Below, in pieces: positions 1 to 64,000 of a stretch of 64,000 nucleotides of DNA (positions within the stretch are counted from its first letter, which is position 1; each line of letters begins with the position of its first letter). Where the stretch lies: assembly GCA_947652735.1 (NCBI GenBank), contig CANTEG010000008.1:1-64000 (forward strand), in the 5' to 3' direction. The position numbers and the translations under genes are program-made. The DNA comes from an uncultured Lachnospiraceae bacterium. Lineage in GTDB: Bacteria > Bacillota > Clostridia > Lachnospirales > Lachnospiraceae. The notes under the pieces were generated by a model. The model saw only the letters and a list, made by a program, of their open reading frames with translations, made no database searches and was not told where the DNA came from.

Positions 1-120
1 GGATTTTTCAGTTATGTGTTTTGTGGGGCTGTATTGATGATGATTCTGATGTTTAGTGTCCTTGCAGGTTTTAGATTGTCGGGACGACTTGAGGAAATAG
101 CAATATATCATGGGGGGTGA
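1..120 (+). CDS. C-terminal end of a probable ABC transporter permease (partial)
   Basis: The first 39 codons are open in frame 1 and end at a TGA at 118-120. The visible residues form one hydrophobic helix (roughly residues 4-24) followed by a short polar tail, as at the C-terminus of FtsX/MacB-type permeases. The stop sits next to the start of an ABC ATPase, and the G-rich stretch at the end of this gene supplies that ATPase's ribosome binding site, so the two are almost certainly co-transcribed partners. Most of the protein lies outside the window, so the permease call is an inference from the helix and the context. Confidence 0.5.
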   Translation, partial: GFFSYVFCGAVLMMILMFSVLAGFRLSGRLEEIAIYHGG

Positions 121-125
121 CTAAT

Positions 126-800
126 ATGATTCAAATGAAGCGGGTAAATAAAATATATAATCAGGGTAAAAATTATGAGGTACACGCAATAAAAGATGCT
201 GATTTAGAAATTAATAAAGGAGAAATGATTGCAATTACCGGTCCGTCCGGCTCAGGTAAATCGACATTGCTTCATATATTGGCAGGTATAAGCAAACCGA
301 CATCAGGCGAGTATTTTTTTGATGGAGAAGATGTTTCAAAAATGTCTGACATCTCCAGATGTAAAATCAGAAATAAAAAAATTGGAATTATTATGCAGGA
401 CTTTGGACTATTGGGTGATGATACAGTAATTAGAAATGTGTGCCTGCCACAGATGATTAGTGGACAATATAATAAGGCTATCATTGAAAAAGCAAAAAGA
501 ATGCTTCACATTATGGGGCTTGATGATGTAGTGAAAAAGAAAGTGAATCAGCTTTCAGGAGGACAAAAACAAAGAGTTGCAATTTCCAGAGCACTTACAA
601 TGAATGCAAAAATAATTATTGCCGACGAACCGACTGGTGCCCTTGATAAACAAAACACTGAAAAATTGATGAGGTTTTTCAAAGAACTTAATAGTCAGGG
701 AATAACAATTATTATTGTTACCCATAATTTATTGGTTGCTGATTTTTGCCCTATAAGATATACATTAACAGATGGGGTAATCAAAAGAATTGCATCATAA
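126..800 (+). CDS. ABC transporter ATP-binding protein, MacB/LolD-like
   Basis: A 224-residue ATPase that should energise an exporter with the permease ending just upstream. Visible motifs: Walker A GPSGSGKST near residues 39-47, Q-loop in IIMQDFG, signature LSGGQKQR near 142, Walker B IIIADEPTGALD near 162 and a switch His in VTHN. The spacing and the TGALD form fit the MacB/LolD/FtsE type, which moves peptides, antibiotics or lipoproteins across the membrane rather than importing nutrients. A GTG at 117 would add three residues, but it has no ribosome binding site, while GGGGGGTGA lies about 5 bases before the ATG at 126, so 126 is preferred. The substrate cannot be told from this part. Confidence 0.85.
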   Translation: MIQMKRVNKIYNQGKNYEVHAIKDADLEINKGEMIAITGPSGSGKSTLLHILAGISKPTSGEYFFDGEDVSKMSDISRCKIRNKKIGIIMQDFGLLGDDTVIRNVCLPQMISGQYNKAIIEKAKRMLHIMGLDDVVKKKVNQLSGGQKQRVAISRALTMNAKIIIADEPTGALDKQNTEKLMRFFKELNSQGITIIIVTHNLLVADFCPIRYTLTDGVIKRIAS

Positions 801-863
801 ATAAAATAAAAAGAAAGTAAAACTACCCAAATATATTTTTCAACAAAACGTTACGGGAATGCA

Positions 864-901
864 GGCTGTCACGCATAAGCAGAAGCCTTATTGTGACAGC
901 C
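864..901. terminator. Hairpin between convergent genes
   Basis: GGCTGTCAC (864-872) pairs with GTGACAGCC (893-901), with an inner ATAAG/CTTAT extension. It separates the plus-strand ATPase from the minus-strand antiporter. There is no strong T-run on either side, so it may act as a barrier or mRNA end rather than a classical intrinsic terminator. Confidence 0.5.
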
Positions 902-984
902 CTTGTTCCTTGAAAATCTTACTGCACTATTCTAATATTTTTGTCGGGGTTTTAATATTTCAAAACAGCTTGAAACCCTCAGCC

Positions 985-1920
985 TTACAGGATTGCAATA
1001 AAATATGCTGCATACCCGATTAGCAGCAGTGCACCATGCCAGCGTTTCAGCTTGTTATCCTTAACACAAAACAGTGTCAAACATAAAGCTGCTACCGCAG
1101 CTATGATTCCATCAAACCGAAAGCCTTGTGCAAATGCCACAGGACGGATAAGGGCGGAAATTCCCACCACAAATAGAATATTAAAAATATTACTTCCTAC
1201 AATATTTCCTATAGCAATATCTGCATTTCCCTTTCTTGCCGCCGTAACTGATGTTACCAGCTCAGGAAGCGATGTGCCAAGTGCCACAATTGTAAGCCCA
1301 ATAAACCGTTCGCTCATACCAAGCCTTTCGGCTATTCCACAGGCTGCATCTACTGCAATACTGCTGCCTGCAACCGTAGTTACCAGACCGAGAATACAGA
1401 GTGCTATTATCTGCCACATTTTTCTTTCCTTTTGTTTTATGGTATCAGTTTCATCACCTGAACTGGTTTTTCTCGATGACAGAAACAGATACGTAAGATA
1501 CAGTACGAAAAAAATAATTTGAACAATACCATCCGCCAAGCCGATTTTGCCGTCAAGTCCCTGTATAATCAGCAATACACTAATTATAGTCAGGAATGGA
1601 AGCTCACATTTTATTGTGCTTTTTTCCACCGCTAATGGAGTAATGACTGCCGAAAGGCCAAGAATAATCAGAATATTTAGTATGTTGCTTCCCACAACAT
1701 TTCCAATCGTAATATCAGCATTTCCTTTCAGAACGGCAGAAATACTAACCGCTGCCTCGGGCATACTCGTACCTATTGCAACAACTGTAAGACCTATTAC
1801 AAGAGGTGCTACTCCAAGCTTTGACGCAAGCTGGGAAGCCCCGCTTACAAACCAGTCAGCTCCCTTTACAAGCATGACAAGCCCTACTGCCAAAACAAAC
1901 ATCCACCAAACAATTTCCAT
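985..1920 (-). CDS. CaCA-family cation antiporter (Na+/Ca2+ exchanger-like, YrbG type)
   Basis: An integral membrane protein of 311 residues with about ten hydrophobic segments. It carries the two inverted alpha repeats that define the family: GTSMPEAAVSISAVLKGNAD with GNVVGSNILN in the first half, and GTSLPELVTSVTAARKGNAD with GNIVGSNIFN in the second. The Glu in each PE motif and the Asn in each GSN motif are the known cation-binding residues of NCX/YrbG proteins. The frame is open further upstream to 2082, but a GGGAGGG site just before the ATG at 1920 and the start MEIVWWMF favour this start. It probably expels Ca2+ in exchange for Na+ or H+; the ion preference is inferred. It appears to be a single gene. 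Confidence 0.85.
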   Translation of the reverse strand: MEIVWWMFVLAVGLVMLVKGADWFVSGASQLASKLGVAPLVIGLTVVAIGTSMPEAAVSISAVLKGNADITIGNVVGSNILNILIILGLSAVITPLAVEKSTIKCELPFLTIISVLLIIQGLDGKIGLADGIVQIIFFVLYLTYLFLSSRKTSSGDETDTIKQKERKMWQIIALCILGLVTTVAGSSIAVDAACGIAERLGMSERFIGLTIVALGTSLPELVTSVTAARKGNADIAIGNIVGSNIFNILFVVGISALIRPVAFAQGFRFDGIIAAVAALCLTLFCVKDNKLKRWHGALLLIGYAAYFIAIL

Positions 1921-2103
1921 GTTATTTCCCTCCCTTGAACAATAGATTTCCGGCAAAGTTTCCGATGAAATAAAAATAGAGACTTCGCCATAAAAATAAT
2001 AGCAAAGTCTCGCAATTTCATTACAAAGCCGGGTCACAAGGACCGTACTGACGGCAAGGTAAACATGAAAACATTCATGCATGCTACTCCCTTTGTACTT
2101 TAA

Positions 2104-2151
2104 CAGGAAAAGTCAAACATACGATAAATATTGTATTTTCGGCTTTTCCTG
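2104..2151. terminator. Hairpin downstream of tRNA-Arg
   Basis: AGGAAAAG near 2104 pairs with CTTTTCCT ending at 2151, with an inner partly palindromic AT-rich loop. It lies just 3' of the minus-strand tRNA and reads as a T-containing stem in that direction, so it probably ends the tRNA transcript. Confidence 0.5.
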
Positions 2152-2154
2152 AAA

Positions 2155-2228
2155 CGTCGCTAAGAGGATTTGAACCTCCGGCCTACCGCTTAGGAGGCGG
2201 TCGCTCTATCCAGCTGAGCTATAGCGAC
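2155..2228 (-). tRNA. tRNA-Arg (anticodon CCT)
   Basis: The minus strand folds as a cloverleaf: acceptor GTCGCTA/TAGCGAC, D arm with AGCTCAGCTGGATAGAGC, anticodon stem ACCGC/GCGGT around loop CTCCTAA giving CCT, and T arm GGAGGTTCAAATCCTC. It reads the AGG codon. The 3' CCA is not encoded and must be added after transcription. Confidence 0.95.
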
Positions 2229-2416
2229 ATATTATTAACTCTTATGTATTTTAAATTAATATATGCAAAAAGTAAATAGTAAATTAAAAAAACTGTTATA
2301 ATATGTTATAATTATTTTTGGTTGCATCCAATTGCAAAATTAATACTTGAACCATACAAGGTTTACGAATACCTAAATTACGGTTATATCAAGTCTTCTG
2401 TGAAAGCTTGATTGTG

Positions 2417-2483
2417 GTATGTCCGGTGGTTAAGCCGCTGAGACTTGTCAACCCATTTACTGAAAGTAATTTCAAATAACTGA
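2417..2483 (+). promoter_or_regulatory. Leader element copy J, upstream of the alanine-racemase-like gene
   Basis: This stretch matches the minus-strand leader of parA (9117 down to about 9062) at about 45 of 56 positions. The shared parts are GTATGTCCGG, a short hairpin closed by CGGYGG/CCGCYG with wobble replacements, GAGACTYGTCA and CCATTTAYTGAAAGTAA. Here the usual 3' closing strand ATGGGCTGATGTT is missing; a GTCA/TGAC pairing near 2448 and 2482 may replace it. The gene's own GGAGG follows at 2498-2502. See the finding on the repeated leader. Confidence 0.55.
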
Positions 2484-2509
2484 CGTCCAATAATCAGGAG
2501 GAATTATAA

Positions 2510-3625
2510 ATGAGTCAAAATGAAAACCAAATTTTTGATAAACAAACAACATTGGTGATAGATAAAGCAGCCATCACCCATAATGTTAAAGTCATACGAA
2601 AAATTACAGACAAACAGATTATTGCTGTAATAAAGGAAAACGGTTATGGAATGGGACTGAAAGCAGAATACGACCTGCTGAAACAAAACGGACTTAATTA
2701 TTTTGCGGTTACTAACACGGCAGAGGCATTAGCACTCCGCAGCTTTGGATGTACCGAAACCATCCTTCTCCTGACCCCCTGCATGTCGTATGATGAGGCA
2801 GTACAATTGAACAAGGCAGAAATTACATTTGTGGCAGGAAGCATTACACAGCTTAACATATTAAAGAAGCTTGCCAATGCCGAAAGTCATAAGCCCCACG
2901 TTCACATTGCAATCGACACGGGCATGGGCAGATACGGTTTTTTCTGGAACCAAATTCCTGATTTATCAGATATAAATAACTATGTGCAACTTGACGGCTG
3001 TTACACACATTTGCATGGACGCCCTAAAAAATATGCTGATAATGTTAATGTGCAGCTTGAGCATTTTAAAGCTGCCTTAAAAAGCTTGAAATCACAAGGT
3101 ATCAACACAGGTATGAGACATGTGAGCAACTCTCAGGCAACCATTTTGCTGGGCGACCTTGGTATGGATGCGGTTCGTGTGGGCTCCGCAATTATCGGCA
3201 AAACGTCTTACCACCAAAAAAGACGCCTGAAATGTGCCATGTGGACGGAGGCTCCCATATACCAGACAATGAATTTGCCAAAGGGAAGTACTGTGGGTTA
3301 TCTTGCAACTGCAAAACTGAAGCGGGATTCCCGACTTGGAATTGTGCGTGCAGGACATGCAGACGGAATATTTTTATCCTACTCTGATATTCCAGACCAA
3401 TTTTTAAGCGGCATCCTGCATTTGATTTCACTTAAGCTTCGCCCAAAGCATCATGTAAGAACATTTATTATAGATGGAAAGCATGTACCTATTGTGGGCT
3501 GTGCAGGTGTTTCACATTTTACAATTGACCTTACGGACACAAACTTTAAGGTTGGTGACATGGTACGCATAGAGTCAAATCCTCTTATGGCTCACCCTGC
3601 CGTACCTAGAAAATTTATAAATTAA
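2510..3625 (+). CDS. Alanine racemase-like PLP enzyme with a changed catalytic motif
   Basis: A fold-type III PLP enzyme of 371 residues. The PLP lysine motif is AVIKENGYGMG (Lys42; AVVKANAYGHG in typical Alr). GMGRYGF, YTHLHGR, SNSQAT and VRVGSAIIG follow in the order expected for the barrel domain. The C-terminal beta domain begins around residue 258. In ordinary alanine racemase the second catalytic base is the Tyr of GYADG; here that motif reads GHADG (His283), and the usual MD of the GxxCMD segment is SH. The enzyme may therefore racemise another amino acid or be impaired; alanine racemase itself remains possible. GGAGG lies about 7 bases before the ATG. It is preceded by leader copy J. 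Confidence 0.75.
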   Translation: MSQNENQIFDKQTTLVIDKAAITHNVKVIRKITDKQIIAVIKENGYGMGLKAEYDLLKQNGLNYFAVTNTAEALALRSFGCTETILLLTPCMSYDEAVQLNKAEITFVAGSITQLNILKKLANAESHKPHVHIAIDTGMGRYGFFWNQIPDLSDINNYVQLDGCYTHLHGRPKKYADNVNVQLEHFKAALKSLKSQGINTGMRHVSNSQATILLGDLGMDAVRVGSAIIGKTSYHQKRRLKCAMWTEAPIYQTMNLPKGSTVGYLATAKLKRDSRLGIVRAGHADGIFLSYSDIPDQFLSGILHLISLKLRPKHHVRTFIIDGKHVPIVGCAGVSHFTIDLTDTNFKVGDMVRIESNPLMAHPAVPRKFIN

Positions 3626-3713
3626 TCATTATGCCAAGTACACAATAAAAATTTGAGATACAGCGTCATCTCATTTTAAGTAATGCGTTGATGTTTAACA
3701 CTGAGGTAAAAAT

Positions 3714-4208
3714 ATGATACAAACGATAATAAGAAAATATAATGAAGAAGACATTTCTTCCATGATTTCCATTTGGAATGAAGTGGTTGATGAGGGCATT
3801 GCATTTCCGCAGGAAAATTGTCTGACGGAGCAATCCGGTAAGGATTTTTTTGCTGAACAAAGTTACTGCGGTGTTGCTGTTGAAAAAGATACAGATGAAA
3901 TTAAGGGTATGTATATCCTGCACCCTAACAATGTGGGCAGGTGTGGACATATATGTAATGCCAGCTATGCAGTGGCATCCCATGCAAGGGGCTTACATAT
4001 CGGAGAACAGCTTGTGCTTGACTGTATGAAACAGGCAAAGCAGCTTGACTTTCAGATACTACAGTTTAATGCTGTTGTTGCAACAAATATACATGCCAGA
4101 CATTTATATGAACGGCTTGGCTTTACGCAGCTTGGCACAATTCCAGACGGCTTCCGCCTAAAAGATGGCAGTTACGAAGACATCTGTCCATATTATATTA
4201 AATTTTAA
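3714..4208 (+). CDS. GNAT-family N-acetyltransferase
   Basis: A 164-residue single-domain protein. The N-terminus (IRKYNEEDISSMISIWNE) is a typical GNAT opening, and the acetyl-CoA region appears as YAVASHARGLHIGEQLVLDC, a variant of the V-x-x-x-x-R-G-x-G-x-G/A loop. ATNIHARHLYERLGFTQLGT at the C-terminal end is the conserved NxxARxLYExxGF motif. It should transfer an acetyl group from acetyl-CoA to a small amine, antibiotic or protein N-terminus, but the acceptor cannot be predicted. It starts 88 bases after the racemase-like gene on the same strand and may share its transcript. Confidence 0.8.
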   Translation: MIQTIIRKYNEEDISSMISIWNEVVDEGIAFPQENCLTEQSGKDFFAEQSYCGVAVEKDTDEIKGMYILHPNNVGRCGHICNASYAVASHARGLHIGEQLVLDCMKQAKQLDFQILQFNAVVATNIHARHLYERLGFTQLGTIPDGFRLKDGSYEDICPYYIKF

Positions 4209-4330
4209 ACATCTATGACTATATGCGGATATACCGTTATACTACTAAAACCCATTCAACAATATAATAAAACTGCCCAAACAACAAAAAATACGCTTTG
4301 CAAACTTTCCATTGTCATGAATAAAAACCT

Positions 4331-4362
4331 CAGGGGCATGTTATATTCTAACATACCCCTGG
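4331..4362. terminator. Hairpin between convergent genes
   Basis: CAGGGG-ATGTTA pairs with TAACAT-CCCCTG around loop TATTC. The minus-strand neighbour's stop codon at 4341-4343 lies within it. It can serve both the GNAT gene and the DUF3881-like gene. T-runs are weak. Confidence 0.55.
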
Positions 4363-5216
4363 AGCCATACTTCCCCACGAAAGCGTCTGCCCTCTTTTGG
4401 CTCGCCTTGAAGGTCAAGCTCATTGATACCGATACTAATCACAATATCGTTTGCCTCGACCAGCAGCTTGTAAACATTTTCGTCAGTAAATTCATTTGTA
4501 ATCTTTTCAACCTTAAGTATATTTCCCAATATCATATAGTGGTCGCACTCAACACCACATGGCATAAAGCTTGTATCCACAATTGAGAGTATATCTTCTC
4601 TATGAATTCTGCCACTTACAGAAGTGTAAATATCCATTTCCTCAAGCGTAAGATTTTCTATGGCATCCGTATCACCATTTTTTGCCGCTGCAAGAAGCCG
4701 GTTCCTTAGGTCCCTCTGCTGTGCATCCACCCACTTTTGGTTCTTATCCCTCTGAACACCCAGCAATATGGTCCCTGCGATAGAAAGCCCTGACAGCTTA
4801 ACATTTTTAAGATGCCTGTTGGAGTAATTAAGCCATTTGGATTTTGCGTAATCCGCAATATTTAACAAGTAAAATATGAGTGTCATCCCAAGCCTGTAGT
4901 CATCACACACACCTGCATAGGACTCTTTGTCCGTCTGCTTTTCTATGGAAATGCCTTCGTACTCGGAAAATACATCTCCTTTGAGATATGGATAATAATG
5001 CTCAATAGAAAGAGCACCATTTATATCATATTCACCCACAAGCGCTAACCCAATTCCAGCTCCAAAATCCTTTTCAATCTGAATCAGAGACGTATCAATA
5101 CTTATAGTAGTGACAATCTTGCGATTCGGGCTTCTCAATGTACTATAATATATCTTTTCAAGCTGTTTTCTGGATTTGTACTGGCTAAAACCAATCGCTC
5201 TAAGATAAGAATGCAT
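4341..5216 (-). CDS. DUF3881-like conserved hypothetical protein
   Basis: A soluble 291-residue protein with no signal peptide or membrane helix. It resembles the DUF3881 proteins that Lachnospiraceae carry near serS; this is recognition from overall sequence feel and neighbourhood, not a domain search. Visible features include an N-terminal MHSYLRAIGFSQYKSRKQLE, a long acidic middle and a C-terminal GEVWLQGYVRI. No catalytic motif stands out and the function is unknown. It lies 49 bases downstream of serS on the same strand, at the end of the parA-parB-DUF4446-serS cluster. A ribosome binding site (GGAGAC) precedes the ATG at 5216. Confidence 0.6.
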   Translation of the reverse strand: MHSYLRAIGFSQYKSRKQLEKIYYSTLRSPNRKIVTTISIDTSLIQIEKDFGAGIGLALVGEYDINGALSIEHYYPYLKGDVFSEYEGISIEKQTDKESYAGVCDDYRLGMTLIFYLLNIADYAKSKWLNYSNRHLKNVKLSGLSIAGTILLGVQRDKNQKWVDAQQRDLRNRLLAAAKNGDTDAIENLTLEEMDIYTSVSGRIHREDILSIVDTSFMPCGVECDHYMILGNILKVEKITNEFTDENVYKLLVEANDIVISIGINELDLQGEPKEGRRFRGEVWLQGYVRI

Positions 5217-5265
5217 TTGCGTCTCCTTTCCTGCAAAAATATCATTTCATCAACATTTACTAACT

Positions 5266-6552
5266 TTACGCCTTAGGGCTTATAACAGATTTTCCGCCCA
5301 TGTAAGGTCTTAACACCTCAGGTATATTAATGCTTCCGTCCTCATTTAGGTTATTTTCAAAGAATGCGATAAGCATACGCGGTGGTGCAACAACCGTATT
5401 ATTTAATGTATGGGCAAAATACTTTCCGTCCTTGCCCCTAACTCTTATTTTGAGTCTTCTCGCCTGTGCATCCCCAAGGTTGGAACAACTTCCCACCTCA
5501 AAGTACTTCTTTTGACGTGGTGACCATGCTTCAACATCATACGATTTAACCTTAAGGTCCGCCAAATCACCAGAACAACATTCTATCGTCCTTACAGGAA
5601 TATCCATGGAGCGGAACAAATCAACCGTATTTCTCCAAAGCTTATGAAAATATTCCATGCTGTCCTCAGGCTTACATACAACTATCATTTCCTGCTTCTC
5701 AAACTGATGAATTCTATAAAGTCCTCTCTCCTCTATTCCATGTGCACCTTTCTCTTTTCTAAAGCAAGGTGAATAGCTTGTAAGCGTGTGCGGGAGCGTC
5801 TCCTCATCAATCATAGTGTCAATATATTTTCCAATCATAGAATGCTCACTTGTACCGATAAGATACAAGTCTTCACCTTCTATCTTGTACATCATTGCAT
5901 CCATTTCCGCAAAGCTCATAACACCTGTAACAACATCACTTCTAATCATAAACGGAGGTACACAATAAGTAAAGCCTCTGTCTATCATAAAATCTCTTGC
6001 ATATGAAATAATTGCAGAATGAAGTCTTGCCACATCCCCCATCAGATAATAAAATCCGTTTCCTGCAACCTTACGTGCACTATCTAAATCCACGCCATTC
6101 AACCGCTCCATAATTTCTGTGTGATATGGAATCTCAAAATCAGGAACAACTGGTTCACCAAACTTTTCAAGCTCCACATTTTCCGAATCATCTTTTCCTA
6201 TTGGAACTGACTCATCAATAATGTTAGGAATAACCATCATAATTTTCTTAAGTTTTTCCTTAACCTCAGGCTCCTGCTTCTCAAGCTCGGCAAGTCGGCT
6301 TGCATTTTTGGTTACTTCCTTCTTAACCTCCTCAGCCTCCTCCTTCTTTCCCTGAGCCATAAGGGCACCTATCTGCTTTGCAATCACATTTTTCTTCGCA
6401 CGAAGGTCATCCGCCTCCTGCTGAAGTTCTCTTGCCTGCTTGTCAAGCTCTATCGCCTCATCAACAAGTGGAAGCTTCTCATCCTGAAACTTCTTCTTTA
6501 TATTTTCCTTAACTATATCAGGATTTTCCCTGACAAATTTCATGTCCAGCAT
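5266..6552 (-). CDS. serS: Seryl-tRNA synthetase
   Basis: A cytoplasmic class II synthetase of 428 residues that charges tRNA-Ser. The N-terminal 110 residues are the long antiparallel coiled coil that grips the tRNA long arm (dense in E, K and Q). The catalytic core shows TSEHSMIG, motif 2 SYSPCFRKEKGAHGIEERGL with the ATP-binding Arg, HQFEKQEM, and motif 3 NNTVVAPPRMLIAFFEN. Length and order are normal. GGAGGATTAAGTTAAATG gives the start. Only 5 bases separate it from the DUF4446 gene upstream, so it is probably part of the parAB transcript. The tRNA-Ser(GCT) gene at 46588 encodes one of its substrates. Confidence 0.97.
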   Translation of the reverse strand: MLDMKFVRENPDIVKENIKKKFQDEKLPLVDEAIELDKQARELQQEADDLRAKKNVIAKQIGALMAQGKKEEAEEVKKEVTKNASRLAELEKQEPEVKEKLKKIMMVIPNIIDESVPIGKDDSENVELEKFGEPVVPDFEIPYHTEIMERLNGVDLDSARKVAGNGFYYLMGDVARLHSAIISYARDFMIDRGFTYCVPPFMIRSDVVTGVMSFAEMDAMMYKIEGEDLYLIGTSEHSMIGKYIDTMIDEETLPHTLTSYSPCFRKEKGAHGIEERGLYRIHQFEKQEMIVVCKPEDSMEYFHKLWRNTVDLFRSMDIPVRTIECCSGDLADLKVKSYDVEAWSPRQKKYFEVGSCSNLGDAQARRLKIRVRGKDGKYFAHTLNNTVVAPPRMLIAFFENNLNEDGSINIPEVLRPYMGGKSVISPKA

Positions 6553-6557
6553 TTAAC

Positions 6558-7130
6558 TTAATCCTCCTTTATGTCTATATCAAAACTGAATTCGTCATCA
6601 CCGTCTGCTTCACTGGTCAAATCTTCAATTTCTTCATCCACAGTCTTTGCTTTTTCTAAAGCTTCCTTTTCTTCCTCGGATAAAGGAATATAGGATTCTC
6701 CCTTAATGATTTCCTTGGCATATGTAAAACAACCCTCACGGGAATGCATGGCATTAAATATTATACCCGTATTTTCATCATCTAACAAAGCCATAACAAA
6801 ACTAAGCTTTCCTGCCATCTCATTAAAAGCATCATATTTAACAAGACTTACCTTACTGATACATGACCCGATAAGATTTTTTATTTCCTTATGTTCTTTT
6901 GTTATACGCTTTGCATTAGCCTTAACCTGATCCATTTCCTTGAAACGGACCCGTATTATTTTTTCTAAATCAGCACCCTTTTTCCCACTCATAAGAACAC
7001 TGTATTTTCTTGTCATAATATTCATCTTATAAATAACAAATATGACAAGAAAAATAAGCATAAATACTAACAACGTTAAGACAGTAATCACTGTCTTTGC
7101 CTCAATACCAAAAACAGTATAACCTGTCAT
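6558..7130 (-). CDS. DUF4446-like membrane-anchored protein
   Basis: A 190-residue protein with one N-terminal membrane helix (about residues 12-34), a basic and coiled-coil stretch (KMNIMTRKYSVLMSGKKG onward), a compact middle domain including YDAFNEMAGKLSF and an acidic tail. This architecture and its place directly after parB match DUF4446 proteins of Firmicutes origin regions. The biochemical role is unknown; a link to chromosome organisation at the membrane is only suggested by its neighbours. A GGAGG is seen 4-8 bases before the ATG. It lies 20 bases after parB and 5 before serS. Confidence 0.75.
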   Translation of the reverse strand: MTGYTVFGIEAKTVITVLTLLVFMLIFLVIFVIYKMNIMTRKYSVLMSGKKGADLEKIIRVRFKEMDQVKANAKRITKEHKEIKNLIGSCISKVSLVKYDAFNEMAGKLSFVMALLDDENTGIIFNAMHSREGCFTYAKEIIKGESYIPLSEEEKEALEKAKTVDEEIEDLTSEADGDDEFSFDIDIKED

Positions 7131-7150
7131 TTTGGTTCCCTCCTAATATC

Positions 7151-8065
7151 CTATTCACCACTACTGAACAGCATTTGGACGATTCTGTCCAAATCCTCCT
7201 GTGAATAGTACTCTATTTCAATTTTACCTTTATTTTTATTTTTCGATTTTATAGTTGCCTTTGTTCCAAGAATACCTTTTAATTTTTCTTCAATATCCTT
7301 ATACAAAAAGTCAAGGTTTTCTTCTGTTACCGCAACGTCTTCTTTTTTCTTCAACTTGCCTGATAAAAGCTTCTTCACATAAGCTTCCGTATCTCTCACA
7401 CTAAGCTTCTTGTCAAAAATCATCATGGCAGTATCATATTGAAGTTCTTCATCCTCTATGGAAATAAGTGCTCGCACATGTCCCGTGGTAAGCATATCAT
7501 CCACAAGCATCTGCTGAACCTTATCCGTAAGCTTTAACAAACGAAGTGCATTTGTAATTGTTGTTCTGCTCTTGGAAACACGTTCTGCAACTTCATCCTG
7601 TTTTAAGTTGAATTCTTTAATCAGCCTTTCATATGCCATTGCCTCCTCAATAGGATTCAAATCTTCTCTTTGAATATTCTCTATGAGAGCAATTTCCACA
7701 ATTTGCTGATCCGTATAATCCTTTATAACAACCGGAACTTCTTTCAGTCCTGCCATTCTGGCAGCTCTCCATCTTCGTTCACCGGCAATAAGCTCATAAT
7801 ACCCCTTGCGTTTGGCAACAACAAGCGGCTCAATAACACCAAACTGCTTAATGGAATCAGCAAGTTCCTCCAAAGCATCTTCGTCAAACCTTTTACGTGG
7901 CTGTGACTTATTTGGCTCTATTCTATTAATATTTAAAGTCTGCTCAACCTTTTTTATTACTTCTTTAACCCCTGTTTTTTGCTTCTCAGCTGCCTGAGCA
8001 GGCGTAACCTCCTCTGTCGGTATCAGATTATCAAGTCCTCTACCTAACCCTCTCTTAGTAGCCAT
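7151..8065 (-). CDS. parB: Chromosome partitioning protein ParB (Spo0J)
   Basis: A CTP-dependent DNA clamp that loads at parS and spreads to organise the origin. The 304-residue protein opens MATKRGLGRGLDNLIP, the usual ParA-stimulating N-terminus. The CTP-binding region holds LIAGERRWRAARMAGL (GERRxRA motif) and IENIQREDLNPIEEA. The helix-turn-helix KQDEVAERVSKSRTTITNAL follows, then a C-terminal dimerisation domain. The frame is open to 8116, but AGGAGG just before the ATG at 8065 and the conserved MATKRGLGRGL fix the start. Its targets, five parS sites, lie 1.4-3.2 kb away at 9488-11304. It follows parA by 71 bases. Confidence 0.97.
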   Translation of the reverse strand: MATKRGLGRGLDNLIPTEEVTPAQAAEKQKTGVKEVIKKVEQTLNINRIEPNKSQPRKRFDEDALEELADSIKQFGVIEPLVVAKRKGYYELIAGERRWRAARMAGLKEVPVVIKDYTDQQIVEIALIENIQREDLNPIEEAMAYERLIKEFNLKQDEVAERVSKSRTTITNALRLLKLTDKVQQMLVDDMLTTGHVRALISIEDEELQYDTAMMIFDKKLSVRDTEAYVKKLLSGKLKKKEDVAVTEENLDFLYKDIEEKLKGILGTKATIKSKNKNKGKIEIEYYSQEDLDRIVQMLFSSGE

Positions 8066-8136
8066 ACATTTCCTCCTTTGAATGTGGCAATGAATTCTAC
8101 ACTTTAACAAACCCATTATTATAGGAAATAATAATT

Positions 8137-8925
8137 TTATAAGTTTGCATAAAGCTTATTTTTTATAACCTCATCTGCTAAATCTCTATATCCCTGTGCC
8201 CCTGCCGAACGGCTGTCGTATAAGTTTATAGGCAAACCAAAGCTTGGTGCCTCTGCCAGTCGGACATTTCGTGGTATAATTGTCTTATAGATAAATTGGT
8301 CAAGGTTACTTTTTACGTTTTCTACCACCTCAAGCGAGAGATTTGTTCTGGCATCATACATTGTAAATACAACGCCCTCTATCTCCAGTGCCTTGTTCAG
8401 CTTCTTTTTAATCAAATCAATCGTATACATAAGCTGTGACAATCCATCCAAAGCAAAAAACTCACATTGTATAGGAACAAGAACCGTATCGGCAGCTGTC
8501 ATTGAATTTACCGTTAATATTCCAAGTGCAGGAGGACAATCTACGATTATAAAGTCATATTTATCTCTCACGCTGCTAAGAATATTCTTCAATATGTACT
8601 GTCTATTATCTGCGTCAATAAAATCAACTTCTGCCCCGGCAAGATTCCTTCCCGCTGGAATCAGGCTAAGATTCAGCTTATGGGAACCTAATGGATGAAC
8701 TATCATGCATTCCCCAATATTGCATTCCCCACACATTGCTTCATATATAGTAAGGGAAAGGTCATTTTTATCAACCCCCAGCCCACTGGTCAGATTCCCC
8801 TGTGGATCCATGTCAACAGCCAAAACCTTCTTGCCCTTTTCAGCAAGACATGCCGCCAGATTAATTGAAGTTGTTGTCTTTCCTACGCCGCCTTTTTGAT
8901 TGGCAACAGCTATAATTCTTCCCAT
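8137..8925 (-). CDS. parA: Chromosome partitioning ATPase ParA (Soj)
   Basis: A 262-residue ParA-type ATPase that dimerises on nucleoid DNA and works with ParB in origin segregation. The deviant Walker A is VANQKGGVGKTTT (residues 7-19); DMDPQGN and DFIIVDCPPALG (Walker B) follow. There is no N-terminal DNA-binding extension, as in chromosomal Soj. The frame opens at a TTG (8928), but the ATG at 8925 with GGAGG 7 bases upstream is the likely start. A 170-base structured leader (copy I) precedes it. Usually mnmE-mnmG-rsmG lie immediately upstream; here there is AT-rich DNA carrying parS instead. Confidence 0.97.
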   Translation of the reverse strand: MGRIIAVANQKGGVGKTTTSINLAACLAEKGKKVLAVDMDPQGNLTSGLGVDKNDLSLTIYEAMCGECNIGECMIVHPLGSHKLNLSLIPAGRNLAGAEVDFIDADNRQYILKNILSSVRDKYDFIIVDCPPALGILTVNSMTAADTVLVPIQCEFFALDGLSQLMYTIDLIKKKLNKALEIEGVVFTMYDARTNLSLEVVENVKSNLDQFIYKTIIPRNVRLAEAPSFGLPINLYDSRSAGAQGYRDLADEVIKNKLYANL

Positions 8926-8944
8926 CAATGTGCCTCCAAATTAG

Positions 8945-9117
8945 TTAAACATCAATCCATCATTTCATAATTCCCTACGGAACAATTTATCCTTAAAACC
9001 CCATTTACTTTGAGACGCCCCTGGACATATGTCTATAGGAAAGGCCGTTTCCTATAAAACCAATTTACTTTCAATAAATGGACTGACGAGTCTCGGCGGC
9101 AAATCCGCCGGACATAC
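8945..9117 (-). promoter_or_regulatory. Leader element copy I, upstream of parA
   Basis: Read on the minus strand, it starts with GTATGTCCGGCGG-CCGCCGAGACTC (9117-9088), then GTCAGTCCAT (9087-9078). A hairpin follows, TATAGGAAA with TTTCCTATA around GGCC. It ends with ATGGATTGATGTTTAA (8960-8945), 8-12 bases before parA's GGAGG. The ends GTCAGTCCAT and ATGGATTGAT can form ten pairs with only G-T wobbles; the sixth pair is T-A where fumarase copy A has C-G. This is one of the most complete copies in the window. Confidence 0.7.
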
Positions 9118-9487
9118 TGCATATCAAGTTTTCACATGAAACCTGATGCATTTTATTTCCCATATTTCAACATTATAACACTTACTTAGAGCTTTCGCCA
9201 TATCTAAATATAGCCATTAATTTAATATTACCACAATATATAGATTTTGATATGGAAGCATGGGTAATAATTATGTTTTATTTGACAGAATTTTTATTGA
9301 TATATTATGTGAAATCCGCTAAAAATTGAATACTAACATTAAATATGCCATATTTTTAATGATGTTTTATATCTCATATTGGTTAATCGCACGAAAATTT
9401 GTCGTTACAGAATTTACCAACTTTTTTCTAATGCTTAAATTTTTTTTTGAGAATAATACATTCTTAAATAAAACTATGTTTCATAAA

Positions 9488-9503
9488 TGTTTCACGTGAA
9501 ACA
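9488..9503. promoter_or_regulatory. parS site 1
   Basis: Perfect 16-bp palindrome TGTTTCACGTGAAACA, the standard ParB (Spo0J) binding sequence of Firmicutes. It lies 560 bp from the parA start. Confidence 0.95.
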
Positions 9504-9772
9504 TAGTCAATGAAATCATTGGATTTATTTTATTATTTATATATCTCTTTTACATAGCATTTTGAAGCAACGTGATTTTCCAATAAAATAGTACTGAAAT
9601 GAGATTTTGATTTAACAGGTTGGCTAATTCGATTTTTAATATATTACAAATATAATATTCCTCGCCGGCATAAAAATATTTTGCTATCACTATTTTTTTA
9701 TACTGTACTTTTTATTCAAATCAAATATTTTTTGCAGGTTTGTTTTAAGTGACTCAACCTAATGGTTGAATA

Positions 9773-9788
9773 TGTTTCACGTGAAACA
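9773..9788. promoter_or_regulatory. parS site 2
   Basis: Perfect TGTTTCACGTGAAACA, 285 bp beyond site 1, in AT-rich non-coding DNA. Confidence 0.95.
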
Positions 9789-10288
9789 CAGATAAAAATT
9801 ATATTGAATATTACTATAGTCACTTAATTAAAAACAGATGTCTTCTTTATAATACGTTTAATTAAACTTATTTATTTTTACACGTTCTTTTCAATTTTTA
9901 TATATCATTTTATTTTCAAATAAAATATTTCTAATTCAAAACTAATTTAAATTAAAGCTCGATATTGGCGGACTACATGCTTTACATTTTATAAAAATCT
10001 AAACTTTAAAATCATATTTATATTATGATAAAACCCAAGTACTCATTCAACCCAATTATGCCAATTTTAATTTATGTTTCTCCTTACTAATTATTTAATT
10101 TTACATTACAACATCATTAATTTTGTTGCCAATATTTCGTCCTTTATTAACGATAATTTTTATTTATAATTATATCCCTAATCTCAGGACAAAAACTAAG
10201 TTACTAAAATGCTTCTCCATATATATAGTTATTTCAATCTTTCTTAATTAAAATAATATTTTAAGTTATTCTTTATAAATTTTTTGTA

Positions 10289-10304
10289 TGTTTCACGTGA
10301 AACA
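10289..10304. promoter_or_regulatory. parS site 3
   Basis: Perfect TGTTTCACGTGAAACA, 516 bp beyond site 2, in AT-rich non-coding DNA. Confidence 0.95.
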
Positions 10305-10930
10305 CAACTTTATATACAATCACACATTATATATAATTGTAACTTCTTAAACACCATATTATACTTTGTTTATCGCAATTTAAATTTCATGTTATAATTT
10401 ATCAAACATATATTAGGTAGCCAAACCAATCTGATTATTTGCAGAAATAATCAGAAATATTTTAAAATTTCCCAAAAAGAATATTCACACTAAATGCTAT
10501 AAGCATTTGTCTATTTATTATATAATTTTTTATTATAACAGCTTATCTTTTTTAACACACAATAATAACTTATCATATAACATTAATTGTATATGAATTT
10601 TTATTTTATAACTGTCATTTTATATCGCAAATATTTTATCAGGCAATTTATTGTAAAATTAATAACTAACGATTCCTTTTCATCAATCCAAACAATCATT
10701 TATCATTATTTATAAAAAACACACAAAACAACTATAATATAAAATCCTTTGTATCCTTAAACTATTTTTGTTTTATGGCTTATTAGAATATCTCACAACA
10801 CAAACCCAGAAGTTTTTTATCTCATACTTTTATATTTGTATATATCACAAATACAATCAGAGCATCAATAAGCTCTCTATTAAAACCAAATTTTATTTTT
10901 CCTGCAAAGGATAGGGGAGGAGTACACAAG

Positions 10931-11008
10931 ATGTTTCACGTGAAACAATTTAGAAAGCTTTGTTTTTTACATACCTATATTTCCAACCAAATAATTATTT
11001 GTGCATAA
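10931..11008 (+). CDS. Possible 25-residue ORF starting inside parS
   Basis: ATG at 10931 is preceded by GGGGAGGAG with 8 bases between. The frame reads MFHVKQFRKLCFLHTYIS and seven more residues before TAA. The other parS sites have no such ribosome binding site before them. It could be a real micropeptide, or the relic start of a longer gene now lost, since proteins beginning MFHVKQ or MFHVKH over parS occur near Firmicutes origins. Chance is also possible. No function is suggested by the residues. Confidence 0.3.
   Translation: MFHVKQFRKLCFLHTYISNQIIICA
10932..10947. promoter_or_regulatory. parS site 4 (overlaps a start codon)
   Basis: Perfect TGTTTCACGTGAAACA. The preceding A makes ATGTTTCACGTGAAACA, so the site also encodes MFHVKQ at the start of a short ORF with a strong ribosome binding site. 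Confidence 0.95.
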
Positions 11009-11288
11009 ATATACTAATAACAAACTAATAAAAATTTACAATTTCTTTATCAGTTTTGAAAATATTTTTATATCATTTTTATATTTATCATTCAGAAAGC
11101 ATGTCCATTATAAAAAAACAATATTTTAAAAACAAAGCTACACTTTTATAATATCTCTACGACAGACCTAAATAGTTTTTCATAGTCTATAAATTTAAAA
11201 ATTTCTTTTGAATACCATTTATAGAAAAACATATCAAAAACCACGCATTCTTTTATACAATTTTTTATTCTGGATTATGAATATGTTA

Positions 11289-11304
11289 CGTTTCACGTGA
11301 AACA
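11289..11304. promoter_or_regulatory. parS site 5, one mismatch
   Basis: CGTTTCACGTGAAACA differs from the parS consensus only at the first base. It is 342 bp beyond site 4 and just before a cluster of DnaA-box-like sequences. Confidence 0.88.
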
Positions 11305-11356
11305 TCTAATTATGTTTTTTTAGGTTCATACTTTTATACAATAAAAATCCACATAG

Positions 11357-11411
11357 TTATACACAGAATTGTTGATAACTTGGTGTTTATTGCACCTGTA
11401 TATGTTGATAA
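11357..11411. promoter_or_regulatory. Cluster of DnaA-box-like sequences
   Basis: TTATACACA at 11357-11365 (one mismatch to TTATCCACA) and TGTTGATAA at 11370-11378 and 11403-11411 (TTATCAACA on the minus strand). Three near-boxes in 55 bp of AT-rich DNA next to parS site 5 hint at a second DnaA-binding region, but all are imperfect. Confidence 0.35.
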
Positions 11412-11861
11412 CTTCACTTTTAATTTGATATTTTCTTTACTAAAATACATTCTATTTTGTAATAAAATACTATATATTGTATGTAACATTTTAAAAATAC
11501 AAATTATTGGTATATTTACATACTTAAAAGCCAATTTATTATAATTAATTTTTAAATTATAAAGTATGAAATATTTAATCACTTTAGCTGTCGATGTATA
11601 TTGTACTTATAATAGCTTTTAACATATTTATAACTTTAAATCTTTTTAATAACTCCAATACCGTTTGATTTAAACAAAACCTTAAAGCATGCCTTTTTCT
11701 ATATCTTTCCCTCAAGCAGAATATACATTAATTACACTATGATAAATATAGAATTATAGTAAATCGCATGGTATACTATTTACAAAACTTAGAATGACAA
11801 ACGGAATTTGCTGAGATGGCAAATTCCAATTTTATGGATTAGTTTGGAGTGCAGAAGACAA

Positions 11862-12653
11862 ATGAACAAATATTACTATGACTATAGCAGTATGGAAACT
11901 TACAACTGGAAAATGGAACGAAAAATAAGCGAAGTAAAAATCAGAGGAACGAAAACAAAAGGAATGCCTATGTGGATAATAAATAATTACATAAAATCCA
12001 CATGTGACCACTATACGAAACTTGTATATATACTAAATATAATAGATATCCTTTCGAACGAAGAATCAGATATAATTGATATAGGGATATCAACTGAATC
12101 TGTACCTATTGACAAAGATGGAAGGGCTTTTGAAAATAAACTCACTGCCTATGTAAAGGATTCAAAAGTAGATACAAATAAAGAAAAGTATTGTCTGATG
12201 AGTCATATACCCGAAGAAAGGAAAAAAGACTTTTGGCATTATTTTAGCAGTTGCGAGAGACCAATATGTTTTGCGATAACGAAGGATAACGAGGTTATAT
12301 TTTTGTACAATCCAAGAGGTAGCGAAGGCATAAAGGTATGTGATATTTCTTATCATTCACCAATTGACATTGGATTGGGTGGCATTGGTGAATGTATTGA
12401 GCATCTGGTTAATGCTGGTGCCCAAGTTAAAAATGATAAAAGACTACAAGATGAACACGAGGCAAGAATGGTAACACAAGCTATGCAAACTTTAAAAGAT
12501 GGTATCAGTGTACAAAACATGTTGCAAAATGCTAAGTTGCCTGGAAGTCATAAGGAGTACCTACAAAATATGTATGATGGACTTATGGCAAAACAAAAAA
12601 AGTTGAACGAAAAAATTGGAATATGCCCCCTTGAAATTAATGAGAAGATATAA
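11862..12653 (+). CDS. Hypothetical protein, unknown family
   Basis: A 263-residue soluble protein, not recognised. The sequence is AT-rich in codon choice, rich in K, D, E and I, without signal peptide or membrane helix. Residues 1-60 are charged (NKYYYDYSSMETYNWKMERK). A hydrophobic strand pattern near FAITKDNEVIFLYNPRG suggests a globular domain, and the C-terminal 80 residues look helical (LVNAGAQVKNDKRLQDEHEA, GLMAKQKKLNEK). An in-frame start 54 bases earlier is possible, but the ATG at 11862 follows GGAG at 11846-11849 and gives a better N-terminus. It stands alone between the AT-rich parS region and a terminator, and may be a recently acquired or fast-evolving gene. Confidence 0.6.
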   Translation: MNKYYYDYSSMETYNWKMERKISEVKIRGTKTKGMPMWIINNYIKSTCDHYTKLVYILNIIDILSNEESDIIDIGISTESVPIDKDGRAFENKLTAYVKDSKVDTNKEKYCLMSHIPEERKKDFWHYFSSCERPICFAITKDNEVIFLYNPRGSEGIKVCDISYHSPIDIGLGGIGECIEHLVNAGAQVKNDKRLQDEHEARMVTQAMQTLKDGISVQNMLQNAKLPGSHKEYLQNMYDGLMAKQKKLNEKIGICPLEINEKI

Positions 12654-12999
12654 GATAAACAACATTGTTTTAATAAGGAATGATTCTAAAAACAATTAAT
12701 AAGAATAAATTTGAAGAATTACTATCAAAGGAATTTTACCTCTTACTGGTTTGACGGGTTTTGAAAATTCTTTGGCATTTGATAAAAATAATGCTACATC
12801 AACAAAAGCTTAACGGAAAAATCTCTTGACATGACAAATACGCCTAATGTAAAAAATGTTTGTTAGAATTAACAGGTACATGACAGCAAAAACCGCTTGA
12901 AGATATTGGTATTTTATATTCCTTATCTTCAAACGGTTTTTTATCGTCCTGCAAATTATATTAATCTGACAACCCTATTAAAATCTATTATCTTTTTGC
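12654..12999. other. Intergenic stretch with a possible broken ORF
   Basis: A 24-codon ORF from 12680 (MILKTINKNKFEELLSKEFY and four more) stops at 12752-12754. In another frame the next 28 codons are open (GILPLTGLTGFENSLAFDKN onward, to a TAA). The two would join into one about 45-residue reading frame after a single-base shift, so this may be a decayed tail of a gene. The rest is AT-rich, with the argS-side terminator at 12888-12943. Confidence 0.3.
12888..12943. terminator. Bidirectional terminator between the 11862 gene and argS
   Basis: AAAACCG-TTGAAGATA pairs with TATCTTCAA-CGGTTTT around an AT-rich loop, with A-run before and T-run after. It fits termination of both convergent transcripts. 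Confidence 0.85.
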
Positions 13000-14691
13000 T
13001 TACATTCGTTCCGGGCATTCTATACCAAGAAGCAGCATTGCATCCTTAATTGTATTCTTTGTTATATATACAACCGTTGCCCTTGCCTTTTTTACAGCCT
13101 CATCTTCAACATTTATTCTGTTGGAATTGTAAAATTTGTTGAATGCCTGTGCAACATCCACCGCAAATCTTGCGACAACCGATGGCTCATATTTTTCTGC
13201 TGCATCCGCAACAACTTTAGGGAAACGGGATATTTCTTTCAAAAGTACCAATGCATCCCCATCATCAAGTATACTGTAATCAATATCCGTATCAACGTCA
13301 AATCCATCAAGCTTTCTTAAGATGCTCGCACATCTTGCATAAGTATATTGAACATAAGGGCCTGTCTCGCCATCAAAGTTCAAAAGCTTTTCCCATTTAA
13401 AGGATACGTCCTTTATTCTTTGATTATATAAGTCATTAAAAATAACTGCACCAACACCTATTTTCTTTGCTGTTTCTTCCTTATCCTCAATATCAGGATT
13501 TTTTTCTTCTATGATTTCTTTTATTTTGGCAACTGCCTCAAGCAAAATATCCTCAGCATATATGATATTTCCGCTGCGTGTAGAAAGCTTTGCACCCTCA
13601 AGACTTACCAACCCATACGGTATGTGAATGAGCTGCTCCTTTGCCCAATCATTTCCGAGAAGCTCCACAACCTTGAACACCTGTGCAAAATGAAGCTTCT
13701 GTTCCTGGCCTGTAACATACAGGCATTTGGAAAATTTATAGGTCTCCTTTCGATAGAAGACAGCAGCAAGGTCTCTTGTTGCGTAAATAGAGCTTCCGTC
13801 ATTTTTTAAAATCAGACACGGTGCCATATCATATTCATCTAAATTAACGATTTTCGCTCCGTCACTTTCTGTTAAGAGCTTCGCTTCCTTCAGCTTATCT
13901 ACAATGGCATCTGTCTTGTCACGGTAGAAGCTTTCTCCCAAATAGTAGTCAAAATCCATACCGAGCAGGTCATAGGTTCTCTTATATTCCACGATGCTGA
14001 TATCCTTAAACCACTGCCAGATGGCAAGTGCCTCCTCGTCCCCATGTTCCATTCTGTTAAACCATGCACGTGCCTCGTCATTTAAATCAGGATTCTTTTC
14101 TGCTTCCTCGTGGAACTTAACGTACAGCTTCATAAGCTCTGCAACGCCGTCCTTTTTAACAGCATCCTCATTTCCCCATGCCTTGTATGCAACAATCAAC
14201 TTACCAAACTGTGTTCCCCAGTCGCCGAGATGATTAATTCTTACAACCTCATACCCCAGCTTGCTGTATATTTTATATAATGCATTTCCAATAATTGTTG
14301 TCCTTAAATGTCCCACATGGAAATTCTTAGCAACATTAGGAGAGGAATAGTCAATACAAATTGTTTTTCCATTTCCAACAGTTGACCCGCCAAAGTTTTC
14401 TTCCAGTGCAGCATTCACCATATTATTAATGTAAAAGGTTTTATTTACAAAAAAGTTAAGGTACGCGCCCTGTACATCAATTCTATCAATAAAATCTACA
14501 TCACCTATTTTTTCCTTTATGTCACCCGCAATCATCTGCGGTGCCTTTCTCATTGTCTTAGCAAGTCTGAAACACGGAAAAGCAAAGTCACCAAGCTCAG
14601 GCTTCGGTGGTATTTCTATCAAAGAAAATATATCTTCCTTTGACAGTCCCTCAACATTATTTGCAATTAAATCTGTTATTTTATTTTTCAT
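13000..14691 (-). CDS. argS: Arginyl-tRNA synthetase
   Basis: A 563-residue class I synthetase for tRNA-Arg. Seen in order: the N-terminal Add-1 domain with GDFAFPCFRLAKTMRKAP, the catalytic SPNVAKNFHVGHLRTTIIG (HIGH variant HVGH), NHLGDWGTQFGKLI, the signature YVTGQEQKLHFAQVF, and the KMSKS-region relative GAKLSTRSGNII, as is usual for ArgRS, which often lacks a canonical KMSKS. The C-terminal anticodon-binding helix bundle begins near YVQYTYARCASILRK and ends LLLGIECPERM. It charges among others the tRNA-Arg(CCT) gene at 2155. The ribosome binding site before the ATG is weak (AGAAG). No T-box is visible upstream. Confidence 0.97.
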   Translation of the reverse strand: MKNKITDLIANNVEGLSKEDIFSLIEIPPKPELGDFAFPCFRLAKTMRKAPQMIAGDIKEKIGDVDFIDRIDVQGAYLNFFVNKTFYINNMVNAALEENFGGSTVGNGKTICIDYSSPNVAKNFHVGHLRTTIIGNALYKIYSKLGYEVVRINHLGDWGTQFGKLIVAYKAWGNEDAVKKDGVAELMKLYVKFHEEAEKNPDLNDEARAWFNRMEHGDEEALAIWQWFKDISIVEYKRTYDLLGMDFDYYLGESFYRDKTDAIVDKLKEAKLLTESDGAKIVNLDEYDMAPCLILKNDGSSIYATRDLAAVFYRKETYKFSKCLYVTGQEQKLHFAQVFKVVELLGNDWAKEQLIHIPYGLVSLEGAKLSTRSGNIIYAEDILLEAVAKIKEIIEEKNPDIEDKEETAKKIGVGAVIFNDLYNQRIKDVSFKWEKLLNFDGETGPYVQYTYARCASILRKLDGFDVDTDIDYSILDDGDALVLLKEISRFPKVVADAAEKYEPSVVARFAVDVAQAFNKFYNSNRINVEDEAVKKARATVVYITKNTIKDAMLLLGIECPERM

Positions 14692-14811
14692 GTGTCTTCT
14701 GTATGACCATCATTTACAGGTGGTCAACGTCCCCTTTCTTACTTAAATGCTCCTGTAATGCTAAATGCCCTGACAGACACTGCATTGCAATTGCCTGTTT
14801 ATAATATGATT

Positions 14812-15957
14812 TTATTGTTCACGGACAGAAAAAGAAAATGCAACATGGGTACCTGCTTCTTCCCCCTCCGATATATCCAGCTTTCCACCAAGCAGATAGA
14901 GAATTTCTTGCGCTTTATGAATACCACTGTACCACGGACTTTCGTTTAAATAATTTTCTTTTATGCCAACTCCGTTGTCATCTATTTTCACATCTATTAT
15001 GTGTGGACTGACTGCAACCGTAACTCCTATGCTGGTGCAATTTGCATGTGTGAATATATTCTCAAAAAAGATGTCAAGCAGTCTGAACAAATTTATTGTA
15101 AATACAGGATGAAGTATCATTTCAAAATCAGTACATTCCATATGTGCATCTATAATTGCCTCAGGATGCTCGTCCCTCTGTCCCATAACATAATCATCCA
15201 ACAATGTACTTATCGGTTTCGTGCTGTCTATATTTGAATTCATTTTTTCACAGACATTTTCCACATAATCCTTGATTTCATCCGAACAGCCTGCAATCTC
15301 CTTAACCGTGAGTTTTGCCCGTTCTACATCCGTTCCAACCAGATAGGAGAGCACGTCAAGCTTATGGTTCAGATTTGACAAACCATCCTTTACATCCTTG
15401 TCCAACAAGGTCGCGTAAAAGGTTCTTTCAAAGGCATCCAGCATAAGAATATTATACCCATGATTTTCGTTGCTTTCATCATCTAAAGCAGGCTCATCAC
15501 TGACAAACTGGAACCCATTTTCCTCCATGTCTTCTGTGCTGTCTGTATTATCACCAAGCTCCAGCGCCAAATCTGTTATTGCATCTCCCGCATCATTTAA
15601 TACTTCCAATCTCTTCTTAAGTGACTTGAGAGAATTATCAAGACCAATTATCTTAATATCAAGGGATGACTTTACCTCATTTAAATCCTTAATTTGTCTG
15701 TCTATTAATTTTCCACGCTCATCATTATCATCAATAGTGACAACCGGCGTAAATACGCTTTTCTTTGAATTGGATTTAAACGCATAAATTTCCTTTGTCT
15801 TTTCAAGCTCATCTATCTTAACATCAAGTTCAAACATACGGGTTTTTAATTCCTGTATATCCTCAAGCTGATTGATAAAAATACTATTAAAATAATCCAG
15901 CATTTCTTTATTCGCTTTTTGAATTAATTTAATCTTCTCCTTTTGCTGATTACCCAT
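14812..15957 (-). CDS. HATPase-domain sensor protein, DegS-like histidine kinase relative
   Basis: A 381-residue cytoplasmic protein without membrane helices. Residues 1-140 are heptad-rich and predicted coiled coil. An acidic linker follows (NTDSTEDMEENGFQF, DDESNENHG). A possible dimerisation/phospho-acceptor segment lies near GLSNLNHKLDVLSYLVGTDV, and a GHKL ATPase domain closes the protein: N-box in FENIFTHANCTSIGVTV, G1 in DVKIDDNGVGI and G2-like EAGTHVAFSF. This layout recalls DegS/NarX-type kinases that sense inside the cell. No response regulator gene is adjacent, so the partner is unknown and the true phospho-acceptor His is uncertain. Upstream GGAGG precedes the ATG at 15957. Confidence 0.7.
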   Translation of the reverse strand: MGNQQKEKIKLIQKANKEMLDYFNSIFINQLEDIQELKTRMFELDVKIDELEKTKEIYAFKSNSKKSVFTPVVTIDDNDERGKLIDRQIKDLNEVKSSLDIKIIGLDNSLKSLKKRLEVLNDAGDAITDLALELGDNTDSTEDMEENGFQFVSDEPALDDESNENHGYNILMLDAFERTFYATLLDKDVKDGLSNLNHKLDVLSYLVGTDVERAKLTVKEIAGCSDEIKDYVENVCEKMNSNIDSTKPISTLLDDYVMGQRDEHPEAIIDAHMECTDFEMILHPVFTINLFRLLDIFFENIFTHANCTSIGVTVAVSPHIIDVKIDDNGVGIKENYLNESPWYSGIHKAQEILYLLGGKLDISEGEEAGTHVAFSFSVREQ

Positions 15958-16149
15958 AGTTCCTCCCTTTTACCATTCACACATAAATTATTTATTCACC
16001 AACAGACAATACTTCTTTAATTATCCTATAAAATGCGGAAAAAAACAAGAAAATAATTATAGCACGTGCATATTTTCAAAATATAGTATCAATGTCTCAA
16101 ATTTTTTAAGATTGCTCTTATGTATTTCTAATGTTAAAATGATTATTAT

Positions 16150-16231
16150 GTCAGCTCATTTGCTGAAACACTAATTTAGATATTACAGACACGTTCCCAA
16201 GGAAACTGCTAAGCAATGGGCTGGTGTTTAA
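16150..16231 (+). promoter_or_regulatory. Leader element copy D, upstream of trmB
   Basis: Begins GTCAGCTCAT (16150-16159) and ends CAATGGGCTGGTGTTTAA before AGGTGA and the trmB start. The ends form ten pairs, three of them G-T. An inner hairpin is GTTCC-CAA-GGAAAC, followed by CTGCTAAGCAATGGGC as in the fumarase copy (CTGCTAGGTAATGGGC). The TTTGCTGAAA after the 5' strand matches CATTTAYTGAAAG of copies I and J. Confidence 0.65.
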
Positions 16232-16251
16232 TAGGATGAAAGGTGATAATT

Positions 16252-16887
16252 ATGAGATTACGAAATGTGAAAGGCTCCCGTGAGACAATTGCGGTAAATG
16301 AATTTGTTGTCCATGACGAGGAAACTGCTAAAGGACACTGGCATGAAATTTTTGGAAATAACCAACCGATACATATCGAAATCGGCATGGGAAAAGGACA
16401 GTTTATAATGGAGCTTGCAGACCAAAACCCTGACATAAATTATATTGGAATAGAAAAGTTTTCTAGTGTTCTCGTCCGTGCCATAGAAAAACAGGAAATA
16501 AGACAGCTCCCTAATCTTAAGTTTATAAGAATGGATGCTGAGTACATAGAAAATGTTTTCCAACAGGGAGAGGTTGATTATATTTACCTTAATTTTTCTG
16601 ATCCGTGGCCGAAAGACAGACATGCAAAGAGAAGATTAACATCCCATCAGTTTTTAAACCGGTATGTAAACATTCTCTCAGATAAGGGAGGGGTCACTTT
16701 CAAAACGGACAACAAGGCGCTGTTTGATTTTTCACTTGCAGAGCTTGAAGTGGCAAAATGGCAGCTTATCAATGCAACCCATGACCTTCATCATTCAGAG
16801 TACAATGAAGGAAATATTATGACGGAATATGAAAAGCGTTTTTCGGATATGGGAAATCCAATTTGCCGAATGGTGTGCAAGCCATAA
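16252..16887 (+). CDS. trmB: tRNA (guanine-N7)-methyltransferase TrmB
   Basis: A 211-residue SAM-dependent enzyme that makes m7G46 in tRNA variable loops. Visible: SAM motif I HIEIGMGKGQFIMELA, the acidic ribose-binding IGIEKFSSVLVRA, FIRMDAEYI, the catalytic/tRNA region LNFSDPWPKDRHAKRRLTS, FKTDNKALFDFSL and a C-terminal NEGNIMTEYEKRF, all in TrmB order and at the usual length. A GTG at 16243 is in frame, but AAGGTGA just before the ATG at 16252 is its ribosome binding site, so 16252 is the start. Preceded by leader copy D; a terminator is not obvious downstream. Confidence 0.97.
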   Translation: MRLRNVKGSRETIAVNEFVVHDEETAKGHWHEIFGNNQPIHIEIGMGKGQFIMELADQNPDINYIGIEKFSSVLVRAIEKQEIRQLPNLKFIRMDAEYIENVFQQGEVDYIYLNFSDPWPKDRHAKRRLTSHQFLNRYVNILSDKGGVTFKTDNKALFDFSLAELEVAKWQLINATHDLHHSEYNEGNIMTEYEKRFSDMGNPICRMVCKP

Positions 16888-16978
16888 AATAAATTAAACT
16901 TCGTCCTATTTTTTGAATATACTATATTAAAGAATTACAAAGCTTATGTGTGGTTTTCATAAAAGCCTGACATGCCGT

Positions 16979-17043
16979 GCCTATCTATTTACTAAAAAAT
17001 TCGCTTTTATCGGAACCTGCTAAAGAATAGGCTGATGTTCAAT
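16979..17043 (+). promoter_or_regulatory. Leader element copy E, upstream of a 52-residue gene
   Basis: GCCTAT (16979-16984) pairs exactly with ATAGGC (17027-17032), which continues as TGATGTTCAA. The third C-G pair of other copies is T-A here (CCTAT/ATAGG), a compensatory change. CGGAACCTGCTAAAGAATAGGC matches GGAACCTGCTAGGTAATGGGC of the fumarase copy. AGAAGG of the next small gene follows about 12 bases later. Confidence 0.6.
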
Positions 17044-17062
17044 ATTTTAGAAGGTATGGTAT

Positions 17063-17221
17063 ATGGGAAAAAATAATTTAAAATATAAAATTAAATCTGC
17101 TGTATATAGTTGTCCTAAAATTAACAAGGATTTGCTGTGCCTTTCATGTAATATTCAACAACTCAAGTGCATATTAAACAGCAATATTCCTAAAAAAAAG
17201 AAAAAAAGTAAAAAGTTTTAA
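17063..17221 (+). CDS. Small Cys- and Lys-rich protein, unknown
   Basis: A 52-codon gene not recognised as any family. It begins MGKNNLKYKIKSAVYSCPKI, holds four Cys (17, 26, 29, 36) including CLSC, and ends in a strongly basic tail rich in Lys. The Cys arrangement could bind zinc or iron, and the tail could bind nucleic acid; both are inference. Support for being real: AGAAGG 9-10 bases before the ATG, and leader copy E directly upstream, which in this window otherwise precedes convincing genes. It lies between trmB and tRNA-Lys. Confidence 0.5.
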   Translation: MGKNNLKYKIKSAVYSCPKINKDLLCLSCNIQQLKCILNSNIPKKKKKSKKF

Positions 17222-17302
17222 AAATATACTTGCATTTATTAAATTGTTGATATATAATAGCTTTTGTTCTGAAAAACACAGAATATTCACAAAATTTGAT
17301 AC

Positions 17303-17375
17303 GGGCCGCTAGCTCATTTGGTAGAGCACCTGACTCTTAATCAGGGTGTGCGGGGTTCGAGCCCCCGGCGGCCCA
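17303..17375 (+). tRNA. tRNA-Lys (anticodon CTT)
   Basis: Cloverleaf with acceptor GGGCCGC/GCGGCCC, D arm GCTCATTTGGTAGAGC, anticodon stem CCTGA/TCAGG with loop CTCTTAA giving CTT, and T arm around GGTTCGAGCCC. Reads AAG. CCA is not encoded. Confidence 0.95.
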
Positions 17376-17424
17376 CTCGTAAAGGCATCGGTTTTGCAGG
17401 TATCTGCGGAGTCGGTGTTTTTTC
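17376..17424 (+). terminator. Probable terminator after tRNA-Lys
   Basis: GCAG-GTAT-CTGC forms a small hairpin, which can be extended by ACTC/GAGT, and GTGTTTTTTCG supplies a T-run. It follows the tRNA at once. Confidence 0.5.
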
Positions 17425-17551
17425 GTGTATATGTCCTAAGGTGGCTGCATAGCAGACGGATTGCTTAGAGTCATTAAACAGACACATATATAACGGATAT
17501 CCGTGAAAGTAGAGTTTTTCTCATCCCTGGATATAATCTAAAGGAGTCCAT

Positions 17552-18589
17552 ATGTTTTTTAACGAAATTATTAAATCAGAAAACAGTAGTATTTACTATG
17601 ATGACTGGGCAAGCTACAGAGCTTCACTTACTAAGCTTATATCAGACAGCATAGAAGATTATTACAGATTTTCCCACCTTCGAGATAAAAAGGCTATCCG
17701 TTGCAGTGAAGATTTTTTTCCGACTGGTGAAAAAGCATCCCTTGCCATATGGGGAGCAGGAAGCTGCACAGATATAGACATTTCAGTACTTGCAAAGCAT
17801 TTTAAGCTCATTCTTATTGACTGTGAATCAGATACCATTATGGCTGCCCGTTCTAAAGCTTGCGAATATTCCTCTGATATCATCTGTGTGAACATACCCT
17901 TTTGGGACATTTCCCACGACATATATGAAATGTATGAAGCAATGCTAAGTGATAAAACTCCCGTGGAAGAAATCATTCTTTATCTTGATGAATATATTGA
18001 AAAAATGCCGACCCCTGATTATGATAATCTCCCTCACTTTGACTTTAGCGTAGCATCGGGATTGTCAAGCCAATTGTGCTCCAGATTTGTTGCACTTTTT
18101 TCCTATTATAAACATTTGTATTCCGATGCTGACAGCAACACATTCTACAATTATTTTTCAGATAAAAATACATTAGCAGTCAACCGGCTGCTTGATGCCC
18201 TGAAAGCCATGACGTCAAAGCTTTTGCTTGTAGGTTATGAGTTGAAAGCTTATACTTCTGAAACCTTCGCTCTTTGGGATGAGCACAAAGCATACGTTGA
18301 TGACTTTATTCATACAATAGGAAGCAATCCCTTTCCTATTGGTTCTTTTTTTGTAGAGTATGGAAATATTCAAACGACAACGGCAGAGATACCTTCTTAT
18401 ATGGATGACAATTCTTCAAATAACCTGTTAGTCTCTGATATTGATGGGAATGTCGTTGTCCAAGAAAGAATAAACCTATGGCAAAATGAACAGCTTATAA
18501 GAATTTTATCCCAAAAATCCATCCTGTGGAGCTTTAATGACAAAAAGCATTATCTTATGCATTTTATCTCCCTAATGTTGGATATTTAA
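17552..18589 (+). CDS. SAM-dependent methyltransferase-like protein
   Basis: A 345-residue soluble protein. SLAIWGAGSCTDIDISVLA (residues 63-81) resembles methyltransferase motif I (the loop G-x-G), followed by a strand ending in an acidic residue, LILIDCES. Later motifs are weak: KLLLVGYELKAYT could be the strand after motif IV. The N-terminal 60 residues are helical and the C-terminal 80 are not assigned. It could be an inactive relative or a different Rossmann protein; substrate unknown. AAAGGAG precedes the ATG. It stands alone between tRNA-Lys and the zinc-ribbon genes. Confidence 0.55.
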   Translation: MFFNEIIKSENSSIYYDDWASYRASLTKLISDSIEDYYRFSHLRDKKAIRCSEDFFPTGEKASLAIWGAGSCTDIDISVLAKHFKLILIDCESDTIMAARSKACEYSSDIICVNIPFWDISHDIYEMYEAMLSDKTPVEEIILYLDEYIEKMPTPDYDNLPHFDFSVASGLSSQLCSRFVALFSYYKHLYSDADSNTFYNYFSDKNTLAVNRLLDALKAMTSKLLLVGYELKAYTSETFALWDEHKAYVDDFIHTIGSNPFPIGSFFVEYGNIQTTTAEIPSYMDDNSSNNLLVSDIDGNVVVQERINLWQNEQLIRILSQKSILWSFNDKKHYLMHFISLMLDI

Positions 18590-18689
18590 CCGTTTTCATA
18601 CATCATTCACCTTGAAAAAAGCCACCAAATATGATAGTATGGTGATTGTAGCGTAAGCGAATTTATAATTGTATTTAGGAGGATTTATT

Positions 18690-19709
18690 ATGCATTGTAC
18701 AATGTGTGGAGCAGTAGTTCCAGACGGACAATCTGTTTGTCCAGCTTGTGGAAATGCTGTTACATCAGGTGCGCCGGCACAACCTGTTAACCAGCAGGGA
18801 GGTCCACAGCCGATGGGTGGAGCGCAACCGATAAATCAGCAAATGGATTACCAACAGCAGCCGATGAACCAGCAGATGGGTTACCAACAGCAGCCGATGA
18901 ACCAGCAGATGGGTTACCAACAGCAGCCAATGAACCAGCAGATGGGTTACCAACAGCAACCAATGAACCAGCAGATGGGTTACCAACAGCAACCAATGAA
19001 TGGCTATGGGCAGCCAATGGGTTATCAACAGCAGCCAATGAACCAGCAAATGGGTTACCAGCAGCAGCCGATGAACCAGCAAATGGGTTACCAACAGCAA
19101 CCAATGAATGGCTATGGGCAGCCAATGGGCGGTTATCAGAAGCCAATGGGCAGTCCATCAGTTAATTTTAATGGATTTATGGACAGTCTTAAGGGACAGG
19201 CAGGCAGTATGAAGCTTTTAGCTCTTATTGGCGGTTTATTTATTACACTGGCACCACTTTTTAATTGGTTTTCGATGAAGATAAAATATGATGATAACAA
19301 AGATAAAGAACACTTTAACTTATTTGGACTTGCCGGAAAAGGTGGTGTGGATAATGCATTTTTTGCAATAGCTGCCATAATCATGATGGTATGTGGTATC
19401 GTGCTTATTGCAGAAGCCTTAAAGGACAATATTCCTGCTGTACAATCCATTCTTAATAAAAATCAATATATGCAGTATATTGGAATTGGATTAGTAGTAC
19501 TCGTTCTTTTATTTTGGTTTTTGGCATTTTTCAATGGCGAATTAAAGGATGTTATCGATTACGGTAAAGATACTCTTGATTTTGCAAAAGACTGGTATGA
19601 TGGTGTGAAAGGACACGTAAATCACGGTTTCGGACCAATACTTTCCATGATTGGTATTGTATGCTCCGCATTTCCACGTGTTATGCAGCTTCTGAAAAAA
19701 ACAAACTAA
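18690..19709 (+). CDS. Zinc-ribbon membrane protein with Gln/Met/Pro tandem repeats
   Basis: A 339-residue protein. Residues 1-24 form a zinc ribbon (HCTMCGAVVPDGQSVCPACG, two CxxC). A linker of about 100 residues follows, made of near-identical 11-residue units (NQQMGYQQQPM). The rest has about four membrane helices (LLALIGGLFITLAPLFNWF, AAIIMMVCGIVLIAEAL, IGIGLVVLVLLFWFLAFF and one near the end). An in-frame TTG lies upstream, but AGGAGG before the ATG at 18690 fixes the start. Function unknown; the design resembles cytoplasmic zinc-ribbon/transmembrane proteins common in Clostridia. The next two genes on this strand look related. A terminator follows at 19751. Confidence 0.75.
   Translation: MHCTMCGAVVPDGQSVCPACGNAVTSGAPAQPVNQQGGPQPMGGAQPINQQMDYQQQPMNQQMGYQQQPMNQQMGYQQQPMNQQMGYQQQPMNQQMGYQQQPMNGYGQPMGYQQQPMNQQMGYQQQPMNQQMGYQQQPMNGYGQPMGGYQKPMGSPSVNFNGFMDSLKGQAGSMKLLALIGGLFITLAPLFNWFSMKIKYDDNKDKEHFNLFGLAGKGGVDNAFFAIAAIIMMVCGIVLIAEALKDNIPAVQSILNKNQYMQYIGIGLVVLVLLFWFLAFFNGELKDVIDYGKDTLDFAKDWYDGVKGHVNHGFGPILSMIGIVCSAFPRVMQLLKKTN
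18838..19130 (+). repeat. 33-bp tandem repeats inside the zinc-ribbon gene
   Basis: About seven units of 33 bp encoding NQQMGYQQQPM with few third-base changes, interrupted by two copies of a NGYGQPMG-coding insert. The high identity at DNA level implies recent expansion and makes the copy number likely to vary between strains. Confidence 0.9.
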
Positions 19710-19750
19710 ATACTATTTTTACATACTGACTTATAAAAAGGTCAAAAATA

Positions 19751-19785
19751 AAAAATGGGCTGTTTCGGCAGCTCATTTTTTATTT
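19751..19785 (+). terminator. Terminator after the repeat-containing gene
   Basis: AAAAATGGGCTG pairs with CAGCTCATTTTT around TTTCGG, followed by a T-run. A strong intrinsic terminator. Confidence 0.9.
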
Positions 19786-19879
19786 GTCTGTATTGTAAAT
19801 ATTTTCAAATAAGTGTAAAATAGCTTTTAAGAATATCATGCAACAATAAAAACAAACTGTCCGTTTAGGAGGCTAATAT

Positions 19880-20578
19880 ATGCAGTGCAAAAATTGTGGA
19901 AAAGAAATAAAGGATGGCATGGACTATTGTATGGAATGTGGTGCGCCAATAGAGGAGCCTGCCGTGCTTGATAAAGAAGCGATTAAGGCATCACAAAAAA
20001 AAGTATCACAGCCTGTTGAGGAGCAGGGACCATTTTTTGACTTGTCCGGATATGTTAACAAGCTAAAATCTTCCATTACCATTTTACTTGCCCTCATCGG
20101 TGCTTTATTACTTTACTTTTCTTCCTTTTCATCATGGTTATGGAATAGACTGTTCGATGATAAAACTTCCGCAAATTTATTCGACCTTGGTATCAAATCA
20201 CAAGAAATGTACCTTGGCTCATCGAAATTTCTTATATTGGGAATATTGACTTTTGCAGCGGGACTTTTGATGCTTATCATGTCAGCATCAGCCTTTATAA
20301 GACCAATGAAAAAAATACACAACAATCAGTTGTTGACTTTGATATTAAAGCTGTTACCGATTATTATTTCAATTGTCGTCTTTATTTTAATACTAAAAGA
20401 CAACACTTACAGCACTGTTTACAACAATATTAAAAGTCAGATTGAACTTGCAAAATCATTGGGAGCATCCTCCAATTTTGATGGCGGCAGAGGTCTTGGT
20501 CCTATCTTTTACATTGCAGGCACATGTATATATGCCGTTTCCGTTTTAATTGATATGAAAGAAAACAAGGCATCATAG
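19880..20578 (+). CDS. Zinc-ribbon membrane protein
   Basis: A 232-residue protein beginning with a zinc ribbon (CKNCGKEIKDGMDYCMECG, residues 3-21), a 35-residue linker, then about four membrane helices (ITILLALIGALLLYFSSFSSW, ILGILTFAAGLLMLIMSASAF, LLPIIISIVVFILIL, and a C-terminal IAGTCIYAVSVLI). The membrane part resembles that of the protein encoded at 18690, so the pair probably arose by duplication. GGAGG precedes the ATG. Function unknown; the ribbon should face the cytoplasm and might bind partners rather than DNA. Confidence 0.7.
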   Translation: MQCKNCGKEIKDGMDYCMECGAPIEEPAVLDKEAIKASQKKVSQPVEEQGPFFDLSGYVNKLKSSITILLALIGALLLYFSSFSSWLWNRLFDDKTSANLFDLGIKSQEMYLGSSKFLILGILTFAAGLLMLIMSASAFIRPMKKIHNNQLLTLILKLLPIIISIVVFILILKDNTYSTVYNNIKSQIELAKSLGASSNFDGGRGLGPIFYIAGTCIYAVSVLIDMKENKAS

Positions 20579-20613
20579 ATGCTGTAGGTAATACGAAAGG
20601 AACAAATTTTAAT

Positions 20614-21117
20614 ATGAACAAAAATAAACCTTGGATTATTAACCCCAGCACAATTTTGGGACTTTTATCGGCAATACTACTTACATTAGGGTTAACCCTA
20701 CCTGTCATCGATTTTTCCCATTTTCACGAAAGCGTTGATATTCAATACAATCTTATGAAAATATGTGAAAATGTCGGTCTGGTTTCAAGCCTGTGGACAG
20801 GCATACCGTATGGCATCATAATTGGTATCATTGCACTTGTAATACTATCATTTACAAAGATACCTGTTTTAAAAATACTTCCGTCCCTGCTTATAACGGC
20901 AATGTTTGTACTTATGCTTGTAGATATGGAACATATAATAAGCTGGGTAAGCAATGTATTACAAAAATTCAGTTCTACCCAAAACATTAAGGTAAACATT
21001 CAAGAGATAGTTAAAAGCTTCATGCCTGGTATTTACTTTTTGGCATGTGGGATAATAACAAGTTATATGAGCTGTTTTTTCAAAATAAAACAATATCATA
21101 ACTTCCCATCGGTATAA
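20614..21117 (+). CDS. Small integral membrane protein
   Basis: A 167-residue protein with four hydrophobic helices (STILGLLSAILLTLGLTLPV, IPYGIIIGIIALVILSF, ILPSLLITAMFVLMLV, MPGIYFLACGIITSYM) and no zinc ribbon. It starts 35 bases after the preceding zinc-ribbon gene and matches its membrane layout (a loop between helices 1 and 2 and another before the last), so it may be a ribbon-less paralogue in the same transcript. GAAAGGA precedes the ATG. Function unknown. Confidence 0.6.
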   Translation: MNKNKPWIINPSTILGLLSAILLTLGLTLPVIDFSHFHESVDIQYNLMKICENVGLVSSLWTGIPYGIIIGIIALVILSFTKIPVLKILPSLLITAMFVLMLVDMEHIISWVSNVLQKFSSTQNIKVNIQEIVKSFMPGIYFLACGIITSYMSCFFKIKQYHNFPSV

Positions 21118-21154
21118 TTGCATGATTGGAATCTATTTTCATATTTAACACAAA

Positions 21155-21202
21155 AAAAAATACCCAGAATATTCGGTTTCCCTATATTCTGAGTATTTTT
21201 AT
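21155..21202. terminator. Bidirectional terminator
   Basis: AAATAC-CAGAATAT pairs with ATATTCTG-GTATTT, flanked by an A-run and a T-run. It separates the plus-strand membrane genes from the minus-strand zinc-ribbon gene. Confidence 0.9.
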
Positions 21203-21217
21203 TTGTACTTTTAAGAA

Positions 21218-21754
21218 TTACTTTTTCTTAAATACCATGTCTACACCTTCAGCAGTAAGTGTAATAGTCTTTTCTTTACTATCATACTTTCCTTCAAGGG
21301 TTTGACCATTATCTGTGATAGTAACCTTATCTCCGCTAATCTTAATCTTAGCAACGCCGTTACCCTCAACACCCATGCCTGCCATATCAGCAGAAAGCTC
21401 ACACTTACCAAATGAAACCTTAAGCTGCATGTCAATCTTCTGACCTGACATTGACTCAAACTCTTCAGCGGTAAATGTCATACCCATAGCAGATACCTCT
21501 GAAAGATCATAAGTACCATTGTACTTCATCTTAGGAACCAAAAGTACTGCTGCTACAGCTATAATTGCTAAAATAACAACTACAGCTATAATAGGACCTA
21601 CAGCACTTTTCTTGGCAGGTGCTGGTGCGGTAGGAGTTGATGAAAATAATGCATCTCCAGCTCCACCTTGATTCGGTGCATCAATAGCATTACCACAAGA
21701 TGCACACCAGGTTGAACCTTCTGGTAATTCTGCTCCACAATTTGGACAATTCAT
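21218..21754 (-). CDS. Zinc-ribbon single-pass membrane protein
   Basis: A 178-residue protein. Zinc ribbon at residues 3-20 (CPNCGAELPEGSTWCASCG), a Pro/Ala-rich linker, one membrane helix (VGPIIAVVVILAIIAVAAVL) and about 100 residues outside, built of alternating strands (YNGTYDLSEV, VTITDNGQTLEGKYD, TITLTAEGVDMVFKK) that suggest a small lipocalin-like or beta-barrel domain. The ribbon sits inside and the beta domain outside, a layout seen in many Clostridia proteins of unknown role. AGAGAGG lies just before the ATG. It is a single gene between two terminator-bounded units. Confidence 0.7.
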   Translation of the reverse strand: MNCPNCGAELPEGSTWCASCGNAIDAPNQGGAGDALFSSTPTAPAPAKKSAVGPIIAVVVILAIIAVAAVLLVPKMKYNGTYDLSEVSAMGMTFTAEEFESMSGQKIDMQLKVSFGKCELSADMAGMGVEGNGVAKIKISGDKVTITDNGQTLEGKYDSKEKTITLTAEGVDMVFKKK

Positions 21755-21875
21755 AAATGTGTAACCTCTCTTTCGTCTTACTTTTAAAGTAACAAATAAA
21801 ATTGTAACATAAATACATTAAATTGTATAGTGCAAAAAATTAGAAATATGTTTTTTCTGTGAAATATTTATACCG

Positions 21876-23813
21876 CTATTGTATGATTTTATCATTAATT
21901 TCCTTAACAATATCCGCAATAAACTTATCTGTATCCATACTTCCCATATCACCGTCTTCTCCACGTTTTCTGACAGATACCGTCTTTGTTTCCTCCTCAT
22001 TTGCACCTATAATAAGCATATAAGGTAACTTCTGAAGTCTTGCTTCCCTAATTTTGTAACCTATTTTTTCTGCACGGGAATCTATCGTTACACGTACTCC
22101 TGCCGCCTTAAGCTTATCGACAACGCTGTTTGCGTAATCATGGTGCTTATCGGAAATAGGAAGAACACGAACCTGCTCTGGTGCAAGCCATGTAGGAAAT
22201 GCACCTGCATATTTTTCAATCAGCCATGCAAGGGTTCTCTCATAACAGCCCATTGATGTCCTGTGAATAATATATGGTCGTTTCTTTTCGCCATTTTTAT
22301 CAATGTAATACATGTCAAACTGCTCAGCAAGGAGTGCATCCCACTGAATGGTAATCATTGTATCTTCCTTACCATAAACATTCTTTGCATTGATATCTAC
22401 CTTTGGTCCATAGAATGCTGCTTCTCCCACTTCCTCGGTAAACGGTATGTTTAATTCATTTAATATGTTGCGGATATCCTGCTCCGTCTGCTCCCAAACC
22501 TCAGGTTCCCCGATATATTTTTCCTTGTTATCAGGATCCCATTTGGACAGGTGGTATGTTACATCCTCCTCAACACCCAATGTCTGGAGACAATATTGTG
22601 CAAGGGCAATACAATCCTTAAACTCGGAAACCATCTGGTCTGGTCTCACAATCAAATGCCCCTCTGATATCGTGAACTGACGAACTCTTGTAAGTCCGTG
22701 CATTTCTCCTGAATCCTCATTTCTAAAGAGGGTAGAAGTCTCACCATATCTGCATGGCAGGTCACGGTATGATTTTTGGCTTGCTTTATATACATAATAC
22801 TGGAATGGACAGGTCATAGGACGAAGTGCAAATACTTCCTTGTCCGTTTCCTCGTCTCCTAAAACAAACATTCCTTCCTTATAATGATCCCAATGTCCTG
22901 ATATTTTATACAAATCACTCTTTGCCATAAGAGGAGTCTTTGTTCTCATATAACCGCGTTTTTCTTCCTCATCCTCAATCCATCTTTGAAGGGTCTGTAT
23001 AATCTGTACGCCCTTTGGCATAATAAGCGGAAGACCCTGACCGATAACATCAACGGTAGTGAAAAGCTCAAGCTCACGTCCAAGCTTATTATGGTCACGG
23101 AGTTTAATATTTTCAAGGAATTCAAGTCTCTCATCAAGATCTGCCTTTTTCGTGTAAGCTGTTCCATAAATACGTGTAAGCATCTTATTGTCAGAGTTTC
23201 CTCTCCAATAAGCTCCTGATGATGATGTGAGCTTAAAATATTTTACAACCTTAGTATTCATTACATGAGGTCCTGCACAAAGATCAGTAAAATCACCCTG
23301 GGTATAAAAGCTTATTACTGCATCCTCAGGAAGGTCATTGATAAGTTCAACCTTATACGGCTCATCTTTTTCCTCCATAAGCTTGATTGCTTCATCCCTT
23401 GAAAGCGTAAATGAAGTAATATCATCACCCTTTTTTACTATTTTCTTCATTTCCGCCTCAATGTTGTCAAGGTCCTCCCTTGTGAGAGACGGCATATCAA
23501 AATCATAATAAAATCCGTTATCAATCGCTGGTCCTATCGTACATTTTGCATCAGGATAAAGATGCTTGACTGCCTGTGCAAGCACATGACTTGCCGTATG
23601 CCAAAACGTTTTCTTGCCTGCCTCATCATTAAATGTAAGAATGTTAAGGTTTACATCCTTATCAATTATTGTTCTAAGGTCAACAACCTCACCGTCAACC
23701 TCACCTGCGCATGCCATACGGGCTAATCCCTCACTGATATCAGAAGCGATATCTATGACCGACATTGGCTGCTGATATTCTTTTGATGAACCATCTTTTA
23801 AAGTAATAATCAT
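21876..23813 (-). CDS. thrS: Threonyl-tRNA synthetase
   Basis: A 645-residue class II synthetase. N-terminal TGS domain (IITLKDGSSKEYQQPMSVID), editing domain with the zinc-binding HTASHVLAQAV and YTQGDFTDLCAGPHV, catalytic domain with RPMTCPFQYYVYK, motif 2 RYGETSTLFRNEDSGEMHGL and RQFTISEGHLI, motif 3 RTSMGCYERTLAWLIE, then the anticodon-binding domain (VRVLPISDKHHDYANSV). It is full length, so editing of Ser-tRNA-Thr should be intact. Expression is evidently set by the T-box leader directly upstream, which senses uncharged tRNA-Thr. Confidence 0.98.
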   Translation of the reverse strand: MIITLKDGSSKEYQQPMSVIDIASDISEGLARMACAGEVDGEVVDLRTIIDKDVNLNILTFNDEAGKKTFWHTASHVLAQAVKHLYPDAKCTIGPAIDNGFYYDFDMPSLTREDLDNIEAEMKKIVKKGDDITSFTLSRDEAIKLMEEKDEPYKVELINDLPEDAVISFYTQGDFTDLCAGPHVMNTKVVKYFKLTSSSGAYWRGNSDNKMLTRIYGTAYTKKADLDERLEFLENIKLRDHNKLGRELELFTTVDVIGQGLPLIMPKGVQIIQTLQRWIEDEEEKRGYMRTKTPLMAKSDLYKISGHWDHYKEGMFVLGDEETDKEVFALRPMTCPFQYYVYKASQKSYRDLPCRYGETSTLFRNEDSGEMHGLTRVRQFTISEGHLIVRPDQMVSEFKDCIALAQYCLQTLGVEEDVTYHLSKWDPDNKEKYIGEPEVWEQTEQDIRNILNELNIPFTEEVGEAAFYGPKVDINAKNVYGKEDTMITIQWDALLAEQFDMYYIDKNGEKKRPYIIHRTSMGCYERTLAWLIEKYAGAFPTWLAPEQVRVLPISDKHHDYANSVVDKLKAAGVRVTIDSRAEKIGYKIREARLQKLPYMLIIGANEEETKTVSVRKRGEDGDMGSMDTDKFIADIVKEINDKIIQ

Positions 23814-23841
23814 TTTCTTTTTCCTCTCTTTCTGAATTAAT

Positions 23842-24090
23842 TAAAAAGTCCCCAGCATACTTTTTTGTATGCTAGGGACGATATATCGCGGTTCCACCCT
23901 AGTTCTGCAACAGTTCTTATCTGCAACAGCACTTCATTTCAGATTATAACGTAATCAACGGCTTATATTTTGTATAAGCAGCTCCGAGGTAGTTTTCAGA
24001 TAAGCGTAAATTAAATTTTCTTTCAGCACGTTTGAAAATTCTCTCTGTAAATTCGTTTTTATCTTACTCGTCTCATCATAGCTGTTAATA
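23842..24090 (-). promoter_or_regulatory. T-box leader of thrS
   Basis: On the minus strand the conserved T-box AGGGTGGAACCGCG lies at 23901-23887. It is followed by a terminator made of GTCCCTAGCATAC and GTATGCTGGGGAC with a T-run (23879-23842). The T-box can pair with upstream sequence as antiterminator when uncharged tRNA binds. Upstream, AACTACC near 23980 is a likely specifier region, giving an ACC or ACT threonine codon; its exact frame is inferred. The upstream limit of stem I is approximate. Confidence 0.92.
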
Positions 24091-24254
24091 TGTTTTTAAA
24101 TATTGTACTAATTTTAAAATTTTGAATTTAAAATGTCAAGCACATATTTTTGTAAAAAATATACCATATCGCCTGTCGGCTCCATTTGTTTTTGCATTAT
24201 ACCACAATTTCACTTTGTTTCATCATGGTTCGCATTTATTTTGCCTGAAATACG

Positions 24255-25094
24255 TTAATTTATTCCGTCAATTTCCTCTTTGCATTTCTTTCCATATGCT
24301 AAAAGCTCACGAAGCTTCCCTGCATCATTGTTTTCCATTGCTTCCTTATACTCAGCCATTGACTTCATAAATACATCAATTTCATAAAGAAGATGTTCTT
24401 TGTTTTCAAGGAAAAGCTCCGTCCACATGTCCTCATTCAGCCATGCAACCCTTGTCAAATCCTTATAGCTTCCTGCCGAAAATCCTACGTGTTCCCGTGC
24501 AGTCGGACTTTTTACATATGCATTTGAAACAACATGTGCCATCTGTGATGTAAATGCAATCATGGCATCATGCTTATCGGCAGAGCACACTGTTATTTTT
24601 CCAAATCTGATGGGAGCAAGTAATTGCTTTGCCTTATCAATGGTTGCTTCATCATCAACATTTTCAGGAACAAGCACCATAGATGCACCATCATACATAG
24701 TTTTTGTACTGTACTTTATGCCTGAAAAATGTCTTCCTGCCATAGGATGTCCACCTATAAACGTAAATCCGTACCTTTTTGCCAATGGAAAACATTCCCC
24801 GCAAACATCCTTCTTTATACCGCAACAGTCAATAACCACGGTTTTTCTGTCAATATATGGAGCCATTTTCTTTATATAATCAATGGATGCTTTCGGATAA
24901 AGTGCCACGAGTATCAGGTCACACTCTGCAATATTTTTTTCAGAAAGCTCGCCATCAATTATTTTTTGTTCATAAGCGGATGTCATAACATCATTGCTTA
25001 TGTCATAGCCCAGACATTTATGCTCATCATTGTCACTAAATGCTTTTGCAAATGACCCACCGATAAGTCCAAGTCCTACGATACCAACTGTCAT
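24255..25094 (-). CDS. tyrA: Prephenate dehydrogenase (tyrosine synthesis)
   Basis: A 279-residue NAD(P)-dependent enzyme converting prephenate to 4-hydroxyphenylpyruvate. The N-terminal Rossmann fold shows VGIVGLGLIGGSFAKAF (GxGxxG), the dinucleotide-specifying LGYDIS, and the conserved VDCCGIKKDV and FIGGHPMAGRHFSG, where the His and the GHPMAG loop bind prephenate. The helical dimerisation domain includes MIAFTSQMAHVVSNA and DLTRVA. There is no ACT or chorismate mutase domain, so it is the short monofunctional type. It is placed 13 bases after jag, an uncommon neighbour in origin regions, where mnmE would be expected. Confidence 0.93.
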   Translation of the reverse strand: MTVGIVGLGLIGGSFAKAFSDNDEHKCLGYDISNDVMTSAYEQKIIDGELSEKNIAECDLILVALYPKASIDYIKKMAPYIDRKTVVIDCCGIKKDVCGECFPLAKRYGFTFIGGHPMAGRHFSGIKYSTKTMYDGASMVLVPENVDDEATIDKAKQLLAPIRFGKITVCSADKHDAMIAFTSQMAHVVSNAYVKSPTAREHVGFSAGSYKDLTRVAWLNEDMWTELFLENKEHLLYEIDVFMKSMAEYKEAMENNDAGKLRELLAYGKKCKEEIDGIN

Positions 25095-25107
25095 TTTACA
25101 TACCTTC

Positions 25108-25731
25108 TTACTTCTTTAGATATATTACAACCTTACGGTATGGTTCTTCTCCCTCACTTCTTGTTCCTACATACTTATCATTTTGAAGGGCAGAATGAAT
25201 AATTCTTCTCTCATAAGGATTCATAGGCTCAAGAGTAAATGATCTTCTTGTTCTCTTAACCTTAAATGCAATATTCTTAGCAAGATTTTCAAGTGTATCC
25301 TTTCTTCTTGAACGGTAATTTTCCGTATCAAGCTTAACTCTTATATATGACTCGCTTTTTTTATTTACATATAAGCTTATAAGATACTGAAGTGAATCAA
25401 GTGTCTGTCCACGCTTACCGATAAGGATACCCATATTTGGTCCGGATACCTCTATATCCATGTTTGAATCTTCTTCATCAAAGTTTACTTCAACCTTTGC
25501 TTCTATATCCATAACCTTAAATAATTGATTTAAGTATGCATAAATATCATCAATAAATGAATCCTTCTTTTTTGCCTTTATAACTGCCGGCTTTGAGCCG
25601 ATTCCCAAAAATCCTGAGGAACCTTTTTCAATCACTTCATAATCAAGCTCTGTGCTTGCAACACCCAATTCCATTGAAGCAGCGGTTATAGCTTCTTCAA
25701 CTGTTTTCGCTTTGAATTCTCTATACTCCAT
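25108..25731 (-). CDS. jag: RNA-binding protein Jag (KhpB/EloR)
   Basis: A 207-residue protein. Jag_N domain at residues 1-50 (EYREFKAKTVEEAITAASME), a KH domain with GILIGKRGQTLDSLQYL, and a C-terminal R3H domain ending YERRIIHSALQNDKYVGTRS with EPYRKVVIYLKK. In Firmicutes Jag/KhpB binds RNA with KhpA and is tied to cell elongation and division. The yidC-jag order is the usual one. It starts 16 bases after yidC ends. AGGTAGAT-type weak ribosome binding site before the ATG. Confidence 0.95.
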   Translation of the reverse strand: MEYREFKAKTVEEAITAASMELGVASTELDYEVIEKGSSGFLGIGSKPAVIKAKKKDSFIDDIYAYLNQLFKVMDIEAKVEVNFDEEDSNMDIEVSGPNMGILIGKRGQTLDSLQYLISLYVNKKSESYIRVKLDTENYRSRRKDTLENLAKNIAFKVKRTRRSFTLEPMNPYERRIIHSALQNDKYVGTRSEGEEPYRKVVIYLKK

Positions 25732-25747
25732 TGTATCTACCTCTTAT

Positions 25748-27013
25748 TTATTTTTTACTACTACTATCATTATATCTTTGCAAGAGGTTTGCCTTTGCTG
25801 CAAGGCTTCCCTCCCTATACTTCTTAACTTCACCATTGTTGTTCATGGTATTTGAAGTATAGCTCTTTAAGCTTGTGGAAGAAACCCTATTGTTAAGCTG
25901 AGTGCTTTGACCCTCAGCCTGTCCCATAGCTGCCTCCTGCATTCTTTCCATAAATGATTTCTTTCCTGAAGCTTTTTTCTTTGCATTTTTTACTGCGGCT
26001 TTCTCTTTACATTTTTCCACAACCTTTTCCATATCACATCTGCTAAAGTAAGTATTAATACAGATTGTAGTCAAAAAGCTTAAAAGTGAGCCTGTTGCCC
26101 AGTAAAGACCAAGACCTGCCGGAACATTTACACACACAATAAATGACATGATAGGGAAAATTTTCATCATCATGTTCATTGTTTTCATGGTTGCCTGCTG
26201 CGTAGGATCATCACTTGCCTGTTGTGGTGTTACCTTCATACTTAAATACTGAAACACCATGGAAAGAACAGGTATGGCAAAAGCGGCAGTAAGTGCAAAG
26301 CCCGGAGCAGTTGACAAATCTATACCACCTATAAAGCTATACACGTGCTTAATATTTTCAGCATTACTGTTTATCGCATTTATAATGTCTGGATTTCCTG
26401 CAAATAATGTTTTGAGTGAATCAATTGCATCTGCCGGCAATTTTGCAAGCACATCAATAAATGTATCAACATTTGATGTATCGAGTGCTATTGCCTTTAT
26501 TGAAGCTGCATACTCTCCATTTTGATGGAAATCCTGAAATGCCTGAACGGCTCCTTCATCTGCTTTAATAGCCTGTGCAATCGGGCTATAGTAATCATAA
26601 ATTTTACTGACATATGCAGGGAAATTTTGAATAACCCTGTATAATGCAAGGAAAATAGGCATCTGGATAAGTGATGTAAGACATCCTCCTGTCATACTTA
26701 CACCATACTTGTTCTGCAACTCACGAATTTCGCTTTGCTGCTTCAAAATAGAATCCTGATCTTTTTTTCCTTTATACTTCTTATTAATTTTGTTGACCTC
26801 AGGCTGAATATAATTCATTACCTTTGTAGATTTATTCTGCTTTATTAAAGGTACAAGCAGAAGAAGTCTTGCCAACACCGTAAAAAGAATAATTGCAACA
26901 CCGATATTTACTATTCCTATATTGGTAAGTGCATTATAAAGTACATTCAGAATAGCACCTAAAAGCTTTGCAATTGGTTTGATAATAAATCCACCTTGCT
27001 GCGTTAATAACAT
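25748..27013 (-). CDS. yidC: Membrane protein insertase YidC (Oxa1 type)
   Basis: A 421-residue membrane insertase helping SecYEG insert helices. Core helices are visible: NIGIVNIGVAIILFTVLARL (with the conserved groove Arg), LTSLIQMPIFLALYRVI, the long extracellular insertion (about residues 125-235), LTAAFAIPVLSMVFQYLSM, MKIFPIMSFIVCVNVPAGLG and LYWATGSLLSFL. A Lys-rich tail (KCKEKAAVKNAKKKASGKK) can contact ribosomes. The frame opens at an ATG (27025) overlapping the yidD stop, but that ATG lies inside GGAGG that precedes the ATG at 27013; the latter is preferred. The extracellular loop is longer than in B. subtilis YidC, as in many Clostridia. Confidence 0.95.
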   Translation of the reverse strand: MLLTQQGGFIIKPIAKLLGAILNVLYNALTNIGIVNIGVAIILFTVLARLLLLVPLIKQNKSTKVMNYIQPEVNKINKKYKGKKDQDSILKQQSEIRELQNKYGVSMTGGCLTSLIQMPIFLALYRVIQNFPAYVSKIYDYYSPIAQAIKADEGAVQAFQDFHQNGEYAASIKAIALDTSNVDTFIDVLAKLPADAIDSLKTLFAGNPDIINAINSNAENIKHVYSFIGGIDLSTAPGFALTAAFAIPVLSMVFQYLSMKVTPQQASDDPTQQATMKTMNMMMKIFPIMSFIVCVNVPAGLGLYWATGSLLSFLTTICINTYFSRCDMEKVVEKCKEKAAVKNAKKKASGKKSFMERMQEAAMGQAEGQSTQLNNRVSSTSLKSYTSNTMNNNGEVKKYREGSLAAKANLLQRYNDSSSKK

Positions 27014-27024
27014 TTTTTCCTCCA

Positions 27025-27237
27025 TTATGGAACAGGATCATATCCTCCCTTTGAAAATGGATTGCATCTTAATATCCTCCAGACTGTTAAAGCTGTTCCC
27101 TTAAAAAATCCGTACTTTTCATATGCTTCAATCGCATACTGGGAGCATGTGGGAGTATATTTGCAATGACCATACCCAATAAACCGGGATAAATATTTTC
27201 TATAAAACTTAATTAAAGCAATACAAATTTTCTTCAT
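27025..27237 (-). CDS. yidD: Membrane protein insertion efficiency factor YidD
   Basis: A 70-residue protein with the family signature [20 protein letters not shown] and [18 protein letters not shown], preceded by an amphipathic basic helix ([19 protein letters not shown]). It binds the inner face of the membrane and aids YidC-dependent insertion. Its stop overlaps the upstream ATG of the yidC frame (TAATG), so the two are translationally coupled. GAAAGTGATTG before the ATG is a weak ribosome binding site. Confidence 0.95.
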
Positions 27238-27290
27238 TCAATCACTTTCTTTTCTTGATGTATCAGGTTTTATTCACTTGACACAATTTC

Positions 27291-27632
27291 TTATTCATCA
27301 ACGATAATGTGATGAAGCTTGGACAAATGTAAAAAGGAATTTTCTATCTCGCGATATGATTTATCCTTTGCCGCAGCTCTTGCTATAACTACTATGTCAT
27401 ATCCCTGCTTCAGCCTGTCCTTATTAAGTCTATAGCTTTCTCTTATCAATCTTGTTATACGATGCCTGACCACACTATTTCCAACTTTTTTACTAACAGA
27501 GATTCCAATTCTACTGTAATCCAAGCTGTTGGCTCTCAGATACATCACTAAATATTTATTGGCAAACGATTCTCTTTGGTTATACACCTTGCCGAACTCT
27601 CTGCTGTTTTTTAGAGTAACAATATTTTTCAT
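27291..27632 (-). CDS. rnpA: Ribonuclease P protein component
   Basis: A 113-residue basic protein that joins RNase P RNA in maturing tRNA 5' ends. The family core is visible: VTLKNSREFGKVYNQRESFA, LVMYLRANSL, RIGISVSKKVGNSVVRHRITRLIRES with the conserved RNR-like basic helix, and GYDIVVIARAAA. It sits between rpmH and yidD as in most bacteria. AAGGTG precedes the ATG. A hairpin with a T-run lies between it and rpmH, so its level may be set by read-through. Confidence 0.95.
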   Translation of the reverse strand: MKNIVTLKNSREFGKVYNQRESFANKYLVMYLRANSLDYSRIGISVSKKVGNSVVRHRITRLIRESYRLNKDRLKQGYDIVVIARAAAKDKSYREIENSFLHLSKLHHIIVDE

Positions 27633-27690
27633 TTAATTAATCACCTTGTGATTTCAATTTGACAAGGAAAATAAAGTTTCCTATTGCATG

Positions 27691-27720
27691 AAAAACAAAA
27701 GGTCACAACGAATTGTGACC
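27691..27720 (-). terminator. Attenuating terminator between rpmH and rnpA
   Basis: On the minus strand GGTCACAA-TTCG-TTGTGACC is followed by TTTTGTTTTTC. Its first base overlaps the rpmH stop codon. It would let rpmH be made in excess over the downstream genes. Confidence 0.85.
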
Positions 27721-27854
27721 TATGCTGACAATCTTTTTCTTCCCTTTGCTCTTCTTGCGGCCAATACTTTTCTTCCATTGGAAGTGCTCATTCTCTTTCT
27801 GAATCCATGAACCTTTGATCTCTGTCTCTTCTTTGGCTGAAATGTCATCTTCAT
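27720..27854 (-). CDS. rpmH: 50S ribosomal protein L34
   Basis: A 44-residue, very basic protein: [20 protein letters not shown] and a C-terminal part with [19 protein letters not shown], the invariant L34 sequence. The open frame runs further upstream, but AAAGGAG 9 bases before the ATG at 27854 and the conserved MKMTFQPKK fix the start. It normally lies divergent and adjacent to dnaA; here about 5.4 kb of other genes separates them. Confidence 0.98.
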
Positions 27855-27985
27855 AATCTTATGTCTCCTTTCTATATTTGTATGTTTTTCATTTTCAAAG
27901 AAACAAAATTTCCTATCGAGTGAAAAGACACCAAGACATATTATATTTAAAAAGACCTGCCACGTCAAGCAATATTTATTTTTTT

Positions 27986-28015
27986 CCATCCAATTGGGCG
28001 GATTTGACCAGTACT
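27986..28015. repeat. Left copy of a 30-bp flanking repeat
   Basis: CCATCCAATTGGGCGGATTT followed by GACCAGTACT. It matches 25 of 30 bases with 32954-32983. The two copies bracket the inserted exporter block between rpmH and dnaA and are in the same orientation. Confidence 0.6.
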
Positions 28016-28146
28016 AGGACAATGTACTTATTTACATGGGGGTTTTGTTATTTTATAATTTAAGTATGACATATACTCATAAGCTACAGATTATATAATA
28101 AGTGGGAGATATTTTTTACTGATTAAAAGCTTGGGAGGTACATTTC

Positions 28147-28497
28147 ATGAAACGAAAAGTGATTACTATTTTATTAAGCCTTATGTTATTTGGGGGTACA
28201 GCATTGCAGACCTATGAGAGTAAAGCGGTTAGCTTATCCGTATCAACAAACGGACCAATAAAAGCCGTTTCCAACAGTTCAGCCACATTACAGGTACGCT
28301 GGACTAACACGCAAGGAGAAAGCGTACTTACAGCTACAAAAAATTTAAAAAACATTAGTGTCAGCGTCAGCTTTGGTGGTTTTACATATACAAACAGCAC
28401 AGTTTCTCTACGTCCCGGATATTCAGCAAAAGCAACCAAAGATGTAGGATATGTCCACACATACTTATATGGGAGTTCCGTATATGAGATAAAATAA
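28147..28497 (+). CDS. Small secreted protein, possible bacteriocin-like peptide
   Basis: A 116-residue protein with a signal peptide (MKRKVITILLSLMLFGGTAL) and a likely cleavage after SKA near residue 27. The mature part is rich in S, T, V and G, with alternating strands (LSVSTNGPIKAVSN, SVSVSFGGFTYTN) and a C-terminal HTYLYGSSVYEIK. No Cys. It is the first gene of a block with an ABC-2 exporter, a pattern seen for secreted bacteriocins of the lactococcin 972 type and for other exported peptides; the sequence does not clearly show either family. GGGAGG precedes the ATG. Confidence 0.55.
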   Translation: MKRKVITILLSLMLFGGTALQTYESKAVSLSVSTNGPIKAVSNSSATLQVRWTNTQGESVLTATKNLKNISVSVSFGGFTYTNSTVSLRPGYSAKATKDVGYVHTYLYGSSVYEIK

Positions 28498-28559
28498 TAA
28501 TTAATATCTTTAATTTTATATAGTCTGTAGCTTTATTATAACAAATCGGGGGAATTAAT

Positions 28560-29861
28560 ATGAAAACAAAACGAATCCTGTACATATTATTGACACTTTT
28601 TTTGCTGCTTGGCATTTCTCTGTTTTATATAGCAAAAAAACAACATAAAAAAAATACCAGCAGTGAATCAATACTTTATACGAACGAACATGGTGGCATA
28701 TATGGTGCTCCCACTCCTGATGGGGTTTTCTATATCTATATTAAAAACAATGGGTATCTGGACTATTTTATCCGATTTATAGATTACGAAACAGGACAGG
28801 ATATTGCCGTATGCAACAAGCCGGAATGTTCACATGACACAAGGGACTGCAATGCTTTTTTATGTAGTTCTGTCTCTGCAGATGAAAATAAAATGGCATT
28901 TTATATTTTTACTTTTAACCATAAGCTGTATTTTTCAATTAGGGAGGGAGACGATGATGCCGGTGGTGTAAGCAGTATGTCCTTATATGCACAGGATTTT
29001 GACGGTGAAAACAGAAAACACCTTTTTACGCTGGACCATGAGTTGTTCCAGCAAATTGTAACCTTTGAAAATACAATTATTTTTTCAACTGCCTATAATG
29101 ATAAAACATTTATGAAGCAATTTGAGGGTAAGGATATGTCACAGGTAACAAGTGAAGATTATGACGAAATGCAAAAACATATTTGCTATAGTCTATGGTC
29201 GTATAATACACAAACCGGAGAACTTACCAAGCTTCAGGAATCCTTTGGCAAACGTGAAAAAGAATATGCCATAGAATCCATTGTCCCGTCCGATGATGAA
29301 CATGGATTTTATTATGTTTCTGGTGCCGGTGCTGATTTTTCTTCAACATGGTACTACTATGATATCGCTTCCAACACATATGAAGAGATTATGACAGACT
29401 TTTCAGCCTGTGATGTTTTTGGCACGATGCGAATTTATAATAAAAAGCTGTATTATCGTGATAAAGATACAGGCGACTTTTGTTGTTACGACATAAATAC
29501 AGGAACAATAACCAAACTGGCAGATATGGGGGAAAGTACAGATTCTTTCCTATCAGACGATAAGCTTTTCTGGAATTGGGGCTATGGTGAAGATACAGAT
29601 TACGCAAAAACCTACCAGAGATGGGTTTACTTTGACTATAAAAAAGAAAAGTTTTATGTGGCAAAGGAAGGCGGACATTATCCAATCTACTCATCGGGAG
29701 AGAAAGGTATCGTGGATTACACGGATTATTATAGTATGGAAATTTTACAGTCACAAAATATCGCATACGATTATCAGGTAACTGATATGAATACATATTA
29801 CAAAGACTGCTATAAGGAATATGAAAATGAATATGCGGACGCATTATTAAATATAAATTAG
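28560..29861 (+). CDS. Membrane-anchored surface protein with a Cys cluster, beta-propeller-like
   Basis: A 433-residue protein with one N-terminal helix (RILYILLTLFLLLGISLFYI), then an outside part of repeated beta strands with aromatic/acidic turns (FYIYIKNNG, LYFSIREGDDD, LYYRDKDTGDFCCYD, KLFWNWGYGED), suggestive of a propeller. Early in it lies CNKPECSHDTRDCNAFLC, a Cys-rich segment often placed at this point in Lachnospiraceae surface proteins. GGGGG before the ATG. It ends 13 bases before the ABC ATPase gene. Unknown function; it may act as receptor or immunity protein for the neighbouring exporter. Gene and neighbours are much richer in A and T than the flanking housekeeping genes. Confidence 0.6.
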   Translation: MKTKRILYILLTLFLLLGISLFYIAKKQHKKNTSSESILYTNEHGGIYGAPTPDGVFYIYIKNNGYLDYFIRFIDYETGQDIAVCNKPECSHDTRDCNAFLCSSVSADENKMAFYIFTFNHKLYFSIREGDDDAGGVSSMSLYAQDFDGENRKHLFTLDHELFQQIVTFENTIIFSTAYNDKTFMKQFEGKDMSQVTSEDYDEMQKHICYSLWSYNTQTGELTKLQESFGKREKEYAIESIVPSDDEHGFYYVSGAGADFSSTWYYYDIASNTYEEIMTDFSACDVFGTMRIYNKKLYYRDKDTGDFCCYDINTGTITKLADMGESTDSFLSDDKLFWNWGYGEDTDYAKTYQRWVYFDYKKEKFYVAKEGGHYPIYSSGEKGIVDYTDYYSMEILQSQNIAYDYQVTDMNTYYKDCYKEYENEYADALLNIN

Positions 29862-29874
29862 GGTGGTATATAAT

Positions 29875-30738
29875 ATGTTGGAAATAAAAAACTTAACGAA
29901 ATACTATGGTGAAAAGTGTGCCATAAATAATATATCCATGCAATTGTCTCCGGGAATCTATGGTTTTTTAGGTCCTAATGGTGCAGGAAAAACAACCCTT
30001 GCCAATATGCTTGTAGGTAATTTAACCCCTACGGATGGAGAAATTTTATATGATGGACATCCTATTTCAGAGCTTAACAGTAAATACAGGGAAAAAATCG
30101 GTTTTATGCCTCAGCACCAAAGCATTTATGATTTTTTTTCAGGGCGGCAATTTCTTTCGTATATTGCAGAATTAAAAGATATACCCGAAAAAGAAATTAA
30201 AAACGAAGTATTACGTGTAATGAATCAGGTTAACCTTACAGAACAACTGGAAATTAAAGTAAAAAATTATTCTGGAGGCATGAAACGCAGATTATTACTT
30301 GCACAAGCATTATTGGGAAATCCAAAATTTATTATTTTAGATGAACCGACAACAGGGTTAGACCCAAAAGAACGGATAAGAATGAAAAATGTCATTTCTA
30401 AATATGCAATGGATACCATTGTAATTATCGTAACCCATATTGTACCTGATATAGAATATATTGCTAAAGAAATTGTTCTTTTTAAAGAAGGAAAAATTGT
30501 AGAATATGGTACACCTGAACAACTAACGGCTTCTATTGATGATAAAGTATATGAAATCTGTATTTCCAATTCAGATTTAGATAACATACAAAATACTTAT
30601 CAAATCAGCAATATAAGAAGAGAACATGAACATATTTATGTACGCATCATCACAGAAAAAGAACCTGAAAATTTTCCGCATGTAAAAGTAAAAGCTAATT
30701 TAGAAGAAAAGTATCTTTCTGTTTTTGGAGAGGAGTAA
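29875..30738 (+). CDS. ABC transporter ATP-binding protein (ABC-2 exporter type)
   Basis: A 287-residue CcmA-like ATPase. Walker A GPNGAGKTT (residues 34-42), Q-loop GFMPQHQS, signature YSGGMKRR, Walker B FIILDEPTTGLD, switch His in VTHIV. The C-terminal 70 residues (after GTPEQL) are the extension common in ABC-2 exporters for peptides or drugs. The frame opens at a GTG (29863), but GGGTGG lies 8 bases before the ATG at 29875. It precedes the permease gene by 8 bases, so the two form one exporter. Confidence 0.88.
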   Translation: MLEIKNLTKYYGEKCAINNISMQLSPGIYGFLGPNGAGKTTLANMLVGNLTPTDGEILYDGHPISELNSKYREKIGFMPQHQSIYDFFSGRQFLSYIAELKDIPEKEIKNEVLRVMNQVNLTEQLEIKVKNYSGGMKRRLLLAQALLGNPKFIILDEPTTGLDPKERIRMKNVISKYAMDTIVIIVTHIVPDIEYIAKEIVLFKEGKIVEYGTPEQLTASIDDKVYEICISNSDLDNIQNTYQISNIRREHEHIYVRIITEKEPENFPHVKVKANLEEKYLSVFGEE

Positions 30739-30746
30739 TACCCACT

Positions 30747-32918
30747 ATGTTAAAAAAATCTATATATTTAAGTATATATGATACGAAAAAGATTTTATCA
30801 AATAAAATATTCTGGCTCACATTCTGTATTAGTTTACTTTTTTTTATTATTATTTGTTTTAATTATGGAAAAAATCGTGGATTTTCCGATAAAAACTACA
30901 AATTACTAAAGAATTATGTGCAAACATATAACACAAATGAAATGATCAATACAGATTATGAAACAGGTATAGATTATATTGTAAATACCTATAATAAAAT
31001 GGTTGAAGCAAAAGAAAATAATACATATTTTCAAAATTATTTTTTTGACAATACAGATATTTCAGAAGAATATAACTTATTTTCATATATAAGATATGAT
31101 ATTGATGCTGCATATTCCTATGCAGACTTTTTAAAAAATACAAGAGAAACTGCAGATTTGATTTCCAATATCTCTATCTTTTCGAAAAGCAAAAATGATT
31201 TTTCAAAACGAAATATACAAAAAACAAAATCTGACTATGCTTCATTTTCTGAAGAAATAATATCTTATACAGGAAGTCGCGGTATGTCAGAACTGTTACA
31301 TATGCCTGCTTACTCTGTCATTGTATTTGTCTTTCTATTTATATTAACAATTCTATTAGTAGTAGATGATAAAAACAATCATTATAATATGCTTTATAAC
31401 ACTATGAAAAATGGAAAATCCGTTTTAGCTTTATCAAAAATCTGGACACTGCTATGTTTTTCTCTTATATTTACATTTTTACTTACCGGCATAACATTAT
31501 TTATTTCAATATTTCGTTATGGTTTTATTGACATGACTTGTGCTATACAATCTTTTTATGGTTGTTATCAAAGCATTTTTAACATGAAAATTATCACTTT
31601 TTTGTTTTTATTATTCTTATTAAGATGGATTAGTGCTTTTATGATAGGCATTTGTCTTCTCACACTTACAAATTTAATTTCAACCATCCAGATATATACC
31701 TTAATTTCAATTTTAGTTTATGTAATTGGGCTTCTTTTACAAAATATAAAAGGCAATACACTATTTTCCTTAATGAAATACATTTCTCCTTTTTATTTAC
31801 TGCAATCAATTGGCTTTTTATCCGAATATAAAAATATAAATTTTTTTGGATATCCTGTATTATTTACATACATATCCCTTTTATTGTTTTTCATCATACT
31901 TGCGGTAATGACTATACTTTTCATTATTGGTTACAGCAAGGCAAACATAAGACAACCTTTATCCCTTTCTTTTTCTTTGAGAAAAAAAACAGATAAAAAT
32001 ATTAAATTTAAAAGACACAGTATTTATACCTATGAAATGTATAAAATCCTTTTTGGAAGAAAATTATTACTTTTATTTTTGTTAATAGGACCATTATTCT
32101 ATATTTTTTTAACGCATACAACAAAACCTGAAAACTTTGACAGACAATATTATATGAGATATATGCATTCATATGAAGGAGTACTTTCTGAAAAAAATAC
32201 AAATCTGATTGAAATGGAATCTAAACGTTTAGAATCTGCATTTAAAAAACAAGAGCAGATTCAATATCAATATGAAACAGGAAAATTATCAATGTCAGAA
32301 TATTTTCCCCTTATATCAAAATATCAGTCAATGACTGTAAGCAGTGGGGGTTTCTCACTTGTAGAATCAAGGCTGAATTATCTTTCAAAAAAAGATTTTA
32401 CGAAATGGCTTGTATATGAAAAAGGTTGGTACATATTTCTGGGAGTTGGAGAGTTTGAACGTCAAAATTTTCTTATACTTGCATTTTCCTGCCTTTGTGT
32501 GCTTATATCCGTATCAGGCATATTTCCTATGGAAGAAGAATACCAGACTTCTTTTATTTTAAATACATGTAAATATGGTCAAAAATATCTTGAAAAAAAT
32601 AAAATAAAGGCTGGTATCAGTTGTACCTTCATTTCATTTATAATAACATATTTGCCTTTATTTATATATTGTTGTCAAATATATGGTATGAACAGCTTTT
32701 TTGCTCCTGCTCCCTCACTCCCTTATTTGGAAAAAGTACCTTCATTTATTTCTATTCTATTTTTTACAATAATAGCTTTGACAATAAAATTTTTATTTTT
32801 ATTATTTTTTACAATGTTTATTATATATTTATCAAAAAAATTGAAAAGTACACTGAAAACTTATGTTGCTGGAATATTATTTCTTATAATACCGGTTGTT
32901 TGCTGTTTTTTCATTTAG
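30747..32918 (+). CDS. ABC-2 type permease, double-length
   Basis: A 723-residue membrane protein with about 12 helices in two similar halves: each half begins with a helix after a basic start (DTKKILSNKIFWLTFCISLL; MYKILFGRKLLLLFLLIGPL), then a large outer domain (about 100-150 residues), then a helix cluster. This fits a fused tandem of two ABC-2 half permeases, so a single polypeptide may pair with the ATPase dimer. Low-GC codons dominate (AAA, TTT, ATA). GGAGAGGAG precedes the ATG. Likely exports a peptide or provides self-protection; inferred from the gene block only. Confidence 0.75.
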   Translation: MLKKSIYLSIYDTKKILSNKIFWLTFCISLLFFIIICFNYGKNRGFSDKNYKLLKNYVQTYNTNEMINTDYETGIDYIVNTYNKMVEAKENNTYFQNYFFDNTDISEEYNLFSYIRYDIDAAYSYADFLKNTRETADLISNISIFSKSKNDFSKRNIQKTKSDYASFSEEIISYTGSRGMSELLHMPAYSVIVFVFLFILTILLVVDDKNNHYNMLYNTMKNGKSVLALSKIWTLLCFSLIFTFLLTGITLFISIFRYGFIDMTCAIQSFYGCYQSIFNMKIITFLFLLFLLRWISAFMIGICLLTLTNLISTIQIYTLISILVYVIGLLLQNIKGNTLFSLMKYISPFYLLQSIGFLSEYKNINFFGYPVLFTYISLLLFFIILAVMTILFIIGYSKANIRQPLSLSFSLRKKTDKNIKFKRHSIYTYEMYKILFGRKLLLLFLLIGPLFYIFLTHTTKPENFDRQYYMRYMHSYEGVLSEKNTNLIEMESKRLESAFKKQEQIQYQYETGKLSMSEYFPLISKYQSMTVSSGGFSLVESRLNYLSKKDFTKWLVYEKGWYIFLGVGEFERQNFLILAFSCLCVLISVSGIFPMEEEYQTSFILNTCKYGQKYLEKNKIKAGISCTFISFIITYLPLFIYCCQIYGMNSFFAPAPSLPYLEKVPSFISILFFTIIALTIKFLFLLFFTMFIIYLSKKLKSTLKTYVAGILFLIIPVVCCFFI

Positions 32919-32953
32919 AAGATAAATTACATAAACATTTACCCATGACAGAC

Positions 32954-32983
32954 CCATCCAACTGGGCAGATCTGCCCAGTATT
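32954..32983. repeat. Right copy of the 30-bp flanking repeat
   Basis: CCATCCAACTGGGCAGATCT followed by GCCCAGTATT; 25 of 30 bases match 27986-28015. In this copy the inner 20 bases are a perfect palindrome that also forms a terminator stem. Confidence 0.6.
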
Positions 32984-32986
32984 TTT
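32961..32986 (+). terminator. Terminator after the exporter block
   Basis: ACTGGGCAGATCTGCCCAGT is a perfect 20-bp palindrome followed by ATTTTT. It ends the exporter transcript just before the origin. Confidence 0.8.
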
Positions 32987-33286
32987 ATCCACAATTTTTT
33001 GATTTCCATAATATATTTACATAATGTTATCCACAAAATGTTATTAACCTGTTGATAACTTGTAGAATTATTGTTGATTTACTTTCTTTGCCCCCATTTT
33101 TCAACATTTTATAATTGTTGATTACTCTTAGTAAATAATAATTTAATTTACATAAAACTATTTCACATAATATTATAGGTTATTTATTTCTTAAAAATCT
33201 TGTAAATATCCAAATTTTATAGTATATTATAGATAGTTATGCGCTCATTTTAAAATGGGTTTTTAGATATAATTGGAGGAATGTAA
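32985..33286. other. oriC: Candidate oriC with DnaA boxes upstream of dnaA
   Basis: Two perfect DnaA boxes TTATCCACA at 32985-32993 and 33027-33035, and a variant TTATCAACA on the minus strand at 33050-33058, followed by about 150 bases of A/T-rich DNA that could unwind. Gene directions diverge around this point: leftward minus-strand genes, rightward plus-strand genes. A possible dnaA promoter (TTGTAA then TATATT) lies near 33209-33232. The number of perfect boxes is small, so the dnaA-dnaN gap or the parS region could contribute. Confidence 0.6.
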
Positions 33287-34663
33287 ATGAAAGCTTTAAT
33301 AGAAAGTAAATGGGAAGATATTTTATCTCTTTTGGAAACTCAATATGACATTTCTTCTATTATGATAAATACATGGATTCGTTCCTTAAAAATATATGAA
33401 GTAAGAGATAATACCATTTATTTTTATGTTGATGAAAAGCTTGGTGAAAATGCTGTCAAATTTCTACGCAGAAAAGAATTTGACTTATTTTTATTGTCTT
33501 CTATCAGAGAAACAGTAAATGACAGCAACATTGAAATTGTCATTGACGAAAAAAAGAATTTTTCATCCAATGAAGAATCTGATGAAGATAAAAACAATCA
33601 ATCAGAATCTTATAAGGAAGCAATAAGCAGAAGTAACCTGAATCCTAAATATACATTTGATACATTTATTGTCGGAGATGGTAACAAGCATGCTCATGCT
33701 ACATGTCTTGCCGTTGCTGATATGCCGGCTCAGGATAATTTTAATCCTTTATTTTTATATGGAAATTCAGGTCTTGGAAAAACTCATCTTATGCAGGCCA
33801 TTGCTCATTATATACTTCAAAAAGATGACAATATCAATGTTTTATATGTTCCATCAGAAGTATTTACAAATGAAATTATAGATGCCATAAGAAATCACAC
33901 TACAACAGAATTCAGGGAAAAATATCGCAAGGTAGATGTTCTTCTTTTGGATGATGTTCAATTTCTTATAGGAAAAGAAAGTACCCAAAATGAATTTTTC
34001 CACACGTTTAATTCATTATATAACGATAAAAAACAAATCATTTTATCATCGGACAAGCCTCCAAAAGAAATCAAAACTCTTGACCAGAGAATTATTTCCA
34101 GGTTTGAGTGTGGTGTTCCTATTGATATCCACGAGCCTGACTATGAAACACGTATGGCAATACTAAAGAACAAAGCTGAAATGGATCACCTGAAAGGAAT
34201 TCCTGATGAAGTTTTCTCTTACATAGCTGAAAACATTACCAACAATGTCCGTGAGCTGGAGGGTGCCTTGAATAAAATAGGTATTTTCTCTAAACTTATG
34301 AACGAAAATGTTACACTTGAGACTGCAAAGGAATCACTTAAGGATATTATAAATAAGGATAATATAGTTACCATAACCCCTGACATAATTATAAAAACAG
34401 TATCTGAACATATGAATATTTCTGAAGATGACATATGTTCCAAAAAAAGAAGTCAGGATATTGCCACTGCCAGACAAATTGTTATGTACCTTTGCAGGGA
34501 ATATACTGTCCTTGCACTTAAATCAATTGGCAATGCCGTAGGGGGAAAAGACCACGCAACTGTCATAAACGGTATTAAACGAGTGGAGGAAAAGCTGCTT
34601 GTGGATCCTTCTTTCAAGGCTACCGTTGATACTATTATTAAAAAACTTAATCCTAACAAATAA
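33287..34663 (+). CDS. dnaA: Chromosomal replication initiator protein DnaA
   Basis: A 458-residue AAA+ initiator that binds DnaA boxes and opens oriC. Domain I at residues 1-80 (WEDILSLLETQYDISSIMIN), a short acidic linker (SSNEESDEDKNNQSES), AAA+ domain with Walker A GNSGLGKT (159-166), Walker B LLLDDVQF, sensor 1 ILSSDKPPKEI and the Arg finger in RIISRFECG. Domain IV carries the DnaA signature DHATVINGIKRVEE. Length is normal. GGAGG precedes the ATG. It is followed by 270 bases of AT-rich DNA and dnaN. Confidence 0.99.
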   Translation: MKALIESKWEDILSLLETQYDISSIMINTWIRSLKIYEVRDNTIYFYVDEKLGENAVKFLRRKEFDLFLLSSIRETVNDSNIEIVIDEKKNFSSNEESDEDKNNQSESYKEAISRSNLNPKYTFDTFIVGDGNKHAHATCLAVADMPAQDNFNPLFLYGNSGLGKTHLMQAIAHYILQKDDNINVLYVPSEVFTNEIIDAIRNHTTTEFREKYRKVDVLLLDDVQFLIGKESTQNEFFHTFNSLYNDKKQIILSSDKPPKEIKTLDQRIISRFECGVPIDIHEPDYETRMAILKNKAEMDHLKGIPDEVFSYIAENITNNVRELEGALNKIGIFSKLMNENVTLETAKESLKDIINKDNIVTITPDIIIKTVSEHMNISEDDICSKKRSQDIATARQIVMYLCREYTVLALKSIGNAVGGKDHATVINGIKRVEEKLLVDPSFKATVDTIIKKLNPNK

Positions 34664-34933
34664 TTATCAACTATATGTTAATTAATGTTATAAACAAGTA
34701 TGTTATTTTGTTGATTACTTTATTATTTTTTCTAAATCATATTTTTATAATTTTAATTATCCATAATTGATTAACATTAATATCAGACTTTAACAACACC
34801 ATTTTAAAGTTAATTTTTCTTGTAAATACGTTTGTACAGGAATTTTAAACATATTAACACCCATTAATAATAATACTATTAATTTATTAAATATATATAT
34901 TACATTTTCACAATCGAAAGGGGACAATTACAA
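34664..34933. other. AT-rich dnaA-dnaN intergenic region
   Basis: 270 bases of very AT-rich DNA with DnaA-box-like TTATCAACT at 34664-34672 and TTGTTGATTA near 34710. No ORF. It may form the second part of a bipartite oriC as in B. subtilis, but no perfect TTATCCACA is seen here. Confidence 0.4.
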
Positions 34934-36049
34934 ATGAAGATAACATGTTCAAAATCAGATCTTCTTGCATCACTTAATATAGTATCAAAGGCTGTTTCTA
35001 CTAAAACAACTATGCCTATACTTGAATGTATTCTTATAGATGTTTATTCAGACAGAATTAAACTTACCGCAAATGATTTAGAGCTTGGAATTGAGACAAG
35101 CTTAAAAGGTAACATCGTCGAGATGGGTAGGATAGCAATAGAAGCAAAAATATTTAATGATATAGTAAGAAAGCTTCCTGATAGTGAAATAACAATAGAA
35201 ACTACTCCTGATTATAAAACAATTATAAGATGTGAAAAAGCAAGATTTGTTCTTTCCTCAAAATCAGGAGAAGAATTTACTGAACTTCCTGAGATAGAAA
35301 AGGAAAAGAAAATTACCATTTCACAATTTACATTAAAGGAAGTTATAAGACAGACTATTTTTTCAATTTCAGATAATGAAAATAATAAGCTTATGACAGG
35401 TGAATTATTTGAGGTGAAGAATGGAAAGCTTACCGTAGTTTCTCTTGATGGACACAGAATATCACTCAGAAATATTAAACTTAAGGATGGAGGGGATAAC
35501 ATTAGTGTTGTTGTTCCGGGAAAAACCTTAAGTGACTTATCTAAGATAATAAATGGCGGAGTAGATGATATGGTTAATATTTATTTTGCCGAAAATCATA
35601 TTCTTTTTGAGTTTGATGATACAATTGTTGTCTCAAGACTTTTTGAGGGAGAATACTACAAGATAGTAAGTATGCTTTCAATGGACCATAAAATTAAAGT
35701 AGAGGTTAACAACAGGGAATTTCTTGATTGTATAGACAGAGCATCTCTTCTTATTAAGGAATCTGATAAGAAGCCTATTATTGTAAGTATAAAGGATGAC
35801 AATAATATGTATCTTAAGGTTGATACATTTATGGGTTCCATGAATGAGGAAATAGAAATAGATAAAGAAGGAGAAGAAATTATAATTGGTTTCAATCCTA
35901 AATTTATCATGGATGTTTTGAGAGTTATTGATGATGAAAAAATTAACATCTATATGAGAGATGCCAAGTCTCCATGTATTATTAGGGATGTTGAAGAAAA
36001 TTATATTTATGTTGTTCTTCCTGTAAATATAAATGCAGGAGCATATTAA
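34934..36049 (+). CDS. dnaN: DNA polymerase III beta subunit (sliding clamp)
   Basis: A 371-residue ring-forming clamp that tethers polymerase. It opens MKITCSKSDLLASLNIVSKA and shows the three repeated clamp domains: TTMPILECILIDV in the first, SLDGHRISLRNIKL and the VVPGKTLSDL hinge in the middle, and FNPKFIMDVLRVI and YVVLPVNI at the end. The usual C-terminal M-P-hydrophobic ending is present as VLPVNINAGAY. GAAAGGGG precedes the ATG. It is the first gene of the dnaN-S4-recF-gyrB-gyrA run. Confidence 0.98.
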   Translation: MKITCSKSDLLASLNIVSKAVSTKTTMPILECILIDVYSDRIKLTANDLELGIETSLKGNIVEMGRIAIEAKIFNDIVRKLPDSEITIETTPDYKTIIRCEKARFVLSSKSGEEFTELPEIEKEKKITISQFTLKEVIRQTIFSISDNENNKLMTGELFEVKNGKLTVVSLDGHRISLRNIKLKDGGDNISVVVPGKTLSDLSKIINGGVDDMVNIYFAENHILFEFDDTIVVSRLFEGEYYKIVSMLSMDHKIKVEVNNREFLDCIDRASLLIKESDKKPIIVSIKDDNNMYLKVDTFMGSMNEEIEIDKEGEEIIIGFNPKFIMDVLRVIDDEKINIYMRDAKSPCIIRDVEENYIYVVLPVNINAGAY

Positions 36050-36065
36050 AAAGGAGTATTTAATC

Positions 36066-36281
36066 ATGCATATTTTGAAATTGAGAGAAGGAGAAGAATT
36101 TATAAAGCTTGGACAAGCTCTTAAAGCAACGGGAATTGTTGATTCAGGTATAGATGCAAAAGAGATTATACAACAAGGTCTTGTGCTGGTTGATGGGGAA
36201 ATTGAAGTAAGACGTGGAAGAAAGCTTTATGATGGGGCAGAGGTTTCTTATGATGATGAAAAGATAAGCATTCAAAAGTAA
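36066..36281 (+). CDS. yaaA: S4-domain RNA-binding protein YaaA
   Basis: A 71-residue protein with a single S4 RNA-binding domain (IKLGQALKATGIVDSGIDAK, LVLVDGEIEVRRGRKLYDG). It is the small S4 protein between dnaN and recF in Firmicutes; a role in ribosome assembly is assumed but not settled. The frame is open from 36033, overlapping dnaN, but AAGGAG before the ATG at 36066 fixes the start. Confidence 0.93.
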   Translation: MHILKLREGEEFIKLGQALKATGIVDSGIDAKEIIQQGLVLVDGEIEVRRGRKLYDGAEVSYDDEKISIQK

Positions 36282-36302
36282 TTGTTGAAAAGGAGATAAA
36301 GA

Positions 36303-37385
36303 ATGTTTATCGATAGACTTGCAATTAATAATTTCAGAAATTATGATGAGGCAGATATTCATTTTTCAAATGGAATTAACATTCTTTATGGGAATAATGC
36401 ACAGGGAAAAACAAATATACTTGAAGCTATTTATATGTTAGCAACCACAAAATCCCATAGAGGAAACAAGGACAAGGAGATAATACAATTTGGATATGAT
36501 GAAGCCCATATAAGAGCAGATGTAATTAAAAATGATATATCTCACAGAATTGATATGCATCTTAGAAAAAATAAAAGCAAGGGAGTTGCAGTTGATTTAG
36601 TAACTTTAAAAAAAAGTGCCCAGCTTTTTGGAATTGTGAATATTGTTTTATTTTCTCCTGAGGATTTATCTATTATAAAAAACAGTCCTGCGGAGAGAAG
36701 AAGATTTATAGATATGGAGCTTTGTCAGCTCAATAAGATTTACTATAGTGATTTATCAAACTTCAATAAGGCATTAAATCAAAGAAATAATCTTTTAAAA
36801 AAGATATCATTTGATGGAACAAGTAAAGAAACATTGGATGTTTGGGATGAACAATTGGTAAAATATGGTATAAAGGTTATTTTGGCGAGGAATAATTTTA
36901 TAGAGCTGATAAATGAAATAATAGAAAAGATACATAGAAGTATTACTTCAGAGAAAGAGAAAATCAAGATTATATATGAAAAAAATGTTGAAGAAGATAT
37001 TTTTCTCGAAGAATTAAAAAATAAAAGATTTGTGGATTTAAAATATCAATCCACAAGTGTAGGTCCACATAGAGATGATATATCATTCATTGTAAATGAT
37101 ATTGATGTAAAAAAATATGGTTCTCAGGGGCAGCAGAGAACTGTTGCATTATCCCTTAAGCTTGCAGAGATAGAGCTTGTGAGAAATATTATAAAGGATA
37201 ATCCCATATTACTGTTAGATGATGTTATGTCAGAGTTAGATTCAACGAGACGAGATGCACTGTTATCGTATATCAGTGAAATTCAAACTATCATTACATG
37301 TACAGGATATGATGATTTTATAAAGGAAAGACTTAATATCGATAAGATATATAAGGTTACCGGAGGTAAAATTTATGAGCAATAG
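36303..37385 (+). CDS. recF: DNA replication and repair protein RecF
   Basis: A 360-residue SMC-like ATPase that helps load RecA at gaps. Walker A in [18 protein letters not shown], signature region [17 protein letters not shown], Walker [21 protein letters not shown] precedes the ATG. Its last 11 bases overlap the start of gyrB, and GGAGG inside its 3' end is gyrB's ribosome binding site, so the two are coupled. Confidence 0.98.
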
Positions 37386-39294
37386 TAACGAAAATTATGG
37401 GGCCGACCAAATCCAGATATTGGAAGGTCTTGAGGCAGTAAGAAAAAGACCGGGAATGTACATAGGAAGTACATCTACAAGAGGTCTTCATCATCTTGTT
37501 TATGAGATTGTGGATAATGCTGTTGATGAAGCACTTGCAGGCTTTTGTACGGAAATTCAGGTATTTATAAATGAGGATAATTCTGTAACAGTTATAGATA
37601 ACGGTAGGGGTATCCCTATTGGTATACATGAAAAAGCAGGTATTCCTGCTGTTGAAGTTGTATTTACAATACTTCATGCAGGTGGAAAGTTTGGCGGTGG
37701 AGGATACAAGGTTTCAGGAGGACTTCACGGTGTTGGTGCCTCTGTTGTTAATGCACTTTCAAACTGGCTTGAGGTAGAAATATCAAGAGACGGAAAGGTA
37801 TATAAGCAGCGTTACGAGAGAGGACATGTTGTATATAAGCTGAAAGAGATTGGAAAAACAGACAAAGTCGGAACAAAAGTAACATTTATGCCTGATGATA
37901 CCATTTTTGATGATGTTATTTTCGAATTTGATACATTAAAGAGAAGACTTAGGGAAATGGCTTTTCTTACAAAGGGATTAAAGATTAGTCTTTTTGATAA
38001 AAGAGAGGGCGTGGAAAAAGAGGAGCATTATCATTATGAGGGTGGTATAAAAGAGTTTGTTCAATATTTAAACAGACATAAAACTGCTCTTTATGACAAG
38101 ATTATTTATGTTGAGGGAAATAAGGATGAAATGTATGTTGAAGTTGCACTTCAGCATAATGATTCCTATAATGAAGCGACTCTTAGTTTTGTTAATAACA
38201 TTACAACTCCTGAGGGTGGTACTCATCTTACGGGATTTAAGAGTGCAATTACAAAGGTATTTAATGATTATGCAAGGTCAAATAAGCTTATAAAGGAAAA
38301 GGAAGAAAATCTTTCAGGTGATGATTTAAGAGAGGGACTTACTGCAATTGTAAGTATAAAAATTCCTGAACCACAGTTTGAGGGACAGACAAAGCAGAAG
38401 CTTGGAAATGCAGAGGCAAGAACCGCAGTTGAAAGCCTTGTAAATGAGAAACTTACTTATTTCCTTGAACAAAATCCTCAAATTGCGAAGATAATCATAG
38501 GAAAAGCTGCACTTGCACAAAGAGCCAGAATTGCTGCAAGAAAAGCAAGGGATGTTGCCAGAAAAAGTACACTTGAAAATAGTATGGCACTTCCGGGAAA
38601 ACTTGCAGATTGTTCGGACAAGGATCCTAAAAACTGTGAAATATATATCGTTGAGGGAGATTCTGCGGGAGGTTCTGCAAAAACTGCACGTTCTAGGGCA
38701 ACACAGGCGATACTTCCATTAAGGGGAAAAATACTCAACGTTGAAAAAGCAAGAATAGACAGAATCCTAGGAAATGAGGAAATAAAGTCTATGATAACTG
38801 CTTTCGGAACAGGAATAAGAGAGAACTTCAATATAGAGAAGCTTCGCTATGATAAGATTATTATTATGACGGATGCCGATGTTGATGGTGCCCACATAGC
38901 AACGCTTATGCTTACATTTTTCTTCCGGTTTATGCCTGATCTTATAAGACAGGGACATGTGTATCTTGCACAGCCGCCGCTTTATAAGCTGGAAAAGAAT
39001 AAGAAAACGTGGTATGCGTACAGTGATGATGAATTAGCAAAGATATTAGATGAAGTAGGCAGAGACAATAATAATAAAATTCAGCGTTATAAGGGACTTG
39101 GAGAAATGGATGCAGAGCAGCTTTGGGATACAACAATGGATCCTGAAAAGCGGGTACTTCTTCGTGTATCCATTGATGAGGAAAGTGAGTCGGAGCTTGA
39201 TATTGTATTTGACACCCTTATGGGTGAAAAGGTTGAACCGAGACGTGAGTTTATAGAGACAAATGCTAAATTTGTTAAAAATCTCGATATCTGA
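37375..39294 (+). CDS. gyrB: DNA gyrase subunit B
   Basis: A 639-residue type IIA topoisomerase subunit; its ATP hydrolysis drives negative supercoiling with GyrA. GHKL ATPase domain with [40 protein letters not shown] and [15 protein letters not shown]; transducer with the switch Lys in [13 protein letters not shown]; Toprim domain with [32 protein letters not shown] and [11 protein letters not shown]; and a C-terminal [20 protein letters not shown]. Normal length for Firmicutes, no insert. Confidence 0.99.
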
Positions 39295-39311
39295 TAAAAG
39301 GAGAGGAAAAA

Positions 39312-41876
39312 ATGGACGATAGTACAATATTTGATAAAATCCATGACGTGGATTTAAAGAAAACCATGGAAAATTCTTATATAGATTATGCCATGAGTGT
39401 TATCGCAGCAAGAGCCCTTCCTGATGTCAGAGATGGTCTTAAGCCGGTACAAAGAAGAATTCTCCATTCTATGATGGAGCTTCATAACGGACCTGACAAG
39501 CCGCACAGAAAATGTGCACGTATTGTCGGTGATACAATGGGTAAATATCATCCTCATGGAGATTCTTCCATATATGAGGCATTAGTTAAGCTTGCCCAGG
39601 AATGGTCAACAAGATATCCATTGGTTGACGGTCACGGAAACTTTGGTTCAGTTGATGGTGACGGAGCCGCAGCAATGAGGTATACAGAGGCAAGGCTTTC
39701 CAAGATTTCAATGGAAATGCTTGCTGATATAGAGATGGATACGGTTGATTTCGTACCAAACTTTGATGAGACAGAACGGGAGCCTGTAGTTCTTCCAAGC
39801 AGATATCCAAATCTTTTGGTAAATGGTACATCAGGTATTGCCGTTGGTATGGCTACAAATATACCGCCTCACAATTTGAATGAGATAATCAGTGCGGTTG
39901 TGAAAATCATTGACAACAGGGTAATGGAAGACAGGGAAACTGAGCTTGACGAGATAATGGAAATCGTTAAGGGACCTGATTTTCCTACAGGTGCACAAAT
40001 ACTCGGAACATCTGGTATTGATGAAGCTTACAGAACAGGCAGAGGAAAAATAAAAGTAAGGGCTGTTACTGATATAGAGCCAATGGCTAACGGAAAACAG
40101 AGAATTATTGTAACTGAGCTTCCGTATATGGTTAATAAGGCAAAGCTGATACAAAAGATTGCAGAGCTTGTCAAAGAAAAGAAGATAGATGGTATTTCTG
40201 ATTTAAGGGATGAGTCTTCAAGAGAAGGTATGCGAATCGTAATCGAGCTTAAAAAAGATTGTAATGCAAATATTCTTCTGAATCAGTTATTTAAGCATAC
40301 CCAAATGCAGGATACATTTGGTGTGATTATGCTTGCACTTGTCAACAATGAGCCAAAGGTGCTGAATCTTCTTGAAATGCTTACATATTATTTGAAGCAT
40401 CAGGAAGATGTTGTTACAAGAAGAACAAAGTATGAGCTTAACAAGGCAGAGGCAAGGGCACATATAGTGGAAGGACTTCTGATTGCCCTTGATAATATTG
40501 ATGAGGTAATTAAGCTTATAAGAGCAGCCAAGACTGTCGCAGATGCAAAACTTTCTCTTATGGAAAGATTTGGTCTTTCAGATGCCCAGGCTTCAGCTAT
40601 CGTTGATATGAGACTTCGTGTACTTACAGGCTTGGAAAGAGAGAAGCTTGAAAACGAGTACAGGGAACTTATGGAGAGAATTGCAGAACTTAAAGCAATA
40701 CTTGCAGATAAGAAGAAGCTTCTTGGTGTTATTAAAGAGGAAATTCTTATTATTGCAACAAAGTATGGTGATAAGAGAAGAACATCAATCGGAATAGACG
40801 TTGAAGACGGTATGACGGTTGAGGATCTCATCAAGAAAGAAAATATCGTTGTTGCCATGACAAAACTTGGTTATGTTAAGCGTATGACGGTAAACAACTT
40901 CAAGAGCCAGAACAGAGGTGGAAAAGGCATAAAGGGTATGCAGACCATAGAGGAAGACTTCATTGAAGACCTGTTTATGACAACGACGCACCACTATATC
41001 ATGTTCTTTACAAATATGGGAAAGGTATACAGGCTAAAGGCGTATGAAATTCCTGAAGCGAGCAGGACGGCAAGAGGAACTGCGATTATTAATTTGCTTC
41101 AGCTTCAGCCAGATGAAAAGATAACTGCGGTTATACCAATCAGGCAGTATGTTGAGGGCAGATACCTGTTTATGTGTACAAAGAATGGTGTTGTCAAAAA
41201 GACGCGCATTACAGAGTATTCAAATGTAAGAAAATCAGGTCTTGCCGCCATTACATTAAAAGAAAATGATGAGCTTATCGAAGTAAAGGCAACCAACGGT
41301 AAAAAGGATATCATCCTTGTGACAAAGCATGGTATGTGTATCAGATTTAATGAAAGAGATGTCAGAAGTACAGGAAGAACATCCATGGGTGTTATCGGTA
41401 TGAATGTTGCAGAGGATGATGAAATTATCGGTATGCAGCTTGATACGCAGGGAGAGGCGTTACTCCTTGTAGCTGAAAACGGACTTGGTAAGCGTACACA
41501 TATTGATGAATTTACCCCACAGAGACGTGGAGGAAAAGGCGTGAAATGTTACAAGATTAATGAGCGTTCAGGAAATGTGGTAGGCTTTAAGGCTGTTAAT
41601 GATGACAATGAAATTATGATTATTACAAATCAGGGAATAGTCATAAGGATACTTTGCAAGGATATTTCCATGCTTGGACGTATTACTACAGGAGTTAAGC
41701 TTATTAACATGGATGTTGAACATGATATCATTGTTGCAAGCATTACAAAGGTAAGACAGAAGTCAGCAGACGAATCAGAATCTCTTATTGCATTAGAAAA
41801 AGAGATGGAGGAAGCTGACAACGAGGAGGGCATCATAGAGGAACCTGAAGAAGCAACAGATGAAAAAGAAGAATAA
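39312..41876 (+). CDS. gyrA: DNA gyrase subunit A
   Basis: An 854-residue DNA-cleaving subunit. Catalytic winged helix with [12 protein letters not shown] (active Tyr), the quinolone-resistance region [20 protein letters not shown] (Ser present at the usual resistance position), coiled coil, and the C-terminal pinwheel with GyrA-box-like [10 protein letters not shown] and QRRGGKGVK. The acidic tail ([19 protein letters not shown]) is usual in GyrA. AGGAGAGG precedes the ATG; 17 bases from gyrB. Confidence 0.99.
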
Positions 41877-41880
41877 TTTG

Positions 41881-41907
41881 TTCGTTGATATGAACTGATG
41901 TTCAAAA
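41881..41907 (+). promoter_or_regulatory. Leader element copy K (3' part only)
   Basis: TGAACTGATGTTCAAAAGGA matches the 3' end of the other leader copies (CTGATGTTCAA) just before the ribosome binding site of a small membrane gene. GAAC/GTTC can form a short hairpin. The 5' strand and inner modules are absent, so this is a minimal or degenerate copy. Confidence 0.35.
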
Positions 41908-41925
41908 GGATAGGGGGAACATATT

Positions 41926-42129
41926 ATGACAGGTGAAAAATTAAAAGAGGGATTAGATGGATTAAGCAAAATAGATGGCTTTGCAGATGTACTATTTGGA
42001 ATGGTATACTGGCTTGTTGTTATATTTATTATACTTTTTGTTGCTTACATTTTTTCCACCTTTGTGTGTTATATGAATAGAAAACGCAGGGGTAACACAA
42101 ATGATAATGATGATTTCCTTGATGATTAA
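41926..42129 (+). CDS. Small single-pass membrane protein
   Basis: A 67-residue protein not recognised. One helix (LFGMVYWLVVIFIILFVAYI, about residues 23-45), then FSTFVCYMNRKRRG and an acidic end NDNDDFLDD. GGGGG lies before the ATG. It begins 49 bases after gyrA and ends before a strong terminator, so it is the last gene of the gyrase operon. Function unknown. Confidence 0.7.
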   Translation: MTGEKLKEGLDGLSKIDGFADVLFGMVYWLVVIFIILFVAYIFSTFVCYMNRKRRGNTNDNDDFLDD

Positions 42130-42138
42130 ATAATAGTT

Positions 42139-42173
42139 AGGGCTGTTGCAAAATTTTAGTAGCAGCCCTTTAT
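42139..42173 (+). terminator. Terminator of the gyrA operon
   Basis: AGGGCTGTTGC pairs with GTAGCAGCCCT around AAAATTTTA, followed by TTATT. It lies just 5 bases before leader copy A of the fumarase gene. Confidence 0.85.
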
Positions 42174-42177
42174 TGGT

Positions 42178-42312
42178 TGTGTCAGCCCATAGGTTCTCGA
42201 TTTACAAAGTAAATCGAACATATGCTGAAAGAAAATTTGGTTTTATAGGAAACTTCGTTTCCTATAGGCACGTTCCTAAAGGAACCTGCTAGGTAATGGG
42301 CTAATGTTTAGG
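42178..42312 (+). promoter_or_regulatory. Leader element copy A, upstream of fumarase; the most complete copy
   Basis: Outer strands: TGTCAGCCCAT (42180-42190) and AATGGGCTAATGTTTAG (42296-42312). Three hairpins lie inside: CGATTTAC-AAA-GTAAATCG (42198-42216), TATAGGAAAC-TTC-GTTTCCTATA (42245-42267) and GTTCC-TAAA-GGAAC (42272-42285). The next bases are GATAGGAGG, the ribosome binding site. No promoter is visible between the gyrA terminator and the element, so a promoter must lie within it or transcription must read through. Confidence 0.7.
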
Positions 42313-42326
42313 ATAGGAGGCTTGTA

Positions 42327-43169
42327 ATGAGAACGATAAATACAGATGTCATTATAAATACGGTTCGTGACATGTGCATAAATGCAAATTTATACCTTGC
42401 AGAAGATATGGAAAATAAACTAAAGGATGCCGCTGTCAATGAGGATGGAGCCTTAGGAAAACAAATTCTTGACCAGCTTATAGAAAATCTAAAAATCGCA
42501 GGAGAAGAAAAAATACCGATTTGTCAGGATACAGGAATGGCAGTTTTTTTTGTGAATGTAGGGCAGGATTTACATATTGAGGGTATGAATCTGACAGAGG
42601 CCATAAACGAGGGAGTAAGACAGGGATACAAGGAAGGTTATCTTAGAAAATCGGTTGTGGAAGACCCACTTTTGAGGGTTAATACAGGAGATAATACACC
42701 AGCAATTATTCATTATGATATTGTGCCTGGTGATAAGCTTGAAATAACCATAGCACCAAAGGGCTTTGGTAGTGAGAATATGAGCAAGGTTTATATGTTA
42801 AAACCTGCTGATGGTGAAGATGGTGTCAAGGAAGCTGTAATTGACGCAGTTAAAAATGCAGGACCGAATGCCTGTCCCCCACTTGTTATCGGTGTAGGAC
42901 TTGGTGGCGATTTCGAGCTTGCTGCTAAGATGGCAAAAAAGGCTCTTACGAGAAATGCAAATTCACATTCAGACCATGAACATATTGCAAGGATTGAGAG
43001 AGAGCTTTTAGAGACGATTAATAATACGGGAATCGGACCGGGAGGATTAGGTGGAAAAACAACAGCTCTCGCGGTAAATATTGAAAGCTATGCCACACAC
43101 ATAGCAGGTATGCCTCTCGCAGTAAATATGTGCTGTCATGTCAACAGGCATATGACAAAGATATTATAA
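42327..43169 (+). CDS. fumA: Fumarate hydratase class I, alpha subunit
   Basis: A 280-residue subunit of the oxygen-sensitive, 4Fe-4S fumarase that interconverts fumarate and malate. Cluster ligands are plausible in PICQDTGMAVFFV, GPNACPPLVIGVGLGG and VNMCCHVNRH. HSDHEHIARIERELLETIN and GIGPGGLGGKTTALAV are typical of the alpha subunit or of the related tartrate dehydratase alpha; genes of both types are hard to tell apart by eye. The beta gene follows after 77 bases, as in anaerobes. AGGAGG precedes the ATG; leader copy A lies upstream. Confidence 0.9.
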   Translation: MRTINTDVIINTVRDMCINANLYLAEDMENKLKDAAVNEDGALGKQILDQLIENLKIAGEEKIPICQDTGMAVFFVNVGQDLHIEGMNLTEAINEGVRQGYKEGYLRKSVVEDPLLRVNTGDNTPAIIHYDIVPGDKLEITIAPKGFGSENMSKVYMLKPADGEDGVKEAVIDAVKNAGPNACPPLVIGVGLGGDFELAAKMAKKALTRNANSHSDHEHIARIERELLETINNTGIGPGGLGGKTTALAVNIESYATHIAGMPLAVNMCCHVNRHMTKIL

Positions 43170-43246
43170 TATTTAGAAAATGATATTTTAAGCTGTGAAA
43201 TGTGCAGGAGCTGTTGTTTCAAGATTCAGAATATAAAGGAGGATAC

Positions 43247-43852
43247 ATGAATAAGCATATTAAAGTACCATTTAGTAAGGATGAGCTTAAGGACTTAAAT
43301 GCCGGAGATTATGTATATATTTCAGGAACAGTATATAGTGCAAGGGATGCGGCACACAAGAGAATGTATGACGCAATTCTTTCCTCCGGGTATGAGGATG
43401 CGGATGGAAAAACGCTGTATGAAAAAGGTATTTTACCAGTTGATGTGACGGATAACGTATTATATTATCTTGGACCGACCCCTGCAAGAGAGGGACAGGT
43501 TATCGGTTCCGCAGGACCTACAACAAGCAGTCGCATGGATAAATATACACCGCTTCTTTTAGAAAAGGGACTTAATGGGATGATTGGAAAAGGAAAGAGA
43601 AGCGAGCAGGTAATAAAATCAATTGTTGAAAACAAAGCGGTATATTTTGCTGCTGTTGGTGGTGCAGGAGCACTTTTGTCAAAGTGTATTAAACAATCTG
43701 AGGTAATCGCTTACGATGATTTGGGAACAGAAGCAATAAGAAAAATGGTAGTTGAAGATTTTCCTGCAATCGTAGTAATAGATTCTAATGGTAATAATTT
43801 ATATGAAACGGCAATAAATAACTATTTTTCTTCACGTAATAATCTTGAATAA
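43247..43852 (+). CDS. fumB: Fumarate hydratase class I, beta subunit
   Basis: A 201-residue partner of the alpha subunit. Visible: VPFSKDELKDLNAGDYVYISG, ARDAAHKRM, YYLGPTPAREGQVIGSAGPT with TTSSRMDKYTPLLLEKGL, the conserved MIGKGKR, and YFAAVGGAGALLSKCI. These make the swivel domain with the substrate-binding Ser/Thr/Arg. The frame is open from 43202, but AAAGGAGG before the ATG at 43247 fixes the start. The pair can supply the malate/fumarate step of an incomplete TCA route or succinate formation. Confidence 0.9.
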   Translation: MNKHIKVPFSKDELKDLNAGDYVYISGTVYSARDAAHKRMYDAILSSGYEDADGKTLYEKGILPVDVTDNVLYYLGPTPAREGQVIGSAGPTTSSRMDKYTPLLLEKGLNGMIGKGKRSEQVIKSIVENKAVYFAAVGGAGALLSKCIKQSEVIAYDDLGTEAIRKMVVEDFPAIVVIDSNGNNLYETAINNYFSSRNNLE

Positions 43853-43947
43853 AATTTAACGAGGATGTATACTTAAACAAGTTAACTATAAAATTAATAT
43901 ATTTAGATTTAAACAGTTATATAAAAGGTACATAGAAGGAGGTTAAT

Positions 43948-44802
43948 ATGAGTAAGGTTTGTTGCGGAATCACCTACTCCGATAAAGACAGATTTTGCCG
44001 TGTTTGTGGAAAACGTCTTGAGGATGAGGAAGAAAAAACCGTTCTAATCAATGAACAGCAGATACGAAATGCTATAGAGGATGATGAGTCGGGAACGTCT
44101 GTGCTTACGGCAGATATGAGAGGTCCTATTAAGCATCCTGAAAATGCAGAACAGGCTGGGAATTCAAAGGAAGATAGCCCTGTAGACAGTAAAAGCGAGG
44201 ATGTTTCTGTTGATGGTGAGGACAGCAAGAGTGAAGACAGTCCTGCCGATAATGACAAAGAAGACAATAAGAACAAAAATGCTGAAGCCGATGATAAAGA
44301 TAATAAGAGTGAAGAAAAAACGGCAGAAGGTGACAGTGATGAGGATGATGAGGACTCAACTACATCAATACTTACAGCAGACATGAAGAAACAGGCACCA
44401 CAGACACAGCCAAATGGCGTACCAAAGCAGCCAATGCCGAGTCAGATGCCACCGATGCAGCCAAATGGCAAACCAATGCAACAGATGCCAGGTCAGATGC
44501 CACCGATGCAGCCAAACGGCAGACCAATGCAGCAGATGCCGGGTCAGATGCCACCGATGCAGCAACCTGCAAAGCCAAAGAAGTCTGAGGAGCAAAAGGA
44601 AAAAACAGCAAAAACCTGTGGATTGATTTCCTTGATTGTGTCAGGTATAGGACTTGTTGCAGTTGCCGTTATGTTATTTTTATTTGTATTGAATGCCGAT
44701 TATAAAAAGTACGATAAGGAAGCTGAAAAGGGGTTATACAATTCAACTCCGACCACGGAGACAGCATCGTCCGGTGATAGTTTAAGCAGTGAGGAGGAAT
44801 AA
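43948..44802 (+). CDS. Zinc-ribbon membrane protein with acidic and PMQ-rich repeats
   Basis: A 284-residue protein. The N-terminal CCGITYSDKDRFCRVCG is a zinc-ribbon-like knuckle; then come two ITAD-like TSVLTADM/TSILTADM copies around a very acidic Ser/Asp/Glu-rich stretch, then repeats of the type PNGKPMQQMPGQMPPMQ (residues about 150-210), a basic patch and a single helix near the end (CGLISLIVSGIGLVAVAVML). Unknown function; same design as the proteins at 18690 and 21218. GGAGG before the ATG. It is coupled to the next gene, 2 bases on. Confidence 0.65.
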   Translation: MSKVCCGITYSDKDRFCRVCGKRLEDEEEKTVLINEQQIRNAIEDDESGTSVLTADMRGPIKHPENAEQAGNSKEDSPVDSKSEDVSVDGEDSKSEDSPADNDKEDNKNKNAEADDKDNKSEEKTAEGDSDEDDEDSTTSILTADMKKQAPQTQPNGVPKQPMPSQMPPMQPNGKPMQQMPGQMPPMQPNGRPMQQMPGQMPPMQQPAKPKKSEEQKEKTAKTCGLISLIVSGIGLVAVAVMLFLFVLNADYKKYDKEAEKGLYNSTPTTETASSGDSLSSEEE

Positions 44803-44804
44803 GA

Positions 44805-46280
44805 ATGAATAGAAAAAAATGGACAACAATAACAATTATTTCTCTCATTGTGTTTGCACTTGAAATTGTGTCAGTGTTTGTATTTATTCTTCCAAGTAAA
44901 AATATCAATGATGTTTTTAAGGCACTTGAAGAGGGGAATTCAAAAAAAGCAGAAGCCGCATTGGATAAGCTTTCAGATAAAAACGAGGATAAGGTTGAAG
45001 AATTAATGGATGATTTTGCAACCTATCAGTGCAATCAATATGCACAGGGAGCAATTGATTATAATAAGCTGCACCAAATACTTCAGTCAATTGATGATAT
45101 GGATGATTATTATGGATTTTCAAGAGAATTCCACACATATGCTGCATCAAAAGAAATTATAAAAATTTGTGATTTGGCTTATGAAGAAAATAATGCCAAT
45201 GGAAAATCGTCTATATTTTATGAGTATCAGACTCAGGTAACGGATATTTACTATGATATTAATGAAAGAACATATATTGATGAGGAGCTTAAAAAATTCA
45301 TTGATGAAAAATATGATAGCTATTTAGCAGGAACTATGAGCTTTGATGAAATATCTGAGTACATGGATGTTGCATCTTACGTTTTACCAGGCGATGCAAG
45401 CTACTACGCAATAGACTTGCAAATGCAGCTTTCACTGATTGAAGACTATCAGGAAAAATATGATATTGCAAAAAAATATTACGATGATATGAAGTACTTT
45501 GAGACAATTGAAGAATGTGATAATGCGGCAGTACCTGAATCAGATGTAACAGGATTTTATGATAAATTTAAAACCTTGAGGCAGGATGCATATGATGCAG
45601 GAAAAACCTACTATGTAAAGGAAGCCGAAAATTTAGCAAATGCAAATGATTATGAGGGTGCAAGAGATATTATTAACAGTATTAAGGAAGTGTATGGTGA
45701 TGAGGTAGATACTTCTGAATTAGAGGCACTTGTTGTTGCACCGTGGATGGAAGTATATGCAAAGTACATGAAAAATATGGAAAAAAATCTTAAGAGACAG
45801 GCTGCAAAGGGAGTTAAGATTGGAGAATGTGATGACTCTACTCTTATCAATGTAGATGATTACATGCCTGATAAAATGTATCTCTATGATTTTGATAACG
45901 ATGGAATACCTGAAATGTTACTTACAAATGGTTCCTATGCATTTATTGTCGGTTATAATGGCGAGAGGGCTGTTCTGACAGGATTTGTTCAGGCTGCAAC
46001 ATTTTGTGATGCGCCATACCTTATTACAATACCAACAGCAATGCCTGAGGGGTATATTGGTTATGCACTCATTAAGCTTGAAAACTGCAAATGGAGCGTT
46101 GAGGAATACTATTATGCTGCCGAAGACGGAAGCAAATATATTGTCAACGGTTCTGAGGTTGACTATGATACATGTAACGCCGAGCATGATAAGATAGCAA
46201 CTTATGAAAATAAGGATATAGAAATAGATTATGGTGATTATGTAGAAAATTATGAGGAAGTAATTTACGGATATAAGTAA
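44805..46280 (+). CDS. Membrane-anchored protein with a large outer domain
   Basis: A 491-residue protein with an N-terminal helix (WTTITIISLIVFALEIVSVFV, residues 6-27) and about 460 residues outside. The middle is helical and acidic, with TPR-like spacing (EEGNSKKAEAALDKLSDKNE, ANANDYEGARDIINSIKEV). The C-terminal 150 residues are a beta domain with the calcium-loop-like YDFDNDGIPEMLL. GGAGG before the ATG overlaps the end of the previous gene, so the two are translated together; they probably act as one envelope complex. Function unknown. Confidence 0.65.
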   Translation: MNRKKWTTITIISLIVFALEIVSVFVFILPSKNINDVFKALEEGNSKKAEAALDKLSDKNEDKVEELMDDFATYQCNQYAQGAIDYNKLHQILQSIDDMDDYYGFSREFHTYAASKEIIKICDLAYEENNANGKSSIFYEYQTQVTDIYYDINERTYIDEELKKFIDEKYDSYLAGTMSFDEISEYMDVASYVLPGDASYYAIDLQMQLSLIEDYQEKYDIAKKYYDDMKYFETIEECDNAAVPESDVTGFYDKFKTLRQDAYDAGKTYYVKEAENLANANDYEGARDIINSIKEVYGDEVDTSELEALVVAPWMEVYAKYMKNMEKNLKRQAAKGVKIGECDDSTLINVDDYMPDKMYLYDFDNDGIPEMLLTNGSYAFIVGYNGERAVLTGFVQAATFCDAPYLITIPTAMPEGYIGYALIKLENCKWSVEEYYYAAEDGSKYIVNGSEVDYDTCNAEHDKIATYENKDIEIDYGDYVENYEEVIYGYK

Positions 46281-46308
46281 TAATCAATAATCCCATAATA
46301 TTGTTAAA

Positions 46309-46353
46309 GACAGTCTCAGATGTACATTAATTATGTATTCTGAGGCTGTCTTT
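46309..46353 (+). terminator. Terminator after the two-gene membrane operon
   Basis: GACAG-CTCAGA pairs with TCTGAG-CTGTC around an AT-rich loop, followed by TTT. Confidence 0.8.
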
Positions 46354-46476
46354 GCGATTACTGTAATTCTTTTTGAATAAAATAATTTTCGGTGTATATG
46401 ATAATATATATTTAATTGATACGCTGAACCCAATTCAGATTTTACAAATTTATCTGATTAACCCGAATAAAAGTTA

Positions 46477-46505
46477 TTGACAAAATTAACAAATTTTGCT
46501 ATTAT
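46477..46505 (+). promoter_or_regulatory. Promoter of the tRNA cluster
   Basis: TTGACA at 46477-46482, 17-base spacer, TATTAT at 46500-46505, about 83 bases before tRNA-Ser. A consensus sigma-A type promoter. Confidence 0.7.
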
Positions 46506-46587
46506 GTTCAAGCGTGTTGACACGTTATTATGTGTCACTGAATAAACTAAATATGTAAATCGATTTTTTCGATTGAATTTAGGCATT

Positions 46588-46675
46588 GGAGATGTACTCA
46601 AGTGGCTGAAGAGGCGCCCCTGCTAAGGGTGTAGGTCGTTTGCGCGGCGCGAGGGTTCAAATCCCTCCATCTCCG
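46588..46675 (+). tRNA. tRNA-Ser (anticodon GCT)
   Basis: Long-variable-arm tRNA with acceptor GGAGATG/CATCTCC, anticodon stem loop CCCCTGCTAAGGG giving GCT, variable arm around GTAGGTCGTTTGCGCGGCGC and T arm GAGGGTTCAAATCCCTC. Reads AGC/AGT. CCA not encoded. Confidence 0.95.
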
Positions 46676-46802
46676 CTTACTATGATTATTGAAAAAGATA
46701 TAAAGTTATCGAAAAATGCGTATGTTTTTGGTTGACTTATCACACATATTTTCATATAATCATAAGGTCATTAATCAGTACTTGATGATTCATGTACTAT
46801 TA

Positions 46803-46874
46803 TTCCTCGATAGCTCAATGGTAGAGCACTCGGCTGTTAACCGAGTTGTTGTAGGTTCGAGCCCTACTCGGGGA
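46803..46874 (+). tRNA. tRNA-Asn (anticodon GTT)
   Basis: Acceptor TCCTCGA/TCGGGGA, D arm GCTCAATGGTAGAGC, anticodon stem CTCGG/CCGAG around CTGTTAA giving GTT, T arm GTAGGTTCGAGCCCTAC. CCA not encoded. Confidence 0.95.
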
Positions 46875-46879
46875 GCTTA

Positions 46880-46951
46880 TGGCGCCATAGCCAAGTGGTA
46901 AGGCATCGGTCTGCAACACCGCTATCACCAGTTCAAATCTGGTTGGCGCCT
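46880..46951 (+). tRNA. tRNA-Cys (anticodon GCA)
   Basis: Acceptor GGCGCCA/TGGCGCC, D arm GCCAAGTGGTAAGGC, anticodon loop CTGCAAC giving GCA, T arm CCAGTTCAAATCTGG. It is 5 bases after tRNA-Asn. CCA not encoded. Confidence 0.95.
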
Positions 46952-46953
46952 CT

Positions 46954-46996
46954 GAAAAGCCCTGACTTACATAAAAGTTAGGGCTTTTAATTTAAT
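46954..46996 (+). terminator. Terminator of the tRNA cluster
   Basis: AAAAGCCCTGACTT pairs with AAGTTAGGGCTTTT, followed by AATTT. Strong intrinsic terminator. Confidence 0.9.
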
Positions 46997-47364
46997 AATA
47001 AATAAGGTTTCCTATCGGAGTGTCTCTTGTGAGGGCTGTCGATATGTGAACTATAGTTACAAAGGCATTTTGTTCTTTAATTTTATATAATTATCTTGGT
47101 TAAATAATATCAATTTGAGTTTTATATTTCATTTAGGACAATTTAGTTGAAAATCCCAGTATAACAATTTTTAAAGAAATGTTTTTTAGTTAAAACACAA
47201 CAAAAACTTGTTGAGGATAAAAAACAATGTTTTTGGCACCAAAAAAATTTAAAAGCAAAAGTAGTCAAACCTATATGTAATCTTGGGAATATGAAATAAC
47301 TGAATATTGTATTTCTGATTTTATTACTTTGGTTATGTCAGGCTGTCTATTAAAACCTGACAAG
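46997..47364. other. Intergenic stretch before the AgrB-like gene
   Basis: About 370 bases of AT-rich DNA after the tRNA terminator. It holds a small TGTCAGG/CCTGACA hairpin (47337-47362) and a 17-codon ORF (MFLAPKKFKSKSSQTYM, near 47227) with a weak ribosome binding site. No AgrD-like gene is seen. Confidence 0.5.
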
Positions 47365-47414
47365 TGGCATCAGCTTATTTGTGGAACGCAAATTTAAAGT
47401 TGGTTGATGCTCAA
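47365..47414 (+). promoter_or_regulatory. Leader element copy F, upstream of the AgrB-like gene
   Basis: GCATCAGC (47367-47374) pairs with GTTGATGC (47403-47410) over eight positions, and the 3' strand TTGGTTGATGCTCAA matches the other copies. The stem is shifted outward compared with copy A (GATGC pairs with GCATC), so the pairing is kept with different bases. Inner modules are short. Confidence 0.55.
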
Positions 47415-47436
47415 GAAAGGGGAGGAAAAAGTAATA

Positions 47437-48024
47437 ATGGAAAATGTAATTGAAAATATGGCACATGCTGTTGCAAAGTGGAGCGTGGGCGAAGAAGACG
47501 AAGAACAGGTTGAAATTGTATCATACGGGATAACGTTGTTTATAGAAGGTATCTATAAAATGATTATTTTAATGATAATTGCTGTTTTAACACATAAGCT
47601 TTACGCGACAATTGTTGTGATAGGAAGCTTTTGCGGTTTGAGGCTGCTGGCAGGTGGGATACACTGCAAGACAAGCCTTGGGTGTACTTCAACCATGATA
47701 CTTATATGGTTGTCGGGAATAATGTCTGTTTATGTAAATATTTCAATGCCGCTTATGTCTGTCATGTTGTGTGTAAGTCTTATTATTGTAGCTGTCTATG
47801 CACCTGCATCTACAAAAAATAATCCTATAACCGATGAAAAGATAATAAGGAGAAAAAAATTCGGTGCAATAGCGTTCGTCTGCATACAGATTATTATATG
47901 TGGTGTGGCTGTTAACATGGATAATATGGAGCTTGCAAATATGATAAGCGTTCCCGTATTCATAGAGGCGGTAAGTATAGTGCTGCTTAAACTGATGGAA
48001 GAAAAGGAAAAAATACAAGAGTAA
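47437..48024 (+). CDS. AgrB-like membrane peptidase (accessory gene regulator B)
   Basis: A 195-residue membrane protein of the AgrB family, which trims and cyclises AgrD pro-peptides into quorum-sensing thiolactones. The catalytic segment FCGLRLLAGGIHCKTSLGC has His76 and Cys83, seven residues apart as in S. aureus AgrB (His77, Cys84), within about six helices. The start is uncertain: ATGs upstream in the leader element (47404, 47407) are in frame, but GGGGAGG followed by MENVIENMA favours 47437. No AgrD, AgrC or AgrA gene is adjacent; the 8-codon ORF at 48026 (MIKRKAKF) is too short. It may process a distant peptide. Confidence 0.85.
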   Translation: MENVIENMAHAVAKWSVGEEDEEQVEIVSYGITLFIEGIYKMIILMIIAVLTHKLYATIVVIGSFCGLRLLAGGIHCKTSLGCTSTMILIWLSGIMSVYVNISMPLMSVMLCVSLIIVAVYAPASTKNNPITDEKIIRRKKFGAIAFVCIQIIICGVAVNMDNMELANMISVPVFIEAVSIVLLKLMEEKEKIQE

Positions 48025-48073
48025 GATGATTAAAAGAAAAGCTAAATTTTAACAATTATATCATAATGGCATA

Positions 48074-48119
48074 ATTTTGCCCGCTTTAGAGATATTATTA
48101 AATCTAAGGCGGGCAAATT
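48074..48119. terminator. Bidirectional terminator between the AgrB-like gene and PPK2
   Basis: TTTGCCCGC-TTAGA pairs with TCTAA-GCGGGCAAA around an AT-rich loop. It serves both convergent genes. Confidence 0.9.
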
Positions 48120-48154
48120 CACGTTTTTATGTTGTCTTGATTATTGTAAGCTAT

Positions 48155-49624
48155 TTATTTTAATTTCTTTTCTATACGTTCAATTACAGTTTTCAGTGCC
48201 TTAATTCTTGCGTACTTTTTATTGTTGGATTCAAGTATGACCCATGGGGCGTAGGATGTGTTGGTCTTTTTCAGCATCTCATCAATTGCAGATTCATACA
48301 AATCCCATTTTTCCCGGTTACGCCAATCTTCATCGGTTATTTTCCATTGCTTTGACGGCGTGTTTTGACGGTCGGTGAAACGTTGAAGCTGAACATCCTT
48401 GTCAATCTGTACCCAGAATTTGATAATAATTGCCCCCCAGTTTGCAAGCTCATATTCAAATTCATTTATTTCGTTATAGGCACGCTGCCATTCATTTTCA
48501 GTACAGAAGCCCTCGAGACGCTCAACCATTACCCGTCCGTACCATGTTCTGTCAAATATTGCAATATGTCCATCCTTAGGCAGCCGGTTCCAAAAACGCC
48601 ACAGGTAATGACGTGATTTTTCGTGGGGCTCAGGACTTGCAATCGGATGAACCTCATATCCACGAGGATCAAGGGCACTTGTAATTCGCTTTATGTTTCC
48701 GCCTTTGCCTGCAGCATCCCATCCCTCATAGGCAATAATTACAGGAATTCGTTTTCTGTAAAGCTCATAGTGTAAGCTGTTCAGCTTATTTTGACAGGCA
48801 TATAATTCTTTCTTGTAATCCTCATCGGATATTGTTTTGTCAAGCTTGATGTCTGAAAGCTTAGGAATATCTTCAAGAGGAAAAATATTTTGCAAAATAG
48901 GAACTGCACGGGCACCGTTCATAAGGGCCGTATCTATACCTGATATTAAAAGCTCCAGCACCTGAAGCTCCGCCCATTTTTTTGATGAGGCATCAATGAT
49001 GTACCAAGGTGATGCAGGCTGGTTTGTTTCCGTCAGATAATTATCATATACATCCAGACATTTATCATAATGTTTGTTTTGCCACAAATCTGCATCGGAA
49101 ACACGCCATTTTGTATTTTTGTCAGACAGTAGCTGGTCTATTCTCTTTTTTTGTTCCTCCTCGTCAATATGGAGGAAAAATTTCATAACAATGTAACCGT
49201 TATCTGTAAGCTGGCGTTCAAAATGCTTAATACTGGTCAGACGTTTTTTGTAATCGGTGTCATTAAGCTCTCCGTGAAGATATTCGTAAGTGGATTCATC
49301 CATCCAGCTTCCATCAAAAAAGGTGTATTTTCCTGCTTCAGGAATGCGCACAAAATGACGGTACAAAAATGGTTTTCTTTCTTCTTCCTCAGTTTTTACA
49401 CTCATGGTTGTAACCTTAAAAAAGCGGGGGTCAATGTTTCGTATAACCTTTCCTATCAGGCTGCCTTTACCAGAAGCACCCCAGCCTTCCACAATTACCA
49501 TTATCGGTTTTTTGCTGTCCTTAATGGCATTCTGCTTTGTGGCAAGTAAATCACGAAGCTCTTTAAGTTTTTCGTCCATAAGCTCCGGCTCAAGCTTTTT
49601 CGGTTGTTTCCAATTTGATAACAT
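48155..49624 (-). CDS. Two-domain PPK2 enzyme (polyphosphate:AMP phosphotransferase type)
   Basis: A 489-residue fusion of two PPK2 domains. N-terminal domain: Walker A EGWGASGKGSLIGK, but the lid/Walker B motif reads FFDGSWMDE. C-terminal domain: EGWDAAGKGGNIKR, DPRGYEVHPIASPEPHEKSR, RFWNRLPKDGHIAIFDRTWY and VMVERLEGF, all intact. This matches the PAP class (PPK2-II), in which the C-terminal half phosphorylates AMP to ADP from polyphosphate and the N-terminal half has lost key residues; assignment is by motif only. AGGTG before the ATG lies at the correct distance. It stands alone. Confidence 0.88.
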   Translation of the reverse strand: MLSNWKQPKKLEPELMDEKLKELRDLLATKQNAIKDSKKPIMVIVEGWGASGKGSLIGKVIRNIDPRFFKVTTMSVKTEEEERKPFLYRHFVRIPEAGKYTFFDGSWMDESTYEYLHGELNDTDYKKRLTSIKHFERQLTDNGYIVMKFFLHIDEEEQKKRIDQLLSDKNTKWRVSDADLWQNKHYDKCLDVYDNYLTETNQPASPWYIIDASSKKWAELQVLELLISGIDTALMNGARAVPILQNIFPLEDIPKLSDIKLDKTISDEDYKKELYACQNKLNSLHYELYRKRIPVIIAYEGWDAAGKGGNIKRITSALDPRGYEVHPIASPEPHEKSRHYLWRFWNRLPKDGHIAIFDRTWYGRVMVERLEGFCTENEWQRAYNEINEFEYELANWGAIIIKFWVQIDKDVQLQRFTDRQNTPSKQWKITDEDWRNREKWDLYESAIDEMLKKTNTSYAPWVILESNNKKYARIKALKTVIERIEKKLK

Positions 49625-49824
49625 AATTAAACACCTCCATTTTTCAATAGTGTAGAAATGAACAAAACTTTTTAGAAATAATGCGTTTTGTTCATCTTTA
49701 CAATAGTAAGCTTTGTACGCTTATCTGCAAGTATGTTTAATTATAGAATATATGAAAATGTGTTTATAATGCAACCATTTTTTTGGTAATTTATAAAGTT
49801 TAAAACAAAAAAATAAAAAAGTAA

Positions 49825-49852
49825 TTGACAAATTTGAAATAAAGAATATAAT
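49825..49852 (+). promoter_or_regulatory. Promoter of the metal-efflux operon
   Basis: TTGACA at 49825-49830, 16-base spacer, TATAAT at 49847-49852: a near-perfect sigma-A promoter. The operator begins 4 bases after the -10, so repressor binding would block transcription initiation. Confidence 0.85.
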
Positions 49853-49856
49853 AATA

Positions 49857-49888
49857 TCAAACATATGAATAATTGTTCATACGTTTGA
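49857..49888. promoter_or_regulatory. ArsR/SmtB-type operator
   Basis: Imperfect 32-bp palindrome: TCAAACATATGAAT then AATTGTTCATACGTTTGA; the inner ATATGAA...TTCATA form is that known for SmtB/CadC operators. Its place after the promoter and the ArsR-type gene at 52222 point to autoregulation. Confidence 0.85.
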
Positions 49889-50012
49889 TGAAACTAAAAC
49901 AATCTATATGAGGTAATTGTGACGTTGTGGTTTGTCTATACTATATATTAAGCATTGAAAAACGAAGCATTACAATTATCTAGGAATATTAAAAGAAAGA
50001 GAGGTTTTATTT

Positions 50013-50234
50013 ATGAAGAAGAGTTATAAAATTGATGTTGATTGTGCAAACTGTGCCAATAAGATGGAGGATGCTGCTAAAAAGACAGAGGGTGTCAAGG
50101 ATGCAGTGGTGAATTTTATGACACTTAAAATGACAGTCGAGTTTGAGGAGGGTCAGGATCCGAATACCGTTATGAAGGCGGTATTGAAAAACTGCAAAAA
50201 GGTTGAAGATGATTGCGAAATATATTTAAAGTAG
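50013..50234 (+). CDS. Free heavy-metal-associated (HMA) domain protein
   Basis: A 73-residue ferredoxin-like HMA domain with the metal-binding DCANCANKMEDAAKK, a CxxC at Cys12 and Cys15, and the family pattern GVKDAVVNFMTLKMTVEF. In many P-type ATPases this domain is fused to the N-terminus; here it is a separate gene and the ATPase following it lacks one. It may deliver or sense the metal. AGAGAGG before the ATG. First gene of the operon. Confidence 0.9.
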   Translation: MKKSYKIDVDCANCANKMEDAAKKTEGVKDAVVNFMTLKMTVEFEEGQDPNTVMKAVLKNCKKVEDDCEIYLK

Positions 50235-50239
50235 CAGAA

Positions 50240-50291
50240 GGTTATAGGCACGTTTCTAAAGGAACCTGCCAAGTAATGAGATGATGCTCAA
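50240..50291 (+). promoter_or_regulatory. Leader element copy G, between the HMA gene and the ATPase gene
   Basis: TTATAGGCACGTTTC-TAAA-GGAACCTGC and AAGTAATGAGATGATGCTCAA match the 3' half of the fumarase leader (TATAGGCACGTTCCTAAAGG, AATGGGCTAATGTTTAG). A clear 5' partner is not seen, so this is a half copy. It lies inside an operon rather than at its start, which suggests a role at the mRNA level. Confidence 0.6.
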
Positions 50292-50325
50292 AGTTATTGG
50301 AATGACTCAAAAGGTGGGAGAGTAT

Positions 50326-52203
50326 ATGAATAAGAAACAAAAAAAGGTACTTATAAGAATTATAATATCAGCTTTGCTGATGCTCATATTTTCCCTGCTT
50401 CCGCTCAAAGGTTTCATTGAACCTTTGTTGTTTATGATACCATACTTTGTTATAGGATATGACATATTAAAAAAGGCGGTTAAGGGAATTATTAACCGAC
50501 AGGTATTTGACGAAAATTTTCTGATGGCAGTTGCCACTGTCGGTGCTATGGTACTGGGAGAATATAAAGAGGGCGTTGCCGTTATGCTCTTTTATCAGAT
50601 AGGAGAACTTTTTCAAAGTTACGCTGTGGGAAAGAGCAGAAGAAGCATAAGCGATTTGATGGATATTCGTCCTGATTATGCAAACATAGAAAGAGACGGA
50701 GAAATTATACAGGTTGACCCGGATGAGGTTGAAATCGGAAGTATCATTATAGTGAAACCGGGAGAAAAGGTCCCGATTGATGGAATCATACAAGGGGGAA
50801 CTACATCACTTAACACAAGTGCACTTACGGGAGAAAGTGTTCCGAGAGATGCGGCTTCGGGTGATGAGGTAATAAGCGGATGTATCAATATGACAGGTGT
50901 TATAAAGATAAAGACGACGAAGGAATTTGGTGAGTCCACAGTATCTAAAATTTTGGATTTGGTGGAAAACTCCAGCTCTAAAAAGTCAAGGTCAGAAAAC
51001 TTTATTTCAAGATTTGCAAAGTATTATACACCTGCCGTATGCTACAGTGCACTTGCTCTTGCAATATTGCCGCCTCTTGTGAACATGCTATTTATGAGTG
51101 CATCGCCACAGTGGGGTACTTGGATATACAGGGCACTTACATTTCTTGTTATAAGCTGTCCGTGTGCACTTGTTATCAGTATTCCGTTAAGTTTTTTTGC
51201 AGGAATCGGTGGAGCAGGAAGACAGGGCGTTCTCGTAAAAGGCTCAAATTATCTGGAAACCTTATCAAAGGTAAAGTATGTAATATTTGATAAAACAGGA
51301 ACAATGACCCAGGGAATATTTGAGGTGGCAGGAATACACCACAGCAAACTAGAGGAGGAAAAGCTTGTAGAATATGCAGCACTTGCAGAGAGCTTTTCAT
51401 CACATCCAATAAGTAAAAGTCTTATGAGGGCATATGGGAAAGCTATCGATAAATCGAGGGTTACGGATATAGAAGAAATTGGTGGTCATGGCGTAACTGC
51501 AAAAATTGACGGCACGACGGTTGCTGTGGGAAACCACAAGCTTATGAAAAAGCTTGGAATAGGTTACAAGGAGTGCCATCATGTAGGAACTGTAGTTCAT
51601 GTGGCAATCGACGGGGAATATTCAGGACATATTTTGATTGCTGATGTGGTGAAACCTCACGCAAAGGAAGCAATTGCAAGACTTTATGACGCAGGTATAA
51701 AGAAGACGGTCATGCTGACAGGAGATGCAGACGCGGTGGCAAAAAGTGTTGCAGGAGATTTAAATATATCAGAAGTATATAGTGAATTACTTCCGTCAGA
51801 TAAAGTTTCAAAGGTTGAGGAGCTTCTTGAAAAGAAAGACAAAAAGGAAAAGCTGGCATTTGTAGGTGACGGAATAAACGATGCTCCTGTTCTATCGAGG
51901 GCAGATATAGGAATTGCCATGGGTGCCCTTGGCTCCGATGCAGCGATTGAGGCAGCAGATATTGTTCTTATGGATGATGATCCGCTAAAAATATCAGTGG
52001 CGATAGGAATAGCAAGAAAATGTCTTCGCATAGTATACGAAAATATTTATTTTGCCATCGGTATTAAGCTGATATGTCTTGTGTTGGGTGCACTGGGTAT
52101 CGCAAACATGTGGCTCGCCATATTTGCCGATGTAGGTGTTATGGTCATAGCGGTAATAAATGCCATACGTGCACTTTATTATAAGCAGAATAAGGTGAAA
52201 TGA
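50326..52203 (+). CDS. Metal-transporting P1B-type ATPase (Zn/Cd/Pb type), without N-terminal HMA
   Basis: A 625-residue efflux pump with motifs in order: TGESVPRD (actuator), SCPCALVIS (CPC metal site in the sixth helix), DKTGTMT (phosphorylated Asp), SHPISKSLM (HP motif), GDGINDAPVL. The CPC and ISCPCALVISIPL form are those of Zn/Cd-type (ZntA/CadA) pumps, supported by the CadC-like regulator; copper export is less likely. Frames open from 50281 begin inside the leader copy; GGTGGGAG before the ATG at 50326 and MNKKQKK give the better start. Confidence 0.93.
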   Translation: MNKKQKKVLIRIIISALLMLIFSLLPLKGFIEPLLFMIPYFVIGYDILKKAVKGIINRQVFDENFLMAVATVGAMVLGEYKEGVAVMLFYQIGELFQSYAVGKSRRSISDLMDIRPDYANIERDGEIIQVDPDEVEIGSIIIVKPGEKVPIDGIIQGGTTSLNTSALTGESVPRDAASGDEVISGCINMTGVIKIKTTKEFGESTVSKILDLVENSSSKKSRSENFISRFAKYYTPAVCYSALALAILPPLVNMLFMSASPQWGTWIYRALTFLVISCPCALVISIPLSFFAGIGGAGRQGVLVKGSNYLETLSKVKYVIFDKTGTMTQGIFEVAGIHHSKLEEEKLVEYAALAESFSSHPISKSLMRAYGKAIDKSRVTDIEEIGGHGVTAKIDGTTVAVGNHKLMKKLGIGYKECHHVGTVVHVAIDGEYSGHILIADVVKPHAKEAIARLYDAGIKKTVMLTGDADAVAKSVAGDLNISEVYSELLPSDKVSKVEELLEKKDKKEKLAFVGDGINDAPVLSRADIGIAMGALGSDAAIEAADIVLMDDDPLKISVAIGIARKCLRIVYENIYFAIGIKLICLVLGALGIANMWLAIFADVGVMVIAVINAIRALYYKQNKVK

Positions 52204-52221
52204 AAGGAAAAAGGTGATTGC

Positions 52222-52590
52222 ATGGCAGAACATGAAAGACCGGAAGGATGCTGTGAAACAGTTTGTGTGCACGATAATTTATTAAAGATTGTCAGGGAAA
52301 CCCTGCCGCCGGAAACGGAGCTTTATGACCTTGCAGAGCTGTTTAAGGTATTTGGAGACTCCACAAGAATAAGAATACTGTTTGTACTTTTTGAGGTAGA
52401 GGTTTGTGTGTGCGACCTTGCAGAGGCGTTAAATATGACACAGTCGGCCATATCCCATCAGCTTAAAATACTGAAGCAGAGCAAATTGGTTAAAAGCCGC
52501 AGGGAAGGGAAGTCAATATTTTATTCCCTTGCTGATGACCACGTCAGGACGATTATAGCCCAGGGCTGTGAGCATATCGAAGAAAATTAG
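52222..52590 (+). CDS. ArsR/SmtB family metal-sensing repressor (CadC-like)
   Basis: A 122-residue winged-helix repressor. Two metal sites can be read: the alpha-3N type, with Cys10/11/15 near the N-terminus and Cys62/Cys64 in VCVCDLAEAL (as in CadC), and the alpha-5 type, with Asp105, His107, His118 and Glu121 in LADDHVRTIIAQGCEHIEEN (as in SmtB). DNA-binding helix NMTQSAISHQLKILKQSKLV. Both sites intact suggests response to Cd/Pb and Zn. It closes the operon and should bind the palindrome at 49857. AAGGTGATTGC before the ATG. Confidence 0.92.
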   Translation: MAEHERPEGCCETVCVHDNLLKIVRETLPPETELYDLAELFKVFGDSTRIRILFVLFEVEVCVCDLAEALNMTQSAISHQLKILKQSKLVKSRREGKSIFYSLADDHVRTIIAQGCEHIEEN

Positions 52591-52622
52591 AACTATTAAA
52601 ATAAAATAAATAATGATATAAT

Positions 52623-52655
52623 AATGGATAGGGACTGTCTTGGTCTCTATCCATT
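52623..52655 (+). terminator. Hairpin after the metal operon
   Basis: AATGGATAGGGAC pairs with GTCTCTATCCATT (one G-T) around TGTCTTG. The T-run is weak; it also lies just ahead of maf. Confidence 0.7.
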
Positions 52656-52681
52656 ATTGGCGTTCCAAAACAGGTGATAGT

Positions 52682-53293
52682 ATGAAAAATATTATTTTAG
52701 CATCCCAGTCGCCTAGAAGACGAGAACTTTTGGAGCAGGCAGGGTATACATTTAAGATAATTCCATCTACAGTGGAAGAAACAGTTACATGCAATGAACC
52801 GAAAGCAGTTGTAAAAGAGCTTGCAATGCAAAAGGCAAGAGATGTATTTGACAAATGCAGTCTGGATAATACAGTATGTGATGGATATACGCAGGATAAA
52901 TTGCTTGTCATCGGAGCAGATACCGTAGTTGCCATTGACGGACAAATCCTTGGGAAACCCAAATCCATAGAGCATGCGGGTGAAATGATACGTTGTCTGC
53001 AAGGAAAAACACATCACGTTTACACAGGGGTTGCTTTTGTGTGGATGGGTGAGGATACGGGTCAAATCAGGACACATTGTTTTTGTGAGGGTACTGCCGT
53101 GAGCTGTTATCCTATGACGGAGGAAGAAATTACCGCTTACATAAATACGGGGGAATGTATGGATAAAGCGGGAGCTTATGGAATACAAGGCAGATTTGGG
53201 GTATATATCAAACGTATAACAGGAGATTACAACAATGTTGTAGGTCTTCCTATTTCTGCTGTTTATCATCAGCTTTTAAAGCTTGGATTTTAA
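52682..53293 (+). CDS. maf: Maf/YhdE nucleotide pyrophosphatase
   Basis: A 203-residue house-cleaning enzyme that removes non-canonical nucleotides. ILASQSPRRRELLEQAGY is the family N-terminus with catalytic S-x-R-R, then VIGADTVVAIDGQILGKPKS (catalytic Asp), TGVAFVWM, and DKAGAYGIQGRFGVYIKRI with GDYNNVVGLPI. The frame is open from 52640, but AGGTGATAG before the ATG at 52682 fixes the start. Confidence 0.95.
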   Translation: MKNIILASQSPRRRELLEQAGYTFKIIPSTVEETVTCNEPKAVVKELAMQKARDVFDKCSLDNTVCDGYTQDKLLVIGADTVVAIDGQILGKPKSIEHAGEMIRCLQGKTHHVYTGVAFVWMGEDTGQIRTHCFCEGTAVSCYPMTEEEITAYINTGECMDKAGAYGIQGRFGVYIKRITGDYNNVVGLPISAVYHQLLKLGF

Positions 53294-53331
53294 TAAATTT
53301 CAAATCAATTATATTTGGTCGGAGGGACAAA

Positions 53332-54978
53332 ATGGCATTTGATTGGGGTTTTATGTCAAAGTCAAAAAAAATAAAGGTTAAGGATGAAAGTATTGCCATG
53401 TATGAGCTGTGCCTAAAAAGGGCAGGCAGTATAGGAAAGGCAGAGTATATCCGTACAGAGGGACGGGTTGACCTTGCTGAGTCATACAGGACAGATATGC
53501 TTAATTTTCTCGTGTATCTTGCATATTCAGACGGAGACCTTTCCCTGAATGAGTTAAAATATATAAATATATTTTTTGACATGCCGTATGAATTTCAAGA
53601 TTTATCCAAGTATGCAGATTTGTGGGATTTAAAAACTGAGCATATCAAGGAACAGCCGCCGATCACCTTGGAGGCTTTTGTCAGGTCTAACATAGGTCCT
53701 GAAACGGGAGAAATAAGCAATCAGTATTATGATCTTGTCATGCTTTACGTTACAACATTCAATTATGTGGGAAATGATTTTATATCCTGTGATGAGGAGG
53801 TTACCGCTAATGAGGTTGCGGCACTTTCGGGCTATATGATGATGCTTCGGGAATATATAGAAATCATCAGGGAAAAGATTGCTGAATATAAACCGACAAT
53901 AGAGTATAAATCAGGCAGCCGTATCAAGCAGGAAACGGTAGAGTATAACAAGCCGACAATAGAGTTTCGTCCAAAGAAGAGAGAAGTGCAGGAAATCTTG
54001 GATTTTGACAGTACAATACCACTTGCTGACAGAAAGAAATTTGTGGAAATGGAAGAGAGAAAAGAGGAAAGTCTCAATGCAGATATAACGCCAAAGGCAA
54101 CAGAAGAACGTGAAGATGAAACCCAGTTTGTAGGCAGGATTTCAGAAAGCGAGAAAGCGGTAAACCTTGAGGAGCTTTTAGTAGAGCTAAACGGACTTAC
54201 GGGAATGGACGGCGTTAAAAAGGAAGTCAACAATCTGGTTAATCTTCTCAAAATATGCAGAATCAGGGAAGAAAAGGGCTTTAAAACGCCTCCGACTACA
54301 AACCATCTCGTATTTTTGGGCAATCCGGGCACAGGTAAAACGACGGTTGCCAGAATACTTGCCAAGATATATCACAGTCTCGGGGTCCTTTCAAAGGGAC
54401 AGCTTGTTGAAGTCGACAGGTCAGGACTTGTTGCAGGCTATATGGGACAGACAGGTATAAAGGTAATGGAAGTAGTCGAAAAAGCAAAGGGAGGAGTATT
54501 GTTTATTGATGAGGCATATGCTCTTTCCACAGGTCAGGAGGGAGACTTCGGAAAAGAAGCAATTGATGTGTTAAATAAGGCGATGGAGGATTATAAGGAT
54601 GACCTTATCGTTATAGTGGCAGGTTATCAAAAGGAAATGCAGAGCTTTTTGGATGCCAATCCGGGTCTTCGTTCCAGATTTAACAGGACAATTAATTTCC
54701 CGAATTACAGTGCAGGGGAGCTTATCGCCATTATGAAAAACAGGGCGACAAAGCTTGACTACAGCATTACGCAGGATGCAATCAGGTATATAGAACGCTA
54801 TTTTGGAAAGGTGCTGGAATTTCCACCTGATAATTTCGGAAATGCCCGTTCCGTAAGAAATTATTTGGACAATGCAATTAATAATCAGGCAAACAGGCTT
54901 GTAAAATCTTCTGATTTTTCAGATGAGGATCTTACAACGATTGTTATGTCTGATGTAGAAAATCTGACACTTACATAG
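53332..54978 (+). CDS. AAA+ ATPase, CbbX/SpoVK-like, with an N-terminal TerB-like domain
   Basis: A 548-residue protein. Residues 55-190 are helical with FLVYLAYSDGDLSLNELKYI, a pattern seen in TerB-like domains. After a charged linker (about 190-285) the AAA+ module shows GLTGMDGVKKEVNNL, Walker A GNPGTGKTTVARIL, pore-loop-like LVEVDRSGLVAGYMGQT, Walker B GGVLFIDEAYAL, sensor 1 VIVAGYQKEM and the Arg finger region PGLRSRFNRTINF. Such CbbX/SpoVK ATPases remodel enzymes or act in sporulation and type VII-like systems; target unknown. GGAGGG before the ATG; possible operon with the decarboxylase 11 bases later. Confidence 0.85.
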   Translation: MAFDWGFMSKSKKIKVKDESIAMYELCLKRAGSIGKAEYIRTEGRVDLAESYRTDMLNFLVYLAYSDGDLSLNELKYINIFFDMPYEFQDLSKYADLWDLKTEHIKEQPPITLEAFVRSNIGPETGEISNQYYDLVMLYVTTFNYVGNDFISCDEEVTANEVAALSGYMMMLREYIEIIREKIAEYKPTIEYKSGSRIKQETVEYNKPTIEFRPKKREVQEILDFDSTIPLADRKKFVEMEERKEESLNADITPKATEEREDETQFVGRISESEKAVNLEELLVELNGLTGMDGVKKEVNNLVNLLKICRIREEKGFKTPPTTNHLVFLGNPGTGKTTVARILAKIYHSLGVLSKGQLVEVDRSGLVAGYMGQTGIKVMEVVEKAKGGVLFIDEAYALSTGQEGDFGKEAIDVLNKAMEDYKDDLIVIVAGYQKEMQSFLDANPGLRSRFNRTINFPNYSAGELIAIMKNRATKLDYSITQDAIRYIERYFGKVLEFPPDNFGNARSVRNYLDNAINNQANRLVKSSDFSDEDLTTIVMSDVENLTLT

Positions 54979-54989
54979 GACAGTATAAA

Positions 54990-56354
54990 ATGAAAAAATA
55001 TATTGTTGAAAATCTACAATCATATATAGATGAAAACAACATTCCCTGGCATATGCCGGGACACAAAAGAAAAGGCTTTCATCACGCAGGAGGAAGTGCA
55101 GATATTGAAACGATTATATCTGCGGTTCATCGTATGGATGTTACGGAGGTCTATGGTCTTGATGATTTACACATGCCTGAGGGAATGATTGCAAAGTCGC
55201 AGGAGGAGCTTGCAGGGGTGTATCATACCTTTGCAAGCTATTATCTTATAAACGGGTCAACTAGCGGTATTATGACCGCAATCGCTGCCTGCTGTCTGGG
55301 AAATAATGAAAATGCACGTGACATTATCGTGGCAAGAAACTGCCACAGGTCAGTTCTAAATGCAGTCGGGCTGTTTGGTCTTAATCCGCTTTACATTGAA
55401 CCGCAAAAAATATCTCTGACCGCAAAAAACGGGCAATCATGCAGGGATAAGTTTTATGGTGGGATAAATATTTTGGAGCTTGAAGCGTTGTGCCTTGAAA
55501 ATAAAGGCATAGCGGCAATGGTTGTCACAAGTCCCTCGTATGAGGGAGTACTATCTGATATAAAAGCAATCAGTGATGTCGTCCATAAATACGGTATTAA
55601 ACTTATTGTTGACGAGGCACATGGGGCACATCTGCCATTTATGGAGCCGTCGGCAAGTGCTATAGGGCTTGGGGCAGATTTGGTTGTCCATAGTCTGCAT
55701 AAGACAATGCCTGCCATGACGCAGACAGCACTGATTCATGTTATAAATCCTGCTTTGGACGAGGCAGTGAGAAAATATAAGTCCATCCTTATGTCATCGT
55801 CACCGTCCTATGTGATGCTTTGCAGCATGGAGCTGGCAGTATGCTGGGGAGCGGAGTATGATTACACGCCATATTTGGGACGGCTGCAAAGGTTCAGAGA
55901 CATGGCGGAGCAGCTTGATAATATAACCCTGTTAAAAACAGATTCTTATGATTTATCGAGAATAGTTATCGAGGCAGATGCATATGGTATCGTTATGGAG
56001 GAGGAGCTTCGCAAAAGCGGAATAATATGTGAAATGTCAGGGGCACATTATGTTGTGCTTATCTCAACCCCTTTTGACAGTGAGGGAGATTTTGAATATC
56101 TTTATAAGGCTTTAAGCAGGCTGGACAGACTGCTTTCATCGGGTCAGCGTAAGGCGGACGATTGGGAGAAAAATAACATTGAGGAGACGAAAAGCCATAT
56201 AAAGAAGCTGCTCGGAACAAGGGCAGAGCATAACATATATGTATATCCGCCAGGAAGTTACATTGTGGCGGAGGGAGAGACGATAACCAAAACGCATATT
56301 GATATGCTGCTGTCATATGCAGAAAGCGGGAAGCAGATTAGAGGCATGGAATAA
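54990..56354 (+). CDS. Orn/Lys/Arg decarboxylase family protein, short form
   Basis: A 454-residue fold-type I PLP enzyme. IPWHMPGHKRK opens the protein as in the family (MPGHK), followed by EVYGLDDLHMPEGMIAKSQE, YLINGSTSGIMTAIAAC, ARNCHRSVLNAVGLFGL, VVTSPSYEGVLSDIKAI, LIVDEAHGAHLPF (PLP-binding Asp/His) and the PLP lysine motif in VVHSLHKTMPAMTQTALIH. The length fits the short YaaO/SpeA-like class of Firmicutes, which lacks the long N-terminal wing. The substrate could be arginine, lysine or ornithine. A T-rich start region lacks a clear SD; it probably uses coupling with the AAA+ gene. Confidence 0.92.
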   Translation: MKKYIVENLQSYIDENNIPWHMPGHKRKGFHHAGGSADIETIISAVHRMDVTEVYGLDDLHMPEGMIAKSQEELAGVYHTFASYYLINGSTSGIMTAIAACCLGNNENARDIIVARNCHRSVLNAVGLFGLNPLYIEPQKISLTAKNGQSCRDKFYGGINILELEALCLENKGIAAMVVTSPSYEGVLSDIKAISDVVHKYGIKLIVDEAHGAHLPFMEPSASAIGLGADLVVHSLHKTMPAMTQTALIHVINPALDEAVRKYKSILMSSSPSYVMLCSMELAVCWGAEYDYTPYLGRLQRFRDMAEQLDNITLLKTDSYDLSRIVIEADAYGIVMEEELRKSGIICEMSGAHYVVLISTPFDSEGDFEYLYKALSRLDRLLSSGQRKADDWEKNNIEETKSHIKKLLGTRAEHNIYVYPPGSYIVAEGETITKTHIDMLLSYAESGKQIRGME

Positions 56355-56626
56355 TTTATAGACATGCGAAGCGTATAGGGGCGCTGTACGGAAACAGAGA
56401 GCCATAATATTAGGGAGCCGATGCAATATCGACATAATATCCCAAGGTTATGTTGAAATTTCCGATTTATTTTTAGAAATTGTCGATGTATGTTGTTGAT
56501 TATGGAAAGAAATTAGCGATATACAAATTTTTTATGCGGGTTTTCAATGTAATTGTTGAAAAATATGTGGTTAATGTTTATAATCTTCTCCTAACCTGAT
56601 TTATAATTCGACATGTTTTATGGAAT
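56355..56626. other. Intergenic stretch
   Basis: About 270 AT-rich bases after the decarboxylase gene. Short imperfect hairpins only (for example AATATTAGGGAG...ATATCCCAAG); no ORF, tRNA or clear promoter seen. Confidence 0.5.
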
Positions 56627-56723
56627 GTCATTGGTTTGCAAAAGGTAAAACTGGTTTTATGGAAACTTGGGTTCCGATAGACATATCCTTAAATGAATTT
56701 GCGGGTAATCATCTGATATTTAA
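56627..56723 (+). promoter_or_regulatory. Leader element copy H, upstream of the MATE gene (degenerate)
   Basis: GTCATTGGTTTGCAAAAGGT and ACTGGTTTTATGGAAAC match the parA copy (GTCAGTCCATTTATTGAAAG, ATTGGTTTTATAGGAAAC); it ends GGGTAATCATCTGATATTTAAG. The outer stem and inner hairpins are weakened by changes, so this may be a decaying copy. Confidence 0.5.
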
Positions 56724-56743
56724 GAGAGGTTGAGGATTTTAAC

Positions 56744-58093
56744 ATGAAGGAACTTACAAGCGGAAAGCCGTGGAAAATTATTTTATTGTTTGCCGTACCT
56801 ATCATGTGCGGAAATATTTTTCAGCAGCTTTATAATCTTGCAGACAGTAAAATCGTAAGCACATACATAAGCACAAATGCGTTTGCGGCGGTAGGTGCAA
56901 CAAGTGTTATCTCCAACACGATAATTGGTTTTATTAATGGATTGACACAAGGCTTTGCCATACCTGTGGCAAATAGTTATGGGGCACGTGATTACCATAA
57001 AATGAGACGGTTTATAGCAGGCTCCATATTGCTGACAGGAGTAATTGCAATTTTGCTTACCGTTTTGGGACAGATTTTTATATCTGATTTATTGGTAGCA
57101 CTTGATACGCCGGCGGATATCATGCATGATTCCCTTGATTATGTAAAAATTATTTTGTACGGAATTATTTTAACCGCCATATACAATTTAAGTGCAAATT
57201 TACTCAGGGCAGTGGGGGACAGCAAGACACCGCTTTACTGTCTTATTGCAGCAGTTTTAGTAAATGTAACGCTGGATTTCGTTTTCGTTAAGTTTATGCA
57301 AATGGGAATTGAGGGAGCTGCCTATGCAACGGTTATATCACAGGCACTGGCAGGTGGACTTTGTGTTATATATATAATCAGGAAATTTAAAATAATAATT
57401 CCTGAAAAAGGAGACTGGCATTTGGAACAGGGACAGTATCCTGAGCTTGTTACAACAGGTATGTCCATGGGCTTTATGTCATGCATCGTAAATATCGGTT
57501 CAATCGTTCTTCAAAATGCGATAAACAAGCTTGGGACTGTTTATGTGGCGGCACACACGGCAGCCAGAAAGCTGTTTGATATATTAACGGTAATCCTTTA
57601 TTCGGTGGGACTTGCAATGACTACTTTTGTAAGCCAGAATGTAGGCGCAGGAAAGTACGCACGTGTCAGACAAGGTATCAGACATGCGATTTTCATTGTC
57701 ACAATTGCAACAACAATGTTAATTGTTGTATGCTTTGCATTTGGTGAGGGAATATTAAGATGGATTACAAGCACAGATGACATGTCAATCATTTCTGCAT
57801 CCGTGATGTATTCAAGAATAAGCATATTGTTTTTCTATGTGCTTGGACCATTGTTTATACTTCGCTGTTCCCTTCAGGGTATGGGACATAAAATTGTACC
57901 TGTAGCTTCAAGTGTTTTGGAGATGGTAGTTAAGGTTTTGTCAGCAAATATCATCGTTCCAGTTTTTGCATATAAGGGAGTTGCATTTACGGAGCCGATA
58001 AGCTGGGTGCTGATGACCATACTTCTCGGTGTAGCATACGCAAAGGTACAGACTGAGTCAAAACAGACTGATGGAAATTATGCAGGTATATAA
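56744..58093 (+). CDS. MATE family efflux transporter
   Basis: A 449-residue protein with 12 helices in two related halves. Start MKELTSGKPWKIILLFAVPI is the common NorM/DinF opening; FQQLYNLADSKIVSTYISTN and AAVGATSVISNTIIGFINGL in the first half and the matching AVGLAMTTFVSQNVGAGKYA in the second. It should export cationic drugs or metabolites using Na+ or H+. AGAGAGG before the ATG. Preceded by leader copy H; single gene. Confidence 0.92.
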   Translation: MKELTSGKPWKIILLFAVPIMCGNIFQQLYNLADSKIVSTYISTNAFAAVGATSVISNTIIGFINGLTQGFAIPVANSYGARDYHKMRRFIAGSILLTGVIAILLTVLGQIFISDLLVALDTPADIMHDSLDYVKIILYGIILTAIYNLSANLLRAVGDSKTPLYCLIAAVLVNVTLDFVFVKFMQMGIEGAAYATVISQALAGGLCVIYIIRKFKIIIPEKGDWHLEQGQYPELVTTGMSMGFMSCIVNIGSIVLQNAINKLGTVYVAAHTAARKLFDILTVILYSVGLAMTTFVSQNVGAGKYARVRQGIRHAIFIVTIATTMLIVVCFAFGEGILRWITSTDDMSIISASVMYSRISILFFYVLGPLFILRCSLQGMGHKIVPVASSVLEMVVKVLSANIIVPVFAYKGVAFTEPISWVLMTILLGVAYAKVQTESKQTDGNYAGI

Positions 58094-58205
58094 TCAAGAT
58101 GGAAAAGAAACGGAAATATGTGGTTCATCTTGAAAAAATATTGATAAATGTGTTATAATAAAAGATAGACTATGTATAGATTTTCTTTGAGAATGGAGGG
58201 TTATT

Positions 58206-58445
58206 TTGGCTGGTGTGAAAAAGGCAAAAAAGCCTAAAAAAGCAAAGGCGCCTAAAAAGGCTGTAAAGTATAAGCTTACCAAAGAACAAAAGAGGCTGCT
58301 TAAGGATGCAGCAAAGCATAGGCAAGATATTGAAAAGGCTGTCACAAAATACGTCAGCGTTTTTGCAGTTCTGTTGTGCATAATTTCATCAGGACTGGAT
58401 GTAATTATAAATAATAAAAAGAAAGGACAAAAAACAAATGAATAA
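58206..58445 (+). CDS. Small Lys-rich single-pass membrane protein, TTG start
   Basis: A 79-residue protein starting at TTG with GGAGGG 5 bases before it. Residues 1-30 are almost all Lys, Ala and Pro (MAGVKKAKKPKKAKAPKKAV), like histone-tail or ribosomal-protein extensions. A helical segment follows, then a membrane helix (VSVFAVLLCIISSGLDVII). Its last bases overlap the ATG of ptb, so the two are coupled. Function unknown; it may anchor Ptb or ribosomes near the membrane, but that is only conjecture. Confidence 0.65.
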   Translation: MAGVKKAKKPKKAKAPKKAVKYKLTKEQKRLLKDAAKHRQDIEKAVTKYVSVFAVLLCIISSGLDVIINNKKKGQKTNE

Positions 58446-59346
58446 TTTTGATGGATTACTTGATAAGGTAAAGTCATGCAACATTAAGAAGCTTGCAGTT
58501 GCAGTTGCACAGGACGATGCAGTCCTTGAGGCAGTTTCCGTAGCGAAAGAACGAAATATTGCAGATGCAATTCTTGTTGGAGATGAGGACAAGATAAAGG
58601 AAATAGCAGCAAGCATTAACATGGACCTTAGCAGCTTTGAGATTATTGACGTTAAGGATGTTACAGAGGCAGCACGTACTGCTGTTAAGCTCGTACATGA
58701 CGGAAAGGCTGACATGTACATGAAAGGTCTCATTGACACAAAGGGATTTCTTAAGAGTGTCCTTGACAAGGAGGTCGGACTTAGAACAGGTAAGCCTCTT
58801 TCCCACGTAGCACTTTTTGAGATAGAGGGATATGAGAAAATGTTTTTCCTTACGGATGTGGCATTTATTCCATATCCAACCCTTGAGGATAAGGTTGGAA
58901 TTATAAACAATACGGTTGAGGTTGTTCATGCGTGCGGCATTGAAAATCCTAAGGTTGCACCGCTTGCGGCAGTTGAGGTTGTAAACCCGAAAATGCCTGC
59001 AACGGTTGAGGCAGAGCAGCTTACCAAGATGAACGAGGAAGGCAAGATAACAGGATGTATTATAGACGGACCGCTTTCTATGGATCTTGCCATTGACCCT
59101 GAGGCAGCAAGACATAAGGGTGCTACGGGTCGTAAGATTGTAGGAGATGCCGACATCCTTCTGTTCCCTGACATACATGCAGGAAACCTTACATATAAGA
59201 CGCTCGTTCATACGGCAAAAACGAAAAACGGATGTATCTTAACAGGAACAAAGGCACCTGTAATTCTTACATCACGTTCAGATACATGTGAAACAAAAGT
59301 AAACTCAATTGCACTTGCAGCAGTGGTAGCAGAAGCTATGTCCTAA
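58438..59346 (+). CDS. ptb: Phosphate butyryltransferase
   Basis: A 302-residue enzyme converting butyryl-CoA and phosphate to butyryl-phosphate, the first step of the kinase route to butyrate. Family motifs: DAILVGDEDKIKEIAASINM, MYMKGLIDTKGFLKSVLDKE, FFLTDVAFIPYPTLEDKVGI, IDGPLSMDLAIDPEAARHKG, ADILLFPDIHAGNLTYKTLV and TGTKAPVILTSRSD. Phosphotransacetylase would look similar, but the adjacent butyrate kinase gene supports Ptb. AAAGGAC before the ATG lies inside the previous gene. Confidence 0.95.
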   Translation: MNNFDGLLDKVKSCNIKKLAVAVAQDDAVLEAVSVAKERNIADAILVGDEDKIKEIAASINMDLSSFEIIDVKDVTEAARTAVKLVHDGKADMYMKGLIDTKGFLKSVLDKEVGLRTGKPLSHVALFEIEGYEKMFFLTDVAFIPYPTLEDKVGIINNTVEVVHACGIENPKVAPLAAVEVVNPKMPATVEAEQLTKMNEEGKITGCIIDGPLSMDLAIDPEAARHKGATGRKIVGDADILLFPDIHAGNLTYKTLVHTAKTKNGCILTGTKAPVILTSRSDTCETKVNSIALAAVVAEAMS

Positions 59347-59350
59347 GGAA

Positions 59351-59426
59351 TGTCCTAAGGAGGGACCCGGCGAAGCCGGGAGGATACCTTAGGACAGACC
59401 CGCGAAACAAAGGACAGACCCGCGAA
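59351..59426 (+). other. Structured RNA segment and short repeats between ptb and buk
   Basis: TGTCCTAAGG (59351-59360) pairs perfectly with CCTTAGGACA (59387-59396), with an inner CCCGG-CGAAG-CCGGG hairpin. After it, AGGACAGACCCGCGAA occurs twice (59391-59406 and 59411-59426). ATGTCCTAAGGA is also duplicated across the ptb stop codon (59338-59361). No T-run follows, so it is more likely a processing or mRNA-stability element than a terminator. Confidence 0.65.
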
Positions 59427-59446
59427 GCAGGAGAAAGGAATTAAAA

Positions 59447-60517
59447 ATGGGATATAAATCACTTATTATTAATCCAGGATCAACATCAACAAAGATTGGT
59501 GTATTTGAGGATGAAACATTATTGTTTGAGGAGACACTCAGACATGCAACAGAGGTAATCGCACAATATGACAGTATCGTAGCACAGAAGGACTTCCGTA
59601 AGGAGGTTATTACAAATGTACTTGCAGAGAAGAATTTTGACATTAAGACCTTAGATGTGGTTGTTGGACGTGGAGGCCTTTTAAAGCCAATCCCAGGCGG
59701 AACCTATGCAATAAGCGATGAGCTGGTTAAGGATTTGGTAGAGGCAAAGAGAGGCGAGCACGCTTCAAACCTCGGCGGAATCATTGCAAAGGAAATCGCA
59801 GATGAGCTTGGAGTACCATCATTTATCGTTGACCCTGTCGTTGTAGATGAGCTTCAGGATGTGGCAAGACTTTCCGGTCATCCGGAGCTTCCGAGAACAA
59901 GTATCTTCCATGCACTGAACCAGAAAGCGGTTGCAAAGAGATACGCAAAGGAAGCAGGCAAGAAGTATGAGGATTTAAACCTTATCGTAGTTCATATGGG
60001 TGGTGGAGTATCTGTAGGTGCCCACAAGAATGGAAAGGTTATAGATGTGTTTAATGCTCTTGACGGAGACGGAGCATTTTCACCAGAGAGAGTTGGAGGT
60101 GTTCCAAACGGAGAGCTTATCAGACTTTGCTATTCAGGAAAGTATACAGAAAAGGAAATGGTTAAGCAGCTTGTAGGTAAGGGCGGATACAATGCTTACC
60201 TCGGAACAAACGATGCAAGGGATGTTGAGGATCTTGCATTTAACAAAAAGGATGAGAATGCAAAGCTTGTCCTTGATGCATTTTCCTATCAGGTATGTAA
60301 GGATATTGGTGCACAGGCAGCAGTTCTTTCAGGAAAGGTTGACCAGATTATACTTACGGGCGGTATTGCATATTCAGCATATACCACAGGTAGAATTAAG
60401 GATATGGTTTCCTTTATCGCACCTGTTACAGTATATGCAGGTGAGGACGAGCTTCTTGCCCTTGCACAGGGAGCGCTTAGAGTTTTGAACAAGGAAGAGG
60501 AAGCAAAAACATATTAA
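59447..60517 (+). CDS. buk: Butyrate kinase
   Basis: A 356-residue ASKHA-fold kinase making butyrate and ATP from butyryl-phosphate and ADP. N-terminal phosphate loop [57 protein letters not shown] and [19 protein letters not shown] are visible and in family order. A T-rich GAGAAAGGAA precedes the ATG. With ptb it provides ATP from butyrate production. Confidence 0.96.
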
Positions 60518-60542
60518 TTGATAGGAAAGCATCCTATTGGTT

Positions 60543-60622
60543 GTGTCAGCCCATGAGTTTTCGATTTACAAAGTAAATCGGAACATATGCTGAAAGCAAA
60601 TTTGGAATGGGTTGATGTTCAG
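60543..60622 (+). promoter_or_regulatory. Leader element copy B, upstream of the 753-residue surface protein
   Basis: GTGTCAGCCCAT (60543-60554) pairs with ATGGGTTGATGTT (60607-60619); relative to copy A one C-G pair is replaced by a G-T. Inside: hairpin CGATTTAC-AAA-GTAAATCG and ACATATGCTGAAAGCAAATTTGG as in copies A and C. Before the element, ATAGGA-AAGCA-TCCTAT may end the buk transcript. AAAGGAG follows. Confidence 0.7.
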
Positions 60623-60637
60623 TGAAAGGAGAATAAA

Positions 60638-62899
60638 ATGGATAATGGCAGTAACAGCTCATTCAGCCTTAAGCAGGATTCGCCGACGGGCAGTCAGCCG
60701 ACGCCACAGGCAAATCAACAGGCATACAGTCAGCCACAGGATATGAACCAGCAGGTGTATGGTCAGCCGCAGCAGATGAATCAGCAGGTGTATAACCAGC
60801 CACAGGCTCCTATGGGTGGCGGTAATGGCGGCTTGGGAAATCCACCGAAGACAAAGAAGCCGATGTCAGGCGGTAAGCTGGCAGGCATTATTTTGGGCGG
60901 AGTAGCAGTAGTTGCGGCAATCGTATGTGGCGTTATATTTATACCAAGGCTGTTAAAAACGGACAAGGAAGTTGTTATTGATGCATTCAATGCAGCATTC
61001 CAATCAGAAGTTGTTGAAGCAGACACAGACGATGTACTTGGGTCCGAAGAAATTGAAAAGAAGCTTCATGATAATGGCGGTAAAGTTTCAGCAGTATTTA
61101 CGGTTACTGAGATGGGCGGTGTATCAGGAAATGCCACATTTAATGTCAGTGAGATTTATAATCCCATTGACAAGCTTGTCAATTATACGATTAGTGCCGC
61201 TGCTGACGGCAAGGATGTATTTACATGTAACTTAATCAGCGAACAGGATAATACATACATTGAGTTTGCCAATATGATAGACGGATACTTTATGCTCCCG
61301 AACAATAATATTGGCGGAGCAATCAGCAGCTCATTTATTGGTGAGCTTTTGAGGGAAGAAAATGTAACGATACCTGATATCAGCATAGACCCATTTGCTG
61401 ATGATTATGATGAGGTGAGTGCTTCTGCATCCATTAACTCACAATATGTCAGTGCTTTTGAAAAGCTTTGGGACGAAACAGAATACAAAAAACAGGGAAA
61501 TGCAAAGATTGATGTAAATGGTTCCACCGTAAAGGCGAAAGAATACACAGTTACCGTTCAGGAGGAAAATATCGAGGAAGCACTTGTTGCTGCGTTTGAT
61601 AGTGCGTCACAGACGAACCCGGATGCTTTGGCAGAGTCAGGGCTTACGGCAGAGCAGTATGAGGCTACCGTAAATCAGCTAAAGGCTATGATTCCTTCTT
61701 TTATAACTGGTGACTTCGTATTATATGTCTATATAAAGGACGGGAAGATTGTAAAGTGTACATCAAAAGATGACACCTCACTTTATGGAGTAAGGCTCGG
61801 TTACGACTTTTATATGGACCTTGACGAAAATAATGTTGCGGGCATGTTTACCTTTAAGGTTATGGACGAAAGCGTAGGCATTTCCTTTGAAGTTAAGGAC
61901 AGGAAGGGTAGTCCAAATGGCAAGATTTCCGTTTTTGTTCCTGATAACTATATTGACCTCACATTTACTTCTACTGTTGAAAATACAGATGCGGCTAAAA
62001 CGGCAAATGTTGATATGCACTTGACTCATAACAATGAAGAGCTTATGATTATGAATCTTAAGTGTGAGGGAAATAATGCTGATAATTCATTTAGTGTAAA
62101 TGGAACCATGACCATCCCTGAAGGTGATTACTCAGCGGAATTTATCATGTCAGGTAAATTCGTGGATATTGTCAAGGGAACGTCCTATGGTGTGGTTCTT
62201 GATAAAATATATTTTTCAACTGACGGTACCATAGGGATTAACATGAACGGAAGAATAGATGTTGATACAACAAATAATGCTGCTGTTGCCCATGATGGAA
62301 GCAAAAAGATTTATGAAGTTGCAACACTTACACAAGATGCGTTCTTAGACATAATAAAAGATAATGAACAATTAATAAATGACTATTTAACAATATGGGG
62401 TTCGTCAGGAGTAATTAATGAAGAACCTGAAAGCACAGAAGCAGAATCGTCTAATGACAACAATTTGGACGGAGCAAAGATACTGAAGTCAGGCGATGCA
62501 GAGGTAGAAATCCTTAACAGCTATGCAGGAACAAAATGTACTTACAATGATGAGCACTATATATCGTTTGCCGATGACAGTCAGGACATTAATATAGATT
62601 ATACCTTGTATGAAGACTACAGTGCCAATGAGCTGGTGCAAAATGGGTTTTATCAGGAGGCACCGTCAGGAGACGGAGACATTGATGAAATTGATGTTGA
62701 AAAAACATTAAAGGATTCATCCAAGGTAGTTTACTCCTATACAAAAAGAGAAAATAACGGACGTTCATATGTGTCGGCATACATTGCAAAACAGATAGGT
62801 GAAGATTGCATCGCAGTTACGGTTTTTGTATATGACGAGGTGATATCCTCTGATGAACTTATAGAGATTTTGGCAGATGCAAATTTCAAGGTAAAGTAA
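60638..62899 (+). CDS. Large membrane-anchored surface protein with Gln-rich cytoplasmic repeats
   Basis: A 753-residue protein. The cytoplasmic end (1-75) has repeats of NQQVYGQPQQM type and no zinc ribbon. One helix follows (LAGIILGGVAVVAAIVCGVI, about 84-104). The remaining 650 residues are outside: several acidic beta-rich segments with regular TVTVQEENIEEALVAAFDSA-like helical inserts, and a C-terminal small domain (VAVTVFVYDEVISSDELIEI). It may be a sensor or an envelope stress protein; no family was recognised. AAAGGAG before the ATG and leader copy B upstream. Confidence 0.65.
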   Translation: MDNGSNSSFSLKQDSPTGSQPTPQANQQAYSQPQDMNQQVYGQPQQMNQQVYNQPQAPMGGGNGGLGNPPKTKKPMSGGKLAGIILGGVAVVAAIVCGVIFIPRLLKTDKEVVIDAFNAAFQSEVVEADTDDVLGSEEIEKKLHDNGGKVSAVFTVTEMGGVSGNATFNVSEIYNPIDKLVNYTISAAADGKDVFTCNLISEQDNTYIEFANMIDGYFMLPNNNIGGAISSSFIGELLREENVTIPDISIDPFADDYDEVSASASINSQYVSAFEKLWDETEYKKQGNAKIDVNGSTVKAKEYTVTVQEENIEEALVAAFDSASQTNPDALAESGLTAEQYEATVNQLKAMIPSFITGDFVLYVYIKDGKIVKCTSKDDTSLYGVRLGYDFYMDLDENNVAGMFTFKVMDESVGISFEVKDRKGSPNGKISVFVPDNYIDLTFTSTVENTDAAKTANVDMHLTHNNEELMIMNLKCEGNNADNSFSVNGTMTIPEGDYSAEFIMSGKFVDIVKGTSYGVVLDKIYFSTDGTIGINMNGRIDVDTTNNAAVAHDGSKKIYEVATLTQDAFLDIIKDNEQLINDYLTIWGSSGVINEEPESTEAESSNDNNLDGAKILKSGDAEVEILNSYAGTKCTYNDEHYISFADDSQDINIDYTLYEDYSANELVQNGFYQEAPSGDGDIDEIDVEKTLKDSSKVVYSYTKRENNGRSYVSAYIAKQIGEDCIAVTVFVYDEVISSDELIEILADANFKVK

Positions 62900-62910
62900 T
62901 TAAGTTGGCA

Positions 62911-62991
62911 GCGTCACTTCACAGGTTCTCGATTTACAAAGTAAATTGGAACATATGCTGAAAGCAAGCTTTGGAATGGACGGATGTTTTA
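62911..62991 (+). promoter_or_regulatory. Leader element copy C, upstream of aroD
   Basis: GTCACTTCAC (62913-62922) can pair in part with ATGGACGGATGTT (62976-62988): about seven of ten positions, including a T-A pair where copy A has C-G. The inner block from TTCTCGATTTACAAAGTAAA to GCTGAAAGC is almost identical to copies A and B. GAGAGG follows, just before aroD. Confidence 0.65.
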
Positions 62992-63009
62992 GAGTAGAGA
63001 GGTTAGCCT

Positions 63010-63786
63010 ATGAATTTAATCAATATAAAAGGAACATGTATAGGGGGCAGATGTCCGAAAATATGTGTTCCGTTCATGGGTACAACGATAGAGGATTATG
63101 AAAGCAATGCGGATGGACTACTTGGTTCATCCGCAAATGCTTTTGTAGATATCGTTGAGATAAGGGCGGATTATTTTAAAAGCCTGAACGACATGGACGA
63201 GTTAACCGTTTTAATGAAACGCATGAACGAAAAGTTAAGCGACAAAATAATTTTATTTACAATACGAAGTGAATGTGAAGGGGGACAGATGCTTGATTTT
63301 GCTGCTCCCACAATTAAAGATATCATCCGCTATGTAATAGAGCATAAGTTGGCTGATATTGTGGATGTTGAGTTAAATCAAGGAGAGGAAGCCTTTGCAT
63401 ATTTAACGGAGCTTGCAAAGAAAAATGATGTTAAGATTGTGGCATCGTATCATAATTTTAATGAGACTCCGCCAAAGGATGAGATAATATCAAAGCTTAC
63501 AAAAATGCAGGACTTAGGGGCTGATATTGCCAAGATAGCGGTTATGCCAAACAATATCCATGATGTGTTTACGCTGATGGATGGGGCGGCTACAGTGAAA
63601 GAAAGTGGAAGCACTCCTGTTATTGCCATTTCCATGGGTGGTCAGGGAACTCTAAGCCGGGTTGCAGGGGAGCTATATGGAAGCGATGTGACATTTGCTT
63701 CCATGGGAGAAAGCTCTGCACCCGGTCAGATTCCTGTAAAACAGTTAAAGAATATAATGGATAATATAACGGCCATTACTCCATAG
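63010..63786 (+). CDS. aroD: 3-dehydroquinate dehydratase, type I
   Basis: A 258-residue shikimate-pathway enzyme that dehydrates 3-dehydroquinate through a Schiff base. The pattern CVPFMGTTIEDYESNAD, DIVEIRADYF, FTIRSECEGGQ, DIVDVELNQG, IVASYHNFNETP (catalytic His) and ADIAKIAVMPNN (Schiff-base Lys), with ISMGGQGTLSRVAGELYGS at the end, is complete. Type I enzymes are usual in Clostridia. GAGAGG precedes the ATG; leader copy C is upstream. Its end overlaps the next gene by 11 bases on the opposite strand. Confidence 0.95.
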   Translation: MNLINIKGTCIGGRCPKICVPFMGTTIEDYESNADGLLGSSANAFVDIVEIRADYFKSLNDMDELTVLMKRMNEKLSDKIILFTIRSECEGGQMLDFAAPTIKDIIRYVIEHKLADIVDVELNQGEEAFAYLTELAKKNDVKIVASYHNFNETPPKDEIISKLTKMQDLGADIAKIAVMPNNIHDVFTLMDGAATVKESGSTPVIAISMGGQGTLSRVAGELYGSDVTFASMGESSAPGQIPVKQLKNIMDNITAITP

Positions 63787-64000
63787 GGAACTTTATTTTC
63801 CATGCGGAACGGGTTGCGTCCAAAAACTTCATAGTATCAATAATCTGTTCGTGTGTATATTCAAGCATTTCGATTTTTCCAGTGATGATGCTTTGACGGG
63901 CAGAAAGGAATTCATATTCGTATCCCGAAATATGATTTTCAGGAAGCTTGACTTCCGTTACAAGATTGTGATTGCCCTGATAGATACGGTATGCTTCAGG
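63776..64000 (-). CDS. C-terminal part of an unknown gene (partial)
   Basis: The minus strand is open from the right window edge to a TAA at 63778-63776, 74 residues. The visible part reads PEAYRIYQGNHNLVTEVKLP onward, with helical HEQIIDTMKFLDATRSAWKI near the end and final KFPME. No motif is recognised. The stop overlaps the aroD end by 11 bases (convergent). Confidence 0.55.
   Translation of the reverse strand, partial: PEAYRIYQGNHNLVTEVKLPENHISGYEYEFLSARQSIITGKIEMLEYTHEQIIDTMKFLDATRSAWKIKFPME

Follow-up and report, generated by a model that had tools for sequence, protein, structure and literature searches.

A repeated leader element before unrelated genes

The window, by which we mean the whole 64,000-nucleotide stretch of DNA analysed here, carries copies and remnants of one leader element. 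An earlier note on this DNA had listed copies A to K, and each was found at or near its claimed place, with F beginning at 47330, before the claimed 47365. The features are given below; the hairpin names (H1, H2, P0b, P1 to P4, M) belong to the fold described in the next section. G000 is the code for the window's genome, other G-numbers denote other genomes and L-numbers denote loci. R1 is a covariance model built from 11 copies, and SD stands for the Shine-Dalgarno sequence.

2382..2490, plus strand: copy J; H1, P0b and a degenerate H2; before an alanine racemase gene; R1 E = 0.79
3632..3698, plus strand: degenerate copy, previously unlisted; R1 E = 0.021; common to G028 in altered form
8945..9140, minus strand: copy I, the longest; extra P0b and a P3-type insert; before a parA-like gene
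16145..16231, plus strand: copy D; before a trmB-like gene; common to G028, diverged
16947..17042, plus strand: copy E, degenerate; H1 remnant and 3' end; before a small ORF; R1 match
23814..23840 (approximate limits), minus strand: empty site before thrS, behind the T-box terminator; filled in G028
23871-24088, minus strand: thrS T-box leader (Rfam); the gap from its terminator to the SD is the insertion site in G028
41882..41904, plus strand: copy K; 3' fragment of about 20 nt with GTTC at both ends; absent in G028
42175..42311, plus strand: copy A, without H1; P1/H2, M, P3 and P4; before a fumarase gene (42327)
47330..47414, plus strand: copy F; full two-hairpin core; before an agrB-like gene; site empty in G028 and G011
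50240..50291, plus strand: copy G; 3' fragment with P4 and the 3' strand of P1; before a P-type ATPase gene
56602..56723, plus strand: copy H, degenerate; before a MATE transporter gene (Pfam MatE)
60539..60622, plus strand: copy B, without H1; M and H2; before a gene for a 753-aa protein with no Pfam hit; remnant in G028
62909..62996, plus strand: copy C, found by eye; M and H2; before a type I 3-dehydroquinase gene; site empty in G028

Pfam identifies the products downstream of J (alanine racemase), I (ParA-like), D (TrmB-like), A (fumarase), F (AgrB), G (P-type ATPase), H (MatE) and C (type I 3-dehydroquinase). These genes are unrelated, in agreement with the claim that the downstream genes have no common function. 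All of A to K lie in the sense of the downstream gene, as had also been noted. Within the window, R1 scores nine sites in sense with E<=1, namely E, I, F, D, A, B, 3632-3698, H and J. It also reports one antisense site (E = 0.3) and one on the minus strand (E = 2.7). R1 misses C, G and K; these three are recognisable by eye. Copy G contains the start (50281) of the mechanically called P-type ATPase ORF.

The element is abundant in G000. A 16-base 3' motif, with up to two mismatches, has 58 matches; its reversed control has 1. Three or more of the 58 are likely chance matches (L041, L048 and the minus-strand match in L050) that lie inside or away from a leader. R1, with 150 of 1896 first-look candidates scored, gives 49 matches at E<=1 and 30 at E<0.001. 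These counts, with the strong covariation reported below, confirm that the repeated structured leader is real. The statement that it belongs to no recognised family held as well: at the gathering threshold, Rfam release 15 (4227 models) returned tRNA and T-box only over the whole window, and at E<=5 it returned three matches in nine copy-bearing loci, none of them on the element. Judged by title, no account of the repeat appeared among the best 10-15 matches listed from the open-access literature.

Anatomy and RNA fold of the element

The core is about 80 nt long and in many species consists, in order, of GRTTG, hairpin H1, a linker, hairpin H2 and the tail TTCAA. H1 is GUGUCAAGUUUUC-NNN-GAAAACUUGACAU, a helix of 13 bp with a triloop, and the linker to H2 is AUGYAGC. 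H2 comprises 12 bp, a one-sided internal loop near AAAUUUGGA and another 6 bp; its outer helix is P1 and its apical helix P2. In RNA the core ends in GUUCAA. Optional modules, which are further hairpins, extend the element to about 200 nt: P0b lies between H1 and P1, M adjoins P2, and P3/P4 separate P2 from the 3' strand of P1. Across copies, the linker and the GUUCAA tail are conserved and the hairpin loops variable. At the base of H2, the AGC:GUU pairing has what we take to be a likeness to group II domain V; we set this candidate aside, since the remainder of that helix is free to vary.

The element had been described as a structured RNA, and the pattern of base changes supports that description. 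A MAFFT alignment was made of 73 core copies, drawn from G000, from its relatives within the genus and from named records. Standard pairs fill 96.9% of its pair cells; sliding one side as a control cuts this to 22-42%. Double changes occur in 15 of the 31 pairs. The double-change cells number 90, against 18.1 in shuffles, and none of 500 shuffles reaches 90, a comparison that may be lifted by relatedness of the copies, which the slid controls do not show. Rows L268, L095 and L097 were left out of alignment A3. The seven pairs of P1 exist in 31 variants, some seen once only; 15 of these variants differ from the commonest by one or more compensated double changes, nine of the 15 being fully paired. 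With other genera added (49 copies), double changes appear in 30 of 31 pairs of alignment A5, whose counts favour structure since it was fitted to the model. The fold is kept by compensating changes, and this covariation shows that it is under selection.

Position beside the Shine-Dalgarno sequence

The start codon of an ORF of at least 40 codons lies within 60 nt of 106 of the 113 non-redundant copies. An SD was recognised for 91 copies, 88 of which lie 0-8 nt from it; the claim that the element adjoins a ribosome binding site is supported. Because copies in L107-L169 had been found by a pattern requiring GGAGG, 33 of the 113 were removed for a recount. Without these SD-selected copies, the start falls within 60 nt in 76 of 80 cases, at 10-25 nt in 65 and at 15-20 nt in 51, with ORFs called mechanically and copies common to several species not independent of each other. 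The 76 copies lie in sense before a start codon, rather than in random orientation or inside genes, and the 10-25 nt rule holds for 0.035 of noncoding position-orientation pairs in the window. Among the four recount exceptions, L257 and L100 fail the ORF test although an SD and an ATG are present, and L088 and L267 remain exceptions. The recount row L097 was misframed; correctly read, it has an SD and an ATG close by.

It might be supposed that the SD site is simply the only place where a copy is tolerated. This explanation is insufficient. Among the 49 core copies that were not SD-selected and have an upstream ORF, 23 have at least 100 nt free upstream, and 22 of these 23 still keep the start within 25 nt, so the place at the SD is not simply the only one left. 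Eleven copies have their upstream ORF on the other strand, and for 10 of them the start lies no more than 60 nt away. A position bias could also arise from selection for a regulatory effect.

Filled and empty sites in relatives

The window aligns to contig C2 of G028, most aligned stretches being 80-90% identical. The comparison set held one genome per species, many of them MAGs. In the comparison of relatives with G000, which covered 40 copies in the relatives, eight distinct sites had both flanks in the G000 DNA examined. At site F, where G000 has the element, G028 and G011 have a plain leader that is clean and alike in both, which indicates an insertion in the G000 lineage. In the thrS leader, G028 carries an element between the T-box terminator and the SD; the same leader is empty in G000, G015, G036 and G001 and holds a fragment in G011. 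The direction of change is backed by at least two relatives only at these two sites, F and thrS. Site A has no element in G011 and a remnant of about 11 nt in G028. The G011 copy L276 faces an uninterrupted G000 site, and the G028 copies L257 and L266, set against G000, are further cases of a filled facing an empty site. No target site duplication is visible at F, C, L276 or thrS, and at L257 there is an ambiguous 'ACA'; by eye, the empty sites show no constant target sequence.

Two observations on G028 itself were made along the way. L257 and L258, at the ends of G028:C1 and G028:C11, represent one copy with near-same flanks, either a repeat region or an assembly overlap. Window positions 27983-29861 match two adjacent G028:C2 stretches (43866-45761, and from 45788 on), a pattern suggestive of a local duplication in that genome.

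Copies that are common to both genomes have changed more than their surroundings. Six sites hold a copy in G028 as well, namely D, E, G, H, I and 3632. Element identity there is 0.42-0.72, with copy I at 0.72; for the 100 nt upstream it is 0.60-0.94 and for the downstream flank 0.81-0.97. At D, exceptionally, the upstream flank (0.60) is less well kept than the element (0.67). Pooled over the 12 window copies, absent ones included, identity to G028 is 0.40 for the element, 0.74 upstream and 0.88 downstream. At 7 of the 12 window sites G028 keeps less than half of the element positions or none. Pieces are lost from either side: opposite L259, G000 keeps H1 alone, a 5'-half remnant, and of copy J the 3' end alone is recognisable in G028.

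Some copies stand in tandem, and there the one on the SD side usually has the higher R2 score (L108, 96.0 versus 47.5 bits; L156, 106.8 versus 48.3 bits). The triple tandem L109 has copies of 106.2, 104.1 and 43.1 bits, and in L006, L007, L266 and L291 the upstream copy is a remnant. L161 is an exception, with 105.9 bits upstream and 101.5 bits at the SD.

Distribution across genomes and genera

At E<=0.01, R1 matches 9 of 37 genus genomes, seven of them with ten or more matches, and leaves 28 without; it matches none of 24 genomes from other families of the order. Of 392 genomes of the order R2 matches 12, which all belong to the window's family and represent 7 of 173 genera, and R3, a broad family model, matches 6 of 200 genomes of the family. 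The filters were strict and few candidates were scored per genome, so these absences are no proof and the copy numbers are minimum values. The seven element-rich genus genomes are G000, G001, G011, G015, G028, G034 and G036.

A scan of named records gave 63 stretches, of which R1 scored 51 and R2 all 63. R2 matches 39 of the 63 at E<=0.01, in records labelled Lachnospiraceae, Hespellia stercorisuis, Agathobacter, Clostridium, Clostridiales and Bacteroides, the Bacteroides-labelled record being G028. Hespellia stercorisuis, a carrier that is in culture, has one copy or more (L154). R2 gives no match in the planctomycete, Paenibacillaceae, Syntrophaceae, Zunongwangia or Uabimicrobium loci.

Two genomes of other genera, G076 and G369, contain a sister form at 7 and 20 sites respectively (control 0), and 25 of their 26 readable copies lie before a start codon. 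Of the seven cores in G076 five are the same, and in G369 H2 occurs in several variants, the most frequent of them in seven copies. Near-identical copies precede unrelated genes in G028, G076 and G369.

Further away, the place rule weakens. A more distant form, in g33, lies between genes. Among copies from other genera, a same-strand ORF starts within 45 nt in 9 of 18, and mostly not for the G374 copies; in G572, G505, G530 and G153 a start lies within 60 nt of 14 of 17 copies, several at 41-57 nt. Distant copies thus keep the fold but follow the place rule less, so the fold is wider than the place rule.

Two further settings of related sequences may be mentioned. In L376 and L368 the distant form stands between the ATP synthase c and b subunit genes; the gene pair was checked in G253, and a closely similar copy has a like setting in G403. 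In L374 and L382 (G374) a related hairpin pair is part of a longer repeat with near-identical flanks and is not before a same-strand start.

Search for a mover and for known hallmarks

We looked for enzymes that could move the element. The Y1 transposase (PF01797) has no match in any of the seven element-rich genus genomes; it matches 8 of the 37 genus genomes, of which only G027 and G035 carry elements, with two matches each. For the reverse transcriptase (PF00078), G011 gives a weak match and the six other element-rich genus genomes give none. Among the loci examined there is no ORF-bearing, coding-capable version of the element. These loci contain 84 5'-half sites, three of which lack the 3' motif within 260 nt, and all three are diverged full copies.

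The ends, GRTTG...TTCAA, form no terminal inverted repeat beyond TTG/CAA, and the remaining pairing is internal. Two marks of MITEs are present, namely insertion differences between relatives and high copy number. In the region of L276, the copy inspected for them, there is no promoter-like or terminator-like pattern. A metabolite riboswitch was considered and rejected, since the downstream genes are unrelated, so that the conserved gene context of riboswitches is missing, and the sites are patchy.

A probable mobile element with an exact landing place

In our view the copies probably form one family of small mobile elements, non-autonomous and with an RNA fold under selection, that sit in sense beside the SD. 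Copies are dispersed, relatives differ by insertions, and the sense placement at the SD is found in the genus, in G076 and in G369. The near-constant place before the SD of unrelated genes points to a mobile element with an exact landing place rather than to a dedicated switch. In the mechanism that we propose, new copies land just 5' of the SD, in gene sense and without a clear target duplication, as a handful of sites shows. Since copies stand between the upstream gene end or terminator and the SD, they would be carried in the mRNA of the downstream gene. The core may fold on itself and leave the SD free, making the landing place harmless or mildly beneficial. Old copies lose pieces by deletion, and new ones can land between an old copy and the SD, giving the tandems seen at several loci. 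The copies appear to be non-autonomous, and their fold is probably selected because a mobile intermediate or a partner protein needs it. How the site would be found is more speculative. The element could home to translation starts via the mRNA, the ribosome or an SD-reading enzyme, without Y1 or a resident reverse transcriptase and with its fold kept for homing, though of this we are rather doubtful. A useful effect on translation or mRNA stability is a possible companion of mobility.

The main rival is a portable cis-regulatory RNA, which moves or is copied and is retained for its effect on downstream translation or mRNA stability, for example through a shared protein or signal. We hold this to be a credible reading, if not a probable one. 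The sense orientation and almost fixed SD distance in the genus would suit it, as would the compensating changes in the fold, which include P1 variants seen once, and the conserved linker and GUUCAA tail. Some sites are also kept across species (I, D, H and G; L272 with L102; the ATP synthase c-b junction in g33), as expected of a useful regulator, and this speaks against mobility. A retained regulator is harder to reconcile with the 7 of 12 window sites at which less than half of the element or none of it is kept in G028, where most aligned stretches are nonetheless 80-90% identical, with the unrelated downstream genes, with the 28 of 37 genus genomes that have no match and with the varying hairpin loops. 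The earlier note had proposed a broadly used cis-acting RNA rather than a metabolite riboswitch; the second part stands, given the unrelated genes, but the idea of an established cis-regulator is not supported, as the reduced or missing copies in G028 and the patchy, high-copy occurrence in genus and family resemble a mobile repeat. Copies in G028, G076 and G369 are near-identical, hence probably recent, and obey the place rule, which favours targeted insertion over selection after random insertion. That such copies precede unrelated genes also argues against an ancestral leader before many genes, repeatedly lost and never mobile. Remnants at several common sites would fit such a leader, but it is contradicted at site F, clean and alike in two relatives, and we consider it very improbable.

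Two routes of movement were weighed for the mobile element. Insertion mediated by RNA, through target-primed reverse transcription or intron-like reverse splicing into mRNA near the ribosome, would account for the sense orientation, the position at the ribosome site and several 3'-end-only copies. However, PF00078 is absent from six of the seven element-rich genomes and weak in G011, a 5'-half remnant exists too (G000 opposite L259), and 3'-only copies can be deletion remnants, as for J; we therefore think this route unlikely. An IS200/IS605- or REP-type element moved by a Y1 transposase acting on single-stranded hairpins would share the two hairpins, the missing clear target duplication and the 3' end TTCAA; the end of IS608 is TCAA. 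The absence of PF01797 from the seven element-rich genus genomes, and of a constant left-flank motif by eye, leaves this route with hardly any likelihood.

If the element lands within a few bases of ribosome-binding sites as we propose, in three genera or more, it would be a mobile device for rewiring the leaders of genes that have nothing in common, and it would imply an unrecognised way of reading gene starts. It is also a warning that a mobile repeat can give rise to covariation and an unvarying place in the leader, by which regulatory RNAs are usually recognised.

Comparison with known systems

Small dispersed repeats are common in bacteria. REP/REPIN and IS200/IS605-derived elements have hairpins and no target duplication, and the present element is like them in its hairpins and in the lack of a clear target duplication at the sites seen; it is unlike them in its SD placement and in the lack of Y1 in the element-rich genus genomes. 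With riboswitches and T-boxes it shares a structured RNA in the leader, on the sense strand, but it has no common gene function, differs by insertion between relatives and has no Rfam match.

In the published account, the authors think that the BOX repeats of Streptococcus pneumoniae are parasitic mobile repeats expressed with genes, and pneumococcal repeats, SPRITE most strongly, are over-represented between convergent genes, where constraint is lower (PMC3049150). Compared by description, our element resembles BOX in being modular, with optional inner modules, a tight fold with paired ends and a high copy number, and is unlike BOX in its place at the SD and its sense orientation (PMC3049150). 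MITEs, including Correia elements, are similarly short, non-coding, dispersed and structured (PMC3049150, PMC10969869). Unlike them, the element has no terminal inverted repeat beyond 3 bp, shows no clear target duplication, is sense-oriented and keeps a fixed distance to the SD. Correia elements are reported to lie mostly immediately upstream of genes (PMC10969869), so that a place near genes is not by itself unheard of, and Correia is the nearest described parallel for place.

A second, different dispersed repeat was also noticed in G000, at L306:173-255 (G000:C5:60173-60255). It has dozens of matches, in both orientations, in G028, G011, G001, G015 and G034.
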